From positions 4,344,045 through 4,408,044 of the forward strand of contig NZ_HE997181.1 in assembly GCF_000312425.1 (NCBI RefSeq): a stretch of 64,000 nt of DNA, written 5' to 3'. Origin of the DNA: Reyranella massiliensis 521. Its GTDB lineage: Bacteria; Pseudomonadota; Alphaproteobacteria; Reyranellales; Reyranellaceae. This document shows, one piece after another, positions 1 through 64,000 of the stretch (positions within the stretch are counted from its first letter, which is position 1; each line of letters starts with the position of its first letter). Under the pieces are notes generated by a model. That model was not told the origin of the DNA. It searched no databases and saw nothing but the letters and a program-made list of their open reading frames with translations. Made by a program: the position numbers and the translations under genes.

Positions 1-214
1 GAATCAGCAGCGGCGTGTTGCGGATCGCCTCGACATAGACGCCGACGATCCGGCGCAACACCGGCCCGCCATAGACGCGGGCCAGGGCGCAGACCGTCCC
101 CACCAGGAAGCCGAGCGCAATCGCCGCCACGGTGAGCTGGATCGTCAACCAGGCGCCGGCCACGAAATCGGGCCAGCGCTCGGCCAGGAACTCGAAATCG
201 AACTTATACGACAT
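1..214 (-). CDS. Polar amino-acid ABC transporter permease (HisM/GlnP type), 5' part only
   Basis: The first 71 codons are present and the gene runs off the left edge of the window. The product is an inner-membrane permease subunit that would carry the substrate delivered by the binding proteins encoded just upstream. After a short cytoplasmic start there is a long hydrophobic helix (about residues 18-45). The visible part ends in EAIRNTPLLI, the well-known EAxRGTPLL-like segment of the polar amino-acid permease family. The ATG lies 20 bp after the stop of the binding-protein gene, so the two are probably co-transcribed. The ATPase subunit is expected beyond the edge. Confidence 0.85.
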   Translation of the reverse strand, partial: MSYKFDFEFLAERWPDFVAGAWLTIQLTVAAIALGFLVGTVCALARVYGGPVLRRIVGVYVEAIRNTPLLI

Positions 215-233
215 GGCTCAGCCGCATCAGCGG

Positions 234-1037
234 TCAGCCACCGGCCTTGAGGAGCATCGCCGGGTCGATGTCGATCCCGTGATATGTCTTGTAGATGGCC
301 ACCAGCTTGCCGTTCTGCAGGTTGGTTCGCACCCAGTTGTTCACCCAGTCGAGCAGCCGCGGCTCGCCCTTGCGCATGCCGATGGCGAGATAGTTGGTCT
401 GCATGGTGATCTTGGGTTCGAGCGTGCGCGCCGGGTTCTTCTTGCTGATGGCCGGCAACAGCGAGCGCGCCGTCGCGAGAACGTCGACCTGCCCTGAGGC
501 GAAGGCCAACGCCATGGTGGCGTCGTCCTCGTAGCGCACCAGTTGCGCACCCTTGGCCTGCCGCGTCAGGTCGGTGTCCTGCGTCGTGCCGCGGACGACC
601 GCGACTTTCTTGCCGTCGAGATCGGACATCTGCTTGATCGCGTCCGACTTCATGCCGGCCACGACCGAGGGATGGTCGGCATAGGGGACCGAGAAGTCGA
701 CCACCTTGGCGCGCTCCGGCGTGATCGACAGGGTCGAGACCACGAGGTCGGCCTTGTTGGTCTGCAGAAACGGGATGCGCGTCGGTCCCGTCGTGGTCAC
801 GATTTCGAGTTCGACGCCGAGATCCTTGGCCAGCAACCGCGCCAGGTCGACGTCGGATCCCGTCGGCTGCATTTTGTCGTCGGCCATGCCAAAGGGCGGG
901 ATCGCAAGGTCGATCGCGATCCGCACCTTGCCCGCCTTCTTGATGTCGTCGAGCGTATCGGCTTGCGCCGGCAGGGCGAACAGGACCGCCGCAAAGACTG
1001 CGCCCAGGAGCGAGCGCAGCACCGTTCCGGTCTTCAT
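234..1037 (-). CDS. Polar amino-acid ABC transporter substrate-binding protein (second of a tandem pair)
   Basis: 267 aa with a signal peptide of about 26 residues ending ALPAQA. The mature protein has the bacterial extracellular solute-binding family 3 fold: the GSDVDLARLLAKDL segment, the ADLVVSTLSITPERAKVVDF segment and the later GTTQDTD and SGQVDV blocks. It would bind an amino acid or similar amine-bearing ligand in the periplasm and deliver it to the permease encoded 20 bp downstream. It is clearly a paralogue of the protein encoded next to it at 1052-1843, sharing long runs of residues, which implies a tandem duplication. The ligand cannot be read from sequence. Confidence 0.9.
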   Translation of the reverse strand: MKTGTVLRSLLGAVFAAVLFALPAQADTLDDIKKAGKVRIAIDLAIPPFGMADDKMQPTGSDVDLARLLAKDLGVELEIVTTTGPTRIPFLQTNKADLVVSTLSITPERAKVVDFSVPYADHPSVVAGMKSDAIKQMSDLDGKKVAVVRGTTQDTDLTRQAKGAQLVRYEDDATMALAFASGQVDVLATARSLLPAISKKNPARTLEPKITMQTNYLAIGMRKGEPRLLDWVNNWVRTNLQNGKLVAIYKTYHGIDIDPAMLLKAGG

Positions 1038-1051
1038 GGCTGCCCCCGCGG

Positions 1052-1843
1052 CTACTGCTTCAGGATGACGTCAGGCAGGCCGTTGCCGTGGTACTTCTTG
1101 TAGATCGCGTCCAGCTTGCCGTTCTTGAGGTTGGTCTCGATCCACTTGTTCACTTCTTCGAGCAGCCGCTTCTCGTCCTTCTTGACGCCGACGGCGAGCT
1201 TGAAGGTGTCGAGCACGAACTTCACCTCGACCTGACGGGCCGGGTTCTTCTTGTCGATCGGCGCGACCAGCAGCTCGGCTGTCGAGAAGATATCGACCTG
1301 GCCCGAAAGGAAGGCCTGTGCCTCGGTCGCATCGTCCTCGTAGCGCACCAGCTTCATGCCCTTGGGCCCTTCCTTGGTGAGCTGCGTGTCGTGGGTGGTG
1401 CCGCGCACGGTCCCGACGGTCTTGCCGTCGAGATCGGCCATGCTCTTCACGTTCACGTTCTTGGGCGCGGCGATGACCGTGCGCAACACGGCATAGCCCT
1501 TCGAGAAGTCGATGACCTTGGCGCGCTCCGGCGTGATCGAGAGCGTCGAGATCACGAGGTCGGCCTTGCCGGTCTGCAGCGACGGAATGCGCGAGGCGCC
1601 GGTGGTCGGCACATGCTCGAACTCCAGTCCCCAATCCTTGGCCAGCAGCTTCGCCGTCTCGATGTCGGAGCCGGTCGGCTGCATCTTGTCGTCGGTCATG
1701 CCATAGGGTGGCACGCCGAGATCGACGGCGATGCGGATCTTCTTGGCTTTGCGAATATCGTCAAGCGCATCGGCATGCGCCGCCGTGTTCATCCCCATCA
1801 CTGCCACCGCAGCAAGCGCCACGGCCACCAACATTCTCTTCAT
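1052..1843 (-). CDS. Polar amino-acid ABC transporter substrate-binding protein (first of a tandem pair)
   Basis: 263 aa. The start at 1843 is set by a strong ribosome site (ACGGAGGAAGCG) directly before the ATG; the open frame continues further upstream but that stretch is not coding. A signal peptide (MKRMLVAVALAAVAV..., ending TAAHA) precedes a family 3 periplasmic binding domain with the GSDIETAKLLAKD, LVISTLSITPERAKVIDF and GTTHDT segments. It is closely similar to the downstream protein at 234-1037. Two binding proteins feeding one permease usually widen the ligand range, so this system may take up two related amino acids. It lies in the same direction as rpiB and the GntR gene. Confidence 0.9.
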   Translation of the reverse strand: MKRMLVAVALAAVAVMGMNTAAHADALDDIRKAKKIRIAVDLGVPPYGMTDDKMQPTGSDIETAKLLAKDWGLEFEHVPTTGASRIPSLQTGKADLVISTLSITPERAKVIDFSKGYAVLRTVIAAPKNVNVKSMADLDGKTVGTVRGTTHDTQLTKEGPKGMKLVRYEDDATEAQAFLSGQVDIFSTAELLVAPIDKKNPARQVEVKFVLDTFKLAVGVKKDEKRLLEEVNKWIETNLKNGKLDAIYKKYHGNGLPDVILKQ

Positions 1844-1884
1844 CGCTTCCTCCGTTTTGATTTCGTTGCTTGTTTTCTTGCTCC

Positions 1885-2331
1885 TTACCGGCCGGCATCC
1901 ATGTCGGCGAGCTTGGCCACACGACGCCGGAACTCCTCCGCCGTCGAGAACTTCGCATCGAGGTAGGCCGCGATCAGGTCCTTGGCGAGCCAGGGGCCGA
2001 CGATCTGCGCCCCGATGCACATGACGTTGACGTCGTCGTGCTCGACGCATTGATGCGCCGAATGCACATCGTGGCAAACTGCCGCGCGAATGCCCTTCAT
2101 CTTGTTGGCACCGATCGAGGCGCCGACGCCGGTGCCGCACACCATCAGGCCGCGCTCGGCCCGGCCGGAGGTGATTGCCTCGGCGACCTTGCGGGCGATA
2201 TCCGGAAAATCGACCGGGTTGGGATCGTAGGAGCCGACATCCTCGACCTCGTGGCCGCGCTCGCGCAGGAAGGCGAGCAGTTCCGCCTTCATCGGGAAGC
2301 CTGCGTGATCCGATCCGACGACGATTTTCAT
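1885..2331 (-). CDS. rpiB: RpiB/LacAB family sugar-phosphate isomerase
   Basis: 148 aa, the usual length for the RpiB family. These enzymes interconvert aldose and ketose phosphates (ribose 5-phosphate and ribulose 5-phosphate; some relatives act on tetrose phosphates). The N-terminal GSDHAGFPMK and the CGTGVGASIGANK loop with the catalytic Cys are both present, as is NVMCIGAQIVG near the C-terminus. The ATG overlaps the TGA of the GntR regulator gene (ATGA), so translation is coupled. Being next to an FCD-type regulator and an importer suggests a role in one catabolic pathway rather than the housekeeping pentose-phosphate pathway. That is inference. Confidence 0.9.
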   Translation of the reverse strand: MKIVVGSDHAGFPMKAELLAFLRERGHEVEDVGSYDPNPVDFPDIARKVAEAITSGRAERGLMVCGTGVGASIGANKMKGIRAAVCHDVHSAHQCVEHDDVNVMCIGAQIVGPWLAKDLIAAYLDAKFSTAEEFRRRVAKLADMDAGR

Positions 2332-3083
2332 GAAGCCTGTCCTTGTCCTTGGTACGTGGAGATCAGGTTCTTGCGGCGCAGGTCGTCGCCGATCTCGAAA
2401 TGCGCGCGCAATCGGCGCTCGGCCTCGTCGGGGTCGCGCTGCGCCAGTGCGAGGAAGACCTGCCGGTGCGCTTCGACCAGGCCTGAGGTGATCGCCGGCT
2501 CGCGGAACGTGTCGCGACGGCGCTCGACATGGCTGCGCATCAGGAGCGGCGAGATCGCTTCGTAGATCTTCATCAGCGCGCTGCTGGCGCTTGCGCGCAC
2601 GATGGCCAGGTGGAAGGCGTAGTCCGCACCGCCGCCGGTTTCGGGATCGTCGAGCGAATCGACCAAAGTATCGAGAGTCGCGGCAATGGCCTGCAGGTCC
2701 CGCTCGCTGGCTCTCAAACAGGCAAGCCGGATGGCCTGGCATTCGATGGCGATGCGAGCCTGCAGCACGTCGTCGAGAATGTTGGGCTCGGGTGCGAGGC
2801 AGAGGGTCAGGGCCTGGCCCAGCACGGAGGCGTCGGCCGACCGCACATAGGCGCCGCGTCCATGGCGAATATCGAGCAGGCCCAGCATGGCCAGCGAACG
2901 CAGCGCCTCACGCAGGACCGGGCGGCTGACGCCCAACGCCAGAGCCAGCTCGCGCTCGCCCAGGAGCCGGTCGCCGGCCTTCAGTTCCCCCGACAGCAGC
3001 CGGTCGCGGAAGAACGTGAAGACACGATCAGCCCCGCTGGGGTTCTCCTCGGTATCCTGGCGGACGATATCGAGCATCTGCAC
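2328..3083 (-). CDS. FadR/GntR family transcriptional regulator with FCD domain
   Basis: 251 aa. An N-terminal winged helix (about residues 20-85, LSGELKAGDRLLGERELALA and VSRPVLREALRSLAMLGLLDIRHGRGAYV) is followed by an all-helical FCD ligand-binding domain. That domain holds the usual acidic and His residues (ADYAFH, then EAHRQVF), which bind a metal in this family. Such proteins are mostly repressors released by a small acid. A perfect 13-bp palindrome of the FadR type lies at 3096-3108, 13 bp before the start, pointing to autoregulation. The first codon is GTG at 3083; an ATG at 3077 has better AAGG spacing and may be the real start. Confidence 0.9.
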   Translation of the reverse strand: MQMLDIVRQDTEENPSGADRVFTFFRDRLLSGELKAGDRLLGERELALALGVSRPVLREALRSLAMLGLLDIRHGRGAYVRSADASVLGQALTLCLAPEPNILDDVLQARIAIECQAIRLACLRASERDLQAIAATLDTLVDSLDDPETGGGADYAFHLAIVRASASSALMKIYEAISPLLMRSHVERRRDTFREPAITSGLVEAHRQVFLALAQRDPDEAERRLRAHFEIGDDLRRKNLISTYQGQGQAS

Positions 3084-3095
3084 CTTGGTCAGTCC

Positions 3096-3108
3096 GTGGT
3101 CTGACCAC
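3096..3108. promoter_or_regulatory. Palindromic operator for the FCD-type regulator
   Basis: GTGGTCTGACCAC is a perfect dyad with six-base arms around a central base. It contains TGGTCTGACCA, which matches the TGGTnnnACCA consensus known for FadR/PdhR/LldR-type regulators. It sits directly upstream of such a regulator gene, where binding would block transcription of the operon. A half-site-like TTGGTCA lies beside it at 3085-3091. Confidence 0.7.
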
Positions 3109-3159
3109 TCTAGACAAGCCTCTTGGCCGCTGGCAACCGCTCGTCCAAGGGAAGTTCGG

Positions 3160-4479
3160 CTAGGGAATGCCGGGCGTCAGGCACTGCGCGCTGATTGCCG
3201 CCTTGGCGATTTCGAGGAACCGCTCGAGCGGACAAGCGTGCAGATGCGACTGCGCCTTGCAGCCCGGCAGTTCGACGGTCTTCATGCCCGGCGGATCGCG
3301 ATAGTCGAGCCGCTTGCGGTTGCGCATCTCGTCGAGCGTCTGGGCGTAGTAGGCGATGCGGACATAGCGCTGGCTGCCGGCACTGAACAGCTCGAAGGCC
3401 AGCGCGCCGCCGGGAGATGCCTCGCCCGGAAGAAAACCCTGCACCTGCCAGGTGAGGTCGAGCAGGCTGGCCACGTTGTAGATGTTGGTCTCGTGACCGA
3501 CGAACAGCCCGAAGCGGACGGGCTGGCCGACCGGCAGCGCCCCGGGAAATTTGTGCCCGCTTTCCAGAGTGACCGCGATCTGGTTCAGCATGTTCGAGCC
3601 ATGCTGGCGTGCGATCTCCGGCGTCTTCTCGGTAAGGTCCATCTCGAGCAGGTGCAGCGTCAGCAATTCCTGCAGCGATGCATCGCTTGCCAGCCGGCCC
3701 CAGGCGACCTGATCCTTCGGCAGGCCTTCCGCCGCCTGCATGAGGAAGGCTTCCGAAGCCCGCGAACCCACGCCTAACGGCCCCTTGAACCAGGTCCGGC
3801 CGCTCGCATTGGTCTCGATGGTGGTGGGCTTGCCGGCCTCGCCGCAAGTCCCCTCGCCAGCCGCCGTCCCCGTCGTGCCGTTGGGGCAGAGCACCGACTG
3901 CATCATGCGGAGCGGCCCGGCATTGTCGCGCTCCACCGACGCGAAGCTGCCGCCGATGCGCGCCAGAATCGCCTTGCGCGTTGCCGCCGGGTCCATGGGA
4001 CAGGAGGCCGAAGGCTGCGGGTGAAACAGCGGGTCGGGGACGTCGAAGTTGGCCTGATTGCGCAAGGTGAGGTTGCCGCAGCGCGGATACATGCCGGCCA
4101 GCAGCGCAGCCCCGCTGGCGCGCGTGCGCTGATCCGTATCGGTCCAGGCGGCGACCGTGCCGGGGGCCGGGCAATTGTCGGCCTGGATGAGGCCGCGTGC
4201 ACCGTAGAGCAGCCGGTAGTAACCGCCCATCAGGCGCATCAGCTCCTCGCCACGCGGCGACAGGAAGCCCGGCGCCACCGGCCAGCTCGGCCAGGCCGTC
4301 GCGGCGAGCCTGTCGAGTTCGGCATTCGTCTGTGTCGGCGACCGAACGCCGTGACGGCTGAGCAGGATGGCGCGCTCGATCTGCCAGCCCGGCGGCGTCG
4401 GTTCGAGCTGCGCTGCCGCCGGCATCAAGCCCGCCAACAGCGAAGCGACGACGGTGGCAAGAAATACACGGACATTCAT
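3160..4479 (-). CDS. Secreted histidine acid phosphatase (AppA/phytase-like)
   Basis: 439 aa from the ATG at 4479, which follows a GGGGGAG ribosome site. A signal peptide (ending AAAQ, about residue 24) directs export. The catalytic RHGVRSP at residues 42-48 is the RHGxRxP signature whose His forms the phosphohistidine intermediate. The second motif, normally HD with Asp as proton donor, here reads GHETN (His329-Glu330). Several Cys pairs fit an exported disulfide-bonded fold. It would release phosphate from organic esters such as sugar phosphates or phytate in the periplasm. It stands alone, between the GntR gene upstream region and a divergent small gene. Confidence 0.85.
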   Translation of the reverse strand: MNVRVFLATVVASLLAGLMPAAAQLEPTPPGWQIERAILLSRHGVRSPTQTNAELDRLAATAWPSWPVAPGFLSPRGEELMRLMGGYYRLLYGARGLIQADNCPAPGTVAAWTDTDQRTRASGAALLAGMYPRCGNLTLRNQANFDVPDPLFHPQPSASCPMDPAATRKAILARIGGSFASVERDNAGPLRMMQSVLCPNGTTGTAAGEGTCGEAGKPTTIETNASGRTWFKGPLGVGSRASEAFLMQAAEGLPKDQVAWGRLASDASLQELLTLHLLEMDLTEKTPEIARQHGSNMLNQIAVTLESGHKFPGALPVGQPVRFGLFVGHETNIYNVASLLDLTWQVQGFLPGEASPGGALAFELFSAGSQRYVRIAYYAQTLDEMRNRKRLDYRDPPGMKTVELPGCKAQSHLHACPLERFLEIAKAAISAQCLTPGIP

Positions 4480-4585
4480 GAAGCTCTCCCCCGAGGACCG
4501 CAAATATGCCGTCCCTCGCGGCCAGCCGCCACGCATTCCGTTGCCTACCACGGGAGGATAGAGTGACGGAAAGGGGAGCCCGCCC

Positions 4586-4966
4586 ATGCCCGTGCACTGG
4601 ACGATCTCGCATGCCAACCGGCTGGTCGTCGCCGTCGCCAAAGACCGGGTGACGGTGTCCGACATCGAGAAGTATTTCGCCGCGATCACCGCCGACGGTG
4701 CGATGGCCTACCGCAAGATATTCGAGGTCACCCACACCCCGATGGCACTGAGCGAGGAGAATCTCAAAGCCCTGGGCGAACGGATCGTCCTCTATGCCCA
4801 GCACGGCCAGATCGGCCCGGTGGCGATCGTCGCCGCCTCGGACGAGAGCTTTGCGCAGGCGCAGATCTTCGCCGCCGCCGCAACGGCGCGCCGGCCGCTC
4901 GCCATTTTCCGCGAGCTGCACGCAGCACGGCACTGGCTCGACGCCCAGCCGCTCCCCGAGGACTGA
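4586..4966 (+). CDS. Small conserved protein, possibly SpoIIAA/STAS-like
   Basis: 126 aa with a good GGGGAG ribosome site before the ATG. No signal peptide or membrane segment is seen. The order of strands and helices (MPVHWTISHANRLVVAVAKD, then a central helix and VAIVAASDESF, then a C-terminal helix with HAARHWLD) resembles small alphaproteobacterial proteins with a SpoIIAA-like alpha/beta fold. I base that on general resemblance only. It is divergent from the acid phosphatase gene, with 106 bp between the two starts. No function can be assigned. Confidence 0.7.
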   Translation: MPVHWTISHANRLVVAVAKDRVTVSDIEKYFAAITADGAMAYRKIFEVTHTPMALSEENLKALGERIVLYAQHGQIGPVAIVAASDESFAQAQIFAAAATARRPLAIFRELHAARHWLDAQPLPED

Positions 4967-5096
4967 TCTTTGCAGCCTGTGAGGGCGCGCCCTTGCGGCC
5001 ACAATCGGGAATAAGGTGCCGGCATGCTGTCGGCCGCATCGACGCGCCGCGACCGCAACGTATCGAGCAGGCGGCAGAGCAGCGGGTACCGACAGC

Positions 5097-5522
5097 CTAT
5101 TTCTTCAGCGTCTTGGTGAGCGTGATCTCGGCGTTCAGCACCTTGGAGACGGGGCAGCCCTTTTCGGCCGCTTCGGCCAGTTTGTCGAAGGTCGCCTGAT
5201 CGAGGCCTGGAACGTCGGCCACCAGCGTGAGCGCAGACTTGCTGATCTTGAAGCCGGCGCCTTCCTGGTCGAGCGAGACGGCGGCCTCCGTCGACAGCGA
5301 CGTCGGCGTGAAGCCGGCCGTCTGGAGCTGGAAGGCGAGCGCCATGGTGAAGCAGCCGGCATGGGCAGCGGCGATCAGTTCCTCAGGATTGGTGCCCTTT
5401 TCTCCCTGGAAGCGGGTCCTGAAGGAATAAGCCGTCTTGGAGAGTACGCCGGAGTCAGTGGAGAGGTCGCCATTTCCGTCCTTCCCGGTTCCGCGCCATT
5501 CGGCATGCGCCTTGCGAATCAT
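5097..5522 (-). CDS. osmC: OsmC/Ohr family peroxiredoxin
   Basis: 141 aa, the usual OsmC length. OsmC proteins reduce organic hydroperoxides in the cytoplasm with a pair of Cys residues. Both are present: Cys57 in AAHAGCFTMAL and Cys123 in KGCPVSKVL. The N-terminal IRKAHAEWRGTGKDGNG and the YSFRTRFQGEKGTNPEELIAA segment are typical of the OsmC branch rather than Ohr. The gene stands alone, with about 110 bp to the divergent exported-protein gene at 5635. Confidence 0.93.
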   Translation of the reverse strand: MIRKAHAEWRGTGKDGNGDLSTDSGVLSKTAYSFRTRFQGEKGTNPEELIAAAHAGCFTMALAFQLQTAGFTPTSLSTEAAVSLDQEGAGFKISKSALTLVADVPGLDQATFDKLAEAAEKGCPVSKVLNAEITLTKTLKK

Positions 5523-5634
5523 GATCGGTCTCCTTGGCTGGCCGTTCCGGGGCCACCCTGCACCGGCTTTGTGAGAGCGTCGATTCGTTCTTTGGTCGAT
5601 GCTAGGGTCCGCGCTTCAAAGCGGGGAGAATTTC

Positions 5635-6558
5635 ATGCGTACGGTTTGGCGGGCGTTCCTGGGAGCGCTGCTCGTGGTTTGTCTGGCGGCAACGGCGTCG
5701 GCGCAGAACGGGCTGGAGCGCTTCGAGAAGGACATCAAACCTCAACTCGAACTCAAGAAATTCACCTATGCCGACGCGCGCCCGCTCGGCACCTCGGGCT
5801 TCGTCCTGAACAACGTCGTGGCGGTCGTTCCGGCAAGCGAGGCGACCAACGACAAGGAAACGACGGTCAAGATCGAGAAGCTCACGGTCGACGAACTCGA
5901 CTTCGAGCGCCTGAAGAAGAGCTCCAAGGACGACGCGTCGCCGCGCTTCGCCAAGCTCAAGATCGAAGGCATGACGGGCGACGACGAGTTGTTCTCCGCG
6001 CTCGAGCCTTACGGCGTGCCTAAAGTGCCGGTCGACCTCGCCCTGGACTATCGCATCGATCCGGCGGCCAAGGTACTGACGGTGAATGCGCTGGAAATCA
6101 ACCTGCGCGGTCAGGCCAAGATCAACCTGGCGTTGGTCATGGATGGCATCAGCGACAAGAGCGACATGGACAGCGCCAAGGACGATGGCCGCCTGCGCTC
6201 GGCGTCGCTTACGCTCGACGACAAGGAGCTGCTGGGCAAGCTGGTGCCTGCTTTCGCCAAGGAAGAAGGCGTGACGGCAGCGGAGCTGGTCGGCGGGGCG
6301 CTCGATGCACTGGCCGGCTTCGCCCAGATGCAGACTGGCGAGACGCTGAAGGCGCTCGACGCCGTCTCCTCTTTCCTGCACGACTGGAAGGCGCCGAAGG
6401 GACCGCTGGTCCTGGGACTGAAGCCAACCAAGACGGCAGGCCTCGACGATCTCGACAAGATCGCCGTGCCGGACGCGCTCAGCACCATTTTCGGCTTCAC
6501 CGCGACCTATCCCGCGACGCGGGCTGGCGTGGCTAAAGCCGGCTCGAAGGAGAAGTAA
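5635..6558 (+). CDS. Exported protein of unknown function
   Basis: 307 aa. The ATG at 5635 follows GGGGAGAA and opens a clear signal peptide (MRTVWRAFLGALLVVCLA, cleavage near ASAQ, about residue 23). The mature part is rich in Lys, Asp and Leu and alternates strand-like and charged segments, with no Cys after the signal and no membrane helix. I do not recognise the family. It ends 1 bp before the GTG start of the next gene, a Bug-type binding protein, so the two are likely co-transcribed and may act together in the periplasm. Confidence 0.75.
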   Translation: MRTVWRAFLGALLVVCLAATASAQNGLERFEKDIKPQLELKKFTYADARPLGTSGFVLNNVVAVVPASEATNDKETTVKIEKLTVDELDFERLKKSSKDDASPRFAKLKIEGMTGDDELFSALEPYGVPKVPVDLALDYRIDPAAKVLTVNALEINLRGQAKINLALVMDGISDKSDMDSAKDDGRLRSASLTLDDKELLGKLVPAFAKEEGVTAAELVGGALDALAGFAQMQTGETLKALDAVSSFLHDWKAPKGPLVLGLKPTKTAGLDDLDKIAVPDALSTIFGFTATYPATRAGVAKAGSKEK

Positions 6559-6559
6559 C

Positions 6560-7534
6560 GTGCGACGCCGCGCCCTGATTGCCGGTACGGCCCTGTTGCC
6601 GCTGGCTTTCAGTGCGGCGGCGCAGGACACCTTTCCCTCCCGGCCGATACAGATGATCGTGCCTTTTCCACCCGGCGGCGTCGCCGACATCACCGGCCGG
6701 CCGACAGCGCATGTGATGGGCAAGCTCCTCAAACAGTCTGTCGTGGTGCAGAACAAGCCCGGCGCCGGTGGCTCGGTGGGCGCGGCGCAGGCCGCACGGG
6801 CCGCGCCGGACGGTTACACCATCCTGATGGCACTCTCGTCGATCTCGGTGTTGCCGGCGGCGGATCGCCTGCAGGGCCGCACGCCAGCCTACGAACTCGA
6901 CCAGTTTGCGCCGATCGCCCTGATCAGCGCCGACCCCACGGTCCTCGTGGTGCGCGAGGACGGGCCCTACAAGACGTTGAAGGAGCTCGTCGACGCCGCG
7001 AAGGCGCGGCCCGGCACCATCAACTACGGCTCCTCAGGCGTCTACGGCACTCTGCATGTTGCGATGGAGATCTTCGCGAGCGCCGCCGGCATCAAGCTTT
7101 TCCACATTCCCTACCAAGGTGGCGGCCCTGCCGTGGCAGCACTTCTCGGAGGCCAGATCGATGCGCTGGCCTCGGGACCGTCGGCGGCAATCGGCCAGAT
7201 CAAGGCGGGTAAGATGCGCGCCCTCGCCGTCTGGGGCGACAAGCGGCTTGCGTCGCTGCCCGACGTGCCCAGCATGAAGGAGCTGGGCTACGATGCCACC
7301 TTCTACATCTGGTCCGGCCTATTCGCTCCGGCAGCCACGCCGCAATCCGCCATGACCAAGCTGCGCGACGCGGCCCGTCGCACCGCCGGGGATCCCGAAT
7401 TCAAGGAGGCGATGGCCAAGGTCGAAACGCCGATCGCCTATCTCGACGCACCAGAGTTCAAAATTTTCCTGGACCATGATTCTCAAAGACTTCGGGTCGC
7501 TGTCGAACGCATCGGAAAAGTACCGGAAAAGTAG
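6560..7534 (+). CDS. Bug-family tripartite tricarboxylate-type substrate-binding protein
   Basis: 324 aa with a GTG start just after the stop of the previous gene. The signal peptide MRRRALIAGTALLPLAFSAAA is followed by the family hallmarks: FPSRPIQMIVPFPPGGVADI, VVQNKPGAGGSVGA, the YGSSGVYGTLHVAMEIFA stretch and HIPYQGGGPAVAALLGGQID. Bug proteins bind carboxylates and similar small acids in the periplasm. Their TctA/TctB membrane partners are not encoded nearby, as is common for this greatly expanded family. Confidence 0.92.
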   Translation: MRRRALIAGTALLPLAFSAAAQDTFPSRPIQMIVPFPPGGVADITGRPTAHVMGKLLKQSVVVQNKPGAGGSVGAAQAARAAPDGYTILMALSSISVLPAADRLQGRTPAYELDQFAPIALISADPTVLVVREDGPYKTLKELVDAAKARPGTINYGSSGVYGTLHVAMEIFASAAGIKLFHIPYQGGGPAVAALLGGQIDALASGPSAAIGQIKAGKMRALAVWGDKRLASLPDVPSMKELGYDATFYIWSGLFAPAATPQSAMTKLRDAARRTAGDPEFKEAMAKVETPIAYLDAPEFKIFLDHDSQRLRVAVERIGKVPEK

Positions 7535-7568
7535 AAAAGGCTGAGTGCGCAACCGCGCTCGAACGCGG

Positions 7569-7626
7569 GGCGTTTTCTCCATAGCGGCGCCATTCTGGCC
7601 GCCGCGGCGAACATGGAGAAAACGCC
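7569..7626 (+). promoter_or_regulatory. Long hairpin burying the ribosome site of the next small gene
   Basis: GGCGTTTTCTCCAT at 7569-7582 and ATGGAGAAAACGCC at 7613-7626 are perfect 14-base inverted copies. The spacer between them can fold into a second stem (GCGGCGCC against GGCCGCCGC with one bulge, loop ATTCT). The right arm contains the GGAG ribosome site and ends exactly at the ATG at 7627. In RNA the structure would hide the ribosome site. No T-run follows, so a simple terminator is less likely. Confidence 0.75.
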
Positions 7627-7782
7627 ATGAACGACCCCAATAAGCACAATCCCTCCCAGCAGCAGGATCGCGAACGCCAGCAGCGCGAACAGGTCCAGCG
7701 CGAGCAGCAGCAGCGGCAGACCCAGAAGCCCAATCAGAAGCCGGGCCAGCCGCAGCAGCGTCCGGATGACAAGGAGCAGTAA
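7627..7782 (+). CDS. Small Gln/Arg-rich protein (51 aa)
   Basis: The ATG at 7627 has a GGAG site 8 bases upstream. The product is highly hydrophilic: MNDPNKHNPSQQQDRERQQ followed by Arg/Glu/Gln triplets and a Lys/Pro/Gln tail ending PDDKEQ. It has no Cys, no hydrophobic core and no signal, so it is probably disordered. The coding run is in frame throughout. Its ribosome site lies inside a long hairpin, which suggests controlled translation. I know of short QR-rich stress-type proteins in related bacteria but cannot assign a function. Confidence 0.6.
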   Translation: MNDPNKHNPSQQQDRERQQREQVQREQQQRQTQKPNQKPGQPQQRPDDKEQ

Positions 7783-7984
7783 CCCAACGCCGCCACGGGA
7801 GGTCCCGCCCGCGCCGCCGGTGCCCGGCAAGGGGGATCCCATTCCCCCCGAAATGCCGGTGCCCGGCGTGCCGGAGCCGGAGGATGCACCTCCACCGGTA
7901 CCCCATCCGCCAGGTCCGCCGTCGCCGGCGGCCTGGCGGACTTTTTTTTACTCCTTCACCGCGCCGGTGAGGGAGGAGACGTAA
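7766..7984 (+). CDS. Possible small proline-rich protein
   Basis: A 72-codon frame overlaps the end of the QR-rich gene by 17 bases. It encodes NPTPPREVPPAPPVPGK and several more PP-rich repeats, a composition seen in short disordered proteins of related bacteria. Against it: no ribosome site is seen, and a strong terminator (7914-7949) lies inside its last third, so most transcripts would lack the stop codon. It may be a gene whose end was replaced during the rearrangement evident just downstream, or chance. Confidence 0.25.
   Translation: MTRSSNPTPPREVPPAPPVPGKGDPIPPEMPVPGVPEPEDAPPPVPHPPGPPSPAAWRTFFYSFTAPVREET
7914..7949 (+). terminator. Rho-independent terminator
   Basis: GTCCGCC at 7914-7920 pairs with GGCGGAC at 7935-7941, and eight T bases follow at once. 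It closes the plus-strand unit with the QR-rich gene and lies against the end of the convergent permease remnant. Confidence 0.85.
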
Positions 7985-8566
7985 TAGTCGACGAAGAACG
8001 AATAGAAGATCGCGACCGGCAGCGAACCTAGCAGAGAGCCGGCCATCAGCGCCCCCCATTGATACACGTCGCCCGACACCAGCTCCGTCAGGATCGCCAC
8101 CGGAACGGTTTTCTTCTCGCCGCTCTGGATGAAAGCCAGCGAGTAGATGAACTCGTTCCAGGAGAGCGTGAAGGAGAAGATGCCGGCCGAAATCAGGCCG
8201 GGCACCGCCAGCGGCAAGGTGATGCGTCGCAGGATCTGCAGGCGCGTCGCGCCATCGATCAGCGCACACTCCTCCAGCTCGTAGGGAATCGACTTGAAGT
8301 AGCCGATCAGCAGCCAGGTGCAGAACGGCACCAGGAAGGTCGGATAGGTCAAGATCAGCGCGAACGGCGTGTCGAACAGGCCGAGCTATCTCGCCTATCT
8401 CGTGCCACCGTCGATCCTGTTCATCCAGCACGCTCGACAGCAACGACAGGAAGGTCGCGCAGACCGCCACCAGCATCGTGGTCATCAGCCACCGCGGATA
8501 GGCCGTCTCGAACAGGAGCTTGTAGATATGGTCGAGCGTCGGGCTGTCGATCAGGAACGGATTGTA
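7948..8566 (-). pseudogene. Broken sugar-type ABC transporter permease (MalG-like) with deletion and micro-inversion
   Basis: Compared with the intact permease encoded at 29183-30034, this gene lacks the first third. It begins within YNPFLIDSPTLDH at about 8566 and reads through CATFLSLLSSVL to about 8426. It resumes in another frame as LFDTPFALILTYPTFLVP (about 8382 downward) and continues normally to the stop at 7948, including the EECALIDGA coupling loop. Between the two parts about 45 residues should occur. Only 42 bases remain and they are inverted: on the plus strand 8384-8425 reads SYLAYLVPPSILFI, matching VTYLVPQTLLFI of the intact homologue. No functional protein is possible. Confidence 0.85.
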
Positions 8567-8606
8567 GCGCTTTGCCACTTCCTGGGCACCACGCCTGCTC
8601 AGCATC

Positions 8607-8954
8607 ATGCGCATTGTGACGGGCTTGCTGCTCCTGCAGCACGGCACGGCCAAGCTGTTCAAGATCCCGGTCGTTCCGACGTTCGCCAATCTCAGCATCA
8701 CCTCGCTGCCAGGCCTTGCCGGCATCCTGGAACTGGTGGGCGGCGTGCTGATTATCCTCGGCCTGTTCACCCGTTCGACGGCCTTCATCCTGTCGGGCAT
8801 GACGGCGTTTGCCTACTTCATCGCGCATGCCCCGAGAGGCTTCTACCCGATCCTGAACGGCGGCGAGCTGGCCGCGCTCTATTGCTTCGTGTTCCTCTAT
8901 ATCGCAGCGGCCGGCCCCGGCCCTTGGAGCATCGACGCGGCTCGCAAGAAGTAG
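8607..8954 (+). CDS. DoxX family membrane protein, clipped at its 5' end
   Basis: 115 aa from the ATG at 8607, with MRIVTGLLLLQHGTAKLF, the DoxX family signature, and about four hydrophobic helices. Family-like sequence continues upstream in frame to 8568 (RFATSWAPRLLSI) and stops at a TAG where the broken permease begins. The original start codon therefore seems lost at a rearrangement junction. No ribosome site precedes 8607. DoxX proteins are small inner-membrane proteins linked to redox or quinone functions. Whether this copy is still expressed is doubtful. Confidence 0.7.
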   Translation: MRIVTGLLLLQHGTAKLFKIPVVPTFANLSITSLPGLAGILELVGGVLIILGLFTRSTAFILSGMTAFAYFIAHAPRGFYPILNGGELAALYCFVFLYIAAAGPGPWSIDAARKK

Positions 8955-8993
8955 CGCTTAACGCGCTTTCACCAAGCCTGTATGGAACGTCGG

Positions 8994-9015
8994 ACGGCTG
9001 CCTCGCGGCAGCCGT
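8994..9015 (+). terminator. Terminator-like hairpin after the DoxX gene
   Basis: ACGGCTGCC (8994-9002), loop TCGC, then GGCAGCCGT (9007-9015): a perfect 9-bp stem with a tetraloop. Only a short TT follows, so termination may be partial. It separates the DoxX gene from the next binding-protein gene. Confidence 0.55.
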
Positions 9016-9055
9016 TTCGCTGTGCACAAATGCGTACCGTGTGGGAGGAAGCGCC

Positions 9056-10051
9056 GTGTCCAAGCCAATGATCGTCAATCGTCGTCGTTTTGCCGCTCTT
9101 GCGGGTGCCGCCACGCTGGCCGCGCCGATGGTCGCCCCCGGGATCGCTCGCGGCCAGACACGCTGGAAGCCCGAGAAGCCCATCACGGTCTACAACCCCT
9201 TTGCCGCCGGTGGGGTGACCGACGTGCATGTCCGCCTGCTGGGCGAGACGGTCACCAAGATCCTGGGGCAGCAGGTCGTCGTCGACATCAAGGCCGGTGC
9301 GGCCGGCACGCTGGCGCCGGCGATGCTCCTCAACGCCAAGCCCGACGGCCAGACGCTGGCCATCATGTCCATCAACAGCCTGCGCTATCCGCACTACCAG
9401 CAGACCAACTGGGACCCGCTGAAGGATTTCACCTACATCACCGGCCTGTCGGGCTACACGATGGGCATTGTCGTGAAGTCCACGTCGCCCTGGCAGACAC
9501 TCGAGGACATGATCGCTGCCGGCAAGAAGGAACCGGAGAAGTACAACTACGGCACCAGTGGCATCGGTGGCACTGGCCAGCTCATGATGATCGAAGTCGA
9601 GCAGGCAACCGGCACCAAGTACACGACTGTCCCCTACAAGGGTGGCGCGGAGTGGATGCAGGCGTTGCTGAGCGACCAGGTGCACTTCCTGGCCGACGCC
9701 GCGCAATGGGCGCCATTCGTCGACGACGGCAAGTGCCGCATCCTCGCCATGGCGACCGAGAAGCGCATCCCGCGCTACAAGGATACGCCGACGCTGATCG
9801 AGCGCGGCATCAACGTCGTGGGCCAGAGCCCGTACGGCCTTGTCGGCCCCAAGGGCATGCCGCCGGAGATCGTCGATTCGATCTATCAGGCCTTCAAGCA
9901 GGCGTCGGCCGAACCGAAGGTGACGGAGTATCTCGCCAAGTTCATCCAGGTTCCCTGGGACAAGAACCCGGCCGAATACCGCGCCTTCGCCGAGAAGTAT
10001 TACGTCGACGTGAAGCCGTTGCTGATCAAGGCGGGCCTCGCCAAGTCCTAA
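9056..10051 (+). CDS. Bug-family tripartite tricarboxylate-type substrate-binding protein
   Basis: 331 aa starting at GTG 9056, chosen because GGGAGGA lies 8 bases upstream; the open frame continues far to the left through unrelated DNA. The signal peptide contains an RRR stretch (VNRRRFAALAGAATLAAPM), so Tat export is possible. The mature protein shows the Bug pattern: WKPEKPITVYNPFAAGGVTD, KAGAAGTLAPAMLLNAKPDG, NYGTSGIGGTGQLMMIEVE and VPYKGGAEWMQALLSDQV. It precedes two Lin0512 genes and a GST gene in the same direction with short gaps, so its ligand may be processed by them. Confidence 0.92.
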   Translation: MSKPMIVNRRRFAALAGAATLAAPMVAPGIARGQTRWKPEKPITVYNPFAAGGVTDVHVRLLGETVTKILGQQVVVDIKAGAAGTLAPAMLLNAKPDGQTLAIMSINSLRYPHYQQTNWDPLKDFTYITGLSGYTMGIVVKSTSPWQTLEDMIAAGKKEPEKYNYGTSGIGGTGQLMMIEVEQATGTKYTTVPYKGGAEWMQALLSDQVHFLADAAQWAPFVDDGKCRILAMATEKRIPRYKDTPTLIERGINVVGQSPYGLVGPKGMPPEIVDSIYQAFKQASAEPKVTEYLAKFIQVPWDKNPAEYRAFAEKYYVDVKPLLIKAGLAKS

Positions 10052-10078
10052 GAGACGACAAGTCGTAAGGAGAATGCC

Positions 10079-10417
10079 ATGGCGCCGAAGAAGATGGCTC
10101 TCGAGATCGGCATGGGCACCGACATACGCGGCGGCGACTACACGAAGGCTGCCGTGCGGGCGCTGCGCGATGCGCTGTGGCACAACTCGCTCACAGTCGC
10201 CACGGCACTGGGAAAGTCGAGCGACGACATGCAGGTCGAAGTCCTGATCGGCGTGCCGAAGCCCGATCAGGTCGACACCAAACAGGTGCTCGCCGTGCTG
10301 CCGCACGGCGCCGGCACGGTGAAGGTCGTCGAAGGCGGCCTCGAGATTCCCAACGAAGCCGGCACGGACAAGACGGTGATCGCCCAGGCAGCGGCCATCG
10401 TCCGGCTCGACCTGTAG
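10079..10417 (+). CDS. Lin0512 family protein, copy 1
   Basis: 112 aa. The sequence LEIGMGTDIRGGDYTKAAVRALRDAL followed by VEVLIGVPKPDQVD and LPHGAGTVKVVEGGLEIPNE matches the Lin0512 family, small proteins of unknown function named after a Listeria gene. The fold is probably a compact alpha/beta domain. It lies 27 bp after the Bug-type binding-protein gene and 14 bp before its own paralogue, so the two likely form a hetero-oligomer. Confidence 0.85.
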   Translation: MAPKKMALEIGMGTDIRGGDYTKAAVRALRDALWHNSLTVATALGKSSDDMQVEVLIGVPKPDQVDTKQVLAVLPHGAGTVKVVEGGLEIPNEAGTDKTVIAQAAAIVRLDL

Positions 10418-10431
10418 GCGGAGGCGGCACC

Positions 10432-10776
10432 ATGGCGGCGAAACGCGTTATCCTCGAACTCGGCACCGGCAACGATCTGCACGGCGGCGACTACACCAAG
10501 GCGGCCCTGCGCGCGGTGCAGGATGCCCTGCACCATTCCTCGCTGGCGATGATCCGGACGCTCAAGATCAATCCCAAGACCGACATGTTCGTCGATGTCA
10601 CGATCGGCGTGCAGCAGCCGGACAAGGTCGATGCCGAAAAGGTCCGTGCTTCGCTACCGCACGGCATCGTCACGGTGAAGGTGGTGAAGGGCGGCCTCGA
10701 CATTGCCGATCCCGACCACAACGATCCTGCCGTGATCGCCAGCGCCGCGGTCGCCGTCAGGCTGGAGTTGCCCTGA
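10432..10776 (+). CDS. Lin0512 family protein, copy 2
   Basis: 114 aa with a GGAGGCGGCACC leader before the ATG. It shares most motifs with copy 1: ILELGTGNDLHGGDYTKAAL, VDVTIGVQQPDKVD, LPHGIVTVKVVKGGLDIAD. The Asn/His pair in GNDLHGG is closer to the usual Lin0512 GxDxHGQ motif than copy 1, which has Arg there. The divergence suggests an old tandem duplication with two distinct subunits. It is in the same apparent operon as the binding protein, copy 1 and the GST gene. Confidence 0.85.
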   Translation: MAAKRVILELGTGNDLHGGDYTKAALRAVQDALHHSSLAMIRTLKINPKTDMFVDVTIGVQQPDKVDAEKVRASLPHGIVTVKVVKGGLDIADPDHNDPAVIASAAVAVRLELP

Positions 10777-10795
10777 ACATCTAGGAGACGGTGCC

Positions 10796-11581
10796 ATGCT
10801 GCTCTACGAGCATCCGCTTTCCTCCTACGCCCAGAAAGTGAAGATCGCTCTGCGCGAGAAGGGCCTCGACTTCAAGGTCGAGACACCCACGGCGCTCGGC
10901 AGCGGCAATGCCGGCGGCGCGTTCGCCGCCGCCAGCCCGCGCAACGAAGTGCCCGCCCTCGTCGACGGCGAGGCACGCATCTTCGATTCGACGATCATCC
11001 TCGAATATCTCGAAGACAAATACCCGTCTCCCCCGCTCCTGCCGCGCGATCCCGTCGCCCGCGCGAACGCACGCATGATCGAAGATGTCTGCGACACGCT
11101 CTACGAAGCCGTGAACTGGGGGTTGAGCGAAATCCGCTGGTTCAAGCGGGCCGAAGGCGAGCTGGCGGAGAAGATGAAGGCGACGGCGGCGCGCCAGACG
11201 GCCGAATTGCAGGCCTGGCTGACGGAGAGGCTTGGCAAGTCGCCGTGGTTCAATGGCGACACTTTCGGCTGGGCCGATCTCAGCGTTGCGCCCTACGTGA
11301 ACCGCTCCTTCTTCTACGGCCTCGGCACGTCGACGGGCTCGCCTCTCGCGCGCTGGCGCGACCGGCTGTGCGAGCGCCCTTCCGTGGCAGCGACATTCAA
11401 GGAATTCGAGGCGGCCACCCTGGGCATGGGCAGCGCCGCCGAGCGGCTCGCATCGGGCGCAATGCGGCGCGAGTATCGCGACCATCGTCTGGAATGGATG
11501 ATGAAGTCCGGCGGCATGCAAGTCATCCTCGACGGTCTCGCCAGGAACAACATCCGCTTCACCTGGCCCCTCGGGGACTAG
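10796..11581 (+). CDS. Glutathione S-transferase family protein
   Basis: 261 aa. The N-terminal thioredoxin-like domain starts LLYEHPLSSYAQKVKIALREKGL and contains the NEVPALVDG cis-Pro loop and the DSTIILEYLEDKYP glutathione-contacting segment. An all-helical C-terminal domain follows (TERLGKSPWFNGDTFGWADL is the usual N-capping region). GSTs attach glutathione to electrophiles or use it in isomerisation and dehalogenation. Being last in a unit with a Bug-type binding protein and two Lin0512 genes suggests a catabolic job on an imported compound. Confidence 0.9.
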   Translation: MLLYEHPLSSYAQKVKIALREKGLDFKVETPTALGSGNAGGAFAAASPRNEVPALVDGEARIFDSTIILEYLEDKYPSPPLLPRDPVARANARMIEDVCDTLYEAVNWGLSEIRWFKRAEGELAEKMKATAARQTAELQAWLTERLGKSPWFNGDTFGWADLSVAPYVNRSFFYGLGTSTGSPLARWRDRLCERPSVAATFKEFEAATLGMGSAAERLASGAMRREYRDHRLEWMMKSGGMQVILDGLARNNIRFTWPLGD

Positions 11582-11602
11582 CGCCCGGGGCGGTCTCGCG
11601 AA

Positions 11603-11827
11603 TTAGTTCTGGGCCCGACGCCCCATGAAGAGGAGCCCGGCACCGGCCACCACGGCGATCACGCCGGCAATGGTCGGAACCGGGATGCTGCGCTGCTCGT
11701 CGGCCGTGACCTTGAGCGGGCCAGCGTCGACGATGGTCTTGCGCTCTGTGAACGAGATGTTGTCGATCGCCAGACCGGCGACACCGATCGCAATCAGCAG
11801 AACTCCGAAGATTGTCAGCGGCTTCAT
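11603..11827 (-). CDS. Small two-helix membrane protein
   Basis: 74 aa starting at the ATG at 11827, which follows GGGAG. Two hydrophobic helices (about residues 4-21, LTIFGVLLIAIGVAGLAI, and 52-69, TIAGVIAVVAGAGLLFMG) flank a polar loop with the FTERKTIVDAGPLKV motif common in small envelope proteins of unknown role. The hydrophilic part between them probably faces the periplasm. It lies 76 bp downstream of the selenoprotein stop on the same strand and could be read through from that operon. The GST gene converges on it. Confidence 0.75.
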   Translation of the reverse strand: MKPLTIFGVLLIAIGVAGLAIDNISFTERKTIVDAGPLKVTADEQRSIPVPTIAGVIAVVAGAGLLFMGRRAQN

Positions 11828-11903
11828 GCCCTGAACTCCCTTTCCTTGCGGCTGACCAAGGCAACGTAGGTTGCTGCCTAAGGTTGCGTACAAGGACGGT
11901 CGT

Positions 11904-12428
11904 TCAGGCCCTGAGCAGCATGCTTCTGCCCTGCTCGATCGCTGTGCGCGCCATCGCGCGCAGTTCGTCGTCGGTGGCGCTGCTGACCGGATGGCCGATC
12001 TGGGCGAAGCGATAATCCGGCATCCCCAGCACGCGGCTCATCATCTCGGCCGCGCTGGCGAACCGGGTCGTCATCACGCTGAAGGCGGGAACCTGAAGTC
12101 TTTCAGCCGTTACGGAGTCGTGCAGACTGCACGATGAACAGCTTCCTCAATCCCCCAGGCCTGAGACGACGGCATCCCAGCCTTTGATCTCCGCTACGAT
12201 ATGGGCATCGGCCGGCGCGCTATAATTCGACTTGGTGCGGCTTACGACCCTGGCGACGCCGTACTCTTCACGCAGGATCTGATCGAGGTGCGTGAAGAAG
12301 CCCTTGGTGCCTTCCTTGCCGTTGGAGATGAAGCCCACGGTCTTGCCTTGGAGCGTGTCGAGACGTGGCGCGAGCTGGCCAAGTGGAGCAGCCGTTCCGG
12401 GCGTGGGGTCGAGAACACGGAAGGTCAT
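11904..12428 (-). CDS. UGSC family selenoprotein (selenocysteine encoded by TGA at 12147-12149)
   Basis: 174 residues including selenocysteine at position 94. The frame reads normally for 93 codons (MTFRVLDPTPG..., GKTVGFISNGKEGTKGFF, then WDAVVSGLGD), meets TGA, then continues in frame as GSCSSCSLHDSVTAERL and on to a TGA at 11904. U-G-S-C after a GxGD strand end is the signature of the UGSC family, whose members carry Sec or Cys here. A SECIS-type hairpin begins 12 nt after the UGA. Downstream codons keep high GC third positions and family-like sequence (MPDYRFAQIGHPVSS). The U-x-x-C pair suggests thiol/selenol redox chemistry. It follows the 351-aa CxxC protein gene by 28 bp. It needs selA, selB, selC and selD elsewhere. 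Confidence 0.93.
12118..12134 (-). promoter_or_regulatory. Bacterial SECIS hairpin for selenocysteine insertion
   Basis: On the minus strand TCGTGCA-GTC-TGCACGA forms a perfect 7-bp stem with a GUC loop. The loop starts 19 nt after the last base of the UGA codon (12147). Known bacterial SECIS elements lie in the coding region just after UGA, with a small apical loop carrying G/U near its start that SelB binds. Position, loop and coding context all fit. Confidence 0.85.
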
Positions 12429-12456
12429 GGCAATCCTCTACTCCTAGATGTCTCTG

Positions 12457-13512
12457 TCACTTCTTCGGCGGTTCGCAATCGACGCAGACGCCGATCGGCA
12501 GGGTCACGGCATGACTCTTGTTGCCGAGCCAAGGTGGAATGACGGCACCGAAGCCGCCCGCCGGGCCGCCGGCCGCCACGACCAAAAGCTGGTCGGCCGA
12601 TTCCATGGCCGGATAGACGCTGTCGCCACGGTCGCGCACGACGGCGCCCTTGCCCACGTCGGCCCATTCGCGGCGATGAATGCGTGCCCGCTCATGGATA
12701 AAGCCTGCGATATCGCTCTTGGTCCACCCTCCGGCCTGCAGATGTTCCCGCAACTGCTTGGGAATGATCAGCGCGTAGTTGCCCGGGTGGATCGAATAGT
12801 GCCGCAGGTTGGCGCGCATCTCGGCCGCAAAGGTTTCGAGAATCTCCTCGGGCTTGGTCGTCCACTCGTTCATGAGCTGACGCGGCGCGCCGGCGGCCAT
12901 CACTGTCACGGAGGACGCGCCCTTGGGAACGCCGCGCTGCTCGGCGAGCGGCAGCCACGTCGTGTCCTCTTCGTCCTCGGCAACGCAGTAGCTGAACTTG
13001 CCGGGATGCCCCAAGGTCGACCGATCGATCACGCCCGGCCGCACGTCCATCAGGTTGATCAGGCAGAGCCGGATGGCCCGTCCGATCACCGCCGTAGCGC
13101 GATCGGAATTGCCCAGCGCATTGAACGTGCCGCCCGCCCCCAGTTCGAGCCGGATCGGACCGTTCAGCACGACCAGCACGGCACATCCGCCAGTGCTCGC
13201 CGTGGCGCCGTGCATCAGGAACTCTTCCTGCATCATGGCCGTCCAGGCCGTCACGACGACCGGGAAATGCATCGGCAGGCAGCCTGCCATCACGGCATTG
13301 ATCGCAAGCTTCTCGGCGGTGATGGCAAGCCCGCGCACCGGCTCGATGCCGATGAGCTGGTCGGGCGGCATCATCACCCATTCGAGGCAGGCTTCGACCG
13401 CCTCTTTCGTCGGCGGCACGACCGGCAGTCCATCGGTCCAGCCGTTGGAGTGGTAAAGCTCCTGAACGGCAGAGATGCTGTCGACGTCGTAGGTGCGCGA
13501 AGCGAGTTGCAC
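12457..13512 (-). CDS. Cys-rich protein of the UGSC gene neighbourhood, C-terminal CxxC
   Basis: 351 aa from the GTG at 13512, which has GGAGG 7 bases upstream. It has no signal peptide. Features: WTDGLPVVPPTKEAVE near the N-terminus, INAVMAGCLPMHFPVVV at about residues 71-87, GHPGKFSYCVAEDEE at 168-182, and a terminal VCVDC (Cys343, Cys346) forming a CxxC. Other Cys occur at 42, 78, 110 and 150. I recall this sequence type accompanying UGSC selenoproteins but know no proven activity. The CxxC next to a U-x-x-C protein makes a redox partnership plausible. The gene is 28 bp upstream of the selenoprotein and certainly in its operon. Confidence 0.75.
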   Translation of the reverse strand: MQLASRTYDVDSISAVQELYHSNGWTDGLPVVPPTKEAVEACLEWVMMPPDQLIGIEPVRGLAITAEKLAINAVMAGCLPMHFPVVVTAWTAMMQEEFLMHGATASTGGCAVLVVLNGPIRLELGAGGTFNALGNSDRATAVIGRAIRLCLINLMDVRPGVIDRSTLGHPGKFSYCVAEDEEDTTWLPLAEQRGVPKGASSVTVMAAGAPRQLMNEWTTKPEEILETFAAEMRANLRHYSIHPGNYALIIPKQLREHLQAGGWTKSDIAGFIHERARIHRREWADVGKGAVVRDRGDSVYPAMESADQLLVVAAGGPAGGFGAVIPPWLGNKSHAVTLPIGVCVDCEPPKK

Positions 13513-13594
13513 AATGATCCTCCATGGCCAGCATAGCCATCGTGGGCGCTATGCCAAGATCAAGCTGATAGACAGGATTGTTGCGCCCGGCGCA

Positions 13595-14509
13595 TCAATC
13601 GGCACGCGCCCATTCGCGCCGCAGGAAGGCCAGCAGGCCGGATGCCGCCGGTGTCGGCTCCCGCTCGCGCAGGGCGATCAGGCCAAGGCGATGGACAAGG
13701 CGCGGTTCGCTGAGCGGCACCGCGCGCAGGCCACGCGCCAGCGGTCCGCGCGTGGTGCCTCTTGGCACGAGACCGACGCCCACGCCTGCCCCGACGAAGG
13801 CAAGCATGGTGGCAAGCTGGGTAACGACGACCATCTGGCGCAGCGGCACGCCAACCGTCGCCGCCGCGGCATCGATGGTGCGGCGGGTGCGCGAGCCGGT
13901 CGGCAGGGCCACGATCGTCTCGCTGGCGAGATCGGCCAGACTGACCTTTCGCCGTCCCGCCAGCCTGTGACGCGCCGGCATGACCGCGCAGAACGTTTCA
14001 CGCCCGAGTGCAGTGCCGACGACGAAGTCAGGCAGTTCGTCGACATAGCCGATCCCAAAATCGGAGACGCCGCTCCGGACATCTTCGAGCACCGTCGCGT
14101 GCACGCCTTCGCGGATATGGATCTCGACGCCTGGACGGTCGGCGCGATAGGCCGCGACAATCGACGGCAGCCGCCCACCGGCGACCGACATGATCGTCGA
14201 CAAGACGACGAGACCGCGCCTCTCCTCGGCAACCTCACGGACGCTCTGCACCGTAATGCCGAGATCGTTCAGCATGCGCTCGGCGACCGCCGCAAACTCG
14301 CGGCCTGCGGCCGTGATCTGGACCCGCCGCGTACTGCGGTCGAACAAGCGCACGCCGAGGGCCGTCTCGAGCCGCTTGATCGCCCGCGTCAGCGTGGGTT
14401 GCGACAGGCGCAGCCGCGCTGCCGCGGCGACGAAGCTGCCATACTCGGCAAGAGCCAGGACGGCCTCGAGCTGGCGGGCACTGATGTCTGGTAGAGTTGC
14501 CCGCTGCAT
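13595..14509 (-). CDS. LysR family transcriptional regulator
   Basis: 304 aa, typical of LysR regulators. The N-terminal helix-turn-helix (about residues 8-66, LEAVLALAEYGSFVAAAARL and LSQPTLTRAIKRLETALGVRLF) precedes a two-lobed effector domain. LysR proteins usually activate a catabolic operon when its substrate or an intermediate binds. Unusually, the gene is not divergent but sits inside the operon, 5 bp after the flavin monooxygenase and 82 bp before the CxxC-protein gene. It should control the promoter before the binding-protein gene, an internal promoter, or both. Confidence 0.92.
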   Translation of the reverse strand: MQRATLPDISARQLEAVLALAEYGSFVAAAARLRLSQPTLTRAIKRLETALGVRLFDRSTRRVQITAAGREFAAVAERMLNDLGITVQSVREVAEERRGLVVLSTIMSVAGGRLPSIVAAYRADRPGVEIHIREGVHATVLEDVRSGVSDFGIGYVDELPDFVVGTALGRETFCAVMPARHRLAGRRKVSLADLASETIVALPTGSRTRRTIDAAAATVGVPLRQMVVVTQLATMLAFVGAGVGVGLVPRGTTRGPLARGLRAVPLSEPRLVHRLGLIALREREPTPAASGLLAFLRREWARAD

Positions 14510-14514
14510 CAGCC

Positions 14515-15603
14515 TCAGGCCGCCAGCATGCGCTCGCGATTACGCTCTCGCAGGATCGGCATGACCCATTTGCCGAAGCGCTCCGCTTCCTCGTCGTGCA
14601 GGTAGCCCGACAGGCAGAAGGAGTGGCAGCCGAGGTCGATGAACTTCTGCAGCGTATCGGCGCACTGCTCGGGGTCGCCGACGATGGCAATGCCTGCGCC
14701 GGGCCGGACCTGGGTGATGCCGGTCCACAGATGCGGCTCGATCGTCTCGCCGATCGCGGCCAGTTCGCGCACGCGGCGGTTGGCCTCCGACGTCGCGAAA
14801 TGCTGCTTCACGAACTGCTTCTGGCCTTCGCTGGCATGTTCGACCAGCCCATGGGCAAACTCCCAGGCCTCTTTCTCGGTCGGCCGGCAGACGATCTGCA
14901 GGCGCATGCCGAAGCCGATCTCGTTCTCGCGGCCGTGCTGCGCCGCCATCGACTTGATCTCGGCCATGTTGGCGCGGATGCGATCGTAGGTGTCGCCCCA
15001 GAAGAGGTGCACATCCGAATGCTTGGCCGAGATTTCCCAGGCCTGCTTGGAGCCGCCGCCGAGATAGAACTTCGGATAGGGCTTCTGCAGCGGATAAGGC
15101 CGGATCTGTGCCCCCTTCAACTGATAGAACTTGCCATCGAAATGCACCGGGCCGCGCGTGGTCCACAGCGCCTTCAGGATCGAGACCTCCTCGTCCATGA
15201 TCTCGTAGCGCTCTTCCTTGCCCCACTTGATGCCCTCGGCGGCATTCTCGGTTTCGCTCTGGCCCGCGATCAGGTTGATGCAGATGCGGCCGCCCGAGAG
15301 CTGATCGAAGGTCGTGATCATCTTGGCCAGCAGCACCGGATTGATGTAGCTCGGCCGCGCCGCCACCAGCATGCGCATCGACTTGGAGCGCGCCACCATC
15401 ATGGCGCTGGCGATCCAGGCCTCCCAGCAGGCGGTCTGCACCGGCACCAGCATGTATTCGAAGCCGGCCGCCTCGGCGGCATCGACGATCTTGTCGAACA
15501 GCGGCATCGACGGCGCCACCTGGGCGCTCGCCAGCCCATAGGCCGTGGTGTCGCCTGCGGTCGGCAAGAACCAGCCGAACTCCAGACGCTTTTCTTTACT
15601 CAT
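14515..15603 (-). CDS. Luciferase-like (LLM class) flavin-dependent monooxygenase, SsuD-like
   Basis: 362 aa, close to alkanesulfonate monooxygenase SsuD. The TIM-barrel markers are present: FGWFLPTAGD at the start, AARPSYINPVLLAKMITTFDQLSGGRICINLIAGQ in the middle (FMN phosphate and Ser/His region), KFYLGGGSKQAWEISAKHSD, and the C-terminal GDPEQCADTLQKFIDLG. These enzymes use reduced FMN and oxygen to cleave C-S or other bonds, or to oxidise ketones and amines. No flavin reductase gene is nearby. Placement between a binding protein and the selenoprotein genes suggests a sulfonate or related substrate. The substrate is inference. Confidence 0.9.
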   Translation of the reverse strand: MSKEKRLEFGWFLPTAGDTTAYGLASAQVAPSMPLFDKIVDAAEAAGFEYMLVPVQTACWEAWIASAMMVARSKSMRMLVAARPSYINPVLLAKMITTFDQLSGGRICINLIAGQSETENAAEGIKWGKEERYEIMDEEVSILKALWTTRGPVHFDGKFYQLKGAQIRPYPLQKPYPKFYLGGGSKQAWEISAKHSDVHLFWGDTYDRIRANMAEIKSMAAQHGRENEIGFGMRLQIVCRPTEKEAWEFAHGLVEHASEGQKQFVKQHFATSEANRRVRELAAIGETIEPHLWTGITQVRPGAGIAIVGDPEQCADTLQKFIDLGCHSFCLSGYLHDEEAERFGKWVMPILRERNRERMLAA

Positions 15604-15616
15604 CTCTACTCTCCCA

Positions 15617-16582
15617 TCACTCCGGATCGATCCCGGCTGCCTTGACCAGCATCGCCCATTTTTCCTTCTCCGCCTTCATGAAAGCGCGGATCTGATCCGG
15701 CGCCATCGGCTCGGGTTCGATCGAGATCGCCCGCAGCCGCGCCGCCGTTTCCGGTTCGGCGACGATCTCCGACACATGATGGCCGATCTTGCTCACCACA
15801 TCGGTCGGCGTGCGCGCCGGCGCCACGACCACGAACCAGGCATCGAGCGCGAAGGCGCCAAGCCCGGCTTCCGCGAAGGTCGGCACATCCGGTATCAGCG
15901 GCGAGCGCTTGCCGGAAGCCACGACCAGCGCTTTCAGTTTGCCCGCCTTGAACTGCGGCAGACCGGTGCCGACATCGATGAAGGTCATATCGATCTGGCC
16001 CGAGAGCACATCGGCCATCGCCAGCGGCGCTGCCTTGTAGGGCACATGTACGAGTTCCGTCCCGCTGCGTTGAGCAAGCGTCGTCGAGATGACGCGCGCC
16101 GACGGCGTGCCGGCCCCGGAGGTTAGTGGCGGCTTGGCCGCCTTTGCCCGCGCCACGAAGTCCGCGAGGCTGGCAATGCCGGAGTCCGCCCGCACTGCCA
16201 GGGTAAACGGGATCGAGCCGCAAAAGCCCGTCGGCGCGAAGTCGGCCAGCGAATCATAGGGCACTGCCTTCATCAGATTGGGATTGCCGGCGTGTGTCGC
16301 CGCAGTCGCCATCATCAGCGTGTAGCCGTCTGCGGGAGCGCGGGCGACGAAACCACCGGCGATGGAACCACTGGCACCGGCCTTGTTGTCGACGATCACC
16401 GGCTGGCCGAGCCGTGGCGACAGTCGCTCCGCAAGGATGCGCGTGAGCGTGTCGGTCGCGCTGCCGGCCGTATAGGGCACGACGATCGTCAGTGGTTTGG
16501 CGGGCCACGCTTGGGCGCGCGCGGCAAAGCCGGCCGATGCGAGGCCGAGCCCAGCGAGAGCAGTGCGGCGAGTGAGTGACAT
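15617..16582 (-). CDS. Bug-family tripartite tricarboxylate-type substrate-binding protein
   Basis: 321 aa from the ATG at 16582; the open frame upstream of this has no family sequence. The start MSLTRRTALAGLGLASAGFA is a Tat-like or Sec signal. Family marks are WPAKPLTIVVPYTAGSATDT, VDNKAGASGSIAGGFVARA, HVPYKAAPLAMADVLSGQID and IPDVPTFAEAGLG. It is the first gene of the operon that ends with the UGSC selenoprotein, so its ligand is the best clue to that pathway's substrate, probably an organic acid. It is divergent from the gamma-glutamyltransferase-like gene with 108 bp between starts, likely holding both promoters. Confidence 0.92.
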   Translation of the reverse strand: MSLTRRTALAGLGLASAGFAARAQAWPAKPLTIVVPYTAGSATDTLTRILAERLSPRLGQPVIVDNKAGASGSIAGGFVARAPADGYTLMMATAATHAGNPNLMKAVPYDSLADFAPTGFCGSIPFTLAVRADSGIASLADFVARAKAAKPPLTSGAGTPSARVISTTLAQRSGTELVHVPYKAAPLAMADVLSGQIDMTFIDVGTGLPQFKAGKLKALVVASGKRSPLIPDVPTFAEAGLGAFALDAWFVVVAPARTPTDVVSKIGHHVSEIVAEPETAARLRAISIEPEPMAPDQIRAFMKAEKEKWAMLVKAAGIDPE

Positions 16583-16690
16583 GGCTGCATTTAAACAAGC
16601 GCGGGACAGAATGTGCAATTCGCTCTGGTGACGGCGTTCCGAAATCGGCACGATCCATCCCTTGTGCTCAAACGGGGGAGAAATAGAGGG

Positions 16691-18304
16691 ATGCTGCAAC
16701 ACGGCAAACGTCCGACAATCGCATCGCGGCACGGCATGGTTGCTGCGGCCCATCCGCTGGCCGCCGCCGCCGGAGCGCGCATCCTGTCGAACGGCGGCAA
16801 TGCCTTCGACGCGGCGGTCGCCACGGCGGCAGCGTTGAATGTCGTGGAACCCTACATGTCCGGACTGGCCGGCCGCGGCGTGGCGACCTGCTACATCGCC
16901 AAGGAGAAGCGCGTCCGCACGCTCGACTTCGTCGGACAGATCTCCAAGAACTTCCCGATCGACAAGCTCAGCGACCGCAGCCAGCTCCAACGCGGCGCCG
17001 TGGCGGTGGGTGCGCCGGGCAATCTCGCGGGCTGGTGCGAACTCAACAAGGCGCACGGCAAGAAGAAGCTGCCGGAATTGTTTGCCCCCGCGATTGCCAT
17101 CGCGCGCGATGGCTTCCAGCTCATCGAATTCAACCTCGAAGAAATCCAGGGCGTAGCCGGCGAGCTTGCGGGCTACAAGGCGCTACATCCCGAGTGGTCG
17201 CGCGTTTACACCGCCGGCACCGGCACGGTGAAGCCGGGCTTCGTCCTGAAGCAGCCCGACCTTGCCCGCACCCTGGAGGCGCTGGCCGCCGAAGGCCCCG
17301 GCCTGCTCTACGGCGGCGCGCTCGGCCAGAAGATCCTCGACCGGCTGACCGAACTCGGCGGCTGCATGGTCATGGACGACATCCTGTCGGCCAAGGCGAC
17401 GTGGCGCGATCCCGTGGCGGTCACCTATCGCGGCCGCACCGTGCATGTGCCGCCGCCACCCTGCGAGGGCTTCCAGTTCCTGCTGACCCTGCGCATCCTC
17501 GATGGCTTCGACCTCGCCAAGATGAAGCGCAACTCGACGGAGCATCTCGACACCGTGCTGCGCGCCATCCGCCTGGCCGCCGGCGTGCGCATCGCGACCG
17601 GCGTTCCGGCGCCGCAGAAGCTCGCGGAAATCCTCTCAGACAACCACGTCGAAAGCCTGCGGGCCCGCGTACGCGACGGCAAGCCGGTCATCGGGCCGAC
17701 CGAACAGTGGACGCCGACCAACGAACCCGTGTCGGCCGTCGACGAAAGCCATACGACGTCGTTCTCGGTAGCCGACAACGAAGGCAACCTGATCTGCCTG
17801 ACGCAGAGCCTCGGTAGCGTCTTCGGCTCGGGTGTCGTGGTGCCCGGCACCGGCCTCTGCCTCAACAACTTCCTCTACTGGGCGGACGTCAATCCTAAGA
17901 GCCCGAACCGCGTGAAGCCGGGCGAACAGCTGCCGATGTGCATGGCGCCTTCGATCTCGATCAAGGACGGGAACCCCGTCCTGGCCCTGGGCACGCCGGG
18001 CAGCTACGGCATCCTGCAGACCCAGGCGCAGGCGATGGTTCAATACGTCGATTTCGGCTTGCCGCTGCAGCAGGCGATCGAAGCCCCGCGCGGCCGCCTG
18101 ACCGACGGCGCCGAGGTGCTGCTGGAAGCGCGGCTTCCGTCCGACGTGCATGCCGACTTGCGCAAGCTCGGCCACAACGTCACGACCGGCCCGGACTGGA
18201 CCATGAAGGTCGGCGGCATGCAGGGCGTGGCGGTCGATCCCGAGACCGGCATGTTCACCGGCGGCTGCGACCCGCGGCGCGACGGCTACTGCGTACCAGC
18301 TTGA
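16691..18304 (+). CDS. Gamma-glutamyltransferase family protein (Ntn hydrolase)
   Basis: 537 aa from the ATG at 16691; AGAGGG and GGGGGAG precede it. The start TIASRHGMVAAAHPLAAAAGARIL and GGNAFDAAVATAAALNVVEPYMSG match gamma-glutamyltranspeptidases. The self-processing site is ESHTTSFSVAD with the nucleophilic Thr at about residue 355, and the small-subunit GSYGILQTQAQAMVQYVDF part is intact. No signal peptide is seen, so it is probably cytoplasmic, unlike Ggt of enteric bacteria. It would cleave gamma-glutamyl amides or act as an acylase. The neighbouring peptide-binding protein genes suggest a peptide-derived substrate. Confidence 0.9.
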   Translation: MLQHGKRPTIASRHGMVAAAHPLAAAAGARILSNGGNAFDAAVATAAALNVVEPYMSGLAGRGVATCYIAKEKRVRTLDFVGQISKNFPIDKLSDRSQLQRGAVAVGAPGNLAGWCELNKAHGKKKLPELFAPAIAIARDGFQLIEFNLEEIQGVAGELAGYKALHPEWSRVYTAGTGTVKPGFVLKQPDLARTLEALAAEGPGLLYGGALGQKILDRLTELGGCMVMDDILSAKATWRDPVAVTYRGRTVHVPPPPCEGFQFLLTLRILDGFDLAKMKRNSTEHLDTVLRAIRLAAGVRIATGVPAPQKLAEILSDNHVESLRARVRDGKPVIGPTEQWTPTNEPVSAVDESHTTSFSVADNEGNLICLTQSLGSVFGSGVVVPGTGLCLNNFLYWADVNPKSPNRVKPGEQLPMCMAPSISIKDGNPVLALGTPGSYGILQTQAQAMVQYVDFGLPLQQAIEAPRGRLTDGAEVLLEARLPSDVHADLRKLGHNVTTGPDWTMKVGGMQGVAVDPETGMFTGGCDPRRDGYCVPA

Positions 18305-18313
18305 CGCCCGTCC

Positions 18314-19906
18314 TCAGCGCGCCGTCTTCTCCATGTTCCAGAAGACGGTCGCGGCGGGCGTCGCGAGGATGCCGTGGACCTTGGTGCTGTAGGCGCCAAT
18401 GTTGAACCACTCACCCAGCGGGAAATACATTCCCGCCCTCACGGCGAGCGTCTGGATTTCAGCGGCGATCTCCTTGCGCTTGGCCGGATCCTGCTCGCGC
18501 GCAAAGCGGTCGCGAAGTTCTTCCATCATCTTGTCGCAGGGCCAGCCACCCGTGGCCTTGTCGCAAGCAGAATTCAGGAAGGCGGAAACTACGGGATCGA
18601 CCACGTCGAGGGCGCCCCAGCTCGCCGTCACCAGGTTCCAGCCGCGCTGATCGGGTGGATCGCGGCGCACGAAGCGGCTGATCTGCGTCTGCCAATCCAT
18701 CGACTGCATGTCGACCTTGAACCCAGCCCGTTCGAGCTGGGCCTTCGCAACGGGTGCCAACCGGGCGATGGCAGGAACGTCGGTGGCATGCAGCAGTACG
18801 ATGGGCTCGCCCTTGTAGCCGGCCTCGGCCAGGAGTTCTCGGGCCTTGGCGACGTTGCCTTCGAGGCGTCCTTCCATCCCGACGTCGCTCGCGAGCGGCG
18901 TGCCGCAGACGAAGTAGGACTTACAGAGCCGATAGAAGCGCGGATCGCCCATGGCAGCGACGACAAAGTCGGGCTGGTTCACGAGGTAGCCCAACGCCTC
19001 GCGCACCTTGGGATTGTCGAAGGGTGGATGCAGCCAGTTCGGCCTCAAGCTGAACTGATTGGGAAAGGTGCTGCGCACGATGGCCAGCGACTTGTCGCCC
19101 TCGACCAACGGCAGAAGGTCGACCGAAATCAACTCGACGGCATCGATCTCGCCGGCCTGCAGGGCGCTCACGGCCGTCTGCGGATCGGGAATCGCCACCC
19201 ACTCGACCCGATCCAGCTTGGCGACCTTGCCGCCCGCGAAGTTGCTGGGCGGTTCCGGCCGTGGCTTGTAGGCTTCGTTCCTGACGTAGACGGTCTTCTC
19301 GCCGGGCTTCCACTCGTTGGCCTTGAATTTGAAGGGTCCGGAGCCCACCGCTTCGGTGATCTGCTGGTTGCCGGGCGTCTTGGCCAGTCGCTCGGGCATC
19401 ATGAAAGGCACGACGCCGCCGGGCTTGGCCAGCGACTCCAGGACGAAGGCATAAGGGCCCGACAGCGTCAGCCGGATGGTGCGAGAATCGACGGCGACCA
19501 GTTCCTTGAGATTGGCCAGAAGCTTCTGGCCCATCGTGTCGCGCGGCATCCAGCGCTGTAGCGACGCCACGCAATCGACCGCCGTCACCGGCGTGCCATC
19601 GTGCCAGGCGAGGCCCTCGCGCAGCGTGAAGGTATATTCCAGGCCGTCCGGGCTGACCGTGTGGCGTTCGACCATCTGCGGCTGGGGCTTCAGATCGGCG
19701 TCGACGCTAAACAGCGTGTCATAGACGAGATAGCCATGCGTACGGCTGATCTGGATCGACGACCAGACCGGATCGACGATCTTGAGATCCGAAGACATGA
19801 CAATCCGAAGTGTGCTTTCGGCCCGCCCATCGCCCGGCAATGCTGCAGCGCCCAAGGCGATGGCGCTCAGCCCCGCCTTCACCCACTTGGTCGAACGCTG
19901 GATCAC
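18314..19906 (-). CDS. Peptide/nickel-type ABC transporter substrate-binding protein (family 5)
   Basis: 530 aa from GTG 19906, chosen because GGGGAGG precedes it with 7-base spacing; an in-frame ATG upstream has no such site. A signal peptide (KAGLSAIALGAAALPGDGRA) leads to a large family 5 binding protein: TLRIVMSSDLKIVDPVWSS, EYTFTLREGLAWHDGTPVTA and GSGPFKFKANEWKPGEKTVY. Ligands of this family include peptides, nickel complexes and oligosaccharides. It is divergent from a second family 5 gene at 20051 and converges on the gamma-glutamyltransferase gene. It has no permease of its own here and may share the one downstream of 21752. Confidence 0.9.
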   Translation of the reverse strand: MIQRSTKWVKAGLSAIALGAAALPGDGRAESTLRIVMSSDLKIVDPVWSSIQISRTHGYLVYDTLFSVDADLKPQPQMVERHTVSPDGLEYTFTLREGLAWHDGTPVTAVDCVASLQRWMPRDTMGQKLLANLKELVAVDSRTIRLTLSGPYAFVLESLAKPGGVVPFMMPERLAKTPGNQQITEAVGSGPFKFKANEWKPGEKTVYVRNEAYKPRPEPPSNFAGGKVAKLDRVEWVAIPDPQTAVSALQAGEIDAVELISVDLLPLVEGDKSLAIVRSTFPNQFSLRPNWLHPPFDNPKVREALGYLVNQPDFVVAAMGDPRFYRLCKSYFVCGTPLASDVGMEGRLEGNVAKARELLAEAGYKGEPIVLLHATDVPAIARLAPVAKAQLERAGFKVDMQSMDWQTQISRFVRRDPPDQRGWNLVTASWGALDVVDPVVSAFLNSACDKATGGWPCDKMMEELRDRFAREQDPAKRKEIAAEIQTLAVRAGMYFPLGEWFNIGAYSTKVHGILATPAATVFWNMEKTAR

Positions 19907-20050
19907 GCCTTGGCCTCCCCTTTGCAAGCTTCCATTCTAGCATGGCTGGCCCGCGATCGGCGTCCCCAACGTGGATCGACGCGTTCGCCTCTTGCAGCAC
20001 GGGGCGTGCGGTGTTCAGATTGCCCCAATGAGAACCGAAGGGATGGAACT

Positions 20051-21646
20051 ATGAGATCTTGGAGTTGGCTGGCAGGAGCGGCGCTGGCCGTCCTCGCGTT
20101 TGGAACCGCGGAGGCGCAGGAAACGCCGCGCAAGGGTGGCGTGCTCCGGATGACGGCCCCCTACGCCGCGAGCTTTGGCAGTCTCGATCCCCATGTAACG
20201 CCGCGCGCCCAGGACGACATCGTCAACAAGGCGATCCATCGCACGCTCTACAATTGGGACACCAAGGAAGGAAAGCTGGTTCTCGAACTGGCGAAGTCGG
20301 TATCGGTGTCGGCCGATGGCCTCACCTACACTTACAAGCTGCGCGACGACGCCTTCTTCCATAACGGCCGCAAGATGACGGCCGACGATATCATCTGGTC
20401 GTTCACGCGCATCATGGACGGCAGCAAGGGCTATCCGGCCGCACGCTACGTCCGCGTGATCAAGGGCGCCGTCGACGTCGAAAAGGGCCAGGCCAAGGAA
20501 ATCTCCGGCCTGAAGAAGATCGACGACTTCACCCTCGAAATGACGATCACCGATCGCGTCGATCCCGGTTACTATTTCTTCGCCGGTTCAACGGCCATCC
20601 TGCCCAAGGAAGAGGTTGAGAAGGGCAATTTTGCCTCCAATCCAGTCGGCCTCGGCCCCTTCAAGTTCAAGGAACACATTCCCGGCTCGCGCGTCAGCAC
20701 CGAGCGCTTCGATAAGTTCTACAAGGCCGGCAAGCCCTACCTCGACCGGGTCGACGTCATGATCATGGCCGAAGCCGCCGCGCGCGACGTCGCCTTCCGC
20801 AACAAGGAGATCGATACGTCGATCCTGGGGCCTGCGCAGTACGTCGCCTATCGCGCCGATCCGCAGCTCTCCAAGGGCATCCTCGAAGTGGCGGAGATGT
20901 TCACGCGCTCGATGCACATCAACCTGTCTTCGATCAAGCCGTTCCAGGACAAGCGCGTGCGTCAGGCGATCAACTACGCGATCGACTCCAACCTGATCAT
21001 CTCGCGCCTGGTCAAGGACAAGGCCTATCGCGCGACGAGCTGGCTGCCGCCCTCGGCTGGCGCCTTCGACAAGACGATGAAGGCCTATCCGTTCGACCCC
21101 GAGAAGGCCAAGAAGCTGCTGGCCGAAGCGGGTTATCCCAACGGCTTCGAGTTCGAGTGGACGACCAGCCAGAACGAAAGCTGGGGTCTGCCGATCGTCG
21201 AAGCGGTGATCCCGATGCTGGCCAAGGTCGGCATCAAGGCCAAGCCCAAGCTGGTCGAGGTCACGGTATTGACCGAGCTGCTCATGAAGGGCGAGCACCA
21301 GTCGCTGATCGCGTCGAGCCTTACCGGCCCCGACTCGCTGGCGACGCTGCGCTGCTACTACTCCAAGACGCCGCGCACGGCTTGCAACTACACCGGCTTC
21401 AACAATCCGGCGTTCGACAAGCTGCTCGACGATGCCGCTCAGGAAGGCGACATGGCCAAGCGCGAGGAACTGCTGAAGAAGGCCAACAACCTGCTCTACG
21501 AAGAAGCGCCGGTTTGGTTCTTCAACTACAACAAGGCCGTGCTGGCCTATCAGCCGTGGGTGCATGGCCTGCAGGCCAACCCGACCGAGATCACGCATCA
21601 GTATCCTGAAGACATCTGGGTCGATGCCAAGTCGCCCGCCAAGTAG
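20051..21646 (+). CDS. Dpp/Opp-type ABC transporter substrate-binding protein (family 5)
   Basis: 531 aa. The ATG at 20051 opens a signal peptide (MRSWSWLAGAALAVLAFG, cleavage near AEAQ). Family 5 marks: RKGGVLRMTAPYAASFGSLD, YTYKLRDDAFFHNGRKMTADDIIWSF, VGLGPFKFKEHIPGSR and KRVRQAINYAID. It is the periplasmic receptor of the operon continuing with two permeases and two ATPases at 21752-25482. A long imperfect hairpin after its stop (21661-21725) may cut transcription and give more receptor than membrane subunits. The ligand is probably a peptide or similar, unproven. Confidence 0.93.
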   Translation: MRSWSWLAGAALAVLAFGTAEAQETPRKGGVLRMTAPYAASFGSLDPHVTPRAQDDIVNKAIHRTLYNWDTKEGKLVLELAKSVSVSADGLTYTYKLRDDAFFHNGRKMTADDIIWSFTRIMDGSKGYPAARYVRVIKGAVDVEKGQAKEISGLKKIDDFTLEMTITDRVDPGYYFFAGSTAILPKEEVEKGNFASNPVGLGPFKFKEHIPGSRVSTERFDKFYKAGKPYLDRVDVMIMAEAAARDVAFRNKEIDTSILGPAQYVAYRADPQLSKGILEVAEMFTRSMHINLSSIKPFQDKRVRQAINYAIDSNLIISRLVKDKAYRATSWLPPSAGAFDKTMKAYPFDPEKAKKLLAEAGYPNGFEFEWTTSQNESWGLPIVEAVIPMLAKVGIKAKPKLVEVTVLTELLMKGEHQSLIASSLTGPDSLATLRCYYSKTPRTACNYTGFNNPAFDKLLDDAAQEGDMAKREELLKKANNLLYEEAPVWFFNYNKAVLAYQPWVHGLQANPTEITHQYPEDIWVDAKSPAK

Positions 21647-21660
21647 CGACATGAGTTAGC

Positions 21661-21725
21661 AAAGGCCCCTCCCGCCGCTCGTGATGACAGCATCGATGTC
21701 ACTACGAGCCTTGGGGAGGGACCTT
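21661..21725 (+). terminator. Intercistronic hairpin (attenuator-like) after the binding-protein gene
   Basis: AAAGG-CCCTCCC...GCTCGT..TGACA pairs with TGTCA..ACGAGC...GGGAGGG-CCTTT across a 7-base loop, giving about 25 pairs with few mismatches. Reading into a short T-rich stretch (TTTATTCTCTC) it could terminate part of the transcripts or protect the upstream mRNA end. The 105-bp gap it fills is unusual for this tightly packed operon. Confidence 0.6.
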
Positions 21726-21751
21726 TATTCTCTCTATTTGAATAGTCGGTA

Positions 21752-22687
21752 ATGTTACTCGTTCTCGGCCGCCGCCTCGCCAACGTCATCCCGACGCTGC
21801 TTGCCGTCATCGCCCTCGTCTTCCTGCTGTTCTCCGTCCTGCCGGGCAGCTTCATCTCCGGCATGAACGAGGACGGCCGCTCGACCATCGACCCAGCCGT
21901 GATGGAACGCATGCGCAAGGAGATGGGTCTCGACGATCCTCTGCTCGAGCGTTTCGGCAAATACGTTGCCGCTACCGTCACGGGCGATCTCGGCACGTCT
22001 TTCCGCACACGCGAACCCGTGACCAAGATGCTGAGCAATCGCATCTGGCCGTCGCTGAAGCTGGTTCTGGCCGCCATGACCTTCGCCATCGCGGTCGGCG
22101 TCACGCTGGGGTTCCTGGCCGCCCTCCGGCCCGGAAGCTGGATCGACACGGCCTCGATGGTCGGAGCCATTTCGGGCCTGTCGCTGTCGCAGTTCTGGTT
22201 CGGCTTGATGCTGATGTATCTGTTCGCCCTGAAGCTCCAATGGCTTCCGAGCTTCGGCTACGGCGACGGCGGACTGCGCCACCTTATCCTGCCGGCGATC
22301 GCGCTGGGCGTAGGGCCGATGGCCCTGCTAGCGCGCACGACGCGCGCCGCCGTGCTCGACGTGCTGAACGCCGACTTTGTCCGGACCGCGCGCAGCAAGG
22401 GCATGAGCGAGCGCCGCGTCGTCGAATGGCACGTGCTGCGCAATGCCCTCGTCCTGGTCATCACCATCGTCGGCCTACAGTTCGGCTCGCTGATGGGCCA
22501 GGCCGTCGTCGTCGAAAAGCTGTTCGCCTGGCCGGGGGTTGGTTCGCTGATGGTCGACTCGGTGTTCCAGCGCGACATGCCGACCGTTCAAGGCTGCATC
22601 CTGATGATCGTGCTGTTCTTCCTCGCCATCAACACACTGGTCGATCTCGCCTACGTCGTGATCGATCCCCGGATTCGCTATCAATGA
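21752..22687 (+). CDS. Dpp/Opp-type ABC transporter permease, DppB-like
   Basis: 311 aa, the usual DppB length. Six membrane helices are expected. The first (LANVIPTLLAVIALVFLLFS) is followed by the large periplasmic loop with MRKEMGLDDPLLERFGKYV and GDLGTSFRTREPV, both typical. The EAA-type loop contacting the ATPases is RTARSKGMSERRVVEWHVLRNAL, and AWPGVGSLMVDSVFQRDMP follows near the end. Its TGA overlaps the ATG of the next permease gene. It would form the membrane channel with the DppC-like partner. Confidence 0.93.
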   Translation: MLLVLGRRLANVIPTLLAVIALVFLLFSVLPGSFISGMNEDGRSTIDPAVMERMRKEMGLDDPLLERFGKYVAATVTGDLGTSFRTREPVTKMLSNRIWPSLKLVLAAMTFAIAVGVTLGFLAALRPGSWIDTASMVGAISGLSLSQFWFGLMLMYLFALKLQWLPSFGYGDGGLRHLILPAIALGVGPMALLARTTRAAVLDVLNADFVRTARSKGMSERRVVEWHVLRNALVLVITIVGLQFGSLMGQAVVVEKLFAWPGVGSLMVDSVFQRDMPTVQGCILMIVLFFLAINTLVDLAYVVIDPRIRYQ

Positions 22688-23538
22688 GCACTGCCATCAA
22701 GCTGCCCCGCCTCAGGCTGAAAGGCGGAACGTCCCTCTGGATCGGTGGCGGCCTGGTCGCGACGGCCGTCATGGCCGCGGTCCTGGCGCCGTGGATTGCC
22801 CTCACCGACCCGGTGATGGACGCCAATCTGATGAACGCCGAGATCCCGCCGGGCCTCGAATATCCTTTCGGCACCGATGCGCAAGGTCGCGACATCTATT
22901 CGCGCATCGTCTACGGCGCGCGCATCTCGCTGAGCGTCGGCATCATCAGCCAAATCTGCAACAGCCTCATCGGCGTCACCCTGGGCCTCACGGCCGGGTA
23001 CTGGGGCGGCTGGTGGGACGATCTGGTGAGCGGCCTCACCAACCTGATGCTGGCGATTCCCTCGCTGGTCTTCGCGCTCGCCATCATGGCGATCCTCGGG
23101 CCGGGCCTGGTGAGTCTGGTGATCGCGCTCGGCCTCACGAGCTGGTCCTATTCCTGTCGCATCGCCCGCGCCCAGGTCCTGTCCTTGAAGAGCCAAGGCT
23201 ATGTCCAGGCGGCCCGTATTCTCGGCTACGGCGACCTGCGCATCATGTTCACGCAGGTTCTGCCCAACATCCTGGGACCGCTGATCGTGATCGCCACGCT
23301 CGGCATGGGCGGCGCCATCCTGTCTGAGGCGGCGCTGTCGTTCCTCGGCCTCGGCATCCGTCCGCCTTTTCCGAGCTGGGGCAGCATGCTCTCCGAAGCG
23401 CGCGACCAGATCACGACGGCGCCCTGGCTGTCGGTCTTCCCGGGCCTAGCGATCTTCTTCACCGTCCTCGGCCTCAACCTGCTGGGCGACGGCCTGCGCG
23501 ATATCCTCGATCCGCAGTCGACCACGAGGCGGGCATGA
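22684..23538 (+). CDS. Dpp/Opp-type ABC transporter permease, DppC-like
   Basis: 284 aa from the ATG at 22684, which overlaps the previous stop (ATGA); the open frame further upstream is a shadow. Family marks are the first helix (LWIGGGLVATAVMAAVLAPW), YPFGTDAQGRDIYSRIVYGARISL, the coupling loop QAARILGYGDLRIMFTQVLPN, and SEAALSFLGLGIRPPFPSWG. It pairs with the DppB-like subunit in the inner membrane. The downstream ATPase gene starts inside its stop region (ATGA at 23535), so four genes are translated as a coupled chain. Confidence 0.93.
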   Translation: MSTAIKLPRLRLKGGTSLWIGGGLVATAVMAAVLAPWIALTDPVMDANLMNAEIPPGLEYPFGTDAQGRDIYSRIVYGARISLSVGIISQICNSLIGVTLGLTAGYWGGWWDDLVSGLTNLMLAIPSLVFALAIMAILGPGLVSLVIALGLTSWSYSCRIARAQVLSLKSQGYVQAARILGYGDLRIMFTQVLPNILGPLIVIATLGMGGAILSEAALSFLGLGIRPPFPSWGSMLSEARDQITTAPWLSVFPGLAIFFTVLGLNLLGDGLRDILDPQSTTRRA

Positions 23539-24512
23539 CCGTCCCTCTTCTCAAGGTCGACAATCTGCGCATCGCCCTTGCCGGCGACGGCACGACCTAC
23601 AACGCCGTCGAGAACGTGTCGTTCGAGATCGGCCGCGGCGAGGCCTTCGGCCTCGTCGGCGAGTCGGGCTGCGGCAAGAGCATCTCGGCCCTGGCCGTCA
23701 TGGGCCTGTTGCGGCGCCCCTTGTCGCTGGCAGGAGGCCGCATTGTACTCGACGGCAAGGAAATCCAGGACGCCTCGGCCGCCGAGATGCGACGCCTGCG
23801 CGGCAAACGCATCGCCATGATCTTCCAGGAACCGATGACGGCGCTCAATCCGCTGTCGCCGGTCGGAAAGCAGATCGCCGAGATGTTCGTGCTGCACGAA
23901 GGCATGGGCTGGAGCGAGGCCATGGACCGTGCCGAAGATGCGCTGCGTCAGGTGCGCGTGCCCTCGCCGGAGCGACGCATCAAAGACTATCCGCACCAGC
24001 TCTCGGGCGGCATGCGCCAGCGGGTGATGATCGCCATTGCCTTGGCCTGCGGCCCTGACTTGCTGGTCGCCGACGAACCGACCACGGCGCTCGATGTCAC
24101 GGTGCAGGCCGAGATCATCGACCTGATGGCCGAGCTTTGTGCCGCCAAGGGCACGGCGATCCTGATGATCAGCCACGATCTCGGGCTGGTCGCCAACATG
24201 TGCAAGCGTGTGGCCGTGATGTACGCCGGCCGCATCGTCGAGAGCCAGGCGGCGGAGGCCATTTTCGCCACGCCGAGCCATCCCTACACGCGCGGTCTGG
24301 TCGATTCCCTGCCGCGACTCGGCGAGCGCTCCAAGCGCGGACGCCAGCGACTGCGCGAAATTTCGGGCGTGGTGCCCTCGATCGCCGCCTATCCGGCAGG
24401 CTGCCGCTTCAACCCGCGCTGCCCGTCCGTTACCGAGGTCTGCCGTGAAGTGGCGCCCGAGGCGACGCCGCTGCCGGCCGAGGGTCTTGTCAGGTGCCAT
24501 CATCATGGCTGA
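23535..24512 (+). CDS. Dpp/Opp-type ABC transporter ATP-binding protein, DppD-like
   Basis: 325 aa. Walker [12 protein letters not shown]-loop in [17 protein letters not shown], signature [12 protein letters not shown], Walker [14 protein letters not shown] and switch MISHDLG are all present. The C-terminal oligopeptide-transporter extension has the Cys pattern [14 protein letters not shown], which binds an iron-sulfur cluster or metal in some relatives. It energises import together with the DppF-like ATPase, whose gene start overlaps by 8 bp. Confidence 0.95.
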
Positions 24513-25482
24513 GCCGCTGCTTTCTCTCGACGACCTCGCGGTCCATTTCAAGATCGGCAATGCGCTGGGGGGCGGCATCAAGACGCTGAAGGCCGTGGAC
24601 GGCGTCACCCTCGATGTGAAGCCCGGCGAATGCCTGGGCCTGGTGGGTGAATCGGGCTGCGGCAAGTCCACCCTGGCGCTCGCCATCATGGGTCTGCTCC
24701 CACCGACGCGCGGCACGATCAGCGTCGACGGACAGGAGATTTCCGGCAGCAAGGCACCGGACCGCATGAGGATGGCGCGCACGGTGCAGATGGTCTTCCA
24801 GGACCCCTACGCCTCGCTCAATCCACGCCAGACAGTGCGTCGTACCCTGGCCGACCCGTTGCGCCTGCATGGCATCACCGACAAGGCCGAGGTCGAGGCT
24901 CGCGTCATGGACATGATGGCCAAGGTCGGCCTCCGGCCCGAGCAGGCCGATCGCTATCCTCACGAATTTTCCGGCGGCCAGCGTCAGCGCATCGGTATCG
25001 CCCGTGCCCTGATCCTGAAGCCCAAGCTCGTGCTCTGCGACGAGCCGGTGTCGGCGCTCGACGTGTCGATCCGCGCCCAGATCATCAACCTGCTGCTTGA
25101 GCTCAAGGACGAGCTGGGGCTTGCCTACATCATGATCAGCCACGATCTCGGTGTGGTTGAACATGTCAGCGACCGCGTGGCGGTGATGTATCTTGGCCGC
25201 ATCGTCGAGCAGGGCGGCTGGCAGGAAATCTTCGAGAATCCGCGCCATCCCTATACCCGTGCATTGATCGCCGCGATCCCCGATCCCTTCCATCGTGCTG
25301 CCATCAGTGCCAAGGCCAAGGCGCGGGGCGAGATCGCCAGCGCGCTCAACCCGCCACCGGGCTGCCACTTCCATCCGCGCTGCCCGCTCAAGGCCGACAT
25401 CTGCGTATCACAGGATCCCGTCCTTGCCGCGGTCGCCGAGGGCCATCGCGCGGCTTGCCATTTCAGGGATCGCGTGAGTTGA
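24505..25482 (+). CDS. Dpp/Opp-type ABC transporter ATP-binding protein, DppF-like
   Basis: 325 aa from the ATG at 24505 ([17 protein letters not shown]), overlapping the DppD-like gene by 8 bp. Nucleotide-binding motifs: [66 protein letters not shown] and ISHDLGVVEHVSDRV. The C-terminal CHFHPRCPLKADIC repeats the four-Cys pattern of its partner. It ends the transporter operon. Its stop codon lies at the foot of a hairpin that contains the start of the cyclase gene, so the latter may be translated only when this gene is. Confidence 0.95.
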   Translation: MAEPLLSLDDLAVHFKIGNALGGGIKTLKAVDGVTLDVKPGECLGLVGESGCGKSTLALAIMGLLPPTRGTISVDGQEISGSKAPDRMRMARTVQMVFQDPYASLNPRQTVRRTLADPLRLHGITDKAEVEARVMDMMAKVGLRPEQADRYPHEFSGGQRQRIGIARALILKPKLVLCDEPVSALDVSIRAQIINLLLELKDELGLAYIMISHDLGVVEHVSDRVAVMYLGRIVEQGGWQEIFENPRHPYTRALIAAIPDPFHRAAISAKAKARGEIASALNPPPGCHFHPRCPLKADICVSQDPVLAAVAEGHRAACHFRDRVS

Positions 25483-25499
25483 TGGGGCAGTAGCCCCAT
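25482..25499 (+). promoter_or_regulatory. Hairpin enclosing the start codon of the cyclase gene
   Basis: ATGGGGC-AGTA-GCCCCAT is a perfect 7-bp stem with a 4-base loop. The left arm holds the only G-rich ribosome-site candidate and the right arm ends in the AT of the ATG at 25498. The upstream stop codon (25480-25482) touches its base, so a terminating ribosome would open it. Confidence 0.55.
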
Positions 25500-26712
25500 G
25501 AAAGCCACAGACGTCGACCGCATCACCAACTGGATCGTACGCCGCGGCCTCGAAGGTGCGCAGGAATCCGATCTGCTGCGCGAGTTCTGCGAGAAGTGCA
25601 ACGAGGCGGACCTGCCGATTACGCGGGCCCTCGTCGTCATCGACACGCTCCATCCGGTGCACGAAGGCACCGTCTTCCGTTGGCGCAATGACGACATAGA
25701 AGAGAAGGCAGCCACGACTTACGGCCGGACAACCGAAGGGGCCGCCGCCGACTCCTGGCACCGCAGTCCCTTCTATCACCTGCTGCAGACTGGCGGCGAG
25801 GAACTGCGCCGCCGCATCGGCTTTGGTGAACCTGCCGATTTTTCCATCATCGAAGAGGTGAAGGAGCTGGGTCACACGGACTACATCGTCTTTGTGTACC
25901 GCTTTGCGACCGATGCCACGATCGGCGAGATGGATTGCGTCTATTCCGGCTGGTCGACGCGCAATCCGGGCGGCTTCAGCGACGAGTGCATTGCGGCACT
26001 TCGCCAGCTCGTGCCGGTCCTGGGACTTGCCATCAAGAGCGCGACACTGACAAACGTCGCCCACACGCTGGTCGAGACCTATCTCGGCCGCGACGCGGGA
26101 AGACGCGTGCTGGCCGGCCGCACCCAACGCGGTGTCGCCGACCGTATCGAGGCCGCGCTCTGGTTCTCCGATCTGCGTGGCTATACGACCATCACCGACA
26201 CCGCACCGCCCGGCGAGATCATCCCGCTGCTGAACGACTACGCCGAAGCGGTCATCACCGCGATCCACGAAGCGGGCGGCGACGTGCTGAAGCTGATCGG
26301 CGACGGCACGCTCGCACTTTTCCGCGCCGACGACCCCGCCGAGGCGTGCCGACACGCACTGCTGGCCGAAGAGATTCTCCGGGCGCGTATCAAGGAACTG
26401 AACGAAAAGCGCCGGGCGGAAGAACGACCCATAACGTCCGTCTATATCGGCCTGCATGTCGGCGCCGTGTTCTACGGCAATATCGGCAGTGTCGACCGGC
26501 TCGACTTCACCGTCGTAGGGCCTGCCGTCAACGAGACCAGCCGCATCGCCTCGATGTGCCGCTCGGTCGACCGGCCGGTGTTGGTCTCCTCGGCCTTCGC
26601 CGCCTCCCTGTCGGCGCGCCAACGGGCCGGGCTCGTTTCAGTCGGCCGCTTCGCGTTGCGCGGTGTCGGCCGCGCGCAGGAACTCTTCACGCTCGATCCG
26701 GAGCTGATCTAG
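25498..26712 (+). CDS. Class III adenylate/guanylate cyclase with an N-terminal sensory region
   Basis: 404 aa. Residues 1 to about 205 form a soluble N-terminal region (ITNWIVRRGLEGAQESDLLREF, RALVVIDTLHPVHEG), of the type preceding many alphaproteobacterial cyclases. The catalytic domain begins at WFSDLRGYT with metal-binding Asp225 and has IGDGTLALF with Asp269. DFTVVGPAVNETSRI supplies the substrate-recognition segment. No membrane helix is seen, so it is cytoplasmic. It would make cAMP or cGMP in response to an unknown signal. It follows the peptide-transporter operon by 15 bp with a hairpin at its start, implying linked expression. Confidence 0.9.
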   Translation: MKATDVDRITNWIVRRGLEGAQESDLLREFCEKCNEADLPITRALVVIDTLHPVHEGTVFRWRNDDIEEKAATTYGRTTEGAAADSWHRSPFYHLLQTGGEELRRRIGFGEPADFSIIEEVKELGHTDYIVFVYRFATDATIGEMDCVYSGWSTRNPGGFSDECIAALRQLVPVLGLAIKSATLTNVAHTLVETYLGRDAGRRVLAGRTQRGVADRIEAALWFSDLRGYTTITDTAPPGEIIPLLNDYAEAVITAIHEAGGDVLKLIGDGTLALFRADDPAEACRHALLAEEILRARIKELNEKRRAEERPITSVYIGLHVGAVFYGNIGSVDRLDFTVVGPAVNETSRIASMCRSVDRPVLVSSAFAASLSARQRAGLVSVGRFALRGVGRAQELFTLDPELI

Positions 26713-26722
26713 CATCGCGAAG

Positions 26723-26736
26723 GCAATAGATATTGC
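26723..26736. promoter_or_regulatory. AT-rich palindrome, candidate operator upstream of the sugar-type ABC operon
   Basis: GCAATAGATATTGC is a 14-bp inverted repeat with six-base arms, standing out as AT-rich in GC-rich surroundings. It lies just after the cyclase gene and 124 bp before the binding-protein gene. It could be a repressor site or part of a weak terminator; no T-run follows. Confidence 0.35.
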
Positions 26737-26779
26737 ATAGCGAATCCAACTCTCGCTGGTAAAAATTCCGTATCCCGGC

Positions 26780-26809
26780 TTGCATCACCTCCTCCCAGGT
26801 GCCTACGAT
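26780..26809 (+). promoter_or_regulatory. Possible promoter of the sugar-type ABC operon
   Basis: TTGCAT (26780-26785) and TACGAT (26804-26809) are 18 bases apart, near the sigma-70 pattern. They lie about 50 bp upstream of the binding-protein start at 26860, in a gap without genes. Judged by eye only. Confidence 0.35.
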
Positions 26810-26859
26810 GATGGCAACAACGAAGCCGTCCAACGAGGCGGCAGTCCTGGGAGGACAAC

Positions 26860-28185
26860 ATGGCCAAGACCAAGCGTCGTAGCGTGCTTAAGCTTGCCGG
26901 CGGCACGGCCGCCGTGTCGTTGGGCGGCCTGGCAGGAATTCTCGCCACTGGTCGCACTCCAGCATATGCGCAGCAGAAGACGGTCCACTGGCTGAAGTGG
27001 GTCGATTTCGTTCCGGCCACCGACCAGCTATTCCGCAAGGAAATGATGCCGGAAGCCGAGAAGGCGCTGGGAATCAAGATCAACCTGGAGACGGTGAACG
27101 GCAACGACCTACAGCCGCGCGTGACGGCGGGCATTCAGTCCGGCGCCGGACCGGACCTGATCATGTCGTTCAACAACCAGACCTACCTCTATGCCAACAG
27201 TGTCGTCGATCTCACCGAGATCGCCGAGGCGGTCGCCAAGCGGGAAGGCGGTCTGTTCCCCTACGCCCGTTCGATCTGCAGCGACGGCAAGATGTTCATG
27301 GGCATGCCTTGGGCCGTGATCGGCGGCATGATCGCCTATCGCAAGTCGTGGCTCGAAGAGGCGGGTTACACCAAATTCCCCGACACTTGGGAAACTTATC
27401 GCGATGCCGCGAAGAAGCTGAAGGCCAAGGGACGGCCGATGGGCCAGACGCTCGGCCACACGTTCGGCGACGCGCCGGGTTTCACCTATCCCTACATGTG
27501 GTCGTGGGGCGGCAAGGAAGTCGAGGCCGATGGCAAGACCGTCGTCATCAACTCCAAGGGTACGATCGATTCGGTCAAGTTCATGCAAGGTCTGTGGAAG
27601 GACGGCATGGACGAAGGCGGCCTTGCCTGGGACGACACCAACAACAATCGCGCGTTCCTGTCACAGACCATCTCCGCGACCTTGAACGGCGCCTCGATCT
27701 ACATCGAAACACTGCGCAAGCCCGACCAGTACAAGACCGAGAAGGGCACGCCGATGAACAAGGACATCCTGCACGCGCCTCTGCCCAAGGGACCGGCAGG
27801 CCAATTCGGCTTCCATCTTCTGCAGTCGAACATGCTGATGAAGTACTCGAAGAACCAGGATGCGGCGAAGGAGTTCCTGAAGTGGCTTCATACCGAAGCC
27901 AACTATGCGAAGTTCTTCAATTCGCAGAAGGGCTTCGCCACGCCGTGTACGGTGAAGTGGGAATCCGACAAGCTGTGGGATGAAGATCCCGTGATGACGC
28001 CCTACAAGGTGGCGGCCCGTCTCGGCCAGGCCCCGGGCTTCAGCGGCCCACCCAATGCCAAGGCGGCGGAAGGCCTGTCGAAGTACATCATCACCGACAT
28101 GTATGCCAAGGCGGTGCAGGGCATGCCGGCCGAGGAGGCCGTGAAGTGGGCCGAAGCCGAACTCAAGAAGATCTACTCGGCGTGA
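26860..28185 (+). CDS. Sugar-type ABC transporter substrate-binding protein (family 1)
   Basis: 441 aa with GGGAGGAC before the ATG. The N-terminus MAKTKRRSVLKLAGGTAAVS has a twin-Arg-like pattern and is cleaved near AYAQ. Mature-protein marks of family 1 binding proteins are VTAGIQSGAGPDLIMSFNNQ, MPWAVIGGMIAYRKSWLEEAG and KDAAKEFLKWLHTEANYAKFF-like segments. It is the receptor of the operon with permeases at 28240 and 29183 and an ATPase at 30039. The ligand may be a sugar, polyol or glycerol-phosphate-like compound; sequence alone does not tell. Confidence 0.93.
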   Translation: MAKTKRRSVLKLAGGTAAVSLGGLAGILATGRTPAYAQQKTVHWLKWVDFVPATDQLFRKEMMPEAEKALGIKINLETVNGNDLQPRVTAGIQSGAGPDLIMSFNNQTYLYANSVVDLTEIAEAVAKREGGLFPYARSICSDGKMFMGMPWAVIGGMIAYRKSWLEEAGYTKFPDTWETYRDAAKKLKAKGRPMGQTLGHTFGDAPGFTYPYMWSWGGKEVEADGKTVVINSKGTIDSVKFMQGLWKDGMDEGGLAWDDTNNNRAFLSQTISATLNGASIYIETLRKPDQYKTEKGTPMNKDILHAPLPKGPAGQFGFHLLQSNMLMKYSKNQDAAKEFLKWLHTEANYAKFFNSQKGFATPCTVKWESDKLWDEDPVMTPYKVAARLGQAPGFSGPPNAKAAEGLSKYIITDMYAKAVQGMPAEEAVKWAEAELKKIYSA

Positions 28186-28239
28186 GGCCCCAAGTGAGGT
28201 TCGCAACGACGTTCGCGTAGTCCAACCTGTGAGTGGATC

Positions 28240-29166
28240 ATGGCGGTGACCGCAGTTTCGGGCTCGGTGGCCCGACCAACCCCGCGACTGCGGCGCATGG
28301 AGGACGAGCGCTGGCTCGCCTTCGCGCTGCTCGTGCCGACAGCCGTGCTGCTCGGCCTGTTCATCGCCTACCCCTTCGTCGAGGGGGTGCTTTTGTCGCT
28401 CAACAGCACGCGTGTCGGCATCAAGGGCGAGTTCGTCGGCCTCAAGAACTTCGACAAGGTCTGGAACGACAGCATCTTCCGGACCGCTGTCTGGAACACC
28501 TTCTGGTACACGGGCGTCACGACCGTGTTCAAGCTGGCGCTGGGCCTGTGGCTGGCGATCCTGCTCAATCGCCACTTCAGGGGCAAGGCGCTGGTCCGCG
28601 CCTTCATCCTGCTGCCCTTCATCATTCCCACAGTGCTGTCGACCTTCGCCTGGAAGTGGATGTTCGACCCCACTTTCAGCGTCATCAACTGGACACTATT
28701 CCAACTCGGCTTCATCACCCAGCGCATCAACTGGCTGGGCGACCCCGATCTCGCGATGACTTCGATCATCATCGTCAATGTCTGGCGCGGCGTGCCGTTC
28801 TTCGCCATCAGTCTGTTGGCCGGCCTGCAGACGATCAGCCCCGAACTGCAAGAAGCTGCCGCCATCGACGGCGCCCGGCCCTGGCAACGCTTCTGGCACG
28901 TCACCTGGCCCCTGCTGCTGCCCGTCACCATGGTGGTGGTGCTGTTCTCGGTGATCCAGACCTTCGCCGACTTCCAGCTCGTCTATGTGATGACCGGCGG
29001 CGGCCCGGCTAATGCCACCCATCTCTTCGCCACCTACGCCTACCAGCTCGGTATCGGCACCGGCCTGCTCTCGGAGGGCGCGGCGGTATCGCTCGCCATG
29101 TTCCCCTTCCTGTTCCTGATCGTGGTGGTGCAGCTCCTCTACATCCGTCGCGTTGAAACCCGATGA
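28240..29166 (+). CDS. Sugar-type ABC transporter permease, MalF/UgpA-like
   Basis: 308 aa. Six membrane helices are expected, the first at about residues 25-45 (AFALLVPTAVLLGLFIAYPF). The first periplasmic part contains VGLKNFDKVWND. The coupling loop is LQEAAAIDGARPWQRFWHVTWP, and the end segment FADFQLVYVMTGGGPANATHLFATYAY is very typical of this family. It forms the channel with the next gene's product. The 54-bp gap to the binding-protein gene is short enough for one transcript. Confidence 0.93.
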   Translation: MAVTAVSGSVARPTPRLRRMEDERWLAFALLVPTAVLLGLFIAYPFVEGVLLSLNSTRVGIKGEFVGLKNFDKVWNDSIFRTAVWNTFWYTGVTTVFKLALGLWLAILLNRHFRGKALVRAFILLPFIIPTVLSTFAWKWMFDPTFSVINWTLFQLGFITQRINWLGDPDLAMTSIIIVNVWRGVPFFAISLLAGLQTISPELQEAAAIDGARPWQRFWHVTWPLLLPVTMVVVLFSVIQTFADFQLVYVMTGGGPANATHLFATYAYQLGIGTGLLSEGAAVSLAMFPFLFLIVVVQLLYIRRVETR

Positions 29167-29182
29167 GCTGGGAGACCCGGTG

Positions 29183-30034
29183 ATGATCGAAGGTGCAGCC
29201 TGGCGTAAGTGGGTCTTCTACAACATCCCGCTCATCCTCTTCGTGTTCGTCCTGCTCTTCCCCTTCTACTGGATGATCATCACGACCTTCCGGCCGGACG
29301 GTGAGCTGTACCGACCGTGGAATGCGGCAAACTACCAGCCGTTCTGGACCAACAATCCGACCTTGGATCACATCCTCTATCTGTTCGAGGAGACGTCGTT
29401 CGGGCGGTGGATGCTGAACACCATGTTCATCGCCGCGGTATCGACGGTGATCTCGCTGTTCTGCGGCGTGCTCGCGGGCTATGCGCTGGCTCGCCTCAAC
29501 TTTCCCTTCGCCGGCGGCCTCGGCACGGTGATCTTCGTCACCTATCTGGTGCCGCAGACGCTGCTCTTCATCCCGCTCGCCGAGATCATCCGCAACTTCC
29601 AGCTCGGCGACACGCCTTGGTCGCTGATCCTCACCTATCCGACCTTCCTGATCCCCTTCTGTACCTGGCTGATGATGGGCTACTTCAAGGCCATCCCGAA
29701 GGAGCTGGAGGAATGCGCGCGCATCGACGGCGCATCGCGCTGGAAGGCGATGGTCTACATCATCCTGCCGGTGGCGGTGCCGGGAATCCTGTCGGCCGGC
29801 ATCTTCGCCTTCACCCTCTCCTGGAACGAGTTCATCTACGCCCTCGTCTTCCTGTCCTCGCCCGACCAGAAGACCGTGCCGGTCGGCGTCACCTCGGAAC
29901 TGATCCGTGGCGACGTCTTCTTCTGGGGCCCGCTGATGGCCGGCGCGCTGCTGGGCTCGATCCCGGTGGCGATCGTCTATTCCTTCTTCGTCGAACACTA
30001 CGTTTCGGGCCTCACCGGCTCCGTGAAGGGTTAG
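29183..30034 (+). CDS. Sugar-type ABC transporter permease, MalG/UgpE-like
   Basis: 283 aa from the ATG at 29183 with GGGAG 8 bases upstream; an ATG at 29153 inside the previous gene is also in frame. Marks are the first helix and FYWMIITTFRPDGELY, NPTLDHILYLFEE, the coupling loop ELEECARIDGASRWKAMVYI, and LSWNEFIYALVFLSSP. This is the intact counterpart of the wrecked permease at 7948-8566, which it resembles so strongly that it allows the damage there to be mapped. It completes the membrane part of the importer. Confidence 0.92.
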   Translation: MIEGAAWRKWVFYNIPLILFVFVLLFPFYWMIITTFRPDGELYRPWNAANYQPFWTNNPTLDHILYLFEETSFGRWMLNTMFIAAVSTVISLFCGVLAGYALARLNFPFAGGLGTVIFVTYLVPQTLLFIPLAEIIRNFQLGDTPWSLILTYPTFLIPFCTWLMMGYFKAIPKELEECARIDGASRWKAMVYIILPVAVPGILSAGIFAFTLSWNEFIYALVFLSSPDQKTVPVGVTSELIRGDVFFWGPLMAGALLGSIPVAIVYSFFVEHYVSGLTGSVKG

Positions 30035-30038
30035 AACC

Positions 30039-31133
30039 ATGGCACTGGTCAGCATCCGTAGCGTCAACAAGGTCTACGATGGCAACGTCCATGCCGTGAA
30101 GGACGTCAGCCTCGAGATCCGCGACAAGGAGTTCATGGTCTTCGTCGGCCCCTCGGGCTGTGGCAAGACCACTACGCTGCGCATGGTGGCCGGACTCGAA
30201 TCGATCACCTCCGGCGACATCGTGATCGGCGACACCGTGGTGAATCAGTTGCCGCCGATGGACCGCGACATCGCGATGGTGTTCCAGAACTATGCGCTCT
30301 ATCCGCACATGAGCGTGTTCCACAACATGGCCTTCGGCCTGAAGATGCGGAAGTTCGAGAAGCCCGAGATCGACAGGCGCGTGCGCGACGCCGCCGCCAT
30401 TCTCGGCATCGAGACCCTGCTCGACCGCAAACCGCGCCAACTGTCGGGCGGTCAACGCCAGCGAGTGGCGCTGGGCCGCGCCATCGTGCGACATCCGCAG
30501 GTCTTCCTGTTCGACGAGCCGCTTTCCAATCTCGATGCCAAGCTGCGCGTGCAGATGCGGGTGGAACTCAAGAAGCTGCACGAGCGGCTGGGCACCACCG
30601 CCGTCTACGTCACCCACGACCAGGTCGAGGCGATGACGCTGGGCGATCGCGTGGTCGTCATGAAGGATGGCGTCGTGCAACAGGTCGGCGAACCGCTCGA
30701 ACTCTACAATACGCCGGCCAACAAGTTCGTAGCGGGCTTCATCGGATCGCCGGCGATGAACTTCGCCGATGTCACCCTGATGGAGAGCGGCGGCAAGCTA
30801 TGGGCGGAGGCCCAGGGCCTCAGGATAGGCATCCCTGGGGAGATCGCCCGTCGCGCCAACGGCCGCAACGGCGCCCACGCCACTTTGGGCATCCGGCCCG
30901 AAGACATCCATCTTGCAGGGCCGGCCGATCCTGCCGAACTCTGCTTCGAGGCCGAGGTCGAGGTGATCGAACAGCTCGGCTCGGAGATCGTCCTCGATAC
31001 GAGGGTCGGCAGCTCGGCATTCGTGGCGAGCGTCGATCCGACCTTGCGCATGAAGGTGCACGACCGGCTGAAGCTCGCCATGAACCCGGCCCGCCTTCAT
31101 TTGTTCGACGCAGGGTCGGAGGCCGCGATCTAA
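30039..31133 (+). CDS. Sugar-type ABC transporter ATP-binding protein (UgpC/MalK type)
   Basis: 364 aa. Walker A GPSGCGKTTTLR, the NYALYPHMSVFHNMAFGLKM Q-loop region, signature LSGGQRQRVALGRAI, Walker B VFLFDEPLSNLDAKLR and the THDQVEAMTLGDRVVVMKDG switch are complete. The C-terminal third is the regulatory OB-fold domain of the MalK/UgpC class (LGIRPEDIHL). It starts 4 bp after the permease stop and is the last gene of the operon. Its TAA lies 1 bp from the stop of the convergent acid phosphatase gene, so the two operons end tail to tail. Confidence 0.95.
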   Translation: MALVSIRSVNKVYDGNVHAVKDVSLEIRDKEFMVFVGPSGCGKTTTLRMVAGLESITSGDIVIGDTVVNQLPPMDRDIAMVFQNYALYPHMSVFHNMAFGLKMRKFEKPEIDRRVRDAAAILGIETLLDRKPRQLSGGQRQRVALGRAIVRHPQVFLFDEPLSNLDAKLRVQMRVELKKLHERLGTTAVYVTHDQVEAMTLGDRVVVMKDGVVQQVGEPLELYNTPANKFVAGFIGSPAMNFADVTLMESGGKLWAEAQGLRIGIPGEIARRANGRNGAHATLGIRPEDIHLAGPADPAELCFEAEVEVIEQLGSEIVLDTRVGSSAFVASVDPTLRMKVHDRLKLAMNPARLHLFDAGSEAAI

Positions 31134-31134
31134 A

Positions 31135-31980
31135 CTATTTTGCCGGCCCGCCCCAGCTTTCAAGGACATCCCGCTTGGCCTTGCGCTGCTCCTCGCGCGA
31201 CTTCTTGAAGTCGTGCCCATAGGGTGCCGTGTCGAACGAACCGTAGGTCGGATTGGCGATCATCAGCCATTGCTTGCCCCAATAGGCCATGTCGCTGTCG
31301 AAGGCCTTCAGACGGTCGGCCTCGCTGCTGCGGTAACGGTCGTCGAAATCGCCGAAATTATCGCCGATGTTCAGCAACACGCGGTAGTCCTTGGTCACCA
31401 CGGCTCGGCGCGTGCTCTTGGCACTTCCCCATTCCGGTTTCTCGTTCTGCATCAGGAACGTGTCGACATTGCCACCCAACGGGAAGCCGAGCTTCTGCAT
31501 GTTCTCGCGCGTGTCCTTCTCGGTCTCCGCAGCGCGATTGGTGATGTAGAAGATCTTTACGTTCTTGGAGTCGGCATACTTCACGAACTCCAGCGCGCCC
31601 GGAATCGCGGTCGATATCTGGGCGGCGCAGAATTCGTTCCAGGTCTTGGTGCTGAACGTCTTGTCGTTCTTCATCATCCAGACTTGGTACTTCGAGTTGT
31701 CGAGCAGCGTCTCGTCGATATCCAGAATGATCGCCGGCGGCAGCGTTTGATAGTCGCCGGTCTGTTCCGCTGGCGCTGCCGTCCAGCTTCTGTCGACCAG
31801 CGCCTCGCCGAGACGGATGCGCGCCAAGGCAAAGACCGTCAACGCGTTGGCCTTGTATTCCACAGACCGTTGCGTCCAGAGCGTCGCCAGCAGCAGATCG
31901 CTGGCGTCCTGGGCACGCGCGGCGATACCGGACAAGGCCACAAGGACGGCGCCGAGCGCCAGACTCGTTCTTGCAATCAT
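31135..31980 (-). CDS. P4-type (class C-like) acid phosphatase / 5'-nucleotidase
   Basis: 281 aa with a signal peptide (SLALGAVLVALSGIAARA). The catalytic DIDETLLDN carries the two Asp of the HAD/DDDD phosphatase family, and ITNRAAETEKDTRENM and LLNIGDNFGDFDDR supply the other conserved acids. Relatives such as e(P4) of Haemophilus dephosphorylate nucleotides in the periplasm. No lipobox Cys is visible, so it is probably soluble. Its ATG overlaps the adenosine deaminase stop (ATGA), making it the last gene of the nucleoside operon. Its likely job is to turn nucleotides into nucleosides that the BMP-type importer can carry. Confidence 0.88.
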   Translation of the reverse strand: MIARTSLALGAVLVALSGIAARAQDASDLLLATLWTQRSVEYKANALTVFALARIRLGEALVDRSWTAAPAEQTGDYQTLPPAIILDIDETLLDNSKYQVWMMKNDKTFSTKTWNEFCAAQISTAIPGALEFVKYADSKNVKIFYITNRAAETEKDTRENMQKLGFPLGGNVDTFLMQNEKPEWGSAKSTRRAVVTKDYRVLLNIGDNFGDFDDRYRSSEADRLKAFDSDMAYWGKQWLMIANPTYGSFDTAPYGHDFKKSREEQRKAKRDVLESWGGPAK

Positions 31981-32951
31981 GGCGGCACCTTCTCCAATAG
32001 CCGGCGCTTGGTATCGGCATCGACGAAGGATGCCTCGACGGTCCGGCGTGCAATCCCGCGCAAGTCCTTCTCGCTGAGCCCGGCCTCGGCGTATTCAGTT
32101 CCGAGCGTCGTGTGAAAGAATGGCGGATCGTCGGAATTCAGCGTGACCGGAACGCCGGCATCGATCAACCGATGCAACGGATGCGCCTCCCGACTGGGAT
32201 AGAGTCCCAGCGCCACATTGCTGCCCGGGCAGACTTCGAGGACGATTCCGCGCCGCACCAGCTCCGCCATCAGGGCCGGATCCTCGGCCGAGCGCACGCC
32301 GTGGCCGATGCGCGTCACGGGCAGATCGCGGATCGCCGCCCAGACGCTTTCCGGCCCCACGACCTCGCCGGCATGAACAGTGCAGCCATAACCCTTCTCG
32401 TGGGCCAGCCGATAGGCCGGCGCAAAGTCGATCGGGCTGAAGCGCGCCTCGTCGCCGCCCATGCCAAACCCGACGACATAGGGATGCGGCTCGGCGACCA
32501 TCGCCCTTGCCATGGCGAGAGCGCGATCCGGTCCGAGGTGGCGAATGCAGATGATGATGATGCGGCCGACGATACCGAACTCGCGGCCAGCCCGGTCGAT
32601 CCCGTCGGCAAGCGCCTCGAGCCAGGCGGCATAGGAGATGCCCAGCGCCGCCGGCCGCTCGGGCGAGCAGAACATCTCGACATAGACCGCGCCATCGCGG
32701 GCCGCCGAGGCAAGGTACGAGTAGATTACGTCGCCGAAGTCGCGGGGAGTCTTGAGCGCCGTACAGACGCGATCGTAGGAGTCGAGAAAGCTCAGAAAGT
32801 CTTGCCAGGCGTAGTGACCCTTCGCGTCGAACAGCTTGGCCGGCAGCGAAAGCCCGTTGCGTTCGGCCAGTTCACGCGCCAGCGCCGGCGGGATCGACCC
32901 TTCGAGATGGCAGTGGATTTCGGCCTTGGGGATTTGGGTCTTGAGCGTCAC
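31977..32951 (-). CDS. add: Adenosine deaminase family protein
   Basis: 324 aa. Zinc and catalytic motifs: HCHLEGSIPP at the start, CTVHAGEVVGPESVW in the middle, RIGHGVR, and LNSDDPPFFHTTL near the end with the paired Asp. The enzyme deaminates adenosine (or adenine in some relatives) to inosine (or hypoxanthine). In this operon the inosine would feed the purine nucleoside phosphorylase. The start overlaps the stop of the oxygenase gene (ATGA). Substrate choice between adenosine and adenine is not settled by sequence. Confidence 0.9.
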   Translation of the reverse strand: MTLKTQIPKAEIHCHLEGSIPPALARELAERNGLSLPAKLFDAKGHYAWQDFLSFLDSYDRVCTALKTPRDFGDVIYSYLASAARDGAVYVEMFCSPERPAALGISYAAWLEALADGIDRAGREFGIVGRIIIICIRHLGPDRALAMARAMVAEPHPYVVGFGMGGDEARFSPIDFAPAYRLAHEKGYGCTVHAGEVVGPESVWAAIRDLPVTRIGHGVRSAEDPALMAELVRRGIVLEVCPGSNVALGLYPSREAHPLHRLIDAGVPVTLNSDDPPFFHTTLGTEYAEAGLSEKDLRGIARRTVEASFVDADTKRRLLEKVPP

Positions 32952-33760
32952 GCGAAGCCTCGAAGCGGCAGTCCAGGCCGTTGCAGCCAGTTGTCGGGCA
33001 GATAATCGGCACGAGCATCGATCAGGTGCAAGGCGTAGGCGTGGCGTTGCCGCGGCGAACGGTTAGGGGCGCTGGCATGTGGCAGCAACCCATGCAGCAC
33101 CACCAGCGCGCCGCGCTTTGCGTCCAAGGCTACGGGTTCGATATCGGGCCAGGGCGTCGTGTCGAGGATTTCTGTCGCCATTTCGCTCCCGACTTGCCTG
33201 AAGCGCTCCCGCAGCGGACCACGATGGGCGCCCGGCAGGGCCATCAGGCAGCCATTCTCCTTGTCGGCATCGTCGAGCGCGATCCAGAAGCCGGTGACGG
33301 TCGACGGCTGAGTGCAGAGATAGGTCGCGTCCTGGTGCCAGCCGACTTCGGCGCCAATCCGCGGCTGCTTGAAGAGGTACATGGACTGCAACAGCAGTGG
33401 CTCTTCCAAGCCCAGCGAATGGGCTAAGGCGGCGAATTGCGGCCGGCGGGAGATATGGTCGAACACCGGATCGAGGTCGTGCAGAGCATGGCCGATCTTG
33501 TTCAGGGCCAGCGATACGGGCTGATCGGTCGCCCCCTCCTCGAAGAAGAAATGGATGGCCTGCCCGGATTCCTGGAAGTAGCGGTCTCGCGCATGCCCCT
33601 GGTCGCGCGTCGAGAAGACGGTCCGCACGGACCCCGGATCAAATTCCGCCACCAACTCCGCCGCGCGCGCCTGCAAGGCATCGCAATCCGCCTGCGGCAG
33701 GAAATCCTCGATCACGAGAAAGCCGTCCCGTGCATAGGCTTCGAGATTGACCGCGTTCAC
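32948..33760 (-). CDS. Phytanoyl-CoA dioxygenase (PhyH) family 2-oxoglutarate/Fe(II) oxygenase
   Basis: 270 aa from the GTG at 33760, which overlaps the thymidine phosphorylase TGA (GTGA). An N-terminal [21 protein letters not shown] opens the double-stranded beta-helix fold. The iron site is [10 protein letters not shown] (His and Asp) plus [20 protein letters not shown] (distal His and the Arg for 2-oxoglutarate). It lies between nucleoside-cleaving enzymes in one coupled operon, so a nucleoside, base or ribose-derived substrate is more likely than a fatty acyl-CoA. That is inference from position only. Confidence 0.85.
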
Positions 33761-35076
33761 GCCACCCGCTCCATCAGGACAGGCTTGGACGCAGGTGCCG
33801 CCTCGCCGATCCGGATCGCCCGTCGCACCTCGGCAATTGCCTGATCGGCGTCCGCGTCGGTCGCGGCGTGGACAAGGCACAGCGGACTGCCTGCCTGGAC
33901 GTGCGTACCGACGTCCACCACCTCGGTTAGGCCGACCGACGGATCGATGGCGTCGTCGGCATGGGTACGGCCGCCACCCAGGCTTACAACGGCAATACCG
34001 ATATCGCGGGCATTCATGCCGGTGACGTAGCCCGTGTGCTCGGCCGAGCAGGGCCGAATGACCGGCGCCGACGACAGGTACCGACCGGGATGGTCGAGGA
34101 AATCGGTCGGCCCTCCCAGCGCTGCGACCATCCGGCCGAACGTCTCGGCTGCCCGTCCATCGGCGAGGACCGCTTCCGCTTGGGCTCGGCCGGCGGCGAC
34201 ATTGGGCACCAACTTGCCGAGCACTAGCATCTCGGCCGCCAGCGCCATCGTCACCTCATGCAACCGCGGCTCGCGTGCGCCATTGCCCGTGAGATAGGCC
34301 ACCGTTTCGGCGACTTCGAGGGCATTGCCGACATCGCGGCCAAGCACGCGATCCATGTCGGTGATCAGTGCCACCGTCGGCAGGCCGGCCTGGTTGGCCA
34401 CCGCGACGAGGCTTTCGGCGAGGTCGCGCGCCATCTCCTCGGTGTCGCAGAAGGCGCCGGAGCCGCACTTCACATCCATCACCAGCCCGTCGAGCCCTTC
34501 GGCGATCTTCTTCGAGAGGATCGAACTCACCAGCAACGGGATCGACTCGACGCTGCCCGTGACATCGCGCGTGGCGTAGAGCCGCCGGTCGGCCGGTGCC
34601 AGATCGTCGGTCTGGCCGATCACGGCGCAGCCGACCTCGCACACAACCTTGCGGAAGGTGGCAATGTCGGGCTGCACGTCGTAGCCGGAGATCGACGCGA
34701 GCTTGTCCAGGGTACCGCCGGTATGGCCGAGACCGCGCCCGGAGATCATGGGCACGAAGGCGCCGCAGGCCGCCACGATGGGCGCCAGCATCAGGCTCAC
34801 CTTGTCGCCGACACCGCCGCTCGAATGCTTGTCCAGCACCGGCCCCGGCAAGTCGAGATCCGCCCAATCGAGCACGAGTCCGGACCGCGCCAACCCCAAG
34901 GTGAGCGCGACCCGCTCGGGCGTCGTCATGCCACGAAAGAAAACGGTCATCGCAAACGCCGCCACCTGGCCTTCGCTCAGAGTGCCATCGTGGATTCCAC
35001 GCACGATGAAGCCGATTTCCTCGGCGGAGAGTTCGTGGCCGTCGCGCTTACGACGAATGATCTCCTGCGGCAGCAT
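33757..35076 (-). CDS. deoA: Thymidine phosphorylase
   Basis: 439 aa, the usual DeoA length. Motifs: [20 protein letters not shown] at the N-terminus, [10 protein letters not shown] and [14 protein letters not shown] (the phosphate-binding loop), [16 protein letters not shown], and [16 protein letters not shown]. It splits thymidine and deoxyuridine with phosphate, yielding the base and deoxyribose 1-phosphate. It sits 5 bp after the purine nucleoside phosphorylase gene and overlaps the oxygenase gene, inside the nucleoside uptake operon. Confidence 0.95.
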
Positions 35077-35081
35077 GGCGC

Positions 35082-35873
35082 CTAGCCGTAATGCTCCAGG
35101 AAGGTGCGTAGTAGCCGGCGCACATTACCGGACGCCGCACCCGCCACGGCAAGCGTCTGCTCGTGACCCAGCACACCGGGCACGAGGCCGGCGGCATAGT
35201 TGGTCATCAGCGACAGGGCCACGACCTTGAGGCCGGCATGGCGCGCCAGGATCGTCTCGGGTGCCGTCGACATGCCGACAGCGTCGGCGCCCAGCACGCG
35301 GGCGGCGCGAATTTCCGCAGGCGTCTCGAAGCTCGGCCCGCTGAAGAAGATGTAGACGCCGTCGTGGCAGGTCACGTTGGCTTGGCGAGCCGCTGCCAGC
35401 AGTTTCTTGAGCAGGGCCGGATCGTAAGCATCGACCATATCGACGAAGCGGCTGTCGCCCGGCCCGACGCCGAACAGCGGATTGACGCCGGCGAAGTTGA
35501 TGTGATCGCTGATCGCCATTACCGATCCGGGGGGCATGTCGAGCCGCAGACTGCCCGCGGCATTGGTCTGCACCAGCGTTTCGCAGCCGAGATCGGCAAT
35601 GGCACGAATCGCGCCCCCCATTTCATCGGCTCTGCCACGCTCGTAATAATGCGCGCGCCCCTGCAAAACGGCGATCGGGGTCGGCCCGACATGTCCCAGG
35701 ACCAGACGGCCGGCATGGCTGCCGACCGTGGTCAGCGGAAATCCCGGCAGATCGGCATAAGGAAGGGCAGCGACCTGCTTCACGTCCTCGACGAAGCTGC
35801 CCAGGCCGGAACCCAGGATCACAGCGACTTTCGGTTTGAAGCCGGGCGCAACCCGCGTAATGGCGTCGATCAT
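35082..35873 (-). CDS. punA: Purine-nucleoside phosphorylase (trimeric, PunA type)
   Basis: 263 aa from the ATG at 35873, overlapping the cytidine deaminase stop (ATGA). Marks of the trimeric class are [62 protein letters not shown] and [12 protein letters not shown] (with Met contacting the ribose). It cleaves inosine and guanosine with phosphate to the base and ribose 1-phosphate. Its neighbours supply its substrates: the importer upstream and adenosine deaminase downstream. Confidence 0.94.
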
Positions 35874-36265
35874 GGCCGACCGACGTGATGTGGACCGAAC
35901 GACATCGGCAAGAGCTGTCCCAAGGTTACCGTGCGATGCAGCCCATCGGGACCACAGAGGTGGATCGGCGTATCGTCGGCTGCAAACTCGCGCAGCTTCT
36001 GGCGGCAGCCCCCACAGGGCGTGATGGTCTCGGGGCCCGGGCCCACCACGACACATTCCAGGATGCGCTTGTGGCCTGCCGCGACGAGGGCGGCGATGGC
36101 GCCGGCCTCGGCGCAGATCCCTTGTGGGTAGGCGGCATTCTCGACATTGCAGCCGCCGTGGATCGAGCCGTCCTCGGCACGCAGCGCAGCCCCTACGTGG
36201 AACTTCGAGTAGGGCGCATGGGCGTGAAGCATCATGCGTTGCGCGACATGGAGCAGATCGTCCAC
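35870..36265 (-). CDS. cdd: Cytidine deaminase
   Basis: 131 aa from the GTG at 36265; AAGGAG lies 7 bases upstream, inside the end of the permease gene. The family start YSKFHVGAALRAEDG and the zinc motifs NVENAAYPQGICAEAGAI and PCGGCRQKLREF are intact (three Cys ligands and the catalytic Glu). The enzyme converts cytidine and deoxycytidine to uridine and deoxyuridine, which thymidine phosphorylase can then cleave. It directly follows the permease gene (1 bp gap). Confidence 0.94.
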   Translation of the reverse strand: MDDLLHVAQRMMLHAHAPYSKFHVGAALRAEDGSIHGGCNVENAAYPQGICAEAGAIAALVAAGHKRILECVVVGPGPETITPCGGCRQKLREFAADDTPIHLCGPDGLHRTVTLGQLLPMSFGPHHVGRP

Positions 36266-36266
36266 C

Positions 36267-37190
36267 TCAATGCTCCTTCTCGTAGGGCACGCCGGCCGCC
36301 TTGGGCGCCACGGCATTGCCGATGAAGCCGGCTAACAAGAACAGGGTGAGAAGATAGGGCAAGGCCTGGATCAGTTGCACAGGAACTTCGCCGATGCCAG
36401 GCGCCTTCACGCCCTGCAGGCGGATGGCGACGGCATCGAGCAGGCCAAAGACCAGACAGGCGCCGAAGGCCGGGAACGGCCGCCATTTGCCGAAGATGAT
36501 GGCGGCCAGCGCGATGAAGCCCTGCCCTGCCGTCATGTCGCGGCTGAAGCCGGCATTCTGTGCAATCGAGAGATAGGCCCCGGCAAGACCCGCAAACAGG
36601 CCGCACAGGAGGACGGCGCGATACCGCAGCCAGGTGACCGAAACGCCGGCCGCATCGACTGCCAGGGGCATCTCGCCGACGGCCCGAAGCCGAAGTCCAA
36701 ACCGTGTGCGAGCGATCAGCCACCAGGTGAACGGCACCGACAATAGCGCCGCGTAGACCAGTACATTGTCGCCAGCCACGGGGAAGAAGATCGGCTTTAG
36801 ACGCTCGCCGTCGTTCAACGGCGGCGTCTGGCCGCCACGCGCGAACCAGGCCGTTCCCAGCACCACGGTCAGACCCGCCGCCAATATGTTGAGGGCGATG
36901 CCGCTCACGACCTGGTTGCCGCGATGGGTGATGCAGGCAAAGCCATGCAGTAAAGCCAGCGCCTCCGCCGCAACGATGGCGGCAGCGACGCCCGCCCAGG
37001 CCGAGCCGGTGAGCGATGCCGTCGCGGCCGCGAAGAAGGCCGCCATCAGCATCTTGCCTTCGAGCCCGACATCGATGACGCCGCTCTTCTCCGAGAACAA
37101 ACCACCCATGGCGCAGAGCACCAGGGGCGTCGCCACGCGCAAGGTCGCCGCGAGGGTCAGGGTGACGAAGGTGAGTACTTCCTCCATCAC
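36267..37190 (-). CDS. Nucleoside ABC transporter permease (BmpA-system, second permease)
   Basis: 307 aa. It shows about eight to nine hydrophobic segments and the family stretch LCAMGGLFSEKSGVIDVGLEGKML near the start, with GQGFIALAAIIFGKWRPFPA later, both typical of the permeases paired with BMP-family receptors. The first codon is GTG at 37190; an ATG at 37187 follows at once and may be used. It starts 1 bp before the previous permease gene ends its stop, in a tightly packed order receptor-ATPase-permease-permease. Confidence 0.92.
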   Translation of the reverse strand: MMEEVLTFVTLTLAATLRVATPLVLCAMGGLFSEKSGVIDVGLEGKMLMAAFFAAATASLTGSAWAGVAAAIVAAEALALLHGFACITHRGNQVVSGIALNILAAGLTVVLGTAWFARGGQTPPLNDGERLKPIFFPVAGDNVLVYAALLSVPFTWWLIARTRFGLRLRAVGEMPLAVDAAGVSVTWLRYRAVLLCGLFAGLAGAYLSIAQNAGFSRDMTAGQGFIALAAIIFGKWRPFPAFGACLVFGLLDAVAIRLQGVKAPGIGEVPVQLIQALPYLLTLFLLAGFIGNAVAPKAAGVPYEKEH

Positions 37191-38299
37191 TCAGCCCCGG
37201 CGCCCGAACAGCGCCTGCAGCCAGGGCCGCGGCAGATGGGCCAGGGCGCCGCAGAACAGGATGACCAGTCCCTGTATCACCACGACCATCTCGCGGGTCA
37301 TGGCGGGAATCTCGAAGGAAAGCTCTGCACCGCCCTGTTGCAGGGCGCCGAACAGGAGGGCGGCCAGCACGATGCCCAAGGGGTGGCTGCGCCCCATCAA
37401 CGCCACGGCGATGCCGGCGAAGCCGTAACCCGCCGGAAAGTCGAGCACGATGCGGTGGTGCACGCCCAGCAGCTCGTTGACTGCGACACCGCCCGCCAGG
37501 GCGCCGGACAGGCACATGGCCAGCATGGTCATGCGCCGGATGCTGGTGCCGGCATAGATCGCCGCCTCGGCATTGTGGCCCATGGTTCGCAAGGCGTAGC
37601 CCCAGCTCGTGCGCCACAGAAAAACCCAGACGGCAATGCTGCTGAGCAGGGCCAGGACGAAGGCGAGATTGAGCGCGGACGGCGCCACCGCGATACTAAT
37701 CGACTCCAGCACCGCCTGCATCGACGGCAACGATGCCGAGTCGGCGAAGCCGCGACTCTGCGCGGTCATCGAGCCCGGCGCGATCAAGACGTTTACCAGC
37801 AGGTAGACCATCAGCGCCGACGCAACGAAGTTGAACATGATGGTGGTAATGACGATGTGGCTGCCACGCCAGGCCTGCATCCAGGCCGGCACCGCCGCCC
37901 AGGCCGCACCGAAAGCCGCTGCAGCCACGATGGCGAGGAGGATCAACAGCGGGCCCGGCAGGTAGCTGTCGAGCGCCAGCACGGCAAGACCGCAGCCCAG
38001 ACCTCCGATGTAGGCTTGGCCCTCGCCGCCGATGTTGAACAAGCCGGCGTGGAAGGCGATCGCCACGGCAAGGCCGGTGAAGATGAAATTGGTGGCGTAG
38101 TAGAGCGTGTAGCCGATCGACTCCGAAGAGCCAAAGGCGCCAACCAGCAAGAGCTTCAGCGCATCGAAGGGTTCGACGCCGATGATACGCGCGATGATGC
38201 CGACGACAAAAAAGGCCAGCGCGACATTGACCAGCGGCAATACGGCGATTTCGACCCAGCGCGGCAACGGCCGACGAGCGGACCTCGGGACGACGAGGC

Positions 38300-38303
<4 letters not shown>
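37191..38303 (-). CDS. Nucleoside ABC transporter permease (BmpA-system, first permease)
   Basis: 370 aa with about ten hydrophobic segments. Typical stretches are YYATNFIFTGLAVAIAFHAG, LFNIGGEGQAYIGGLGCG and FPAGYGFAGIAVALMGRSHP, found in the inner-membrane components of BMP/nucleoside importers. Its ATG overlaps the stop of the ATPase gene (ATGA at 38300-38303). It forms the transmembrane channel together with the product of the next gene. Confidence 0.92.
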
Positions 38304-39816
<1,513 letters not shown>

Positions 39817-39829
<13 letters not shown>

Positions 39830-40833
39830 GAATTGTTGCTCATATAATCGTGCACGACGATCTTGCCCGAGATGATATCGGCCTTGGCGGCTTCGACCTT
39901 GGCCTTCATTTCCGGTGTCACGAGGCTCTCGTTGTCCTTGTCGAGCGCCCAATCGACCCCGCCTTCCTTGAGGCCCAACACCTGCGTACCGCCCTTCCAT
40001 TGATGGTCCTGGGCCGCCTTGAAGCTCTCATAGGTTGCTACATCGACGCGCTTCAGCATCGAGGTCAGCATGTTGCCGGGATGCAGATGGTTCTGGTTGG
40101 AATCGACGCCGATGCCGAGCTTGCCGCGATCCTTGGTCGCCTGGAGGATGCCGAGCCCGGTGCTGCCGGCCGCGGCATAGACGACGTCGACGCCGCGGTC
40201 GATCTGGCCGCGGGCGAGCTCGGCACCACGGCCGGGATCGTTCCACGCGGCGGGCGTCGTGCCCGTCATGTTCGTGATCAGTTCGGCGTTGGGATTGGCA
40301 TATTTGATGCCCTGCTCGAAGCCGCACTGGAAACGCCGCACAAGCGGAATGTCCATGCCGCCGACAAAGCCGATCTTGCCGGTCTTGGAGGCGAGCGCCG
40401 CCAGCACGCCGACCAGAAACGAGCCTTCCTGTTCGCGAAACACGACGGACTGCACGTTGGGCAGGTTCACCACGCTGTCGATGATCGTGAAGTGGATGTT
40501 GGGAAACTCCTTGGCGACCTTCTGCAGCGCTACGGCCTGGGCAAACCCGACGGCGATGATCGGGTCCTGGCCCCGCTGGGCGAAGCGGCGCAGCGCCTGC
40601 TCGAATTGCGTTTCGTTGCTGGGCTCGAACTCGGCGACGGCGATGCCGGTATCCTTCTTGAAACGCTCGGCACCCTGCCAGACCCCTTCATTGAAAGACT
40701 TGTCGAATTTCCCTCCGGTGCTGAAGACGATAGCGGGCTTGATCGTGGCCCGGGTCTGCGCCTGTGCAGGCGCCAATAATCCCAGGCAAACGACTGCAAA
40801 GACCGCAATTAGCGGTCCGACCCAGCGTTTCAT
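39817..40833 (-). CDS. BMP-family nucleoside-binding lipoprotein-like receptor
   Basis: 338 aa from the ATG at 40833 after AAGGGAG. It has a signal peptide (MKRWVGPLIAVFAVVCLGLL) with cleavage near AQAQ. There is a Cys in the signal (VVCLGLL), but it does not form a clean lipobox. The BMP/PnrA fold marks are PAIVFSTGGKFDKSFNEGVW, QAVALQKVAKEFPNIHFTIID, VGVLAALASKTGKIGFVGG, and GIGVDSNQNHLHPGNMLTSM. This family binds nucleosides. It heads the ten-gene uptake and salvage operon reaching to 31135. Confidence 0.93.
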
Positions 40834-40905
40834 GACGGCTCCCTTGTTCTCGGCCAATCTTGGACTGCGGCGCGCGCCGGGTCTAGGCACGGCTCCGCAG
40901 TACAA

Positions 40906-42405
40906 TCAGCCTGGAACGACGAACCCGTACCTTAGGTTCGAAGGATCGCGGCCTACGCGCTCGTAGTGCGACTTGACAGCCGCAAAGCGATCGTCCCGCC
41001 ACGCCGCCTTCTTGATGTCGTAGCGATACATCTTCGCCGAGTTCTCCCCGAAGATGGCCCGCTTCACCGGCCCGTCGGCCGGTCCGAGCGGCGCATAGCC
41101 GAACTTCTTTTGCATGTCCTCGGGGATTTCGAGTCGGCGCAGGGCCTCGATCTGCCACTGTGGCGCCCCTGTCCACACCGCATCGGTGCCCCATACGATG
41201 TGATCGGCCCCCAGGCCCTTCACCAGCATACCCATCAGTGCCGCACAAAGACGCGGCTCAGTCACCGTGGTCTGCGCAAATATCTGGCCGAGATCGGCAT
41301 AGACGTTGCTGACGCCGTACTTGGCCGGAATCTCGGCAAGGTCGCTGGTCCACTCGACCCGGCCGGTCTTCTCGAACTGGTCGTAACCACCCGCCGCAGC
41401 ACCCGGCGCACCCGTCCAGCGGAAGGCCGAGTGATAAACGACGAAGCGGATCTGCGGCCAGTCCTTTGCCGCCTTGCCGACATCGTCGACAGTCGCGTAG
41501 GGCGTCAGATGCGGCCAGCGTTGCGCGACCGAGGGTGGATAGAGGCCTTTGTGCACGCAGACGATGTCGTAACCCGCCTTCACGATCTTCTCGTAGAAGG
41601 GATAGACGAGTTTCTCGTCGTCCATGCGCCAAGGATGACGCGCCAGATCCTTGTTGGTGTTGTCGCCGACCGTATAGCCCTTCCACGAGTCCGGCTTGAG
41701 CGTGGCGATGCACTTGTCCACCTCATCCATCCAGCCGTCGTACCCCGGCGTAAAGATGGCATGCGACAGGAGACGCCTGGAGCCGGCTTCACGATTCACC
41801 TTCTCACGGGCGTCGGCCTTCATCTCGTTGGTCAGGAACCAGTCGCGTGGATCTTCCGATGCCGAGCCGCTGATCAGGGCGACCTTGGTGTCGCTGTCGA
41901 GATAGATTTCCTTGAACCAGTTGGGATACTTGAGGTCGTCGATGGTCTGCGGCTTGCCGACCAGTCTCGGATTCCAGCCGGCCTTGCCGACCGCCTCGCG
42001 CCCGCGCACGAATCCTTCGAGCCGCGTATCGTCGCGCAGGAAGTGCGTATGCACGTCCATGACGAACTGGTCTTTCAGGCCGTCAGCGCGCGCCTGCGCG
42101 AGATCGACGCTTTTGGCTTCCGCCGGTGCGGCGCCATAGAGCGGCCCGTAGACCTCGTTCATCGCGACGAAAGCTGTCGCCATGCCGGCGGCGGTCTGAA
42201 AGAAACGCCGACGCGACAGGCCGTTACGACGGCCATAGTCGTCGCCCAGTGCGTTCATGCGCGCTTCGACCTGCTTCTGCCGCTCGGTTCGAGCGATCGG
42301 CAGAAATTCGTCACTCGACACGACCTGGGTCGGCACCGGTGTCGTACCACCCGCCAGGCTGGCGGGCGCAAGTCGGCTGCGTTCCTCGTCGCTCAACAGA
42401 CCCAT
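40906..42405 (-). CDS. Metal-dependent amidohydrolase family protein with internal Tat-like motif
   Basis: 499 aa. A roughly 60-residue hydrophilic N-terminus is followed by SRRRFFQTAAGMATAFVAM (residues 64-82), which looks like a twin-Arg export signal with a long leader. The TIM-barrel starts at VMDVHTHFLRDD (His119 and His121) and later shows IVCVHKG, RFVVYHSAF and VWGTDAVWTGAPQ, the usual ligands of amidohydrolase 2 (decarboxylase/lactonase-like) enzymes. It follows the amidase gene by 50 bp on the same strand, so it probably acts on a product of nitrile degradation. The reaction is unknown. Confidence 0.85.
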   Translation of the reverse strand: MGLLSDEERSRLAPASLAGGTTPVPTQVVSSDEFLPIARTERQKQVEARMNALGDDYGRRNGLSRRRFFQTAAGMATAFVAMNEVYGPLYGAAPAEAKSVDLAQARADGLKDQFVMDVHTHFLRDDTRLEGFVRGREAVGKAGWNPRLVGKPQTIDDLKYPNWFKEIYLDSDTKVALISGSASEDPRDWFLTNEMKADAREKVNREAGSRRLLSHAIFTPGYDGWMDEVDKCIATLKPDSWKGYTVGDNTNKDLARHPWRMDDEKLVYPFYEKIVKAGYDIVCVHKGLYPPSVAQRWPHLTPYATVDDVGKAAKDWPQIRFVVYHSAFRWTGAPGAAAGGYDQFEKTGRVEWTSDLAEIPAKYGVSNVYADLGQIFAQTTVTEPRLCAALMGMLVKGLGADHIVWGTDAVWTGAPQWQIEALRRLEIPEDMQKKFGYAPLGPADGPVKRAIFGENSAKMYRYDIKKAAWRDDRFAAVKSHYERVGRDPSNLRYGFVVPG

Positions 42406-42455
42406 GGCAATCCTCGAAGCTACAGGGAAGAGCTGGCGTCCGACGCGAGCCTATC

Positions 42456-43907
42456 TCAACTTTGCGGAGGCGGCACGGTACCGGGCTTGGGATCGATGGG
42501 CAGCAGACGGTCGAGACCCACGAGCTTTTCGTAGAGAGCTCCAGCCTGCAGCAATGCCGCCTCTCCCCGTGGCTTGCCCACGAGTTGCAGGCCGACCGGC
42601 CGGCCGAACTGATCGAAGCCGCACGGCACGGCCAAAGCCGGGCTGCCGGTCACGGTGATGGCCGAGTTCAACGTCGAGCCCGCCATGTAGTTCTCGAGCT
42701 TCTTGCCGGCGATGGTTTCGGGCGCCCGCAGATTGACGTCGAAAGCCGCAGTCGGCGCCCCGGGCGTCACGAACAGGTCGTATGTCTGGAAGAACGCATT
42801 CATGCGCCGATACAGAGCCGCGCGTTCGCGTTCCGCCCAGGCCAGCCGGCTCGCCGTCTGCTTCAGGCCAAGCTCGGTGTTCCAGATGATATCCGGCTTG
42901 ATCAGGTCGCGATGCTGCTCGATCTGTTGCTCGCGATCGACGACGAACTGCTGGCTACGCAGCGCCATGAACACGTCGTCGACCGGCCCGAAGTCGGGAG
43001 ATACTTCCTCGACGATGCAGCCAAGCTCCTCGAAGCGGCGGGCCATCCTGGTGCAGATCTCGCGAATCTCGTGATCGAGCTCGAACCGGCCACCGAAGTC
43101 GGCACTGAAGGCGACTCGCTTCGGCATCACGGGCTTGGCGACCGCGGCGCTGAACGAAACGGCCGGCGCATCGAAGGTCATGGCATCGTGCGGACAGAAG
43201 CCGGCCATTGTGTCGAGAAACAGAGCGAGGTCAGGTACGTTGCGGGCCATCGGCCCCTGCACCGACTGCGGCGAATAGAGATTGTTCGAGGTGCCGCGCG
43301 TCACACGGCCGGCCGAAGGCCGCAGCCCCACCGTCGAGCAGTAGGTTCCGGGACGCCGCAGCGATCCGCCATGGTCGGAACCGTGTGCCAGCCAGACCTC
43401 GCCGGCCGCGACCGAAACCGACCCGCCGCCCGTCGAGCCGCCGCAGGTCAGCGACGTGTTCCAGGGATTGCGCGTGCGGCCGAAAACTTCGTTGAAGGTG
43501 CTGCCACCCGCGCCGAATTCCGGGGTATTCGACTTGGCGACGACGATGCCGCCTTTGCGCTCGATCCGCTCGACCAGCGGATGGGACTTGGCAGGTACGT
43601 GATTGGCGAAGATCGGCGAGCCGTAGGTGGTCCGCACGCCGGCGACATCCGTCAGGTCCTTGATCGAGACCGGCAGGCCGGCCAGCCATCCCGCTTCGCC
43701 TTCGGCCTCGTTGGCCTTACCGGCCATGATCCGCTTAGCGTGATCGCGGGCGCGATCGAGGCAGAGCGTCGGCAGCGCATTCAGCGCCGGCTCGACCTCG
43801 GAAATGCGCTGCGCCGAGGCATCGATCAGATCGAGCGGCGTGATCTCCTTCTTCTTCAGCCGGTGCACGGCCTCAACGGCGCTCAGACGCCACAGTTCGC
43901 TACTCAT
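42456..43907 (-). CDS. Amidase (amidase signature family)
   Basis: 483 aa. The Ser-cisSer-Lys triad is visible: PVSIKDLTDVAGVRTTYGS holds the Lys, CGGSTGGGSVSVAAGEVWLA the cis-Ser region, and GSDHGGSLRRPGTYC the nucleophilic Ser. No signal peptide is present. It hydrolyses amides to acid and ammonia. It lies 61 bp downstream of the nitrile hydratase accessory gene, so it most likely completes the two-step conversion of a nitrile to a carboxylic acid. Confidence 0.93.
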   Translation of the reverse strand: MSSELWRLSAVEAVHRLKKKEITPLDLIDASAQRISEVEPALNALPTLCLDRARDHAKRIMAGKANEAEGEAGWLAGLPVSIKDLTDVAGVRTTYGSPIFANHVPAKSHPLVERIERKGGIVVAKSNTPEFGAGGSTFNEVFGRTRNPWNTSLTCGGSTGGGSVSVAAGEVWLAHGSDHGGSLRRPGTYCSTVGLRPSAGRVTRGTSNNLYSPQSVQGPMARNVPDLALFLDTMAGFCPHDAMTFDAPAVSFSAAVAKPVMPKRVAFSADFGGRFELDHEIREICTRMARRFEELGCIVEEVSPDFGPVDDVFMALRSQQFVVDREQQIEQHRDLIKPDIIWNTELGLKQTASRLAWAERERAALYRRMNAFFQTYDLFVTPGAPTAAFDVNLRAPETIAGKKLENYMAGSTLNSAITVTGSPALAVPCGFDQFGRPVGLQLVGKPRGEAALLQAGALYEKLVGLDRLLPIDPKPGTVPPPQS

Positions 43908-43968
43908 CGTGTTCCTCCTCGGCTGCGGCGTGTGCCAGCACCGACCGAACGCTGACCGACGCCCACAT

Positions 43969-44313
43969 CTAACCTTGCTTCAACTCCACCGACTGGCCAT
44001 GCGGTGTCGTACGATAGGCTTCTGCCCAGGCATGAGCCCGCTCGTCGAGCTCCCGCGGTTCGGTCAGCGATCTCCTAACGCACAGGCGTTCGAGAGCCGC
44101 GAGCCAGCGGGCGTAGTAGCCCGAACCGTCATCGGGTGGCGCCTCTTGCAATACGGCCGATAGGGTCTCTACCCACTCCGCCCAGGTGAAATGGCCAGCG
44201 TCGCAAAGCTTCAAGGTCAGCGCGAAGGCCTGTGCCTGCCAGGGCTCGGCAAAGACCGGCCCGTCCGCGTCAACAGGAAGGCCGGGCAGCGCCGTGACAC
44301 GCTCATGCTGCAT
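43969..44313 (-). CDS. Nitrile hydratase accessory protein (cobalt-type activator)
   Basis: 114 aa from the ATG at 44313, overlapping the beta-subunit gene by 11 bp. Family marks are GPVFAEPWQAQAFALTLKL, AGHFTWAEWVETLSAVL, YYARWLAALERLCV and LDERAHAWAEAYRTTPHGQ. The protein resembles the beta subunit N-terminal part. In cobalt-type enzymes such activators deliver the alpha subunit with its metal and oxidised Cys ligands to the complex (self-subunit swapping). The gene order alpha-beta-activator supports this role. Confidence 0.88.
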   Translation of the reverse strand: MQHERVTALPGLPVDADGPVFAEPWQAQAFALTLKLCDAGHFTWAEWVETLSAVLQEAPPDDGSGYYARWLAALERLCVRRSLTEPRELDERAHAWAEAYRTTPHGQSVELKQG

Positions 44314-44962
44314 CGAGATAGTCTTCCCACAGATCGAGATGGACGGTGTCCGACGCATGGGCACTGTCGCCCCACAGTTCGCGGGCGGCGAAGCGCACCG
44401 TGTAGAGATATTGCGGGTTTTCGCCTTCGAAGCGGGCATTGGAATCGGGAAAGACGTGAGCGCCGTGGTGACACTCGATCACCCCTTCCCGCCCACGCAC
44501 ATAGCGCGGCAGCCGCGTGTGGCCGGTCGGATTGATGTTGCGGGGGCGGACGGTCGCGCCGTCGGCAAAGCGCGGCTTGGCCGAGGTCTGCCGCAAGGTC
44601 GGACCACCGGCGGCGATTGCCACCGGCACCTTGTCCGCCGTCAGGGGTGGCGTGGCGACAGGCGATGTCGGATCGCGCTTTCCCGTTGCCAATTCCTGCG
44701 GGGTAACGAGGCCCGCATCGAGCAGCAGCCTGATGCAAGATGCAAACCACTTCTCGTAATAGGTCATGCGCAGATAGTCGGCCGGCGGCAGCTGTTCGAT
44801 GCTGTGACGGCCCGCATCGATGTTCCACCGTCGCCAGGCGCCGGCGGCACGCCGCAATGCCAATACGCGGCCTTCCCATGGTGCGTGGAAGACGGGCTCG
44901 CCAGCTTCGGCCTTGACGGGGCCAAAGCCGTGCATGCCGCCCATGTCGTGAACGCCGTTCAT
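44303..44962 (-). CDS. nthB: Nitrile hydratase beta subunit
   Basis: 219 aa. The start [19 protein letters not shown] is diagnostic, followed by [20 protein letters not shown] and, in the C-terminal SH3-like domain, [20 protein letters not shown] and EVWGD-like [20 protein letters not shown]. The subunit completes the active site of the heterodimer that hydrates nitriles to amides. Its ATG overlaps the TGA of the alpha gene (ATGA). Confidence 0.95.
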
Positions 44963-45618
44963 GCGCCCTCCTTCGCGGCCGGGCTTGCCACTTTGGCGAC
45001 GCCGACCATCGCGTCGCGTGTCACCAGCGCGGCCAGCGCCTCGGCATCCATGCCGTCGGTGCCGGCAGGCCGCTCGGGCAAAACCAGATAACGAATTTCG
45101 GCGGTCGAATCCCAGACTCGGACCGCAACATCGTCTGCCACGGTCACGCCGAATTCACTCAGGACGCGGCGGGGTTCGATCACCGCGCGCGAACGATAGG
45201 CCGAAGATTTGTACCAGACCGGCGGCAGCCCGAGCACCGGCCACGGATAGCAGGAGCACAGGGTACAGACGACGAGGTTGTGCACTTCTGGCGTGTTCTC
45301 GACGACCACCATGTGCTCGCCTTGCGCGCCGGTATAGCCCATCTCGGCGATGGCGGCAGTCGCGTCGCCCATCAAGCGGGCCTTGTAGTCGGGGTCGGTC
45401 CAGGCGCGGGCGACGATACGGGCGCCATTGCGCGGGCCGATCTTGTTCTCGTAGGTGTCGACGATCGCATCCAGTGCGGCGGGATCGACAAGGCCTTTCT
45501 CGATCAGGAGCGATTCCAGCGCCTTTACTCTGAGTGCCGTATCCGACGGAACATCCTGCCCATGATCGTGCCTGTGATCATGGCTGTGATCGTGGTCATG
45601 TTCGTGATCGTGGCTCAT
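44959..45618 (-). CDS. nthA: Nitrile hydratase alpha subunit, cobalt type, with His-rich N-terminus
   Basis: 219 aa. The metal-binding loop is [10 protein letters not shown] with Cys118, Cys121 and Cys123; Thr at the second loop position marks the cobalt type (iron enzymes have Ser). Other marks are [20 protein letters not shown] and [15 protein letters not shown]. Residues 1-20 are an Asp/His run ([20 protein letters not shown]) absent from the catalytic core; it could hold cobalt or other metals for loading. It begins the nitrile operon, 25 bp after the MFS transporter gene on the same strand. Confidence 0.95.
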
Positions 45619-45642
45619 GGCAACTCCTCGCGACGCGGAAGC

Positions 45643-46866
45643 CTACACCGGGATCGCCGCGCCTGTCCGCCGGCGCTGGGCGAAATACAGAATGCCCAGC
45701 AGCATCAGATTCAGCAGATTGAAGGCGAGTGCTGCCTGGAAGGCAGACTGATAGGAAAGCGTGGCATCGAAGATCGTACCGCCCAGCCAGCCGCCTGCCG
45801 CCATGCCGGCCATGGCGAACAGCATCACCACGCCCAACCGCCAGCCGGCGATGGTCGGCCCGTAGAGGAAGCGCAGGTTCAGCGCGTAACCCTGCACGAT
45901 GGCGATGAACGGAATGCCGTGCAGCAGCGACAAGGCGTAAATACTCGTGATGTCGCGGGCATAGAGGAAGCCGACCAGCGAGCCGATCTGGATTACCGAA
46001 CAGAGCAGGCTGACGGGCAGCGGCCCGATGCGGTCTGCAAGGCGCGCCATCACGAAGGTGGCGACGATGGCCGAGAGCAGAACCAGCGATACCGCCTCCG
46101 TGCCGCGCGCCGCCGGATAGCCGAGGTCGCCACAGAAGGCCACCATATGCACGAAAGGAATAGCCATGGCCGCGCAGCAGCAGAAGCCGGCCGCCGACAG
46201 CAAGGTCATGATCGCCGACGAGGGCAACGGCAGGGGAACCTTTTCCTCGCGCCGGCGGCCACCGGGCCCGCGCAGGATCGGCGCCGGCCGCACGTAGAGC
46301 GCGCCCAGCAGTAGCAGGATCCCCGCCGACAGGCCGTAGACGACCAGCGTGTCGCGCCAGCCGATCTCGGGCAGCAGCAAGCGGTAGATCTGCGGCCACA
46401 CCGACCCCGCAATGGCGGGGCCGACGGAGATGATGGCGACGGCGATGTTGCGGCGCTTATCGAACCAGCCCTGCACATTGTTCATCGCCGGTGTGAAGGT
46501 GCCGGCATTGCCGAAGAAGCCCAGCAGGACCGCATAGCCGGCATAGAGCGCGATCTCGCCGCCGCGCGAGGCGGCAAAACCGCCGATGGCAATCGAGATG
46601 CCGGCGATCACCAGCGGCACGCGCGGGCTGGTGCGATCCGCCAGCCAGCCCATGAAGACGCCGCCCACGCCCATGCCGAAGAAGCCGACCATGTAGGCGA
46701 AGGACGGCACGGCCCGCTGGTCGCCGAAATCGGCCGCCATCTCCTTCAACCCGACCATCGGCAGATAGATGCCGCCACCGCCCAACGCGATGCAGAGCAT
46801 CGACACCAGCGCCAGACGCCAGGCGTATGGCCCGTCGATGCCCGACCGATTGGGCGTAGTGCTCAC
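45643..46866 (-). CDS. Major facilitator superfamily transporter
   Basis: 407 aa from the GTG at 46866, overlapping the sulfatase TGA (GTGA). Twelve hydrophobic segments are expected. The loop-2 signature is GVFMGWLADRTSPRVPLVI and its second-half repeat FVMARLADRIGPLPVSLL. The NAGTFTPAMNNVQGWFDKRRNIAVA stretch is typical of monocarboxylate/oxalate-type MFS carriers. Lying between the sulfatase and nitrile hydratase genes, it may import the nitrile or export the acid product; the substrate is unknown. Confidence 0.9.
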   Translation of the reverse strand: MSTTPNRSGIDGPYAWRLALVSMLCIALGGGGIYLPMVGLKEMAADFGDQRAVPSFAYMVGFFGMGVGGVFMGWLADRTSPRVPLVIAGISIAIGGFAASRGGEIALYAGYAVLLGFFGNAGTFTPAMNNVQGWFDKRRNIAVAIISVGPAIAGSVWPQIYRLLLPEIGWRDTLVVYGLSAGILLLLGALYVRPAPILRGPGGRRREEKVPLPLPSSAIMTLLSAAGFCCCAAMAIPFVHMVAFCGDLGYPAARGTEAVSLVLLSAIVATFVMARLADRIGPLPVSLLCSVIQIGSLVGFLYARDITSIYALSLLHGIPFIAIVQGYALNLRFLYGPTIAGWRLGVVMLFAMAGMAAGGWLGGTIFDATLSYQSAFQAALAFNLLNLMLLGILYFAQRRRTGAAIPV

Positions 46867-49121
46867 TCGCGCGCCAGCGCCGCCGTTGCCGCTGCGACCG
46901 GGTCGAGCGCCTGGTCGTCGTCCATCAACACGGTCACCTTGCGCAGCTTGCCGGTGAAGGCGAATGGCGCTTCGTAGTGCGACACCGGGCTGGAGCGGTC
47001 GCGGCCGATATCGAGCCCCGACCAGGAGATGAAGCTCACGAAGCCGTTCTGGGTATCGAAGCCGCCGGCCGGTTCGCCGTCGATCAGCAGGGTCGCGAGG
47101 TTGCGGCCCTGATTGCGCCGCATGCGCACGCCGAGCCGCCGGTTGCCCGCCGGCACCGGCCGGTCGGAAACGATCAGGTGGTGCTCGCCGCCGATGTTCA
47201 TGTCGTAGGTGAGCCGGCCATCCTTCATGTAGAGCGAATAGCCGGTCGTGGCGTCGCCGTGTGCGATCAGCACGCCCTCGGTGGTCGGGCCATCGACATG
47301 GGCGTCGGCCTCGATCGTGTAGGTGCGGTTGCGCACGTCGGGCGCCACATCCGTCGGCACATGCCCCATGCCGGCATGGAAGACGAAGCGGTTGCGTGGT
47401 CCGTGGAAGCGCTTGGCATTGTCGGCGAAGCGCGGCGCAAAGCGGTCGTCGAGCGGCAACACCTTGCTGCGCTCGGCCTGCCGCCACCATTCCTCGATCA
47501 TCGCCTTGAGCCGCTCCGGCTCCTTCTCGGCAAGATCGTCGACCTCGTTGAAGTCGCGCACGAGGTTGTAGAGCTCCCACTTGTCGTTGGCGAAGTCCGA
47601 GCCCGGCGGATGGTAGGACACCGCCTTCCAGCCGCCTTGGACCAGGCCGCGATGGCCGAACATCTCGAAATACTGCGCCTTGGACTTGGAGCGCGCCTTG
47701 GCATTGGCCAGGCTCGGCGCAAACGAGGTACCTTCGAGCGGCATCTGCTTCACACCGTTGATCACCTTCGGCGGCTTGATGCCCACGACGTCGAGCAAGG
47801 TCGGCACGAGGTCGCTGGCGTGGCAGAACTGGTGCCGCAGTTCGCCCCGCGCGGCGACACCCTTGTCCCAGGCCATGACCAGCGGATCGCGGATACCACC
47901 GCCGTGGGTATTCTGTTTGTAGCGACGCAACGGCGTGTTGGCCGCCATCGCCCAGCCCCAGGGGAAGTTGGAATGCGTATCGGGACCGCCGATATCGTCG
48001 ATGCGGGCGATCTTTTCGTCCAGCGACTCGCGCCGGAGATTGTAGGGACCCATGGCATTGATCATGCCGAACGGGCCGCCTTCCTGGCTGGCACCGTTGT
48101 CCGACATGACGATCACCAGCGTGTTTTCGAGCTGGCCTGCGGTCTCGAGGAACTGCATCAGCCGGCCGATATGCTGGTCGGCATGTTCCAGCATGGCAGC
48201 ATAAGCGGACTGCAGGCGCGTGAACATGCGCCGTTCGGGTTCCGCAATCTCGGCCCACGGACGCACCGAATCGTTGCGCGGCGGCAGTTGCGTCGTCTTG
48301 GGGACGATACCCATCTCGATCTGTCGCGCGAGACGCTTCTCACGCTCGACATCCCAGCCTTCGGCAAAAACCGAGTCGTACTTCGAGATCATGTTGAACG
48401 GCGCCTGGTGCGGCGCATGACAGGCGCCGAAGGCGACCCAGGTAAGCCAAGGCGTTTCCGGATTGTCGCCGACATGGTCGGCGAGGTAGCGGATCGCCTG
48501 GTCCACGAGATCGGATGTCAGGTGGTAGCCCGTGGCGAAGGTGCCCGGCGGATCGACCGGCGTGTTGTCGCGCACCAGCTCCGGCGCGTACTGATCCGTT
48601 TCGGCGTCCATGAAGCCATAGAAGCGGTCGAAGCCGCGCCCCAGCGGCCAGCCGTCGAACGGGCCAGTCGCGCCCGATTCCGTGAGCGGCGTCACGTGCC
48701 ACTTGCCCAGCATGTAGTTGCGATAGCCGTGCGGGCGCAGCATTTCGGCGATCGTGCCGGCCTCGCGGCTGATCTTGCCGCGATAGCCGGGATAGCCCGA
48801 ATCGAAGTTGGCGAGGCAGCCGACGCCGACGGAGTGATGGTTGCGTCCGGTCAGCAGCGCCGCCCGCGTGGTCGAGCACATCGCCGTCGTGTGGAAGCCG
48901 GTGTAGCGCAGGCCGCGCTTGGCGATGGCGTCGATGGCCGGCGTGGCGATCGGCGAGCCATAGCAGCCGAAGTCGGAGAAGCCGACATCGTCGAACAGGA
49001 TCACCAGGATATTGGGGGCACCATCGCCTCCAATGCCAAGTGGCCGCTTGGGTGCTTCCGGCCAATAGGGCTGGGAGTCCTGAACAGTCTTGCCGATCTT
49101 GCCTTGTCCTTCGCCCGTCAT
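46863..49121 (-). CDS. Arylsulfatase family enzyme
   Basis: 752 aa with AAGGGAAG before the ATG. NILVILFDDVGFSDFGCYGS gives the first metal Asp pair. The formylglycine site is MCSTTRAALLTGRNHHSVG with Cys82; the classical Pro two residues on is replaced by Thr, as in a known subgroup. GKWHVTPL and VIVMSDNGASQEGG supply further metal ligands. The C-terminal 200 residues form a beta-rich domain seen in long sulfatases. No signal peptide is seen, pointing to a cytoplasmic enzyme. It cleaves sulfate esters and needs a formylglycine-generating enzyme from elsewhere. It is divergent from the alpha/beta hydrolase gene. Confidence 0.92.
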   Translation of the reverse strand: MTGEGQGKIGKTVQDSQPYWPEAPKRPLGIGGDGAPNILVILFDDVGFSDFGCYGSPIATPAIDAIAKRGLRYTGFHTTAMCSTTRAALLTGRNHHSVGVGCLANFDSGYPGYRGKISREAGTIAEMLRPHGYRNYMLGKWHVTPLTESGATGPFDGWPLGRGFDRFYGFMDAETDQYAPELVRDNTPVDPPGTFATGYHLTSDLVDQAIRYLADHVGDNPETPWLTWVAFGACHAPHQAPFNMISKYDSVFAEGWDVEREKRLARQIEMGIVPKTTQLPPRNDSVRPWAEIAEPERRMFTRLQSAYAAMLEHADQHIGRLMQFLETAGQLENTLVIVMSDNGASQEGGPFGMINAMGPYNLRRESLDEKIARIDDIGGPDTHSNFPWGWAMAANTPLRRYKQNTHGGGIRDPLVMAWDKGVAARGELRHQFCHASDLVPTLLDVVGIKPPKVINGVKQMPLEGTSFAPSLANAKARSKSKAQYFEMFGHRGLVQGGWKAVSYHPPGSDFANDKWELYNLVRDFNEVDDLAEKEPERLKAMIEEWWRQAERSKVLPLDDRFAPRFADNAKRFHGPRNRFVFHAGMGHVPTDVAPDVRNRTYTIEADAHVDGPTTEGVLIAHGDATTGYSLYMKDGRLTYDMNIGGEHHLIVSDRPVPAGNRRLGVRMRRNQGRNLATLLIDGEPAGGFDTQNGFVSFISWSGLDIGRDRSSPVSHYEAPFAFTGKLRKVTVLMDDDQALDPVAAATAALARE

Positions 49122-49207
49122 GCGCTTCCCTTTGTTTCATCGGTTGTCCGATACTTACATCCGGCGATCAACCTTGTCGCAATTCATGGCCCGGGTTAGG
49201 GAAAGTC

Positions 49208-49972
49208 ATGGCTCACTTCACGTCCGACGGGCTTGCCCTCGCTTATGACGAATTCGGTCCAGCCGACGCGCGCAGGGCGATCGTGCTGGTGCACGGCTTC
49301 TCTGCGAATCGCTACGAGAACTGGAAGCGCATGGGCTGGTACGACGCCATCGCCGCCAAGGGCCTGCGCGGTTTTGCACTGGACAATCGTGGCCATGGCG
49401 AGAGCGCCAAGCCGCACGATCCTGCGCAGTACAGCCGCGAGGCGATGGCACGCGATGTATTTGCATTGATGGACCATGCTGGCGTCGAGCGCGCCCACCT
49501 GCTCGGTTTCTCCATGGGGTCGCACATCGCCTTGACCGCAGCGCTCACCGACTCCGGCCGCATCGACCATCTCGTGGTGGCAGGCGTGGGCGGCAAGATA
49601 TTCGATCCGCCGCGCGAGGAAGGTGCGATGGCTGCTGCCATGGAAGCCGCAACACCGGATCAGATCGCCGATCCGATGCTGAGAAGCTTCCGCCAGTTCG
49701 CGGATGAGCAGAAGGAGGATCGTCTGGCCCTCGCCGCCTGTTCGCGGGGCGATCGCACGCCGATTACACGTGACACTCTGATGGCAATCCGGCGCCCCAC
49801 TCTCGTCGTCGCCGGCGCGCGCGACCAACTCGCCGGCCCGCCGCAGGCTCTGGCCGATGCCATCCCCGGCGCCAGGGCGGTCACCCTGCCGGGATGCGAT
49901 CATTTCTCTTGCATCGGCCATCCGCTGTTCAAGGCCAGCGTCTTCGACTTCTTCGACGGCTGGCTGGAGTAG
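49208..49972 (+). CDS. Alpha/beta hydrolase
   Basis: 254 aa from the ATG at 49208. The triad is complete: nucleophile Ser102 in LLGFSMGSHI, Asp206 in VAGARDQLAG and His232 in PGCDHFSCIGHP. The oxyanion segment VLVHGFSANRYENW and the ALDNRGHGESAKP stretch are typical of esterase, lactonase or C-C hydrolase relatives. There is no signal peptide. It is the first gene of a plus-strand run to 54362. The short downstream gap (5 bp) suggests co-transcription with the glycosylase-like gene. Confidence 0.92.
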   Translation: MAHFTSDGLALAYDEFGPADARRAIVLVHGFSANRYENWKRMGWYDAIAAKGLRGFALDNRGHGESAKPHDPAQYSREAMARDVFALMDHAGVERAHLLGFSMGSHIALTAALTDSGRIDHLVVAGVGGKIFDPPREEGAMAAAMEAATPDQIADPMLRSFRQFADEQKEDRLALAACSRGDRTPITRDTLMAIRRPTLVVAGARDQLAGPPQALADAIPGARAVTLPGCDHFSCIGHPLFKASVFDFFDGWLE

Positions 49973-49977
49973 CCGCC

Positions 49978-50697
49978 ATGGCAAAGGTTCCGTTCAAGCG
50001 CATTCGCGAACGTGCCGCCAAGCGCAAGGGCGGCGAGAAGGTGCTGACGACGCTTTTGCCGAAGACACGAGACAACAAGGCCCTGGCCAAGCTCGGCGAC
50101 GATCGCGTGCTCTCGGAAATGGCGCGCCGCGTCTTCTCCGCGGGGTTCGTGTGGAGCGTCATCGACAAGAAATGGCCGGGCTTCGAAGAGGCCTTCCTCG
50201 GCTTCAACCGCAAGCGGCTGCTGTTTCAGCCGGCTGAGTTCTGGGAAAAGCTGGCGTCGGACAAGCGCATCGTGCGCAATCCGCAAAAGATCAGGTCGGT
50301 GCGCGAGAACGCGAAGTTCGTGAGCGACATCGCGGCCGAGCATGGCAGTTTCGGCAAATTCCTGGCGACTTGGCCTGCGGACGATCAGATCGGCCTGCTC
50401 GAAGTCCTCGACAAGCGCGGCTCGCGGCTGGGCGGCTTCTCCGGCCAGTACCTGCTGCGCTTTCTCGGTCGCGATTCCTTCATCCTGACCAACGACCTGA
50501 TCCTCTGCCTGCGCGACAGCGGCGTGCCGCTCAGCGCCAAGGGCACCTCCAAGAAGGATCTCAGGCTCGCCCAAGCGCAGATCAACGAATGGGCCGAGGA
50601 AACCGGCCTGCCGCTCACCCACATCTCCCGCATCTGCGCCATGTCGATCGGTGAGAACCATGACGCCGCGCGTCTGAAGCAGGCGATGCAGGAGTAG
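49978..50697 (+). CDS. DNA-3-methyladenine glycosylase I (Tag)-like protein
   Basis: 239 aa from the ATG at 49978. It matches the alphaproteobacterial Tag-like branch: RAAKRKGGEKVL at the start, RVFSAGFVWSVIDKKWPGFEEAF, and NPQKIRSVRENAKFVSDIA, with a helix-hairpin-helix-like region near RLGGFSGQYLLRFLGRDSF and a C-terminal HISRICAMSIGEN. Tag removes 3-methyladenine from alkylated DNA. The usual Tag zinc site (N-terminal Cys and C-terminal His/Cys) is not complete, so activity is unproven. Confidence 0.8.
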   Translation: MAKVPFKRIRERAAKRKGGEKVLTTLLPKTRDNKALAKLGDDRVLSEMARRVFSAGFVWSVIDKKWPGFEEAFLGFNRKRLLFQPAEFWEKLASDKRIVRNPQKIRSVRENAKFVSDIAAEHGSFGKFLATWPADDQIGLLEVLDKRGSRLGGFSGQYLLRFLGRDSFILTNDLILCLRDSGVPLSAKGTSKKDLRLAQAQINEWAEETGLPLTHISRICAMSIGENHDAARLKQAMQE

Positions 50698-50700
50698 CCC

Positions 50701-51447
50701 GTGGTCGAGATATTGCTGATCAATCCCAACACCACGGCCTCGATCACCGATCTGGTTCTGAAAACGGCGCAGCAATTTGCCTCGAAGGATACCCTCCTGC
50801 GCGCGGCCACGGGCGCGTTCGGGCCGCGCTACATCGCGTCCCGCGCCGCCTACGCCATCGCGGGGCACGCCGCGCTCGACGCATTCGCCAACGACAAGGG
50901 GCGCAAGGACGCCGTCGTGCTGGCCTGCTTCGGCGATCCCGGTCTGGCCGCCCTCAAGGAAGTGAGCAAGGTCCCGGTCGTGGGCATGGCAGACGCATCG
51001 GTCTTGCAGGCCTGCGCGCTCGGCGGCCGCTTCTCCATCGTGACCGGAGGCGAACGGTGGAAGTCGATGCTGGAAGAGTTCGTGGCGAGCCGCGGCCTCA
51101 CTTCGCGGTTGGCATCGGTACGAACCGTCGCCCCGACCGGCGCCGACATCGCACGCAACCCGAAGGCCGCAATGGCATTGTTAGCTAAAGGCTGTAAGGC
51201 GTGCGTACGCGAAGATGGCGCCGACGTCGTGATCCTGGGAGGCGCCGGGCTGGCGGGCCTTGCCGCGAAGCTGATGGGCATGGTCGATGCCCCTCTGCTC
51301 GATGGGGTTGCTTGTGCAATCTCCATGGCGGAAGGCCTCGCACAGCAGAAACCCACTAAGGCAGCGGCCGGCATTCTTGCCGCTCCCGCCCCCGTACCGA
51401 GCGTCAATCTTTCCAAAGGTCTTTCGAAGCTGCTCGGATCGCCTTAG
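50701..51447 (+). CDS. Asp/Glu/hydantoin racemase-fold protein lacking the second catalytic Cys
   Basis: 248 aa, GTG start 3 bp after the previous stop. The N-terminal ILLINPNTTASITDLV and VVLACFGDPGLAALKE with Cys76 are typical. The second lobe reads GADVVILGGAGLAGLAA, where racemases have a Cys at the first of these Gly-Ala positions (GCAGM); here it is Gly181. With one Cys it cannot run the usual two-base racemisation and may be a decarboxylase-like or other single-Cys enzyme. It precedes a fumarylacetoacetate hydrolase family gene by 9 bp. Confidence 0.85.
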   Translation: MVEILLINPNTTASITDLVLKTAQQFASKDTLLRAATGAFGPRYIASRAAYAIAGHAALDAFANDKGRKDAVVLACFGDPGLAALKEVSKVPVVGMADASVLQACALGGRFSIVTGGERWKSMLEEFVASRGLTSRLASVRTVAPTGADIARNPKAAMALLAKGCKACVREDGADVVILGGAGLAGLAAKLMGMVDAPLLDGVACAISMAEGLAQQKPTKAAAGILAAPAPVPSVNLSKGLSKLLGSP

Positions 51448-51456
51448 GGTCATCTG

Positions 51457-52299
51457 ATGCGTCTGGTCAGCTTTCGCCATGCAGGCACATCCAAGTTTGG
51501 CGCGGCCGTCGATAGCGGCATTGTCGATCTCTCCGAGCGTACCGGCGCACGCTGGCCGAGCCTGCGCGCGGCCATTGCCGCCAAAGGACTCGATGAGCTT
51601 GCGGCGGCGGCCAAGGATGCCAAGGCCGATCTGCCTTTCGGCGAGGTGGACCTGCTGCCGGTCATTCCCGATCCCGACAAGATCCTCTGCATCGGCCTCA
51701 ACTATGCAAGCCATGTCGGCGAAGTCGGCCGGCAAGTGCCGGCCCAACCCAGCGTCTTCTCGCGCCTGCACAGTACGCTCGTGGCGCATGGCGGCGCCAT
51801 CGTGCGGCCGCGCGCCTCGATCGACTTCGATTTCGAAGGCGAGCTGGCGATCGTGATCGGCGAGCGCTGCCGCCATGTCTCGCGCGCCAGCGCCCTTTCG
51901 GTGATCGCGGGCTACACCTGCTTCCTCGACGGCAGCGTGCGCGACTTCCAGAAGCATTCCGTGACGGCCGGCAAGAACTTCCCCGCGACCGGCCCTCTCG
52001 GCCCCTGGATGGTCACGACCGACGTGATCACCGATCCGCAGCGGCTGGAACTCACGACGCGGCTCAACGACACCGTGGTGCAGCACGACACGACCGATCA
52101 CATGATCTTCGATGTCGCCACCATCATCGAATATCTTTCGACCGTGACCTGGCTGGAGCCGGGCGACATCATCGCCACCGGCACCCCCGACGGTGTCGGG
52201 ACCGGCCGCAAGCCGCCGCTCTGGATGAAGCCCGGCGACAAGGTCGACGTCGAAATTTCCGGCATCGGGACTTTGAGCGTCAATGTCGTCGACGAGTGA
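51457..52299 (+). CDS. Fumarylacetoacetate hydrolase family protein
   Basis: 280 aa. The N-terminal lid domain MRLVSFRHAGTSKFGAAVDS precedes the catalytic domain with KILCIGLNYASHVGEVGR, the metal ligands in DFDFEGELAIVIG (Glu-x-Glu) and FLDGSVRDFQ, and GDIIATGTPDGVGTGRKPP near the end. Relatives hydrolyse or decarboxylate acylpyruvates, ring-cleavage products and oxaloacetate. Its stop region overlaps the start of the MFS gene by 17 bp, so uptake and degradation are probably linked. Confidence 0.93.
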   Translation: MRLVSFRHAGTSKFGAAVDSGIVDLSERTGARWPSLRAAIAAKGLDELAAAAKDAKADLPFGEVDLLPVIPDPDKILCIGLNYASHVGEVGRQVPAQPSVFSRLHSTLVAHGGAIVRPRASIDFDFEGELAIVIGERCRHVSRASALSVIAGYTCFLDGSVRDFQKHSVTAGKNFPATGPLGPWMVTTDVITDPQRLELTTRLNDTVVQHDTTDHMIFDVATIIEYLSTVTWLEPGDIIATGTPDGVGTGRKPPLWMKPGDKVDVEISGIGTLSVNVVDE

Positions 52300-53551
52300 C
52301 CCTTTCGATGTGCCGTTGAGCGTCGGCACCGACCGCGAGCGTGGCCGCGAGATCAAGGTCATCGCCCTGATCGCCATCGCGCATTTCGTGAGCCACGTGC
52401 ACATCATGCTGCTGCCGCCGCTGTTCGGCGAAGTGCGCGAGGCCTTCGGCGTCAGCTACATCCAAATTGGCCTGGCGCTGACGGCCTTCAATGTCGTGTC
52501 GGCGCTCCTGCAGACGCCGGCCGGCTTCATGGTCGACCGCATCGGCCCGCGCGCCATGCTGACCGGCGGCCTGCTGCTGGGCACGGCAGCCATTACGGCG
52601 GCGGCCATGCTGCCGGGCTACTGGACCTTCGTCATCGCCTACGGCTTCTTGGGCCTGGCCAACACCGTCTATCACCCGGCCGACTACTCCATCCTCTCCG
52701 CCACCATCGATCACCGGCGGATCGGCAAAGCCTTCTCGATCCATACGTTCGCGGGCTACCTTGGTTCGGGCATCACCCCGGCGCTGGTGCTGGCTTGCGC
52801 CGCGATCTGGGGCTGGCGCGGTGGCTTCTTGGTCGCGGCGGGCCTCTCCTTTGCGACGGCGATGCTGCTAATCGTGGCTGGCAGCGTCCTGCCGCGGATC
52901 TCGCACAAGCCCGGCCAGCAGGCGGCAGGCGGCGGCGCCAAGGTCGGCCTCGATCTGCTGCTGAGCGGGCCGGTCCTGCGCAACCTCCTCTTCTTCTTCT
53001 GCCTCGCCATGGCCAATGGCGGCATCCAGACCTTCACTGTTGTCGGCATGGGCGAAATCCACGGCACGCCCTTCTCGGTCGCCAACGTGGCGCTCTCCGG
53101 CTTCCTGCTGTGCAGCGCCTTCGGCGTACTGGTGGGCGGCATCATCGCCGACCGGACACCTCACCACGAGCGCGTGGCCGCCGTGGGCTTTGCCTGCACC
53201 TCGACCATGGCGGTCCTGATGGCCTGGGTGAACATGCCGGCCGCTGCGCTGATCGTCCTGATGTCGGTGGGCGGCCTGCTGAACGGCATCATCCAGCCGT
53301 CGCGCGACATGATGGTACGCGCCGTGACGCCGCCTGGCTCCTTCGGCAAGGTCTTCGGTTTCGTCAGCACCGGCTTCAACCTCGGCGGCATGGTAGCGCC
53401 GCTGCTGTTCGGCTTCCTGATGGACCAGCATGAGCCGCGCGCCATCTTCATGATCGTGGCGGGCTTCATCCTGCTGGCCTTGGTGACCGCCATCACCCGC
53501 ACCAAACCACAGAGCACGCCCCATGGATTCGCTGACACCTCCTCCCGTTGA
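52283..53551 (+). CDS. Major facilitator superfamily transporter
   Basis: 422 aa. Hydrophobic segments fit twelve helices; IAIAHFVSHVHIMLLPPLFGEV is the first. The loop motif GFMVDRIGPRAMLTGG and the later GGIIADRTPHHERVA repeat are present. YHPADYSILSATIDHRRIGKAFS resembles fosmidomycin-resistance-like or nitrate/organic-acid carriers. It lies between the fumarylacetoacetate hydrolase and nitroreductase genes and overlaps both, so it likely moves a substrate of that small pathway. Confidence 0.9.
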   Translation: MSSTSDPFDVPLSVGTDRERGREIKVIALIAIAHFVSHVHIMLLPPLFGEVREAFGVSYIQIGLALTAFNVVSALLQTPAGFMVDRIGPRAMLTGGLLLGTAAITAAAMLPGYWTFVIAYGFLGLANTVYHPADYSILSATIDHRRIGKAFSIHTFAGYLGSGITPALVLACAAIWGWRGGFLVAAGLSFATAMLLIVAGSVLPRISHKPGQQAAGGGAKVGLDLLLSGPVLRNLLFFFCLAMANGGIQTFTVVGMGEIHGTPFSVANVALSGFLLCSAFGVLVGGIIADRTPHHERVAAVGFACTSTMAVLMAWVNMPAAALIVLMSVGGLLNGIIQPSRDMMVRAVTPPGSFGKVFGFVSTGFNLGGMVAPLLFGFLMDQHEPRAIFMIVAGFILLALVTAITRTKPQSTPHGFADTSSR

Positions 53552-54362
53552 TACGACCGAGGCCCTGACCCGCCGCTACGGCGCCGATGCCGTCCCGCCG
53601 GCAGGACCGTGGAACGAGACCATCGCGGTCATGCTCGACCACCGTTCGGTGCGCAGCTACAAGCCCGACCCGTTGCCCCCAGGCACGCTCGAGACGTTGA
53701 TCGCCGCCGCCCAGTCGGCCGCCACCAGCTCGAACATGCAATGGTGGTCGGCGGTCGCGATCACCGACCCCGAGAAGAAGAAGGTGCTGGCGGAGATCGC
53801 TGGCGGCCAGAAGCATATCGAGCAGTGCCCACTCTTCATCGCCTGGGTCGCCGACATGTCGCGCAACCAGCGTATCTCGGATGCCGAGAAGACCGCCTTC
53901 GAGACGATGCCCTGGCTCGAAACCTTCATGGTCGCCTGCATCGACGCAGCGCTTGCCGCGCAGAACGCCGTGGTGGCTGCGCAGTCGATCGGCCTGCGGA
54001 CGGTCTATATCGGCGCCATGCGCAACGACCCGATCGGGGTCGCGAAGCTGCTCGACCTGCCGCACCAATCGTTCGTGGTGTTCGGCCTCTGTGTCGGCTA
54101 CGCGACGGAGAAGGGCGACGGCGAGGTCAAGCCACGCCTGCCGCAGAGCACCGTATTGCACCATGAGCGCTACGACGCCGCGAACGAGGCGGCCCAGCGC
54201 AAGGTGTACGATGCCGAAATGAGCCGGTTTTCCGCGCGTCACGAACTTCAGGCGGCAACGTGGACCCAGCGCGTGCTGAACCGCCTGGCGCCTCTCAAGT
54301 CGATGAACGGCCGCGAGACGATCCGCGCCTCCCTGGCCAAGCTCGGCTTCGAGATTCGCTAG
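53523..54362 (+). CDS. Nitroreductase family NAD(P)H-dependent flavin oxidoreductase (NfsA-like)
   Basis: 279 aa, starting 29 bp inside the MFS gene. The FMN-phosphate region is MLDHRSVRSYKPDPLPP and AAQSAATSSNMQWWSAVAIT; GLRTVYIGAMRNDP and VFGLCVGYATEKGDG are the other NfsA-type marks. A helical C-terminal extension (MNGRETIRASLAKLGF) wraps the dimer in relatives. It reduces nitroaromatics, quinones or flavins in the cytoplasm. Its stop overlaps the end of a small convergent frame. Confidence 0.92.
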   Translation: MDSLTPPPVDTTEALTRRYGADAVPPAGPWNETIAVMLDHRSVRSYKPDPLPPGTLETLIAAAQSAATSSNMQWWSAVAITDPEKKKVLAEIAGGQKHIEQCPLFIAWVADMSRNQRISDAEKTAFETMPWLETFMVACIDAALAAQNAVVAAQSIGLRTVYIGAMRNDPIGVAKLLDLPHQSFVVFGLCVGYATEKGDGEVKPRLPQSTVLHHERYDAANEAAQRKVYDAEMSRFSARHELQAATWTQRVLNRLAPLKSMNGRETIRASLAKLGFEIR

Positions 54363-54457
54363 AGCGCCTTTTCGTAGAACACCGACCGCTTGGAAGCGGG
54401 GTAGTCGAGCACCGGGCCGTAGCCGGCAGCCTTGCCGCCGGCCTCGGCCATGCTCAT
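54359..54457 (-). CDS. Tiny frame coupled to the alcohol dehydrogenase stop (32 aa)
   Basis: The ATG overlaps the dehydrogenase TGA in an ATGA pattern, and the frame uses mostly G/C third positions to a TAG inside the end of the convergent nitroreductase gene. It encodes AGGKAAGYGPVLDYPASKRS and ends FYEKAL. I do not recognise it; it may be a real small protein or the remnant of a longer gene cut at this junction. Confidence 0.3.
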   Translation of the reverse strand: MSMAEAGGKAAGYGPVLDYPASKRSVFYEKAL

Positions 54458-55584
54458 CCGTGCGGCACCAGCACCTGACGCACCGTCGCGACATCCTGCA
54501 GGCGATCGAAGCCTTCGTTGAGCTGGTCGAAGCCGATCCGCTGGCTGACCATGCGGTCCACCGGCAGCTTGCCCTGCTGGTAGAGCGCGATGAAACGCGG
54601 GATGTCGCGCACCGGCACGCAGCTTCCCATGTAGGAGCCCTTGATGGTCTTCTCCTCGCTGACCAGCATGCTCTGCTTGAAGGAGAAGTCGGCCGCAATC
54701 GGCGAGAGGCCCGCCGTTACGGTCGTGCCGCCCCAGCGCGTCACGAGATAGGCCGTCTCCATCGCCTTGATCGTGCCGGCGAGATCGAAGGCATAGTCGA
54801 CGCCGCCATTGGTAAGGTCACGCACCTGCTGGACGTGATCGGCATCCTTGGCGTTCACCGTGTCGGTAGCGCCGAGCTGCCGCGCCAGGCCGAGCTTGTC
54901 GTCGGACAGATCGATGGCGACGATCCGACCGGCGCCTGCAAGCACTGCCCCCATCAGACCACTCAGGCCCACGCCGCCCAGACCGACGATGGCGACCGTG
55001 CTGCCGGGCTGGATCTGGGCGGTGTTGATCACTGCACCGACACCGGTCACGACGGCGCACCCGAAGAGCGCCGCCACGTCGAGCGGCAGGCTCTTGTCGA
55101 TCACCACGACCGAGCCGCGATCGACCACGGCGTATTCGGCGTAGCAGGAGACGCCGGAGTGATGGTGCACCGGCTTGCCGTCATGGTGCAGGCGGTGATG
55201 GCCGGACAGGAGCTGACCCGCCGCGCGCGGACTGATCGAACGCTCGCAGATATAGGGCCGCCCTTCGAGGCAGCGCCGGCAGCGGCCGCAGCTCACGTTG
55301 AAGGTGAAGCAGACATGGTCGCCCTTCTTGACGTCGTGGACGCCCGCGCCGACCTCGACGATCTCGCCCGAACCCTCGTGGCCCAACACGATCGGCACCG
55401 GCCGCGGCCGGTCGCCGTTGATCAACGACAGGTCGGAGTGGCAGAGCCCGCCGCCGCCGACCTTGACCAGAACCTCGCCCTCGCCGGGCGGATCGAGATC
55501 GACCTCCATGACATGAATAGGCTTGCTCTTGGCGAACGGCCGCGGCGCGCCGCAGACCGTCAGGACACCGGCTTTCATCTTCAT
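54454..55584 (-). CDS. Zinc-dependent alcohol dehydrogenase (class III-like MDR)
   Basis: 376 aa. Catalytic zinc: GGGLCHSDLSL (Cys, His) and LGHEGSGEIVEVG. Structural zinc: SCGRCRRCLEGRPYIC with four Cys. The Rossmann motif is VAIVGLGGVGLSGLMGAVLAGA, and Asp in AIDLSDDK suggests NAD rather than NADP. It oxidises an alcohol or reduces an aldehyde in the cytoplasm. It is followed in the same direction by a tiny coupled frame and preceded, 54 bp away, by an SDR gene in the same orientation. Confidence 0.94.
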   Translation of the reverse strand: MKMKAGVLTVCGAPRPFAKSKPIHVMEVDLDPPGEGEVLVKVGGGGLCHSDLSLINGDRPRPVPIVLGHEGSGEIVEVGAGVHDVKKGDHVCFTFNVSCGRCRRCLEGRPYICERSISPRAAGQLLSGHHRLHHDGKPVHHHSGVSCYAEYAVVDRGSVVVIDKSLPLDVAALFGCAVVTGVGAVINTAQIQPGSTVAIVGLGGVGLSGLMGAVLAGAGRIVAIDLSDDKLGLARQLGATDTVNAKDADHVQQVRDLTNGGVDYAFDLAGTIKAMETAYLVTRWGGTTVTAGLSPIAADFSFKQSMLVSEEKTIKGSYMGSCVPVRDIPRFIALYQQGKLPVDRMVSQRIGFDQLNEGFDRLQDVATVRQVLVPHG

Positions 55585-55638
55585 GGCGTTTCTCCCAAGA
55601 CAGGTTTCGATCGTTGACGCCGTGCGTTTCGCGCGGCG

Positions 55639-56385
55639 CTAGGCAATTCCTCCGTCGACCCGGACCAGCGATCCGGTGGTGAAGCTCGACTTGCTCGACG
55701 CGAGATAGAGCGCCGCGGTCACGATCTCCTCCGGCAGGCCGCTGCGCTTCAGCGCCGCCGTCGGATTGAGCTTATGCTCGTCGCTCCATGCCTTGGAAAC
55801 GTCGGTGAGGAAGCGGCCGGGCGAGATGGTGTTTACACGCACCTTCGGCCCGTACTCGAAGGCGAAAGCCTCGGTGAGCGCGTTGAGCGCCGCCTTGGCG
55901 CCGGCATAGGGCGCGATCTGCGGCCGCGGCCGAAGCGCACCGGCGCTCGAAATGTTGATGATCGAGCCACCCTCGCCTGCCGCCATGCGGCTGCCAATCA
56001 GCGACATAAGGCGGAACGGGCCCTTGAAGTTCAGCGAGACGATACGGTCGAAGAGCTGCTCCGGCGTCTCCAGCGACGACGGCGCCAGCGGCGAGGAGCC
56101 GGCATTGTTCACCAGGATGTCGACCTTGCCGAAGGCCGCGTAGGCCGCATCGGCCAGCCCGTCGAGTTCCTGCCAGTTGGCGACGTTGCAGGCATAGGTC
56201 GCCGCCTTGCGGCCCATGGCGCGCACTTCGGCCGCGACCTTCTCGCAAGTGTCGAGCTTGCGACTGGTGATGAAGACGTCGGCGCCGTGCTGCGCAAAGG
56301 CCTTCACCATCTGATATCCGAGGCCACGGCTGCCGCCGGTGACGAGGGCAACCTTGCCCGTGAGATCGAAGTAATTGCTGCTCAT
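55639..56385 (-). CDS. Short-chain dehydrogenase/reductase (SDR)
   Basis: 248 aa from the ATG at 56385. The nucleotide loop is VALVTGGSRGLGYQM; SRKLDT after the second strand favours NADPH. The NNAG motif, catalytic Ser in INISSAGALR and the YAGAK (Tyr-x3-Lys) pair are intact, and the C-terminal GSLVRVDGGIA is typical. It reduces or oxidises a hydroxyl or keto group. With the alcohol dehydrogenase downstream it forms a two-gene oxidoreductase unit of unknown substrate. Confidence 0.93.
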   Translation of the reverse strand: MSSNYFDLTGKVALVTGGSRGLGYQMVKAFAQHGADVFITSRKLDTCEKVAAEVRAMGRKAATYACNVANWQELDGLADAAYAAFGKVDILVNNAGSSPLAPSSLETPEQLFDRIVSLNFKGPFRLMSLIGSRMAAGEGGSIINISSAGALRPRPQIAPYAGAKAALNALTEAFAFEYGPKVRVNTISPGRFLTDVSKAWSDEHKLNPTAALKRSGLPEEIVTAALYLASSKSSFTTGSLVRVDGGIA

Positions 56386-56700
56386 GGGTCGGAGCTTATC
56401 GGACCTTGGCAGTAGAGGCCCATACGCCACCGCGCCTTTGATCCGCGGTCCGAAACGACCGACGGGCTGGTTTCGACCAATGTCTTCTGCGCATCGCACT
56501 TTACTTCCGCCGTGCCGTGGCGCCCCGTCCGGGCACACCTCTTCCCGACTGGCTGCACCGGCAGCACCATGTCTGCACCACGCCCGCTGGAGAATCCGGA
56601 ACATTCATTGGCCCTCGATCCGGTCGCGCCCGATGCGGTAGACCTCGACCGTCGCCCGTGCGATTTTGATCCTTCTCGTCGATCTTCCTTTCGCGGACCC
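56386..56700. other. Divergent intergenic region (315 bp)
   Basis: It separates the SDR gene from the ATP-grasp gene and must hold both promoters. An in-frame extension of the ATP-grasp frame runs through it from 56512, but about half its third codon positions are A or T, unlike the genes around, so I read it as non-coding. No repeat, RNA or clear sigma-70 site stands out. Confidence 0.6.
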
Positions 56701-59199
56701 ATGGAGTCGTTGCGCGGCCTCACCTCTTCGCCGGCAAGCGCGTATGACGAACTGGTCACCGGCCAGAAGTCGATCCGCTACCACTGGCAAGGCATTCTGA
56801 GCGTCATCCGCTCGCTTCCGGGCGGGCTGAGCGAACGCGTCGAGAGCGCACGTCGGCAGCTCGAGGAATCGGGCGCCACCGTCAACCTGCTCGACGATCG
56901 CGGCGCACCGCGTTGGGCGTTCGACCCGCTGCCCTTCGTGATTGCCCCCCACGAATGGGCAACGCTGGAAGCCGGTCTCATCCAGCGCGCGCATTTGCTC
57001 GACGCGACGCTGGCCGATCTCTACGGCTCTCAGATCCTGCTGAAGGAGCAGCTGCTCCCGCCCATGCTGGTGCATGCCAACCAGCATTTCCTGCGTCCCG
57101 TGCAGGTCACCGACGGCACGGCGCCCCACCGTCACCTTGCCAACTACGCCGTAGATCTCGTGCGACTGGGCGACGGACGCTGGTACGTTCTCGCGGACCA
57201 CACGGAAGTCCCGTCGGGCATCGGCTATGCCCTGGAGATGCGTCGGGTGCTGGCACGGAGCCTGCCGGAAGCCTTTCGCTCCGTGCCGATCCGCCATCTG
57301 CGACCGTTCGTCGACCGCTGGCACGACGCCTTGCAGGCGATGGCGCCGGCCGATATCGCGCAGCCCAGCATGGCGGTCCTGACGCCCGGCTCGCTGTCGG
57401 CGACCTATTTCGAGCATGTCTATCTCTCGCGGCTGCTCGGCGTATCCCTGGTCGAGGGCGGCGATCTCGTGGCCCGCGACGGTCAGGTCTCGATCAAGAC
57501 CCTTGCCGGCCTCAGGCCCGTCCATGTGCTGCTGCGCCGGCTGAACAGCACCTTCGCCGATCCCCTGGAGTTGCGGGCAGATTCGGCGCTCGGTGTCACC
57601 GGCATGGTCGAGGCGACACGAAGCGGCCGCATCGCGCTTGCCAATGCCCTGGGCTCGGGCCTGGCCGAGACGCCGGCTCTGATCCCTTTTCTGGAGCGCG
57701 TGAGCCAGCGCCTGCTCGGGCGCGGTCTCGACCTGCCGTCGCTCGACGTCTGGTGGCTGGGCGAGCCGGCGGCGCTGGCCTACGCGCTGGCCAATCTCGA
57801 CCTCATGATCGTGCGGCCCTGCCTCGGCGCCGACCGCGAACCGATCGTCGTCGGCATGCTCGAACCCGCCGACCGCAAGGCATTGGAAGAGCGCATTCGC
57901 GCCCAGCCCGGCCAGTTCGTGGCGCAGTATCCGATGACGCCGTCGCTGACGCCCAAATGGAACGGCCGGACTCTGGCGCCATCGGCCGCCGTCCTGCGCG
58001 CCTTCGTGGTCGCCGACGGCGACAGCTACCGCGTGCTGCCGGGTGGGCTGGTCCGCGAACCCGTCGGCGATACGGCGCTGCGCTCGCTGGGGCGGCTGAA
58101 CGGTACGCTGAAGGACGTCTGGGTGCTGACCGAGGACGCAGCCGACGTCCAGGTACCGCCGACGCGGCGCTTCCACCAGCTTGCCGTCGAGCGCGGCAGC
58201 GCCGATCTGCAAAGTCGCGTCGCCGACAATCTCTTCTGGCTTGGCCGATACATCGAGCGGCTCGACAACGACGCCCGCCTGCTGCGCACCACGGCGATAC
58301 GCGTCGCGCAGGGTACAATGGGCCCACGCGACATCGTCGAGCTGCGCCTGCTCGGCCGTCTGCTCGCGCGGGCCAACCTGATGGACCGCACGACCGCCCT
58401 GGCATCGCCCGACAGCGCAGCCTTCCAGCAGGGTCTGGCGGCGGTCGCGGCCGACGATCGCGGCCTCGCCACGGTCCTCGACGCCATCCAGCGCCTCGCC
58501 GCCACCATGCGCGATCGCTTTTCGGCCGACATGACGACGGCCGCCGGCCCGCTGATGAGCGAAGTGCGCCACCGCCTGCTGGCGGCGCGGGGCAATCTCG
58601 ATCCGCTGCTCGACGCGCTCGACGAGATCGTGCGCTTCGTCGCCACGCTGTCGGGCCTCGCGCAGGAGAACATGACCCGTGGCACCGGCTGGCGCTTTCT
58701 CGATCTGGGACGCCGGCTCGAGCGCGCGCAGCATGTGCTGAACAGCGCTCTCAGCCCTTTCGCCGAGTCGCCGATCGACTGGGACGCCGCGATGCGCCTG
58801 GCGCTCGAACTCTGCGACAGTACCATCACCTACCGGACGCGTTACCTCGGCCAGCTCCAGCCCGCGCCGGTGCTCGACCTCGTCGCCTTGGACGACAGCA
58901 ATCCGCGCGCGTTGATGTTCCAGCTTCATGCCATCGACGGGCACCTCGCCTATCTGGCGCGCGCCTCCCATGTGCGCGTGCCCTTGCTGCCATCGTCCCT
59001 CGAGAAGGACTTCGAGGCCATTGTCCGACGGTTCACCGACGACGAGCAGGCCTGGCACCACGAGGGGCTGGCCCTCGCCATGCTGCGCGACGTGGTGGCC
59101 GATGCCGACCGGCGGCTCGACCAGCTCTCCAAAGCCATCACGCGCGCCTACTTCAGCCATGTGCCGGCCGCGCAGGCCGTCGGCTCGTTCGGCGGCTGA
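56701..59199 (+). CDS. Circularly permuted ATP-grasp / alpha-E domain fusion protein
   Basis: 832 aa. The start at 56701 is chosen by codon use; an ATG at 56569 is possible. The N-terminal half is the circularly permuted ATP-grasp type (YDELVTGQKSIRYHWQ, FDPLPFVIAPHEWATLEAGL, PSGIGYALEMRRVLARSLP, LSATYFEHVYLSRLLGVSLV). The C-terminal third is the helical alpha-E domain (NLFWLGRYIERLDNDARLLR; TYRTRYLGQLQPAPVLDLVA). Such proteins occur with a transglutaminase-like protease and are predicted to make and cut an unknown peptide-type bond. The transglutaminase gene follows by 13 bp, confirming this known pair. Confidence 0.9.
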   Translation: MESLRGLTSSPASAYDELVTGQKSIRYHWQGILSVIRSLPGGLSERVESARRQLEESGATVNLLDDRGAPRWAFDPLPFVIAPHEWATLEAGLIQRAHLLDATLADLYGSQILLKEQLLPPMLVHANQHFLRPVQVTDGTAPHRHLANYAVDLVRLGDGRWYVLADHTEVPSGIGYALEMRRVLARSLPEAFRSVPIRHLRPFVDRWHDALQAMAPADIAQPSMAVLTPGSLSATYFEHVYLSRLLGVSLVEGGDLVARDGQVSIKTLAGLRPVHVLLRRLNSTFADPLELRADSALGVTGMVEATRSGRIALANALGSGLAETPALIPFLERVSQRLLGRGLDLPSLDVWWLGEPAALAYALANLDLMIVRPCLGADREPIVVGMLEPADRKALEERIRAQPGQFVAQYPMTPSLTPKWNGRTLAPSAAVLRAFVVADGDSYRVLPGGLVREPVGDTALRSLGRLNGTLKDVWVLTEDAADVQVPPTRRFHQLAVERGSADLQSRVADNLFWLGRYIERLDNDARLLRTTAIRVAQGTMGPRDIVELRLLGRLLARANLMDRTTALASPDSAAFQQGLAAVAADDRGLATVLDAIQRLAATMRDRFSADMTTAAGPLMSEVRHRLLAARGNLDPLLDALDEIVRFVATLSGLAQENMTRGTGWRFLDLGRRLERAQHVLNSALSPFAESPIDWDAAMRLALELCDSTITYRTRYLGQLQPAPVLDLVALDDSNPRALMFQLHAIDGHLAYLARASHVRVPLLPSSLEKDFEAIVRRFTDDEQAWHHEGLALAMLRDVVADADRRLDQLSKAITRAYFSHVPAAQAVGSFGG

Positions 59200-59212
59200 A
59201 TCGGAGACGGCC

Positions 59213-60091
59213 ATGCGCTACCTGCTTTCGCACCGCACGACCTACACCTACGCCAGCACGGTCGATTCTGCGCACCACATCGCCCATCTGCGGGCCCGCG
59301 ACTTCCCCGGCCAGAAGGTGAGCTCGATCGGCATCTCGACCGATCCGGTGCCGGCCTTGGCCGCGCAGCATGTCGATCACTTCGGCAACCTGATCGACAT
59401 CTATCGTATCGACACGCCGCATACCCGCTTCGACATCGAGGTGCGCGCCGAAGTCGATGTGTGCTTTCCGGAGCCGCCGCCCATGGCGTCGACGCCGCCC
59501 TGGGAGGAAATCCGCGCGGCGTTGAGCGGCGACGGCTTTCCGGTTCCGGTCGAGGCGAGCGAATTCATCTACGACTCGCCGCTCGTTCCTTCCGTCGCGG
59601 CCTTGCGTACTTACGGCGCTCCATCGTTCACGGCAGGCCGGCCGATCCTCGAAGCGGCGCGCGAACTCACATCGCGCATCAAGGCCGACTTCGAGTATCA
59701 CCCCGGCGCCACCGACATCAGCACGCCCCTGGCCGAGGTCTTCGCCGGCAAAGCCGGTGTCTGCCAGGACTTCGCCCATGTCGAGATCGCCGCCCTGCGC
59801 GCGCACGGCCTCGCGGCCGGCTATGTCTCGGGCTACATCCGCACCGTTCATTCCAAGGACGAGATCGCCTTGCGCGGCGCCGATGCCAGTCACGCCTGGG
59901 TCGCCGTCTGGTGCGGCGAACAGGCGGGCTGGGTCCATCTCGATCCGACCAACGATCTCGTGGCGCAGGAGGATCACGTCGCCGTCGCCTGGGGGCGCGA
60001 CTTCTCCGACGTGAGCCCGTTGCGCGGCGTCATCCTGGGCGGCGATTCGCACTCCTATGGCGTCGCCGTCACCCTGGTGCCGACGGGCTGA
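59213..60091 (+). CDS. Transglutaminase-like cysteine protease
   Basis: 292 aa from the ATG at 59213. An N-terminal bacterial transglutaminase-like domain (LSHRTTYTYASTVDSAHHIA) is followed by the catalytic core: Cys in GKAGVCQDFAHVEIAAL, His in ADASHAWVAVWC and Asp in WVHLDPTND. It has no signal peptide. In the known system it is paired with the ATP-grasp/alpha-E protein and is thought to hydrolyse or transfer the amide bond that the ligase makes. It converges on the lyase-like gene with 3 bp between. Confidence 0.92.
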   Translation: MRYLLSHRTTYTYASTVDSAHHIAHLRARDFPGQKVSSIGISTDPVPALAAQHVDHFGNLIDIYRIDTPHTRFDIEVRAEVDVCFPEPPPMASTPPWEEIRAALSGDGFPVPVEASEFIYDSPLVPSVAALRTYGAPSFTAGRPILEAARELTSRIKADFEYHPGATDISTPLAEVFAGKAGVCQDFAHVEIAALRAHGLAAGYVSGYIRTVHSKDEIALRGADASHAWVAVWCGEQAGWVHLDPTNDLVAQEDHVAVAWGRDFSDVSPLRGVILGGDSHSYGVAVTLVPTG

Positions 60092-60094
60092 CGC

Positions 60095-60955
60095 TCAGCC
60101 GCCCAGAAAGTCCTTCGTCCAGCGCGCATAGTCGTCGTCGCGCGTGACGCGCTTCATCAGGTCTGCACTGGCGATACCCGCGAGCTTCGAGGGCTGCGTG
60201 CCGTCGCGCAAAGCTTTCAGGGTCTCATAGACGGCCTTCACAGCAGCCGCGAAGGGCTGGTGGCCCTGCAGGGCGATACGGACCCGTCGCGCGCCGAGGT
60301 AGGAGAGATCGGTCAGGTCGCCGGAAACGCCGCCCAGGATCAGCGGCAGCGTGGTCGCTTCCGAGATGGCATCGAGTTCAGCACGTGTGCGCACGCCGAC
60401 GAAGAACAGCGCATCGACGCCCGCCACCTCATAGGCCTTGCCGCGGGCAACCGCATCCTCGAGGCCGGTGATCGCCACAGCGCTGGTGCGGCCCGCGATG
60501 CACAGATCGGGATCCTGGCGACCGCCCAGTGCGGCCTTCATCTTGCCCACGCCCTCCTCGATCGAGATCAGCCGTGGCTTGGCCGTTCCATAAGGCGTCG
60601 GCAGATCGGTGTCTTCGAGGCTCAGGCCCGCCACGCCAGCGGTTTCCAGCTCCTCCACCGTACGGCGCGCGTTGAGTGCGTTGCCATAGCCGTGATCCGC
60701 ATCGACCATCAGCGCCAGGTTGCCGGCGCGGTTGATGCGATAGGCCTGATCCGCGAACTCGCTCAGGGTCAACACGATCAGATCGGGTGCGCCCAGCACC
60801 GTCATCGAGGCGACGGAGCCCGCGAACATGCCGATCTCGAAGCCGAGATCCTCCGCGATGCGCGCGGAGATCGGATCGAACACCGACCCTGGATGAACGC
60901 AGCGCTGTCCAGCGAGCAGCGCGCGAAAGCGCTTCCGGCGATCGGTCCAATGCAT
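60095..60955 (-). CDS. Isocitrate lyase/PEP mutase family protein, oxaloacetate decarboxylase-like
   Basis: 286 aa from the ATG at 60955, with GGGGGGAG upstream. The barrel motif VDADHGYGNALNARRTVEELE and LSLEDTDLPTPYG match the bacterial oxaloacetate decarboxylase group (the Pseudomonas PA4872 type) rather than isocitrate lyases, which have a KKCGH loop missing here. Likely reaction: removal of CO2 from oxaloacetate or a related 2-oxoacid with a bound magnesium ion. It is divergent from an MFS transporter gene, a typical arrangement for uptake plus catabolism of an acid. Confidence 0.88.
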   Translation of the reverse strand: MHWTDRRKRFRALLAGQRCVHPGSVFDPISARIAEDLGFEIGMFAGSVASMTVLGAPDLIVLTLSEFADQAYRINRAGNLALMVDADHGYGNALNARRTVEELETAGVAGLSLEDTDLPTPYGTAKPRLISIEEGVGKMKAALGGRQDPDLCIAGRTSAVAITGLEDAVARGKAYEVAGVDALFFVGVRTRAELDAISEATTLPLILGGVSGDLTDLSYLGARRVRIALQGHQPFAAAVKAVYETLKALRDGTQPSKLAGIASADLMKRVTRDDDYARWTKDFLGG

Positions 60956-61148
60956 GACAAACTCCCCCCTCTTCCCCTGTCTTCTAGCAAAGCCTCGTGC
61001 CGCGATGCAGCGGCATGTTTCGACGCGCAAACGCCAACGACTTACGGCGCTTGTCGCTCGCGACGACGAGAGCGTAGCGTTGTCGTCCAGGGTCGTGATG
61101 AATCGTGCGCTCGTCCGGCTCAAGACAATGCGCACTGGGGAAATGTCC

Positions 61149-62516
61149 ATGTTCGACGTTCTCGACCGGCAGACGCGGCTGACGGGCAATCAGAAGAAAA
61201 TCATTGCCGCGGCGGTGATCGGCGACGCTCTCGAGTTCTTCGACTACTTCCTGATCGGCTTCGTGCTCGCCTTCCTGATCGGGCCCTGGAAGCTCACCTT
61301 CGGTCAGTCGGCGATCGTGCTGCTGTCATCCGGCGTCGGCGCAATCCTGGGCGCCTATATCTGGGGCTGGCTGGCTGACCGCATCGGTCGCCGCAAGGTG
61401 TTCATCGGCACGGTGCTGAATTTCTCGATCGCCACCGGCCTGCTCTACTTCACGCCGGAGAACGGCTGGATCTACATTACCATCATGCGCTTCTTCGTCG
61501 GCTTCGGTGTCGGCGGCCTCTATTGCGTAGACCTGCCGCTGGTGCAGGAGTTCGTGCCGGCCCGCAAGCGTGGCTGGGTCGGCGGTCTCGTCACCTGCGT
61601 CATCCCGCTGGGCGTCGGTCTCGGAGCCGTGCTGGGTGCCTTCATGGGCGCCGATCAATGGCGTCTGCTGTTCGCCATCGGCGTGCTGCCGTCGCTGCTC
61701 GTCCTGCTGGTCCGCCTCTGGGTGCCGGAGTCGCCGGTGTGGCTGGTCCGCCAGGGTCGCTACGAAGAGGCCCGCAAGTCGCTCGCCTGGGCGCTTCAGA
61801 TGAAGCCCAGCGACCTGCCGCTGCCTAAGGCGCCGCCGGCAGAGCCGCCCAAGGTGAGCTGGTTCGAGCTCTTCAAGTATCCTCGCAGCCTGCTGGTTTC
61901 CTGGCTCGGCAACGCCGGCGCCCAGACTGGCGTCTACGGCATCACGCTCTGGGCACCGTCGCTGTTCGTGCTGCTGCTGAAGGTGACGCCGCAGGAAGCC
62001 GCCAAGATGATGATCCTTCTCACCGTCATGGGCTTCATCGGCCGGCTTTCCTTCTCCTACCTTTCCGACAAGATCGGACGGCGCTCGGGCGGCGGCCTGT
62101 TGGGTATCGGTGCAGGCATCCTCACCATCGTCGCCGGCTACAACTACGACACTGTGCTGCTGGGCGTATCCGCCTTCTGGCTGCTCCTGGCGCTGACCTT
62201 CTTCTTCGCCGACGGCGGCTTCGCCATCGTCGGGCCGTACGCCGCGGAAGTCTGGCCCTCGCATCTTCGCACCACCGGCATGGGCTCGGCCTACGGCTTT
62301 GGCGGCATCGGCAAGATCATCGGGCCGCTCGGCCTGGCGCTGATCGTCGGCTCGAACAACTACCTGAAGCCCGACGTGCCGCTGCCGCAGATTCCGACGG
62401 CCTTTCTCTATCTCGGCTGCTGGTTCCTGATGGCCGGCCTGGTCTATTATTTCCTTGGATTGGAAACGAAGGGCAAGTCGATCGAACAGATCGACAAGGA
62501 ACTGGCGACCACCTGA
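61149..62516 (+). CDS. Major facilitator superfamily transporter (sugar/organic-acid type)
   Basis: 455 aa from the ATG at 61149, 8 bases after GGGGAA; another ATG at 61143 is too close to it. First helix after GDALEFFDYFLIGFVLAFL; loop motif GWLADRIGRRKVFIGTVL, RFFVGFGVGGLYCVDLPLV and WVPESPVWLVRQGRYEEARK are the classic sugar-porter/AAHS-type signatures, and the second-half repeat is FSYLSDKIGRRSGGG. Twelve helices are expected. It may carry a carboxylate or aromatic acid that the oxaloacetate decarboxylase-like enzyme or the oxygenase downstream uses. Confidence 0.92.
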   Translation: MFDVLDRQTRLTGNQKKIIAAAVIGDALEFFDYFLIGFVLAFLIGPWKLTFGQSAIVLLSSGVGAILGAYIWGWLADRIGRRKVFIGTVLNFSIATGLLYFTPENGWIYITIMRFFVGFGVGGLYCVDLPLVQEFVPARKRGWVGGLVTCVIPLGVGLGAVLGAFMGADQWRLLFAIGVLPSLLVLLVRLWVPESPVWLVRQGRYEEARKSLAWALQMKPSDLPLPKAPPAEPPKVSWFELFKYPRSLLVSWLGNAGAQTGVYGITLWAPSLFVLLLKVTPQEAAKMMILLTVMGFIGRLSFSYLSDKIGRRSGGGLLGIGAGILTIVAGYNYDTVLLGVSAFWLLLALTFFFADGGFAIVGPYAAEVWPSHLRTTGMGSAYGFGGIGKIIGPLGLALIVGSNNYLKPDVPLPQIPTAFLYLGCWFLMAGLVYYFLGLETKGKSIEQIDKELATT

Positions 62517-62544
62517 CACCAACCGTGTTCGACGAGGATTTGCC

Positions 62545-63744
62545 GTGGATACGTTGATCCCGACTTCCGCCGACCTTGCCGGCGATCAGACCGTAATCTC
62601 CCGCGCCGAGGCCGTCCGGCCGGCCGTCGAGGCCGCCTCGAACGAGATCGAGGACAAGCGGCGGCTACCGCCGGCGCTGCTGGACAAGCTGCATGAGGCG
62701 AAGCTTTTCCGCCTGCTGCTGCCGCGCTCGTCGAACGGGATCGAAACCGATCCCGTCACCTTCTTCCACGTCATCGAGACCATCGCCCGCGGCGATGCCT
62801 CGACGGCGTGGTGCCTCAGTCAGGCGGGCGGCTGCGCCATGTCGGCGGCCTATCTCGACCTGCCGGTCGCGCAATCGATCTTCGGCAAGGATCCGCGCGC
62901 CGTGCTGGCCTGGGGTCCCGGCCCCCGGGTCAAGGCCATCGAATGCGAGGGCGGCTACAAGGTCACGGGCGTCTGGGCCTTCGCTTCGGGCGGCCGGCAC
63001 GCGACCTGGCTCGGCGCCCATTGCCCGATCTATCAGGCCGACGGCTCGCCGCGACTCGACCCGAATGGCGTACAGCAGGAGCGCACCATGCTGGTGCGGA
63101 CCGAAGACGTGCAGTGGACCGACATCTGGAACACGGTCGGGTTGCGCGGTACCGCCAGCGACCAGTTCGCCCTGACCGATTTCTTCGTCCGCGCCGACCA
63201 TTCGATTACCCGCGACTTCGAGAAGGAGTGTCGCGAACCCGGCCCGCTCTACCGCATGGGCGCCGGAACTTGTTACCAGGTGGGCTTCGCGGGCGTCGCC
63301 TGCGGCATTGCCCGCGGCGCACTCGACAGCTTCGTCGACGTGGCGCGCAACAAGGTGCCGCGCGGCATGAAGAGCCCGATCCGCGACAATGCCGTCGTGC
63401 AATCCGGCCTCGCGCAGGCCGAGGTCGGGCTGCGCTCGGCGCGCGCCTACGTGCTGCAGACGATGGCCGGAATCTGGAAAGATCTCTCGGCCGGCGCCAC
63501 GATCAGCATCGAACAGCGCATCACCGTCCGAATGGCTGCGACCCACGCCATCCACAAGGCCAAGGACGCCGTCGACTTCGCCTATAACGCCGCCGGCGCC
63601 ACGGCGATCTTCGAGAACCATCCGCTGGAGCGCCGCTTCCGCGACATCCACACCGTGACCCAGCAGTTGCAGGGCCGGCTGTCCCATTTCGAGACCGTCG
63701 GCGCCTGGATGATGGGCGTCGACGCCGACCTCACTTTCGTCTGA
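62545..63744 (+). CDS. Acyl-CoA dehydrogenase-fold flavin monooxygenase (HsaA/HpaB-like)
   Basis: 399 aa from the GTG at 62545. It lacks the catalytic Glu pattern of true acyl-CoA dehydrogenases and instead has the group D-type features: ISRAEAVRPAVEAASNEIED, GDASTAWCLSQAGGCAMSAAYL, GVWAFASGGRHATWLGAHCP, TVGLRGTASDQFALTDFFV, and the C-terminal HPLERRFRDIHTVTQQLQGR. These proteins use reduced flavin and oxygen to hydroxylate aromatic or cyclic compounds, with a separate reductase. It follows the MFS gene by 28 bp and precedes a VOC gene by 21 bp. Confidence 0.9.
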   Translation: MDTLIPTSADLAGDQTVISRAEAVRPAVEAASNEIEDKRRLPPALLDKLHEAKLFRLLLPRSSNGIETDPVTFFHVIETIARGDASTAWCLSQAGGCAMSAAYLDLPVAQSIFGKDPRAVLAWGPGPRVKAIECEGGYKVTGVWAFASGGRHATWLGAHCPIYQADGSPRLDPNGVQQERTMLVRTEDVQWTDIWNTVGLRGTASDQFALTDFFVRADHSITRDFEKECREPGPLYRMGAGTCYQVGFAGVACGIARGALDSFVDVARNKVPRGMKSPIRDNAVVQSGLAQAEVGLRSARAYVLQTMAGIWKDLSAGATISIEQRITVRMAATHAIHKAKDAVDFAYNAAGATAIFENHPLERRFRDIHTVTQQLQGRLSHFETVGAWMMGVDADLTFV

Positions 63745-63765
63745 TCAGAACCACGGAGACGGACC

Positions 63766-64000
63766 ATGCCGTTGGGCGTTCTTCAGCACTACACGATCGA
63801 ACCTTCCGACCTCGAAGCCACCAAGGATTTCTACTGCGACGTGCTCGGCCTCGAGAACGGCGACCGGCCCCCTTTGGGTTTCCCCGGCTACTGGCTCTAT
63901 TCGGGCGGCGTGGCGACGGTGCACCTGCTGGGAGAGCGCAAGCCACGCGAAGGCATCGTGGTCCGCGGCACCGAGAAGAAATTCGACGACACCGGCCGCT
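63766..64000 (+). CDS. VOC family protein (glyoxalase/ring-cleavage dioxygenase fold), 5' part
   Basis: 78 codons before the window ends. LQHYTIEPSDLEATKDFYCDVLGLENGDRPP gives the first His ligand and the family repeat, and YWLYSGGVATVHLLG is the second strand pair. VOC proteins include glyoxalases, ring-cleavage dioxygenases and isomerases. Next to a flavin monooxygenase gene, an extradiol-type ring cleavage is plausible but unproven. Confidence 0.85.
   Translation, partial: MPLGVLQHYTIEPSDLEATKDFYCDVLGLENGDRPPLGFPGYWLYSGGVATVHLLGERKPREGIVVRGTEKKFDDTGR

Follow-up and report, generated by a model that had tools for sequence, protein, structure and literature searches.

Does the in-frame TGA at codon 94 of a short gene in Reyranella massiliensis 521 end a 93-residue protein, or is it read as selenocysteine (Sec) in a longer one, and if so what might that longer protein do? 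The gene lies on contig NZ_HE997181.1 in the window analyzed here, a continuous stretch of 64,000 nucleotides. It starts on the minus strand with an ATG at 12428-12426 and runs for 93 sense codons to the TGA (12149-12147), after which come GGA AGC TGT (Gly-Ser-Cys), 77 further codons and a TGA terminator at 11906-11904. The initial annotation had taken this reading frame for a hidden selenoprotein of the UGSC family, and its start, internal TGA (12147-12149), stop (11904) and length of 174 residues all match the sequence (Table 1).

Table 1. Features of the UGSC locus (positions are those of the window).
Feature	Position	Strand	Basis
UGSC-family selenoprotein gene	11904..12428	minus	174 codons including Sec94, stop included in the coordinates; PF24696 E 4e-46 on the read-through product; homologue alignment
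In-frame TGA, codon 94, predicted to be read as Sec	12147..12149	minus	TGA in 80/80 named homologues; Cys in G200, G551 and the G002 fusion
Putative bacterial SECIS hairpin, UCGUGCA-GUC-UGCACGA, 7 bp	12118..12134	minus	Pair conservation, Ser101 codon; altered in Cys homologues
GAGG, likely ribosome-binding site, 6 nt 5' of ATG	12435..12438	minus	Read from the sequence
Partner gene NB351, 351 residues	12457..13512	minus	Homologue adjoining UGSC in 70/80 named loci; five genome copies
LysR-type regulator	13595..14509	minus	Pfam HTH_1 and LysR_substrate; 16/80 loci, close relatives only
Luciferase-like (FMN) monooxygenase	14515..15603	minus	Pfam Bac_luciferase E 9e-58; 17/80 loci, close relatives only

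The family assignment was borne out. The read-through protein matches the Pfam UGSC family (PF24696) with 157.7 bits, well above the curated cut-off (25 bits), over positions 2-170 of 172; with 169 of the 172 positions aligned, the match takes in the whole domain. The 93-residue part alone scores 58 bits. The UGSC motif occupies residues 94-97, and position 94 aligns with U or C in homologues. A small gene just downstream of UGSC (11603-11827) encodes a 74-residue, possibly membrane protein and is present in 16 of the 80 homologous loci described below.

The open stretch beyond the TGA is in itself weak evidence, because open frames of at least 80 codons follow 209 of the 1458 TGA triplets (14%) in the window, whose GC content is 65%; the length of the frame was accordingly dropped as an argument. 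Its codons are another matter: compared with 11 relatives, and leaving out the hairpin discussed below, those past the UGA gave pN/pS values of 0.11-0.39, indicating purifying selection. Homologues were then sought in 84,980 species genomes with a query limited to the region beyond the Sec codon, in order to avoid a bias towards TGA, and the best 80 loci were examined. All 80 of these best named loci have TGA at the Sec position, and they range over Alpha-, Beta- and Gammaproteobacteria, SAR324, Actinobacteria, Acidobacteria and Chloroflexi; the nearest is from Reyranella (94% across the region beyond Sec). When this genome and 60 relatives were searched, 38 of the 61 were found to carry UGSC. 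An in-frame TGA falls inside the match in all but one of the approximately 145 UGSC copies listed for these 38 genomes, and it stands at the Sec column in the 33 copies that were extracted. These include the four UGSC genes of R. massiliensis itself, each with one in-frame TGA. That the TGA is a real stop, giving a 93-residue protein or marking a mutational lesion or a sequencing error in the gene, is what formal translation by table 11, and only that, would have us believe. With the same codon in 80 independent named homologues and all four copies in the genome, selection acting on the codons beyond it, and the sel genes present, we regard a real stop as exceedingly improbable.

Can this organism decode UGA as Sec? 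The initial annotation had called for a search for selA, selB, selC and selD, and all four are present in the 5.79-Mb genome. The tRNA-Sec scores 75.4 bits and has, according to ARAGORN, a UCA anticodon; selB (454 bits) and selA (556 bits) are located within 20 kb of it, with fdhE after them, and selD (288 bits) is found elsewhere. Since the tRNA-Sec model also matches ordinary tRNAs weakly (all 14 controls at E 0.001), scores of about 50-53 bits were taken as background and those of at least 58 bits as real tRNA-Sec. A true tRNA-Sec (71-79 bits) was found in all nine sampled TGA-bearing genomes that are at least 90% complete, and 18 of the 20 additional genomes from which named loci came gave a match of at least 58 bits. 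One genome that is 77% complete (G048) has TGA-containing UGSC copies yet no tRNA-Sec match of that strength.

Some homologues are Cys forms. The alignment that had also been suggested showed homologues aligning across the TGA, with Cys in its place in two genomes: the G200 copy reads DCGSCTSC, and the best tRNA-Sec score there is an unconvincing 51.5 bits; the G551 copy reads HCGSC, and this genome has no tRNA-Sec match at E 1e-8. A fused UGSC form with Cys occurs in another member of the genus (G002). That UGA is instead read by some other tRNA, for example as tryptophan, has nothing in its favor and can be given next to no credence: the UGSC gene itself terminates in TGA, genomes lacking a convincing tRNA-Sec have Cys in place of UGA and a changed hairpin, and tRNA-Sec, selA, selB and selD are all present here. 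Insertion of Sec at codon 94 is strongly supported and, judged on these sequence comparisons, almost certain; the UGA would be decoded by SelA, SelB, SelC and SelD to give the 174-residue protein.

In bacterial SECIS elements the apical loop begins with a G. The window gene has a hairpin with a 7-bp stem shortly 3' of the UGA, starting 12 nt past it, and the GUC loop, with G first, begins 19 nt past it. This hairpin, which lies within the coding sequence, would direct Sec insertion. All seven pairs are kept in 96 of 103 genes and six in the other seven, and the Ser101 codon is AGT in every one of the 103, compared with 67 of 458 Ser codons (15%) further downstream. In a paralogue (L013) where Cys-Ser-Leu has become Trp-Ser-Phe, a double change from C-G to G-C preserves the stem. 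Among 26 diverse sequences 98.9% of cells are paired, against 58% at best for slid structures, and two pairs show changes on both sides; these values are to be read with the limits that four of the seven pairs never vary and that 10 of 500 shuffles reach them. Cys homologues have lost at least two of the pairs and do not use AGT for Ser101. Folding energy was tried as further SECIS evidence and rejected: the mean shift is weak (z -0.96, versus -0.16 for a control region), and the hairpin of the window gene shows no gain in stability over synonymous recodings (z +0.3). As the window hairpin is not unusually stable, the case for a SECIS rests on conservation of codon choice and pairing and, as far as an alignment can tell, it is the choice of codons that maintains the hairpin.

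Recoding of UGA is as a rule incomplete, and this would favor a scheme in which the 93- and 174-residue forms are both made and functional, their ratio being set by selenium supply. Such a scheme is very unlikely, given that the Cys homologues (L176, L227 and L228) retain the full-length form and that the 93-residue piece is without the active site. As a full-length product, the window gene is almost certainly a genuine UGSC selenoprotein. It is by itself an ordinary new member of an already described family and, UGSC being named in both Pfam and NCBIfam, not a new kind of selenoprotein.

The gene next to UGSC says more about a possible role. It encodes an unnamed protein of about 350 residues, for which we coined the name NB351, and it stops 28 nt short of the UGSC ATG on the same strand. 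NB351 homologues occur in 70 of the 80 named loci, as a rule directly upstream of UGSC; at one locus (L118) the homologue lies about 2.5 kb from UGSC on the opposite strand. In four of the ten loci without NB351 (L080, L106, L111 and L127) there are fewer than 500 bases of contig upstream. R. massiliensis has five NB351 copies, all beside UGSC, with two in tandem at one UGSC copy; the others have 31-38% identity to the window copy. Since all four UGSC copies have NB351 alongside, the pair duplicates together. When 21 genomes were tested, the eight alphaproteobacterial ones that carry UGSC all proved to have NB351 as well, and the 11 that lack UGSC had none; in the other two (G302 and G309, from the phylum of G262) NB351 is present and adjoins UGSC in the stretches fetched. 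Moreover, the two domains are fused at L160 and L162-L164, where a single frame runs through the UGA, and at L161, where the fusion has Cys instead of Sec. Co-occurrence, co-duplication and fusion make it highly probable that UGSC and NB351 form a pair.

Some NB351 loci are unusual in other respects. G309 has 24 NB351 matches; the seven stretches fetched (L218-L222, L225 and L226) have UGSC-like domains beside NB351, most with TGA at the Sec position, and one of them (L219) has two UGSC-like domains with neither Sec nor Cys. A conjugative IncP plasmid, p2-T1 of Acidovorax sp. T1 (L229), carries the UGSC/NB351 pair, the NB351 match having no listed gene in the record, and on a plasmid of the haloarchaeon Natrinema caseinilyticum (L227) a Cys-form UGSC precedes an NB351 homologue and a DUF6282 gene.

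Sequence searches with NB351 found no relatives in Pfam, NCBIfam or PDB. Its invariant residues include T26, D27, G28 and C176. Two leads were set aside: a structure search gave three matches with E below 0.001, to fumarate hydratases, with TM of about 0.3 or less, and a profile match between UGSC and NB351 was weak (22 columns, 5% identity).

Conservation of the cluster beyond NB351 is mostly antisense noise. A thioredoxin-reductase-like (TrxB-like) gene nevertheless recurs beside the pair or within a few kb of it (L047, L177 [paralogue 4], L108, L112, L114, L160-L164 and L224) and is present in the same locus at L118; none was seen beside the window copy of UGSC. The gene order on an Arthrobacter plasmid with a Cys form (L228) is trxB, trxA, NB351, UGSC, and at L108 it is NB351, UGSC, TrxB-like, selA, selB. 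Either or both of selA and selB are also near UGSC at L101, L112, L114, L118 and L217, and in one genome (G585) the tRNA-Sec lies about 0.5 kb from NB351. Other neighbors are a CaiB-type gene (13 loci) and an amidohydrolase-like gene (nine loci), both named by eye from sequence. The window also contains a tandem pair of Lin0512-family genes (10079-10417 and 10429-10776) and three tripartite tricarboxylate-type substrate-binding receptors (6560-7534, ~9244-10051 and 15617-16672), the second of these by resemblance only and the other two confirmed by Pfam TctC.

What kind of protein is UGSC? A likely thioredoxin-like fold is assigned to it in the UGSC passages of PMC2398784, where a thiol oxidoreductase acting as a general redox protein is suggested; the UxxC redox motif and the TrxB-like neighbors agree with this. 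Profile comparison by hhalign, however, gave a probability of 2 (score 19) against thioredoxin, which is the level of unrelated families (eight others scored at most 20.5), versus a probability of 93 (score 51) against GrdB, the Sec subunit of glycine reductase, taken alone, with Sec aligned on Sec. The predicted structure (pLDDT 87, pTM 0.83) has a Rossmann-like alternation in which the third main strand leads to a helix that begins with Sec94, and no thioredoxin is among its top structural matches. A thioredoxin-fold general oxidoreductase is thus unlikely. Against solved structures the model gave generic alpha/beta matches only (TM about 0.5 or less), and sequence search found no credible relative of solved structure.

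The kinship of UGSC with GrdB also appears when GrdB and PrdB-like proteins are pooled (probability 90.6, score 47, again Sec on Sec); PrdB-like proteins alone gave a probability of 62 (score 36), and 40 column shuffles scored at most 21. These profile comparisons suggest that UGSC is a remote homologue of the Sec domain of GrdB and of PrdB-like proteins, which we consider likely. The relationship is probably one of remote homology and not of membership in PF07355 (GrdB/PrdB), as PF07355 itself gave no match up to E 10 in the 23 UGSC members scanned. This genome has neither a PF07355 gene nor a PF09338 (GrdE/PrdA-type) gene. NB351 was also considered as a GrdE homologue, which the profile comparison does not support (probability 0.1, no resemblance). 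Since GrdE and PF07355 genes are missing from this genome and NB351 is unlike GrdE, the chemistry of UGSC may differ from that of glycine reductase. Two other genomes of the same class have GrdB/PrdB-like proteins with Cys (VPNCPVCHQ; L048 and L049).

We propose that UGSC and NB351 probably make up a two-protein redox enzyme, most likely a reductase fed by thiols, in which UGSC would be the Sec subunit and NB351 a substrate-binding or structural partner. By analogy, the Sec94 selenolate would attack the substrate, Cys97 would resolve the product, and a thioredoxin or thioredoxin-reductase-like protein would restore reduced UGSC; this chemistry is offered as a possibility and quite tentatively. 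A somewhat better case, still short of an expectation, can be made that UGSC and NB351 represent an unrecognized class of two-subunit, thioredoxin-fed selenoenzyme, related to GrdB and without a GrdE-type partner, that would reduce or cleave small organic substrates and in some lineages sits on selA/selB islands. For the locus as a whole we hold with good confidence that the best explanation is a Sec-decoded UGSC protein paired with the 351-residue partner in a GrdB-related, probable redox enzyme.

UGSC is described in PMC2398784 as among the commonest selenoprotein families in aquatic metagenomes, and a 2026 review (PMC13188914) lists it, in the part bearing on UGSC, among families whose functions are largely uncharacterized. 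Standard gene calling truncates UGSC genes at the UGA; on the Acidovorax plasmid p2-T1, for instance, the annotated end of a 'hypothetical protein' coincides with the Sec codon. What is added here is the pairing with NB351, the recurrent TrxB-like neighbor, the selA/selB context and the likely GrdB kinship, which together provide a concrete hypothesis for UGSC function. The keyword passages of PMC2398784, PMC13188914 and PMC9312934 make no mention of the kinship or the pairing, and silence in such passages is no proof of novelty for either.

How, then, does the locus compare with known systems? With the UGSC family (PF24696; NF041046, 'UGSC family (seleno)protein'; 'UGSC-containing protein' of the GOS survey, as named in PMC2398784) the window gene shares full-length homology, the UGSC motif with Sec and a SECIS downstream, and the family has Cys forms in some genomes. 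There is no difference in kind; with U written as C, the window protein scored 115.3 bits against the NCBIfam equivalog NF041046, below its cut-off of 125 bits, and is therefore filed under PF24696 and not under that equivalog. The UGSC/Unknown_1 fusion mentioned in PMC2398784 resembles L160-L164 in joining UGSC to a domain of unknown function, and Unknown_1 can be set beside NB351 by that description of the fusion only. Compared with GrdB/PrdB-like proteins (PF07355), UGSC is shorter, has no PF07355 match and has in NB351 a partner unrelated to GrdE. Both groups nonetheless share a UGxC that comes after a strand and leads into a helix, with a GIP-like turn and then an HP motif further on, and TrxB-like genes stand near some UGSC loci, as they do at the GrdB locus L130.

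Follow-up and report, generated by a model that had tools for sequence, protein, structure and literature searches.

Organization of the UGSC locus

The minus strand of the window (the whole stretch of DNA analysed, 64,000 nucleotides), taken from a genome whose nearest relatives are Reyranella, carries a UGSC family selenoprotein gene (11904..12428). Its ATG start lies at 12428 and its terminal stop, at 11906-11904, is also a UGA. An additional in-frame UGA at 12147..12149 would be read as Sec94 of the 174-aa product, within the motif D-U-G-S-C-S-S-C-S-L-H-D. Directly upstream on the same strand, and outside the SECIS described below, lies a 351-aa gene (12457..13512) that is a predicted functional partner. 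Elsewhere in the window, on the plus strand (10079-10776), a Lin0512-family gene is followed by a similar-looking frame, apparently as a tandem pair.

The product scored 157.8 bits on the Pfam model PF24696 (UGSC; cut-off 25, E 3.8e-46), the match covering residues 5-171 and thus spanning the UGA. With Cys substituted for Sec, it reached 115.3 bits, below the 125-bit equivalog cut-off of NCBIfam NF041046, and its family placement therefore rests on PF24696. Compared with 100 orthologues, pN/pS was 0.28 upstream of the UGA and 0.32 downstream of the hairpin, which indicates that purifying selection is similar on both sides of the UGA and that the downstream frame is real. The comparison set comprised 260 distinct UGSC genes, and the first position of the UxxC motif showed Sec/Cys exchange among them, with UGA in 252 and Cys in 8 (7 TGC, 1 TGT).

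UGSC is a known but unstudied family, whose selenoproteins were reported from marine metagenomes (PMC2398784). The protein described here has the family, the UxxC motif and the presence of Sec in most members in common with those proteins (PMC2398784; NF041046; PF24696), whereas in the present case four paralogues occur within one alphaproteobacterial genome. A thioredoxin-like fold was guessed for UGSC in the GOS paper (PMC2398784). The best PDB matches of the AlphaFold2 model (pLDDT 86.7) were Rossmann or flavodoxin-like, with middling Z scores of up to 9.9. Neither the fold matches nor the family matches shown included a thioredoxin-fold or GrdB/PrdB relative, and a Pfam search of the protein up to E 5 returned UGSC only, with no GrdB/PrdB-like match; these results carry no weight against either relationship. 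Matches of the UGSC profile to PDB sequences were short, involved pentatricopeptide-repeat chains over residues 74-96 only, and were judged spurious.

The hairpin downstream of the in-frame UGA

The UGA is followed by a 12-nt spacer, GGAAGCUGUUCA (12135..12146, minus strand), and then by the hairpin UCGUGCA-GUC-UGCACGA (12118..12134, minus strand). The latter consists of a 5' arm UCGUGCA (12134-12128), an apical loop GUC (12125..12127) and a 3' arm UGCACGA (12124-12118), all on the minus strand. The UGA and the loop are 19 nt apart, and the G and U of the loop, at +20/+21 (G23/U24 in the E. coli numbering), are the predicted SelB contact. The perfect 7-bp stem, the GUC loop and the 12-nt distance described in the initial annotation were thus confirmed in the sequence of the minus strand.

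On its own, the 17-mer folded with -8.2 kcal/mol, and the 44 nt counted from the UGA with -13.0 kcal/mol. RNA folding had been proposed as a check of the element: the hairpin does fold, but the energy of these 44 nt was not significant against shuffled sequences (z -1.05), equally good folds being obtained in 30/200. Within the 64-kb window, a perfect 7-bp stem with bacterial-SECIS geometry follows 20 of 1462 TGA triplets, and an Rfam search of the same window gave no match at gathering scores. When the same peptide was recoded synonymously, weighted by local codon usage, 4.05% of the recodings made the same stem. Moreover, in the two Cys-form genes of Natrinema, 6-7 bp still fold at the same place. 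For these last two reasons the stem by itself is weak evidence. By its folding energy, the TGA count and the recodings, its chance origin as a lone 7-bp stem is only mildly unlikely.

Conservation and covariation of the hairpin

Among the 252 UGA genes, 240 have GU at +20/+21 and a hairpin in the same register. Pairs 2-6 are intact in 237 of these GU-type genes and all seven pairs in 186, the commonest failure being A-A in place of U-A at pair 1, mainly in one paralogue group. The remaining 12 UGA genes have other bSECIS-like hairpins, which follow the pattern CCCGC-CGUGNN-GCGGG, or nearly so, in ten and are weaker candidates farther downstream in two. A divergent fusion subfamily carries an unrelated hairpin of similar geometry. 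Relatives that keep the UGA and lack any hairpin, the case which the initial annotation had regarded as counter-evidence, were not encountered (0/252).

Codon choice points to a constraint at the RNA level. The Ser codon of the loop (codon +7) is AGT in 220/220 UGA genes, although local genes use AGT for 4.4% of their Ser codons. Where codon +7 encodes Ser or Cys, it ends in U in 240/242 Sec genes versus 0/6 Cys-form genes (Fisher 9e-11, uncorrected for relatedness). In 101 close orthologues, AGT was present at codon +7 in 101/101 and at the other conserved Ser codons in 0-22 per column. The lowest synonymous diversity of the gene was found in the 7-codon windows starting from +5 and +4. The claim that two constraints act on the same bases is upheld by this minimum at the hairpin; it has to be tempered in one respect, as the stem is in part a by-product of the conserved peptide, given the residual folding in the Natrinema Cys forms.

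The stem pairs were also found to co-vary in relatives, as had been proposed for verification. At pair 3, where both bases are synonymous third positions, G-C occurs in 163 genes, G-U in 60, A-U in 12, U-U in 1 and A-C in 0, and the 5' base changed at least 9 times on the tree. A sign test on independent pairs gave 5 supporting and 0 opposing events for this pair, a number of countable events too small to give the test power. The other compensated pairs involve amino-acid changes: the W-type paralogues (L214) have G-C instead of C-G at pair 6, via Cys-to-Trp plus Leu-to-Phe, and another UGSC gene (L032) has G-U instead of U-A at pair 4, via Cys-to-Gly plus His-to-Leu. In a set of 16 sequences picked to show variety, double changes occurred in 3/7 pairs, exceeding all 500 shuffles and every slid register. 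Taken together, conservation, covariation and codon choice among relatives put the hairpin far beyond chance.

Comparison with known bacterial SECIS elements

In the bSECIS model, the apical loop has 3-9 nt and the upper stem 4-16 bp, a G stands within the first two loop positions and is usually followed by G or U, the UGA-loop spacing is 16-37 nt and the MFE is -7.5 kcal/mol or lower (PMC13188914). The UGSC hairpin agrees with this consensus in all four constraints, without any difference (PMC13188914, Fig. 2 legend). Its 3-nt loop and 7 bp are within the size limits, the loop GUC has its G at the expected place (GU also being found in 240/252 UGA-containing relatives), the 19-nt spacing is inside the range, and the energies of both the 17-mer and the 44-nt segment are below the limit. 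The SECIS-like placement of the apical loop, with an early G/U, which had been noted initially, is therefore borne out. Since published bacterial SECIS elements are highly variable (PMC13188914), the UGSC hairpin is a variant of the known bacterial SECIS and not a new class.

The SECIS of E. coli fdhF is likewise a hairpin inside the coding region, with G23/U24 counted from the UGA as in the UGSC hairpin. The eight bases GUCUGCAC (23-30), the 3' half of the UGSC hairpin, are identical in fdhF and stand in the same register. The two elements differ in the loop, which has 4 nt in fdhF and 3 nt in the UGSC hairpin, and in the stem: U17 is bulged in fdhF, whereas the 7 bp of the UGSC hairpin form a perfect stem with no bulge. 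U17, G23 and U24 are the fixed SECIS sites of E. coli, and a change of U17 or G23 abolishes read-through (PMC8659212). The GU-type UGSC genes lack the bulged U17: in 240/240 of them, position 17 is a C that pairs with G31.

The fdnG genes of the same genome and genus keep GU at +20/+21, as does the UGSC hairpin. They have U at +14, corresponding to U17 of E. coli, in 30/30 sequences, with a predicted bulge in most; the UGSC hairpins, in contrast, pair this position (C14-G28). In four of the 30 fdnG sequences, the lower pair is C-G instead of G-C.

Selenocysteine machinery and UGSC paralogues

The genome contains a tRNA-Sec (75.4 bits, anticodon TCA); a second tRNA-Sec match above the cut-off (52.7 bits) turned out to be a tRNA-Ser. 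One SelB was found above the cut-off. SelA adjoins it; fdhE and genes for formate dehydrogenase-N belong to the same cluster, whose formate dehydrogenase gene has an in-frame UGA in the usual position. SelD is fused, as the C-terminal half, to an N-terminal pyridine nucleotide-disulfide oxidoreductase domain in a protein of 758 aa (L231:1423-3699, minus strand). With tRNA-Sec, SelA, SelB and SelD all found, the gene content indicates that the genome is Sec-decoding. As there is a single SelB above the cut-off, the fdnG and UGSC hairpins must share it, and one SelB seems to read hairpins both with and without a bulged U.

Four UGSC genes are present in the genome, each with one in-frame UGA followed by this hairpin. 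The W-type paralogue (G000:C1:1811068-1811556) has the motif U-G-S-C-S-S-W-S-F-H-D. It occurs in nearly all Reyranella genomes, with the compensated stem UCGUGGA-GUU-UCCACGA.

The partner gene

In 254/260 UGSC loci the partner gene shares the strand of the UGSC gene and is no more than 1.5 kb away from it, and in 15 the two are fused. Pfam and NCBIfam searches with the 351-aa protein gave no match. Its AlphaFold2 model had a pLDDT of 80.9, and Cys78, Cys110 and Cys176 are conserved; the fold search yielded weak matches only, to class I fumarases and to hydrolases of the Toblerone fold, which were not relied on. The partner is apparently undescribed, but may have been described earlier in the literature on selenoprotein neighbourhoods, a subject reportedly treated by Haft and Tolstoy (2025). 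UGSC and its partner can reasonably be regarded as a putative two-subunit redox enzyme. In the GOS paper, UGSC was found fused to a domain named 'Unknown_1' (PMC2398784), which may or may not correspond to the present partner. On the Arthrobacter plasmid NZ_CP012477.1, a Cys-form UGSC gene lies behind trxB, trxA and a hypothetical gene of 347 aa; a gene for phosphosulfolactate synthase is also adjacent.

Interpretation of the hairpin

The hairpin is almost certainly a bacterial SECIS inside the coding region of a Reyranella UGSC selenoprotein gene, directing SelB-dependent Sec insertion at the UGA. The basis of this reading is the hairpin itself, its conservation and covariation, the codon constraint, the post-UGA frame and the Sec machinery; from established knowledge, we infer that SelB would bind the hairpin and that Sec would indeed be inserted. 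When a ribosome arrives at the UGA (12149-12147), the hairpin just downstream would hold SelB together with Sec-tRNA-Sec (anticodon UCA). SelB would contact the G and U that open the apical loop, and Sec would be delivered in place of a release-factor stop. The predicted product is the 174-aa protein with the motif U-G-S-C-S-S-C. The mechanism is known, and the Reyranella UGSC SECIS is a newly found, well-supported example of it.

It is very improbable that the hairpin is a mere by-product of the peptide S-C-S-L-H-D, with Sec insertion, if any, depending on something else. The proportion of recodings that make the stem, the residual folding of the Natrinema Cys forms and the unremarkable energy z would all agree with such an origin, but the synonymous-site data largely refute it. 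The peptide would explain neither AGT at every loop Ser codon, against its low local usage, nor the third-position U that none of the Cys forms has, nor the minimum of synonymous diversity at the hairpin. In addition, the stem survives the amino-acid changes in the W-type paralogues and in L032, and an unrelated hairpin with comparable geometry is present in the divergent fusion subfamily. Decoding of the UGA by a suppressor tRNA or by a general reassignment to Cys or Trp, without SelB, deserves hardly any weight. The open frame and the Cys found at this site in 8 homologues are all that speaks for it, but UGA is also the terminal stop in 134/249 UGA-containing UGSC genes, and the terminal UGA of the UGSC gene in the window is followed by no such hairpin (the scan was one base off, which is not material); UGA is therefore not reassigned. 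The presence of tRNA-Sec, SelA, SelB and SelD in the genome also speaks against this explanation.

There is a practically negligible probability that this UGA acts as a plain stop codon and that the frame beyond it is a separate gene, a gene in decay or the result of a sequencing error. UGA does serve as a normal stop in the genus, even at the end of the UGSC gene. Against this, 252 distinct genes, drawn from many genomes, have the in-frame UGA at the same site, pN/pS past the UGA stays near the value before it, and the Pfam model spans the UGA, so that conservation refutes this explanation.

The SECIS reading can be combined with the data on fdnG and on the partner gene. Jointly, they suggest that the Reyranella SelB may read both bulged-U fdnG and bulge-less, GU-only UGSC SECIS elements in one cell, and that UGSC and its near-invariant 351-aa neighbour may form an undescribed two-subunit selenoenzyme, a genome keeping as many as five paralogous pairs. 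This joint proposal is put forward tentatively, at somewhat less than an even chance.

The analysis confirms a selenoprotein that standard annotation would truncate at the UGA, losing its tail. The 252 genes constitute an unusually clean natural set in which synonymous sites allow constraint from the SECIS to be told apart from that of the protein. With bulge-less UGSC hairpins beside the bulged fdnG ones, the needs of SelB outside E. coli become testable. Finally, the near-invariant partner gene offers a route to the function of the UGSC family, which reviews have left open.
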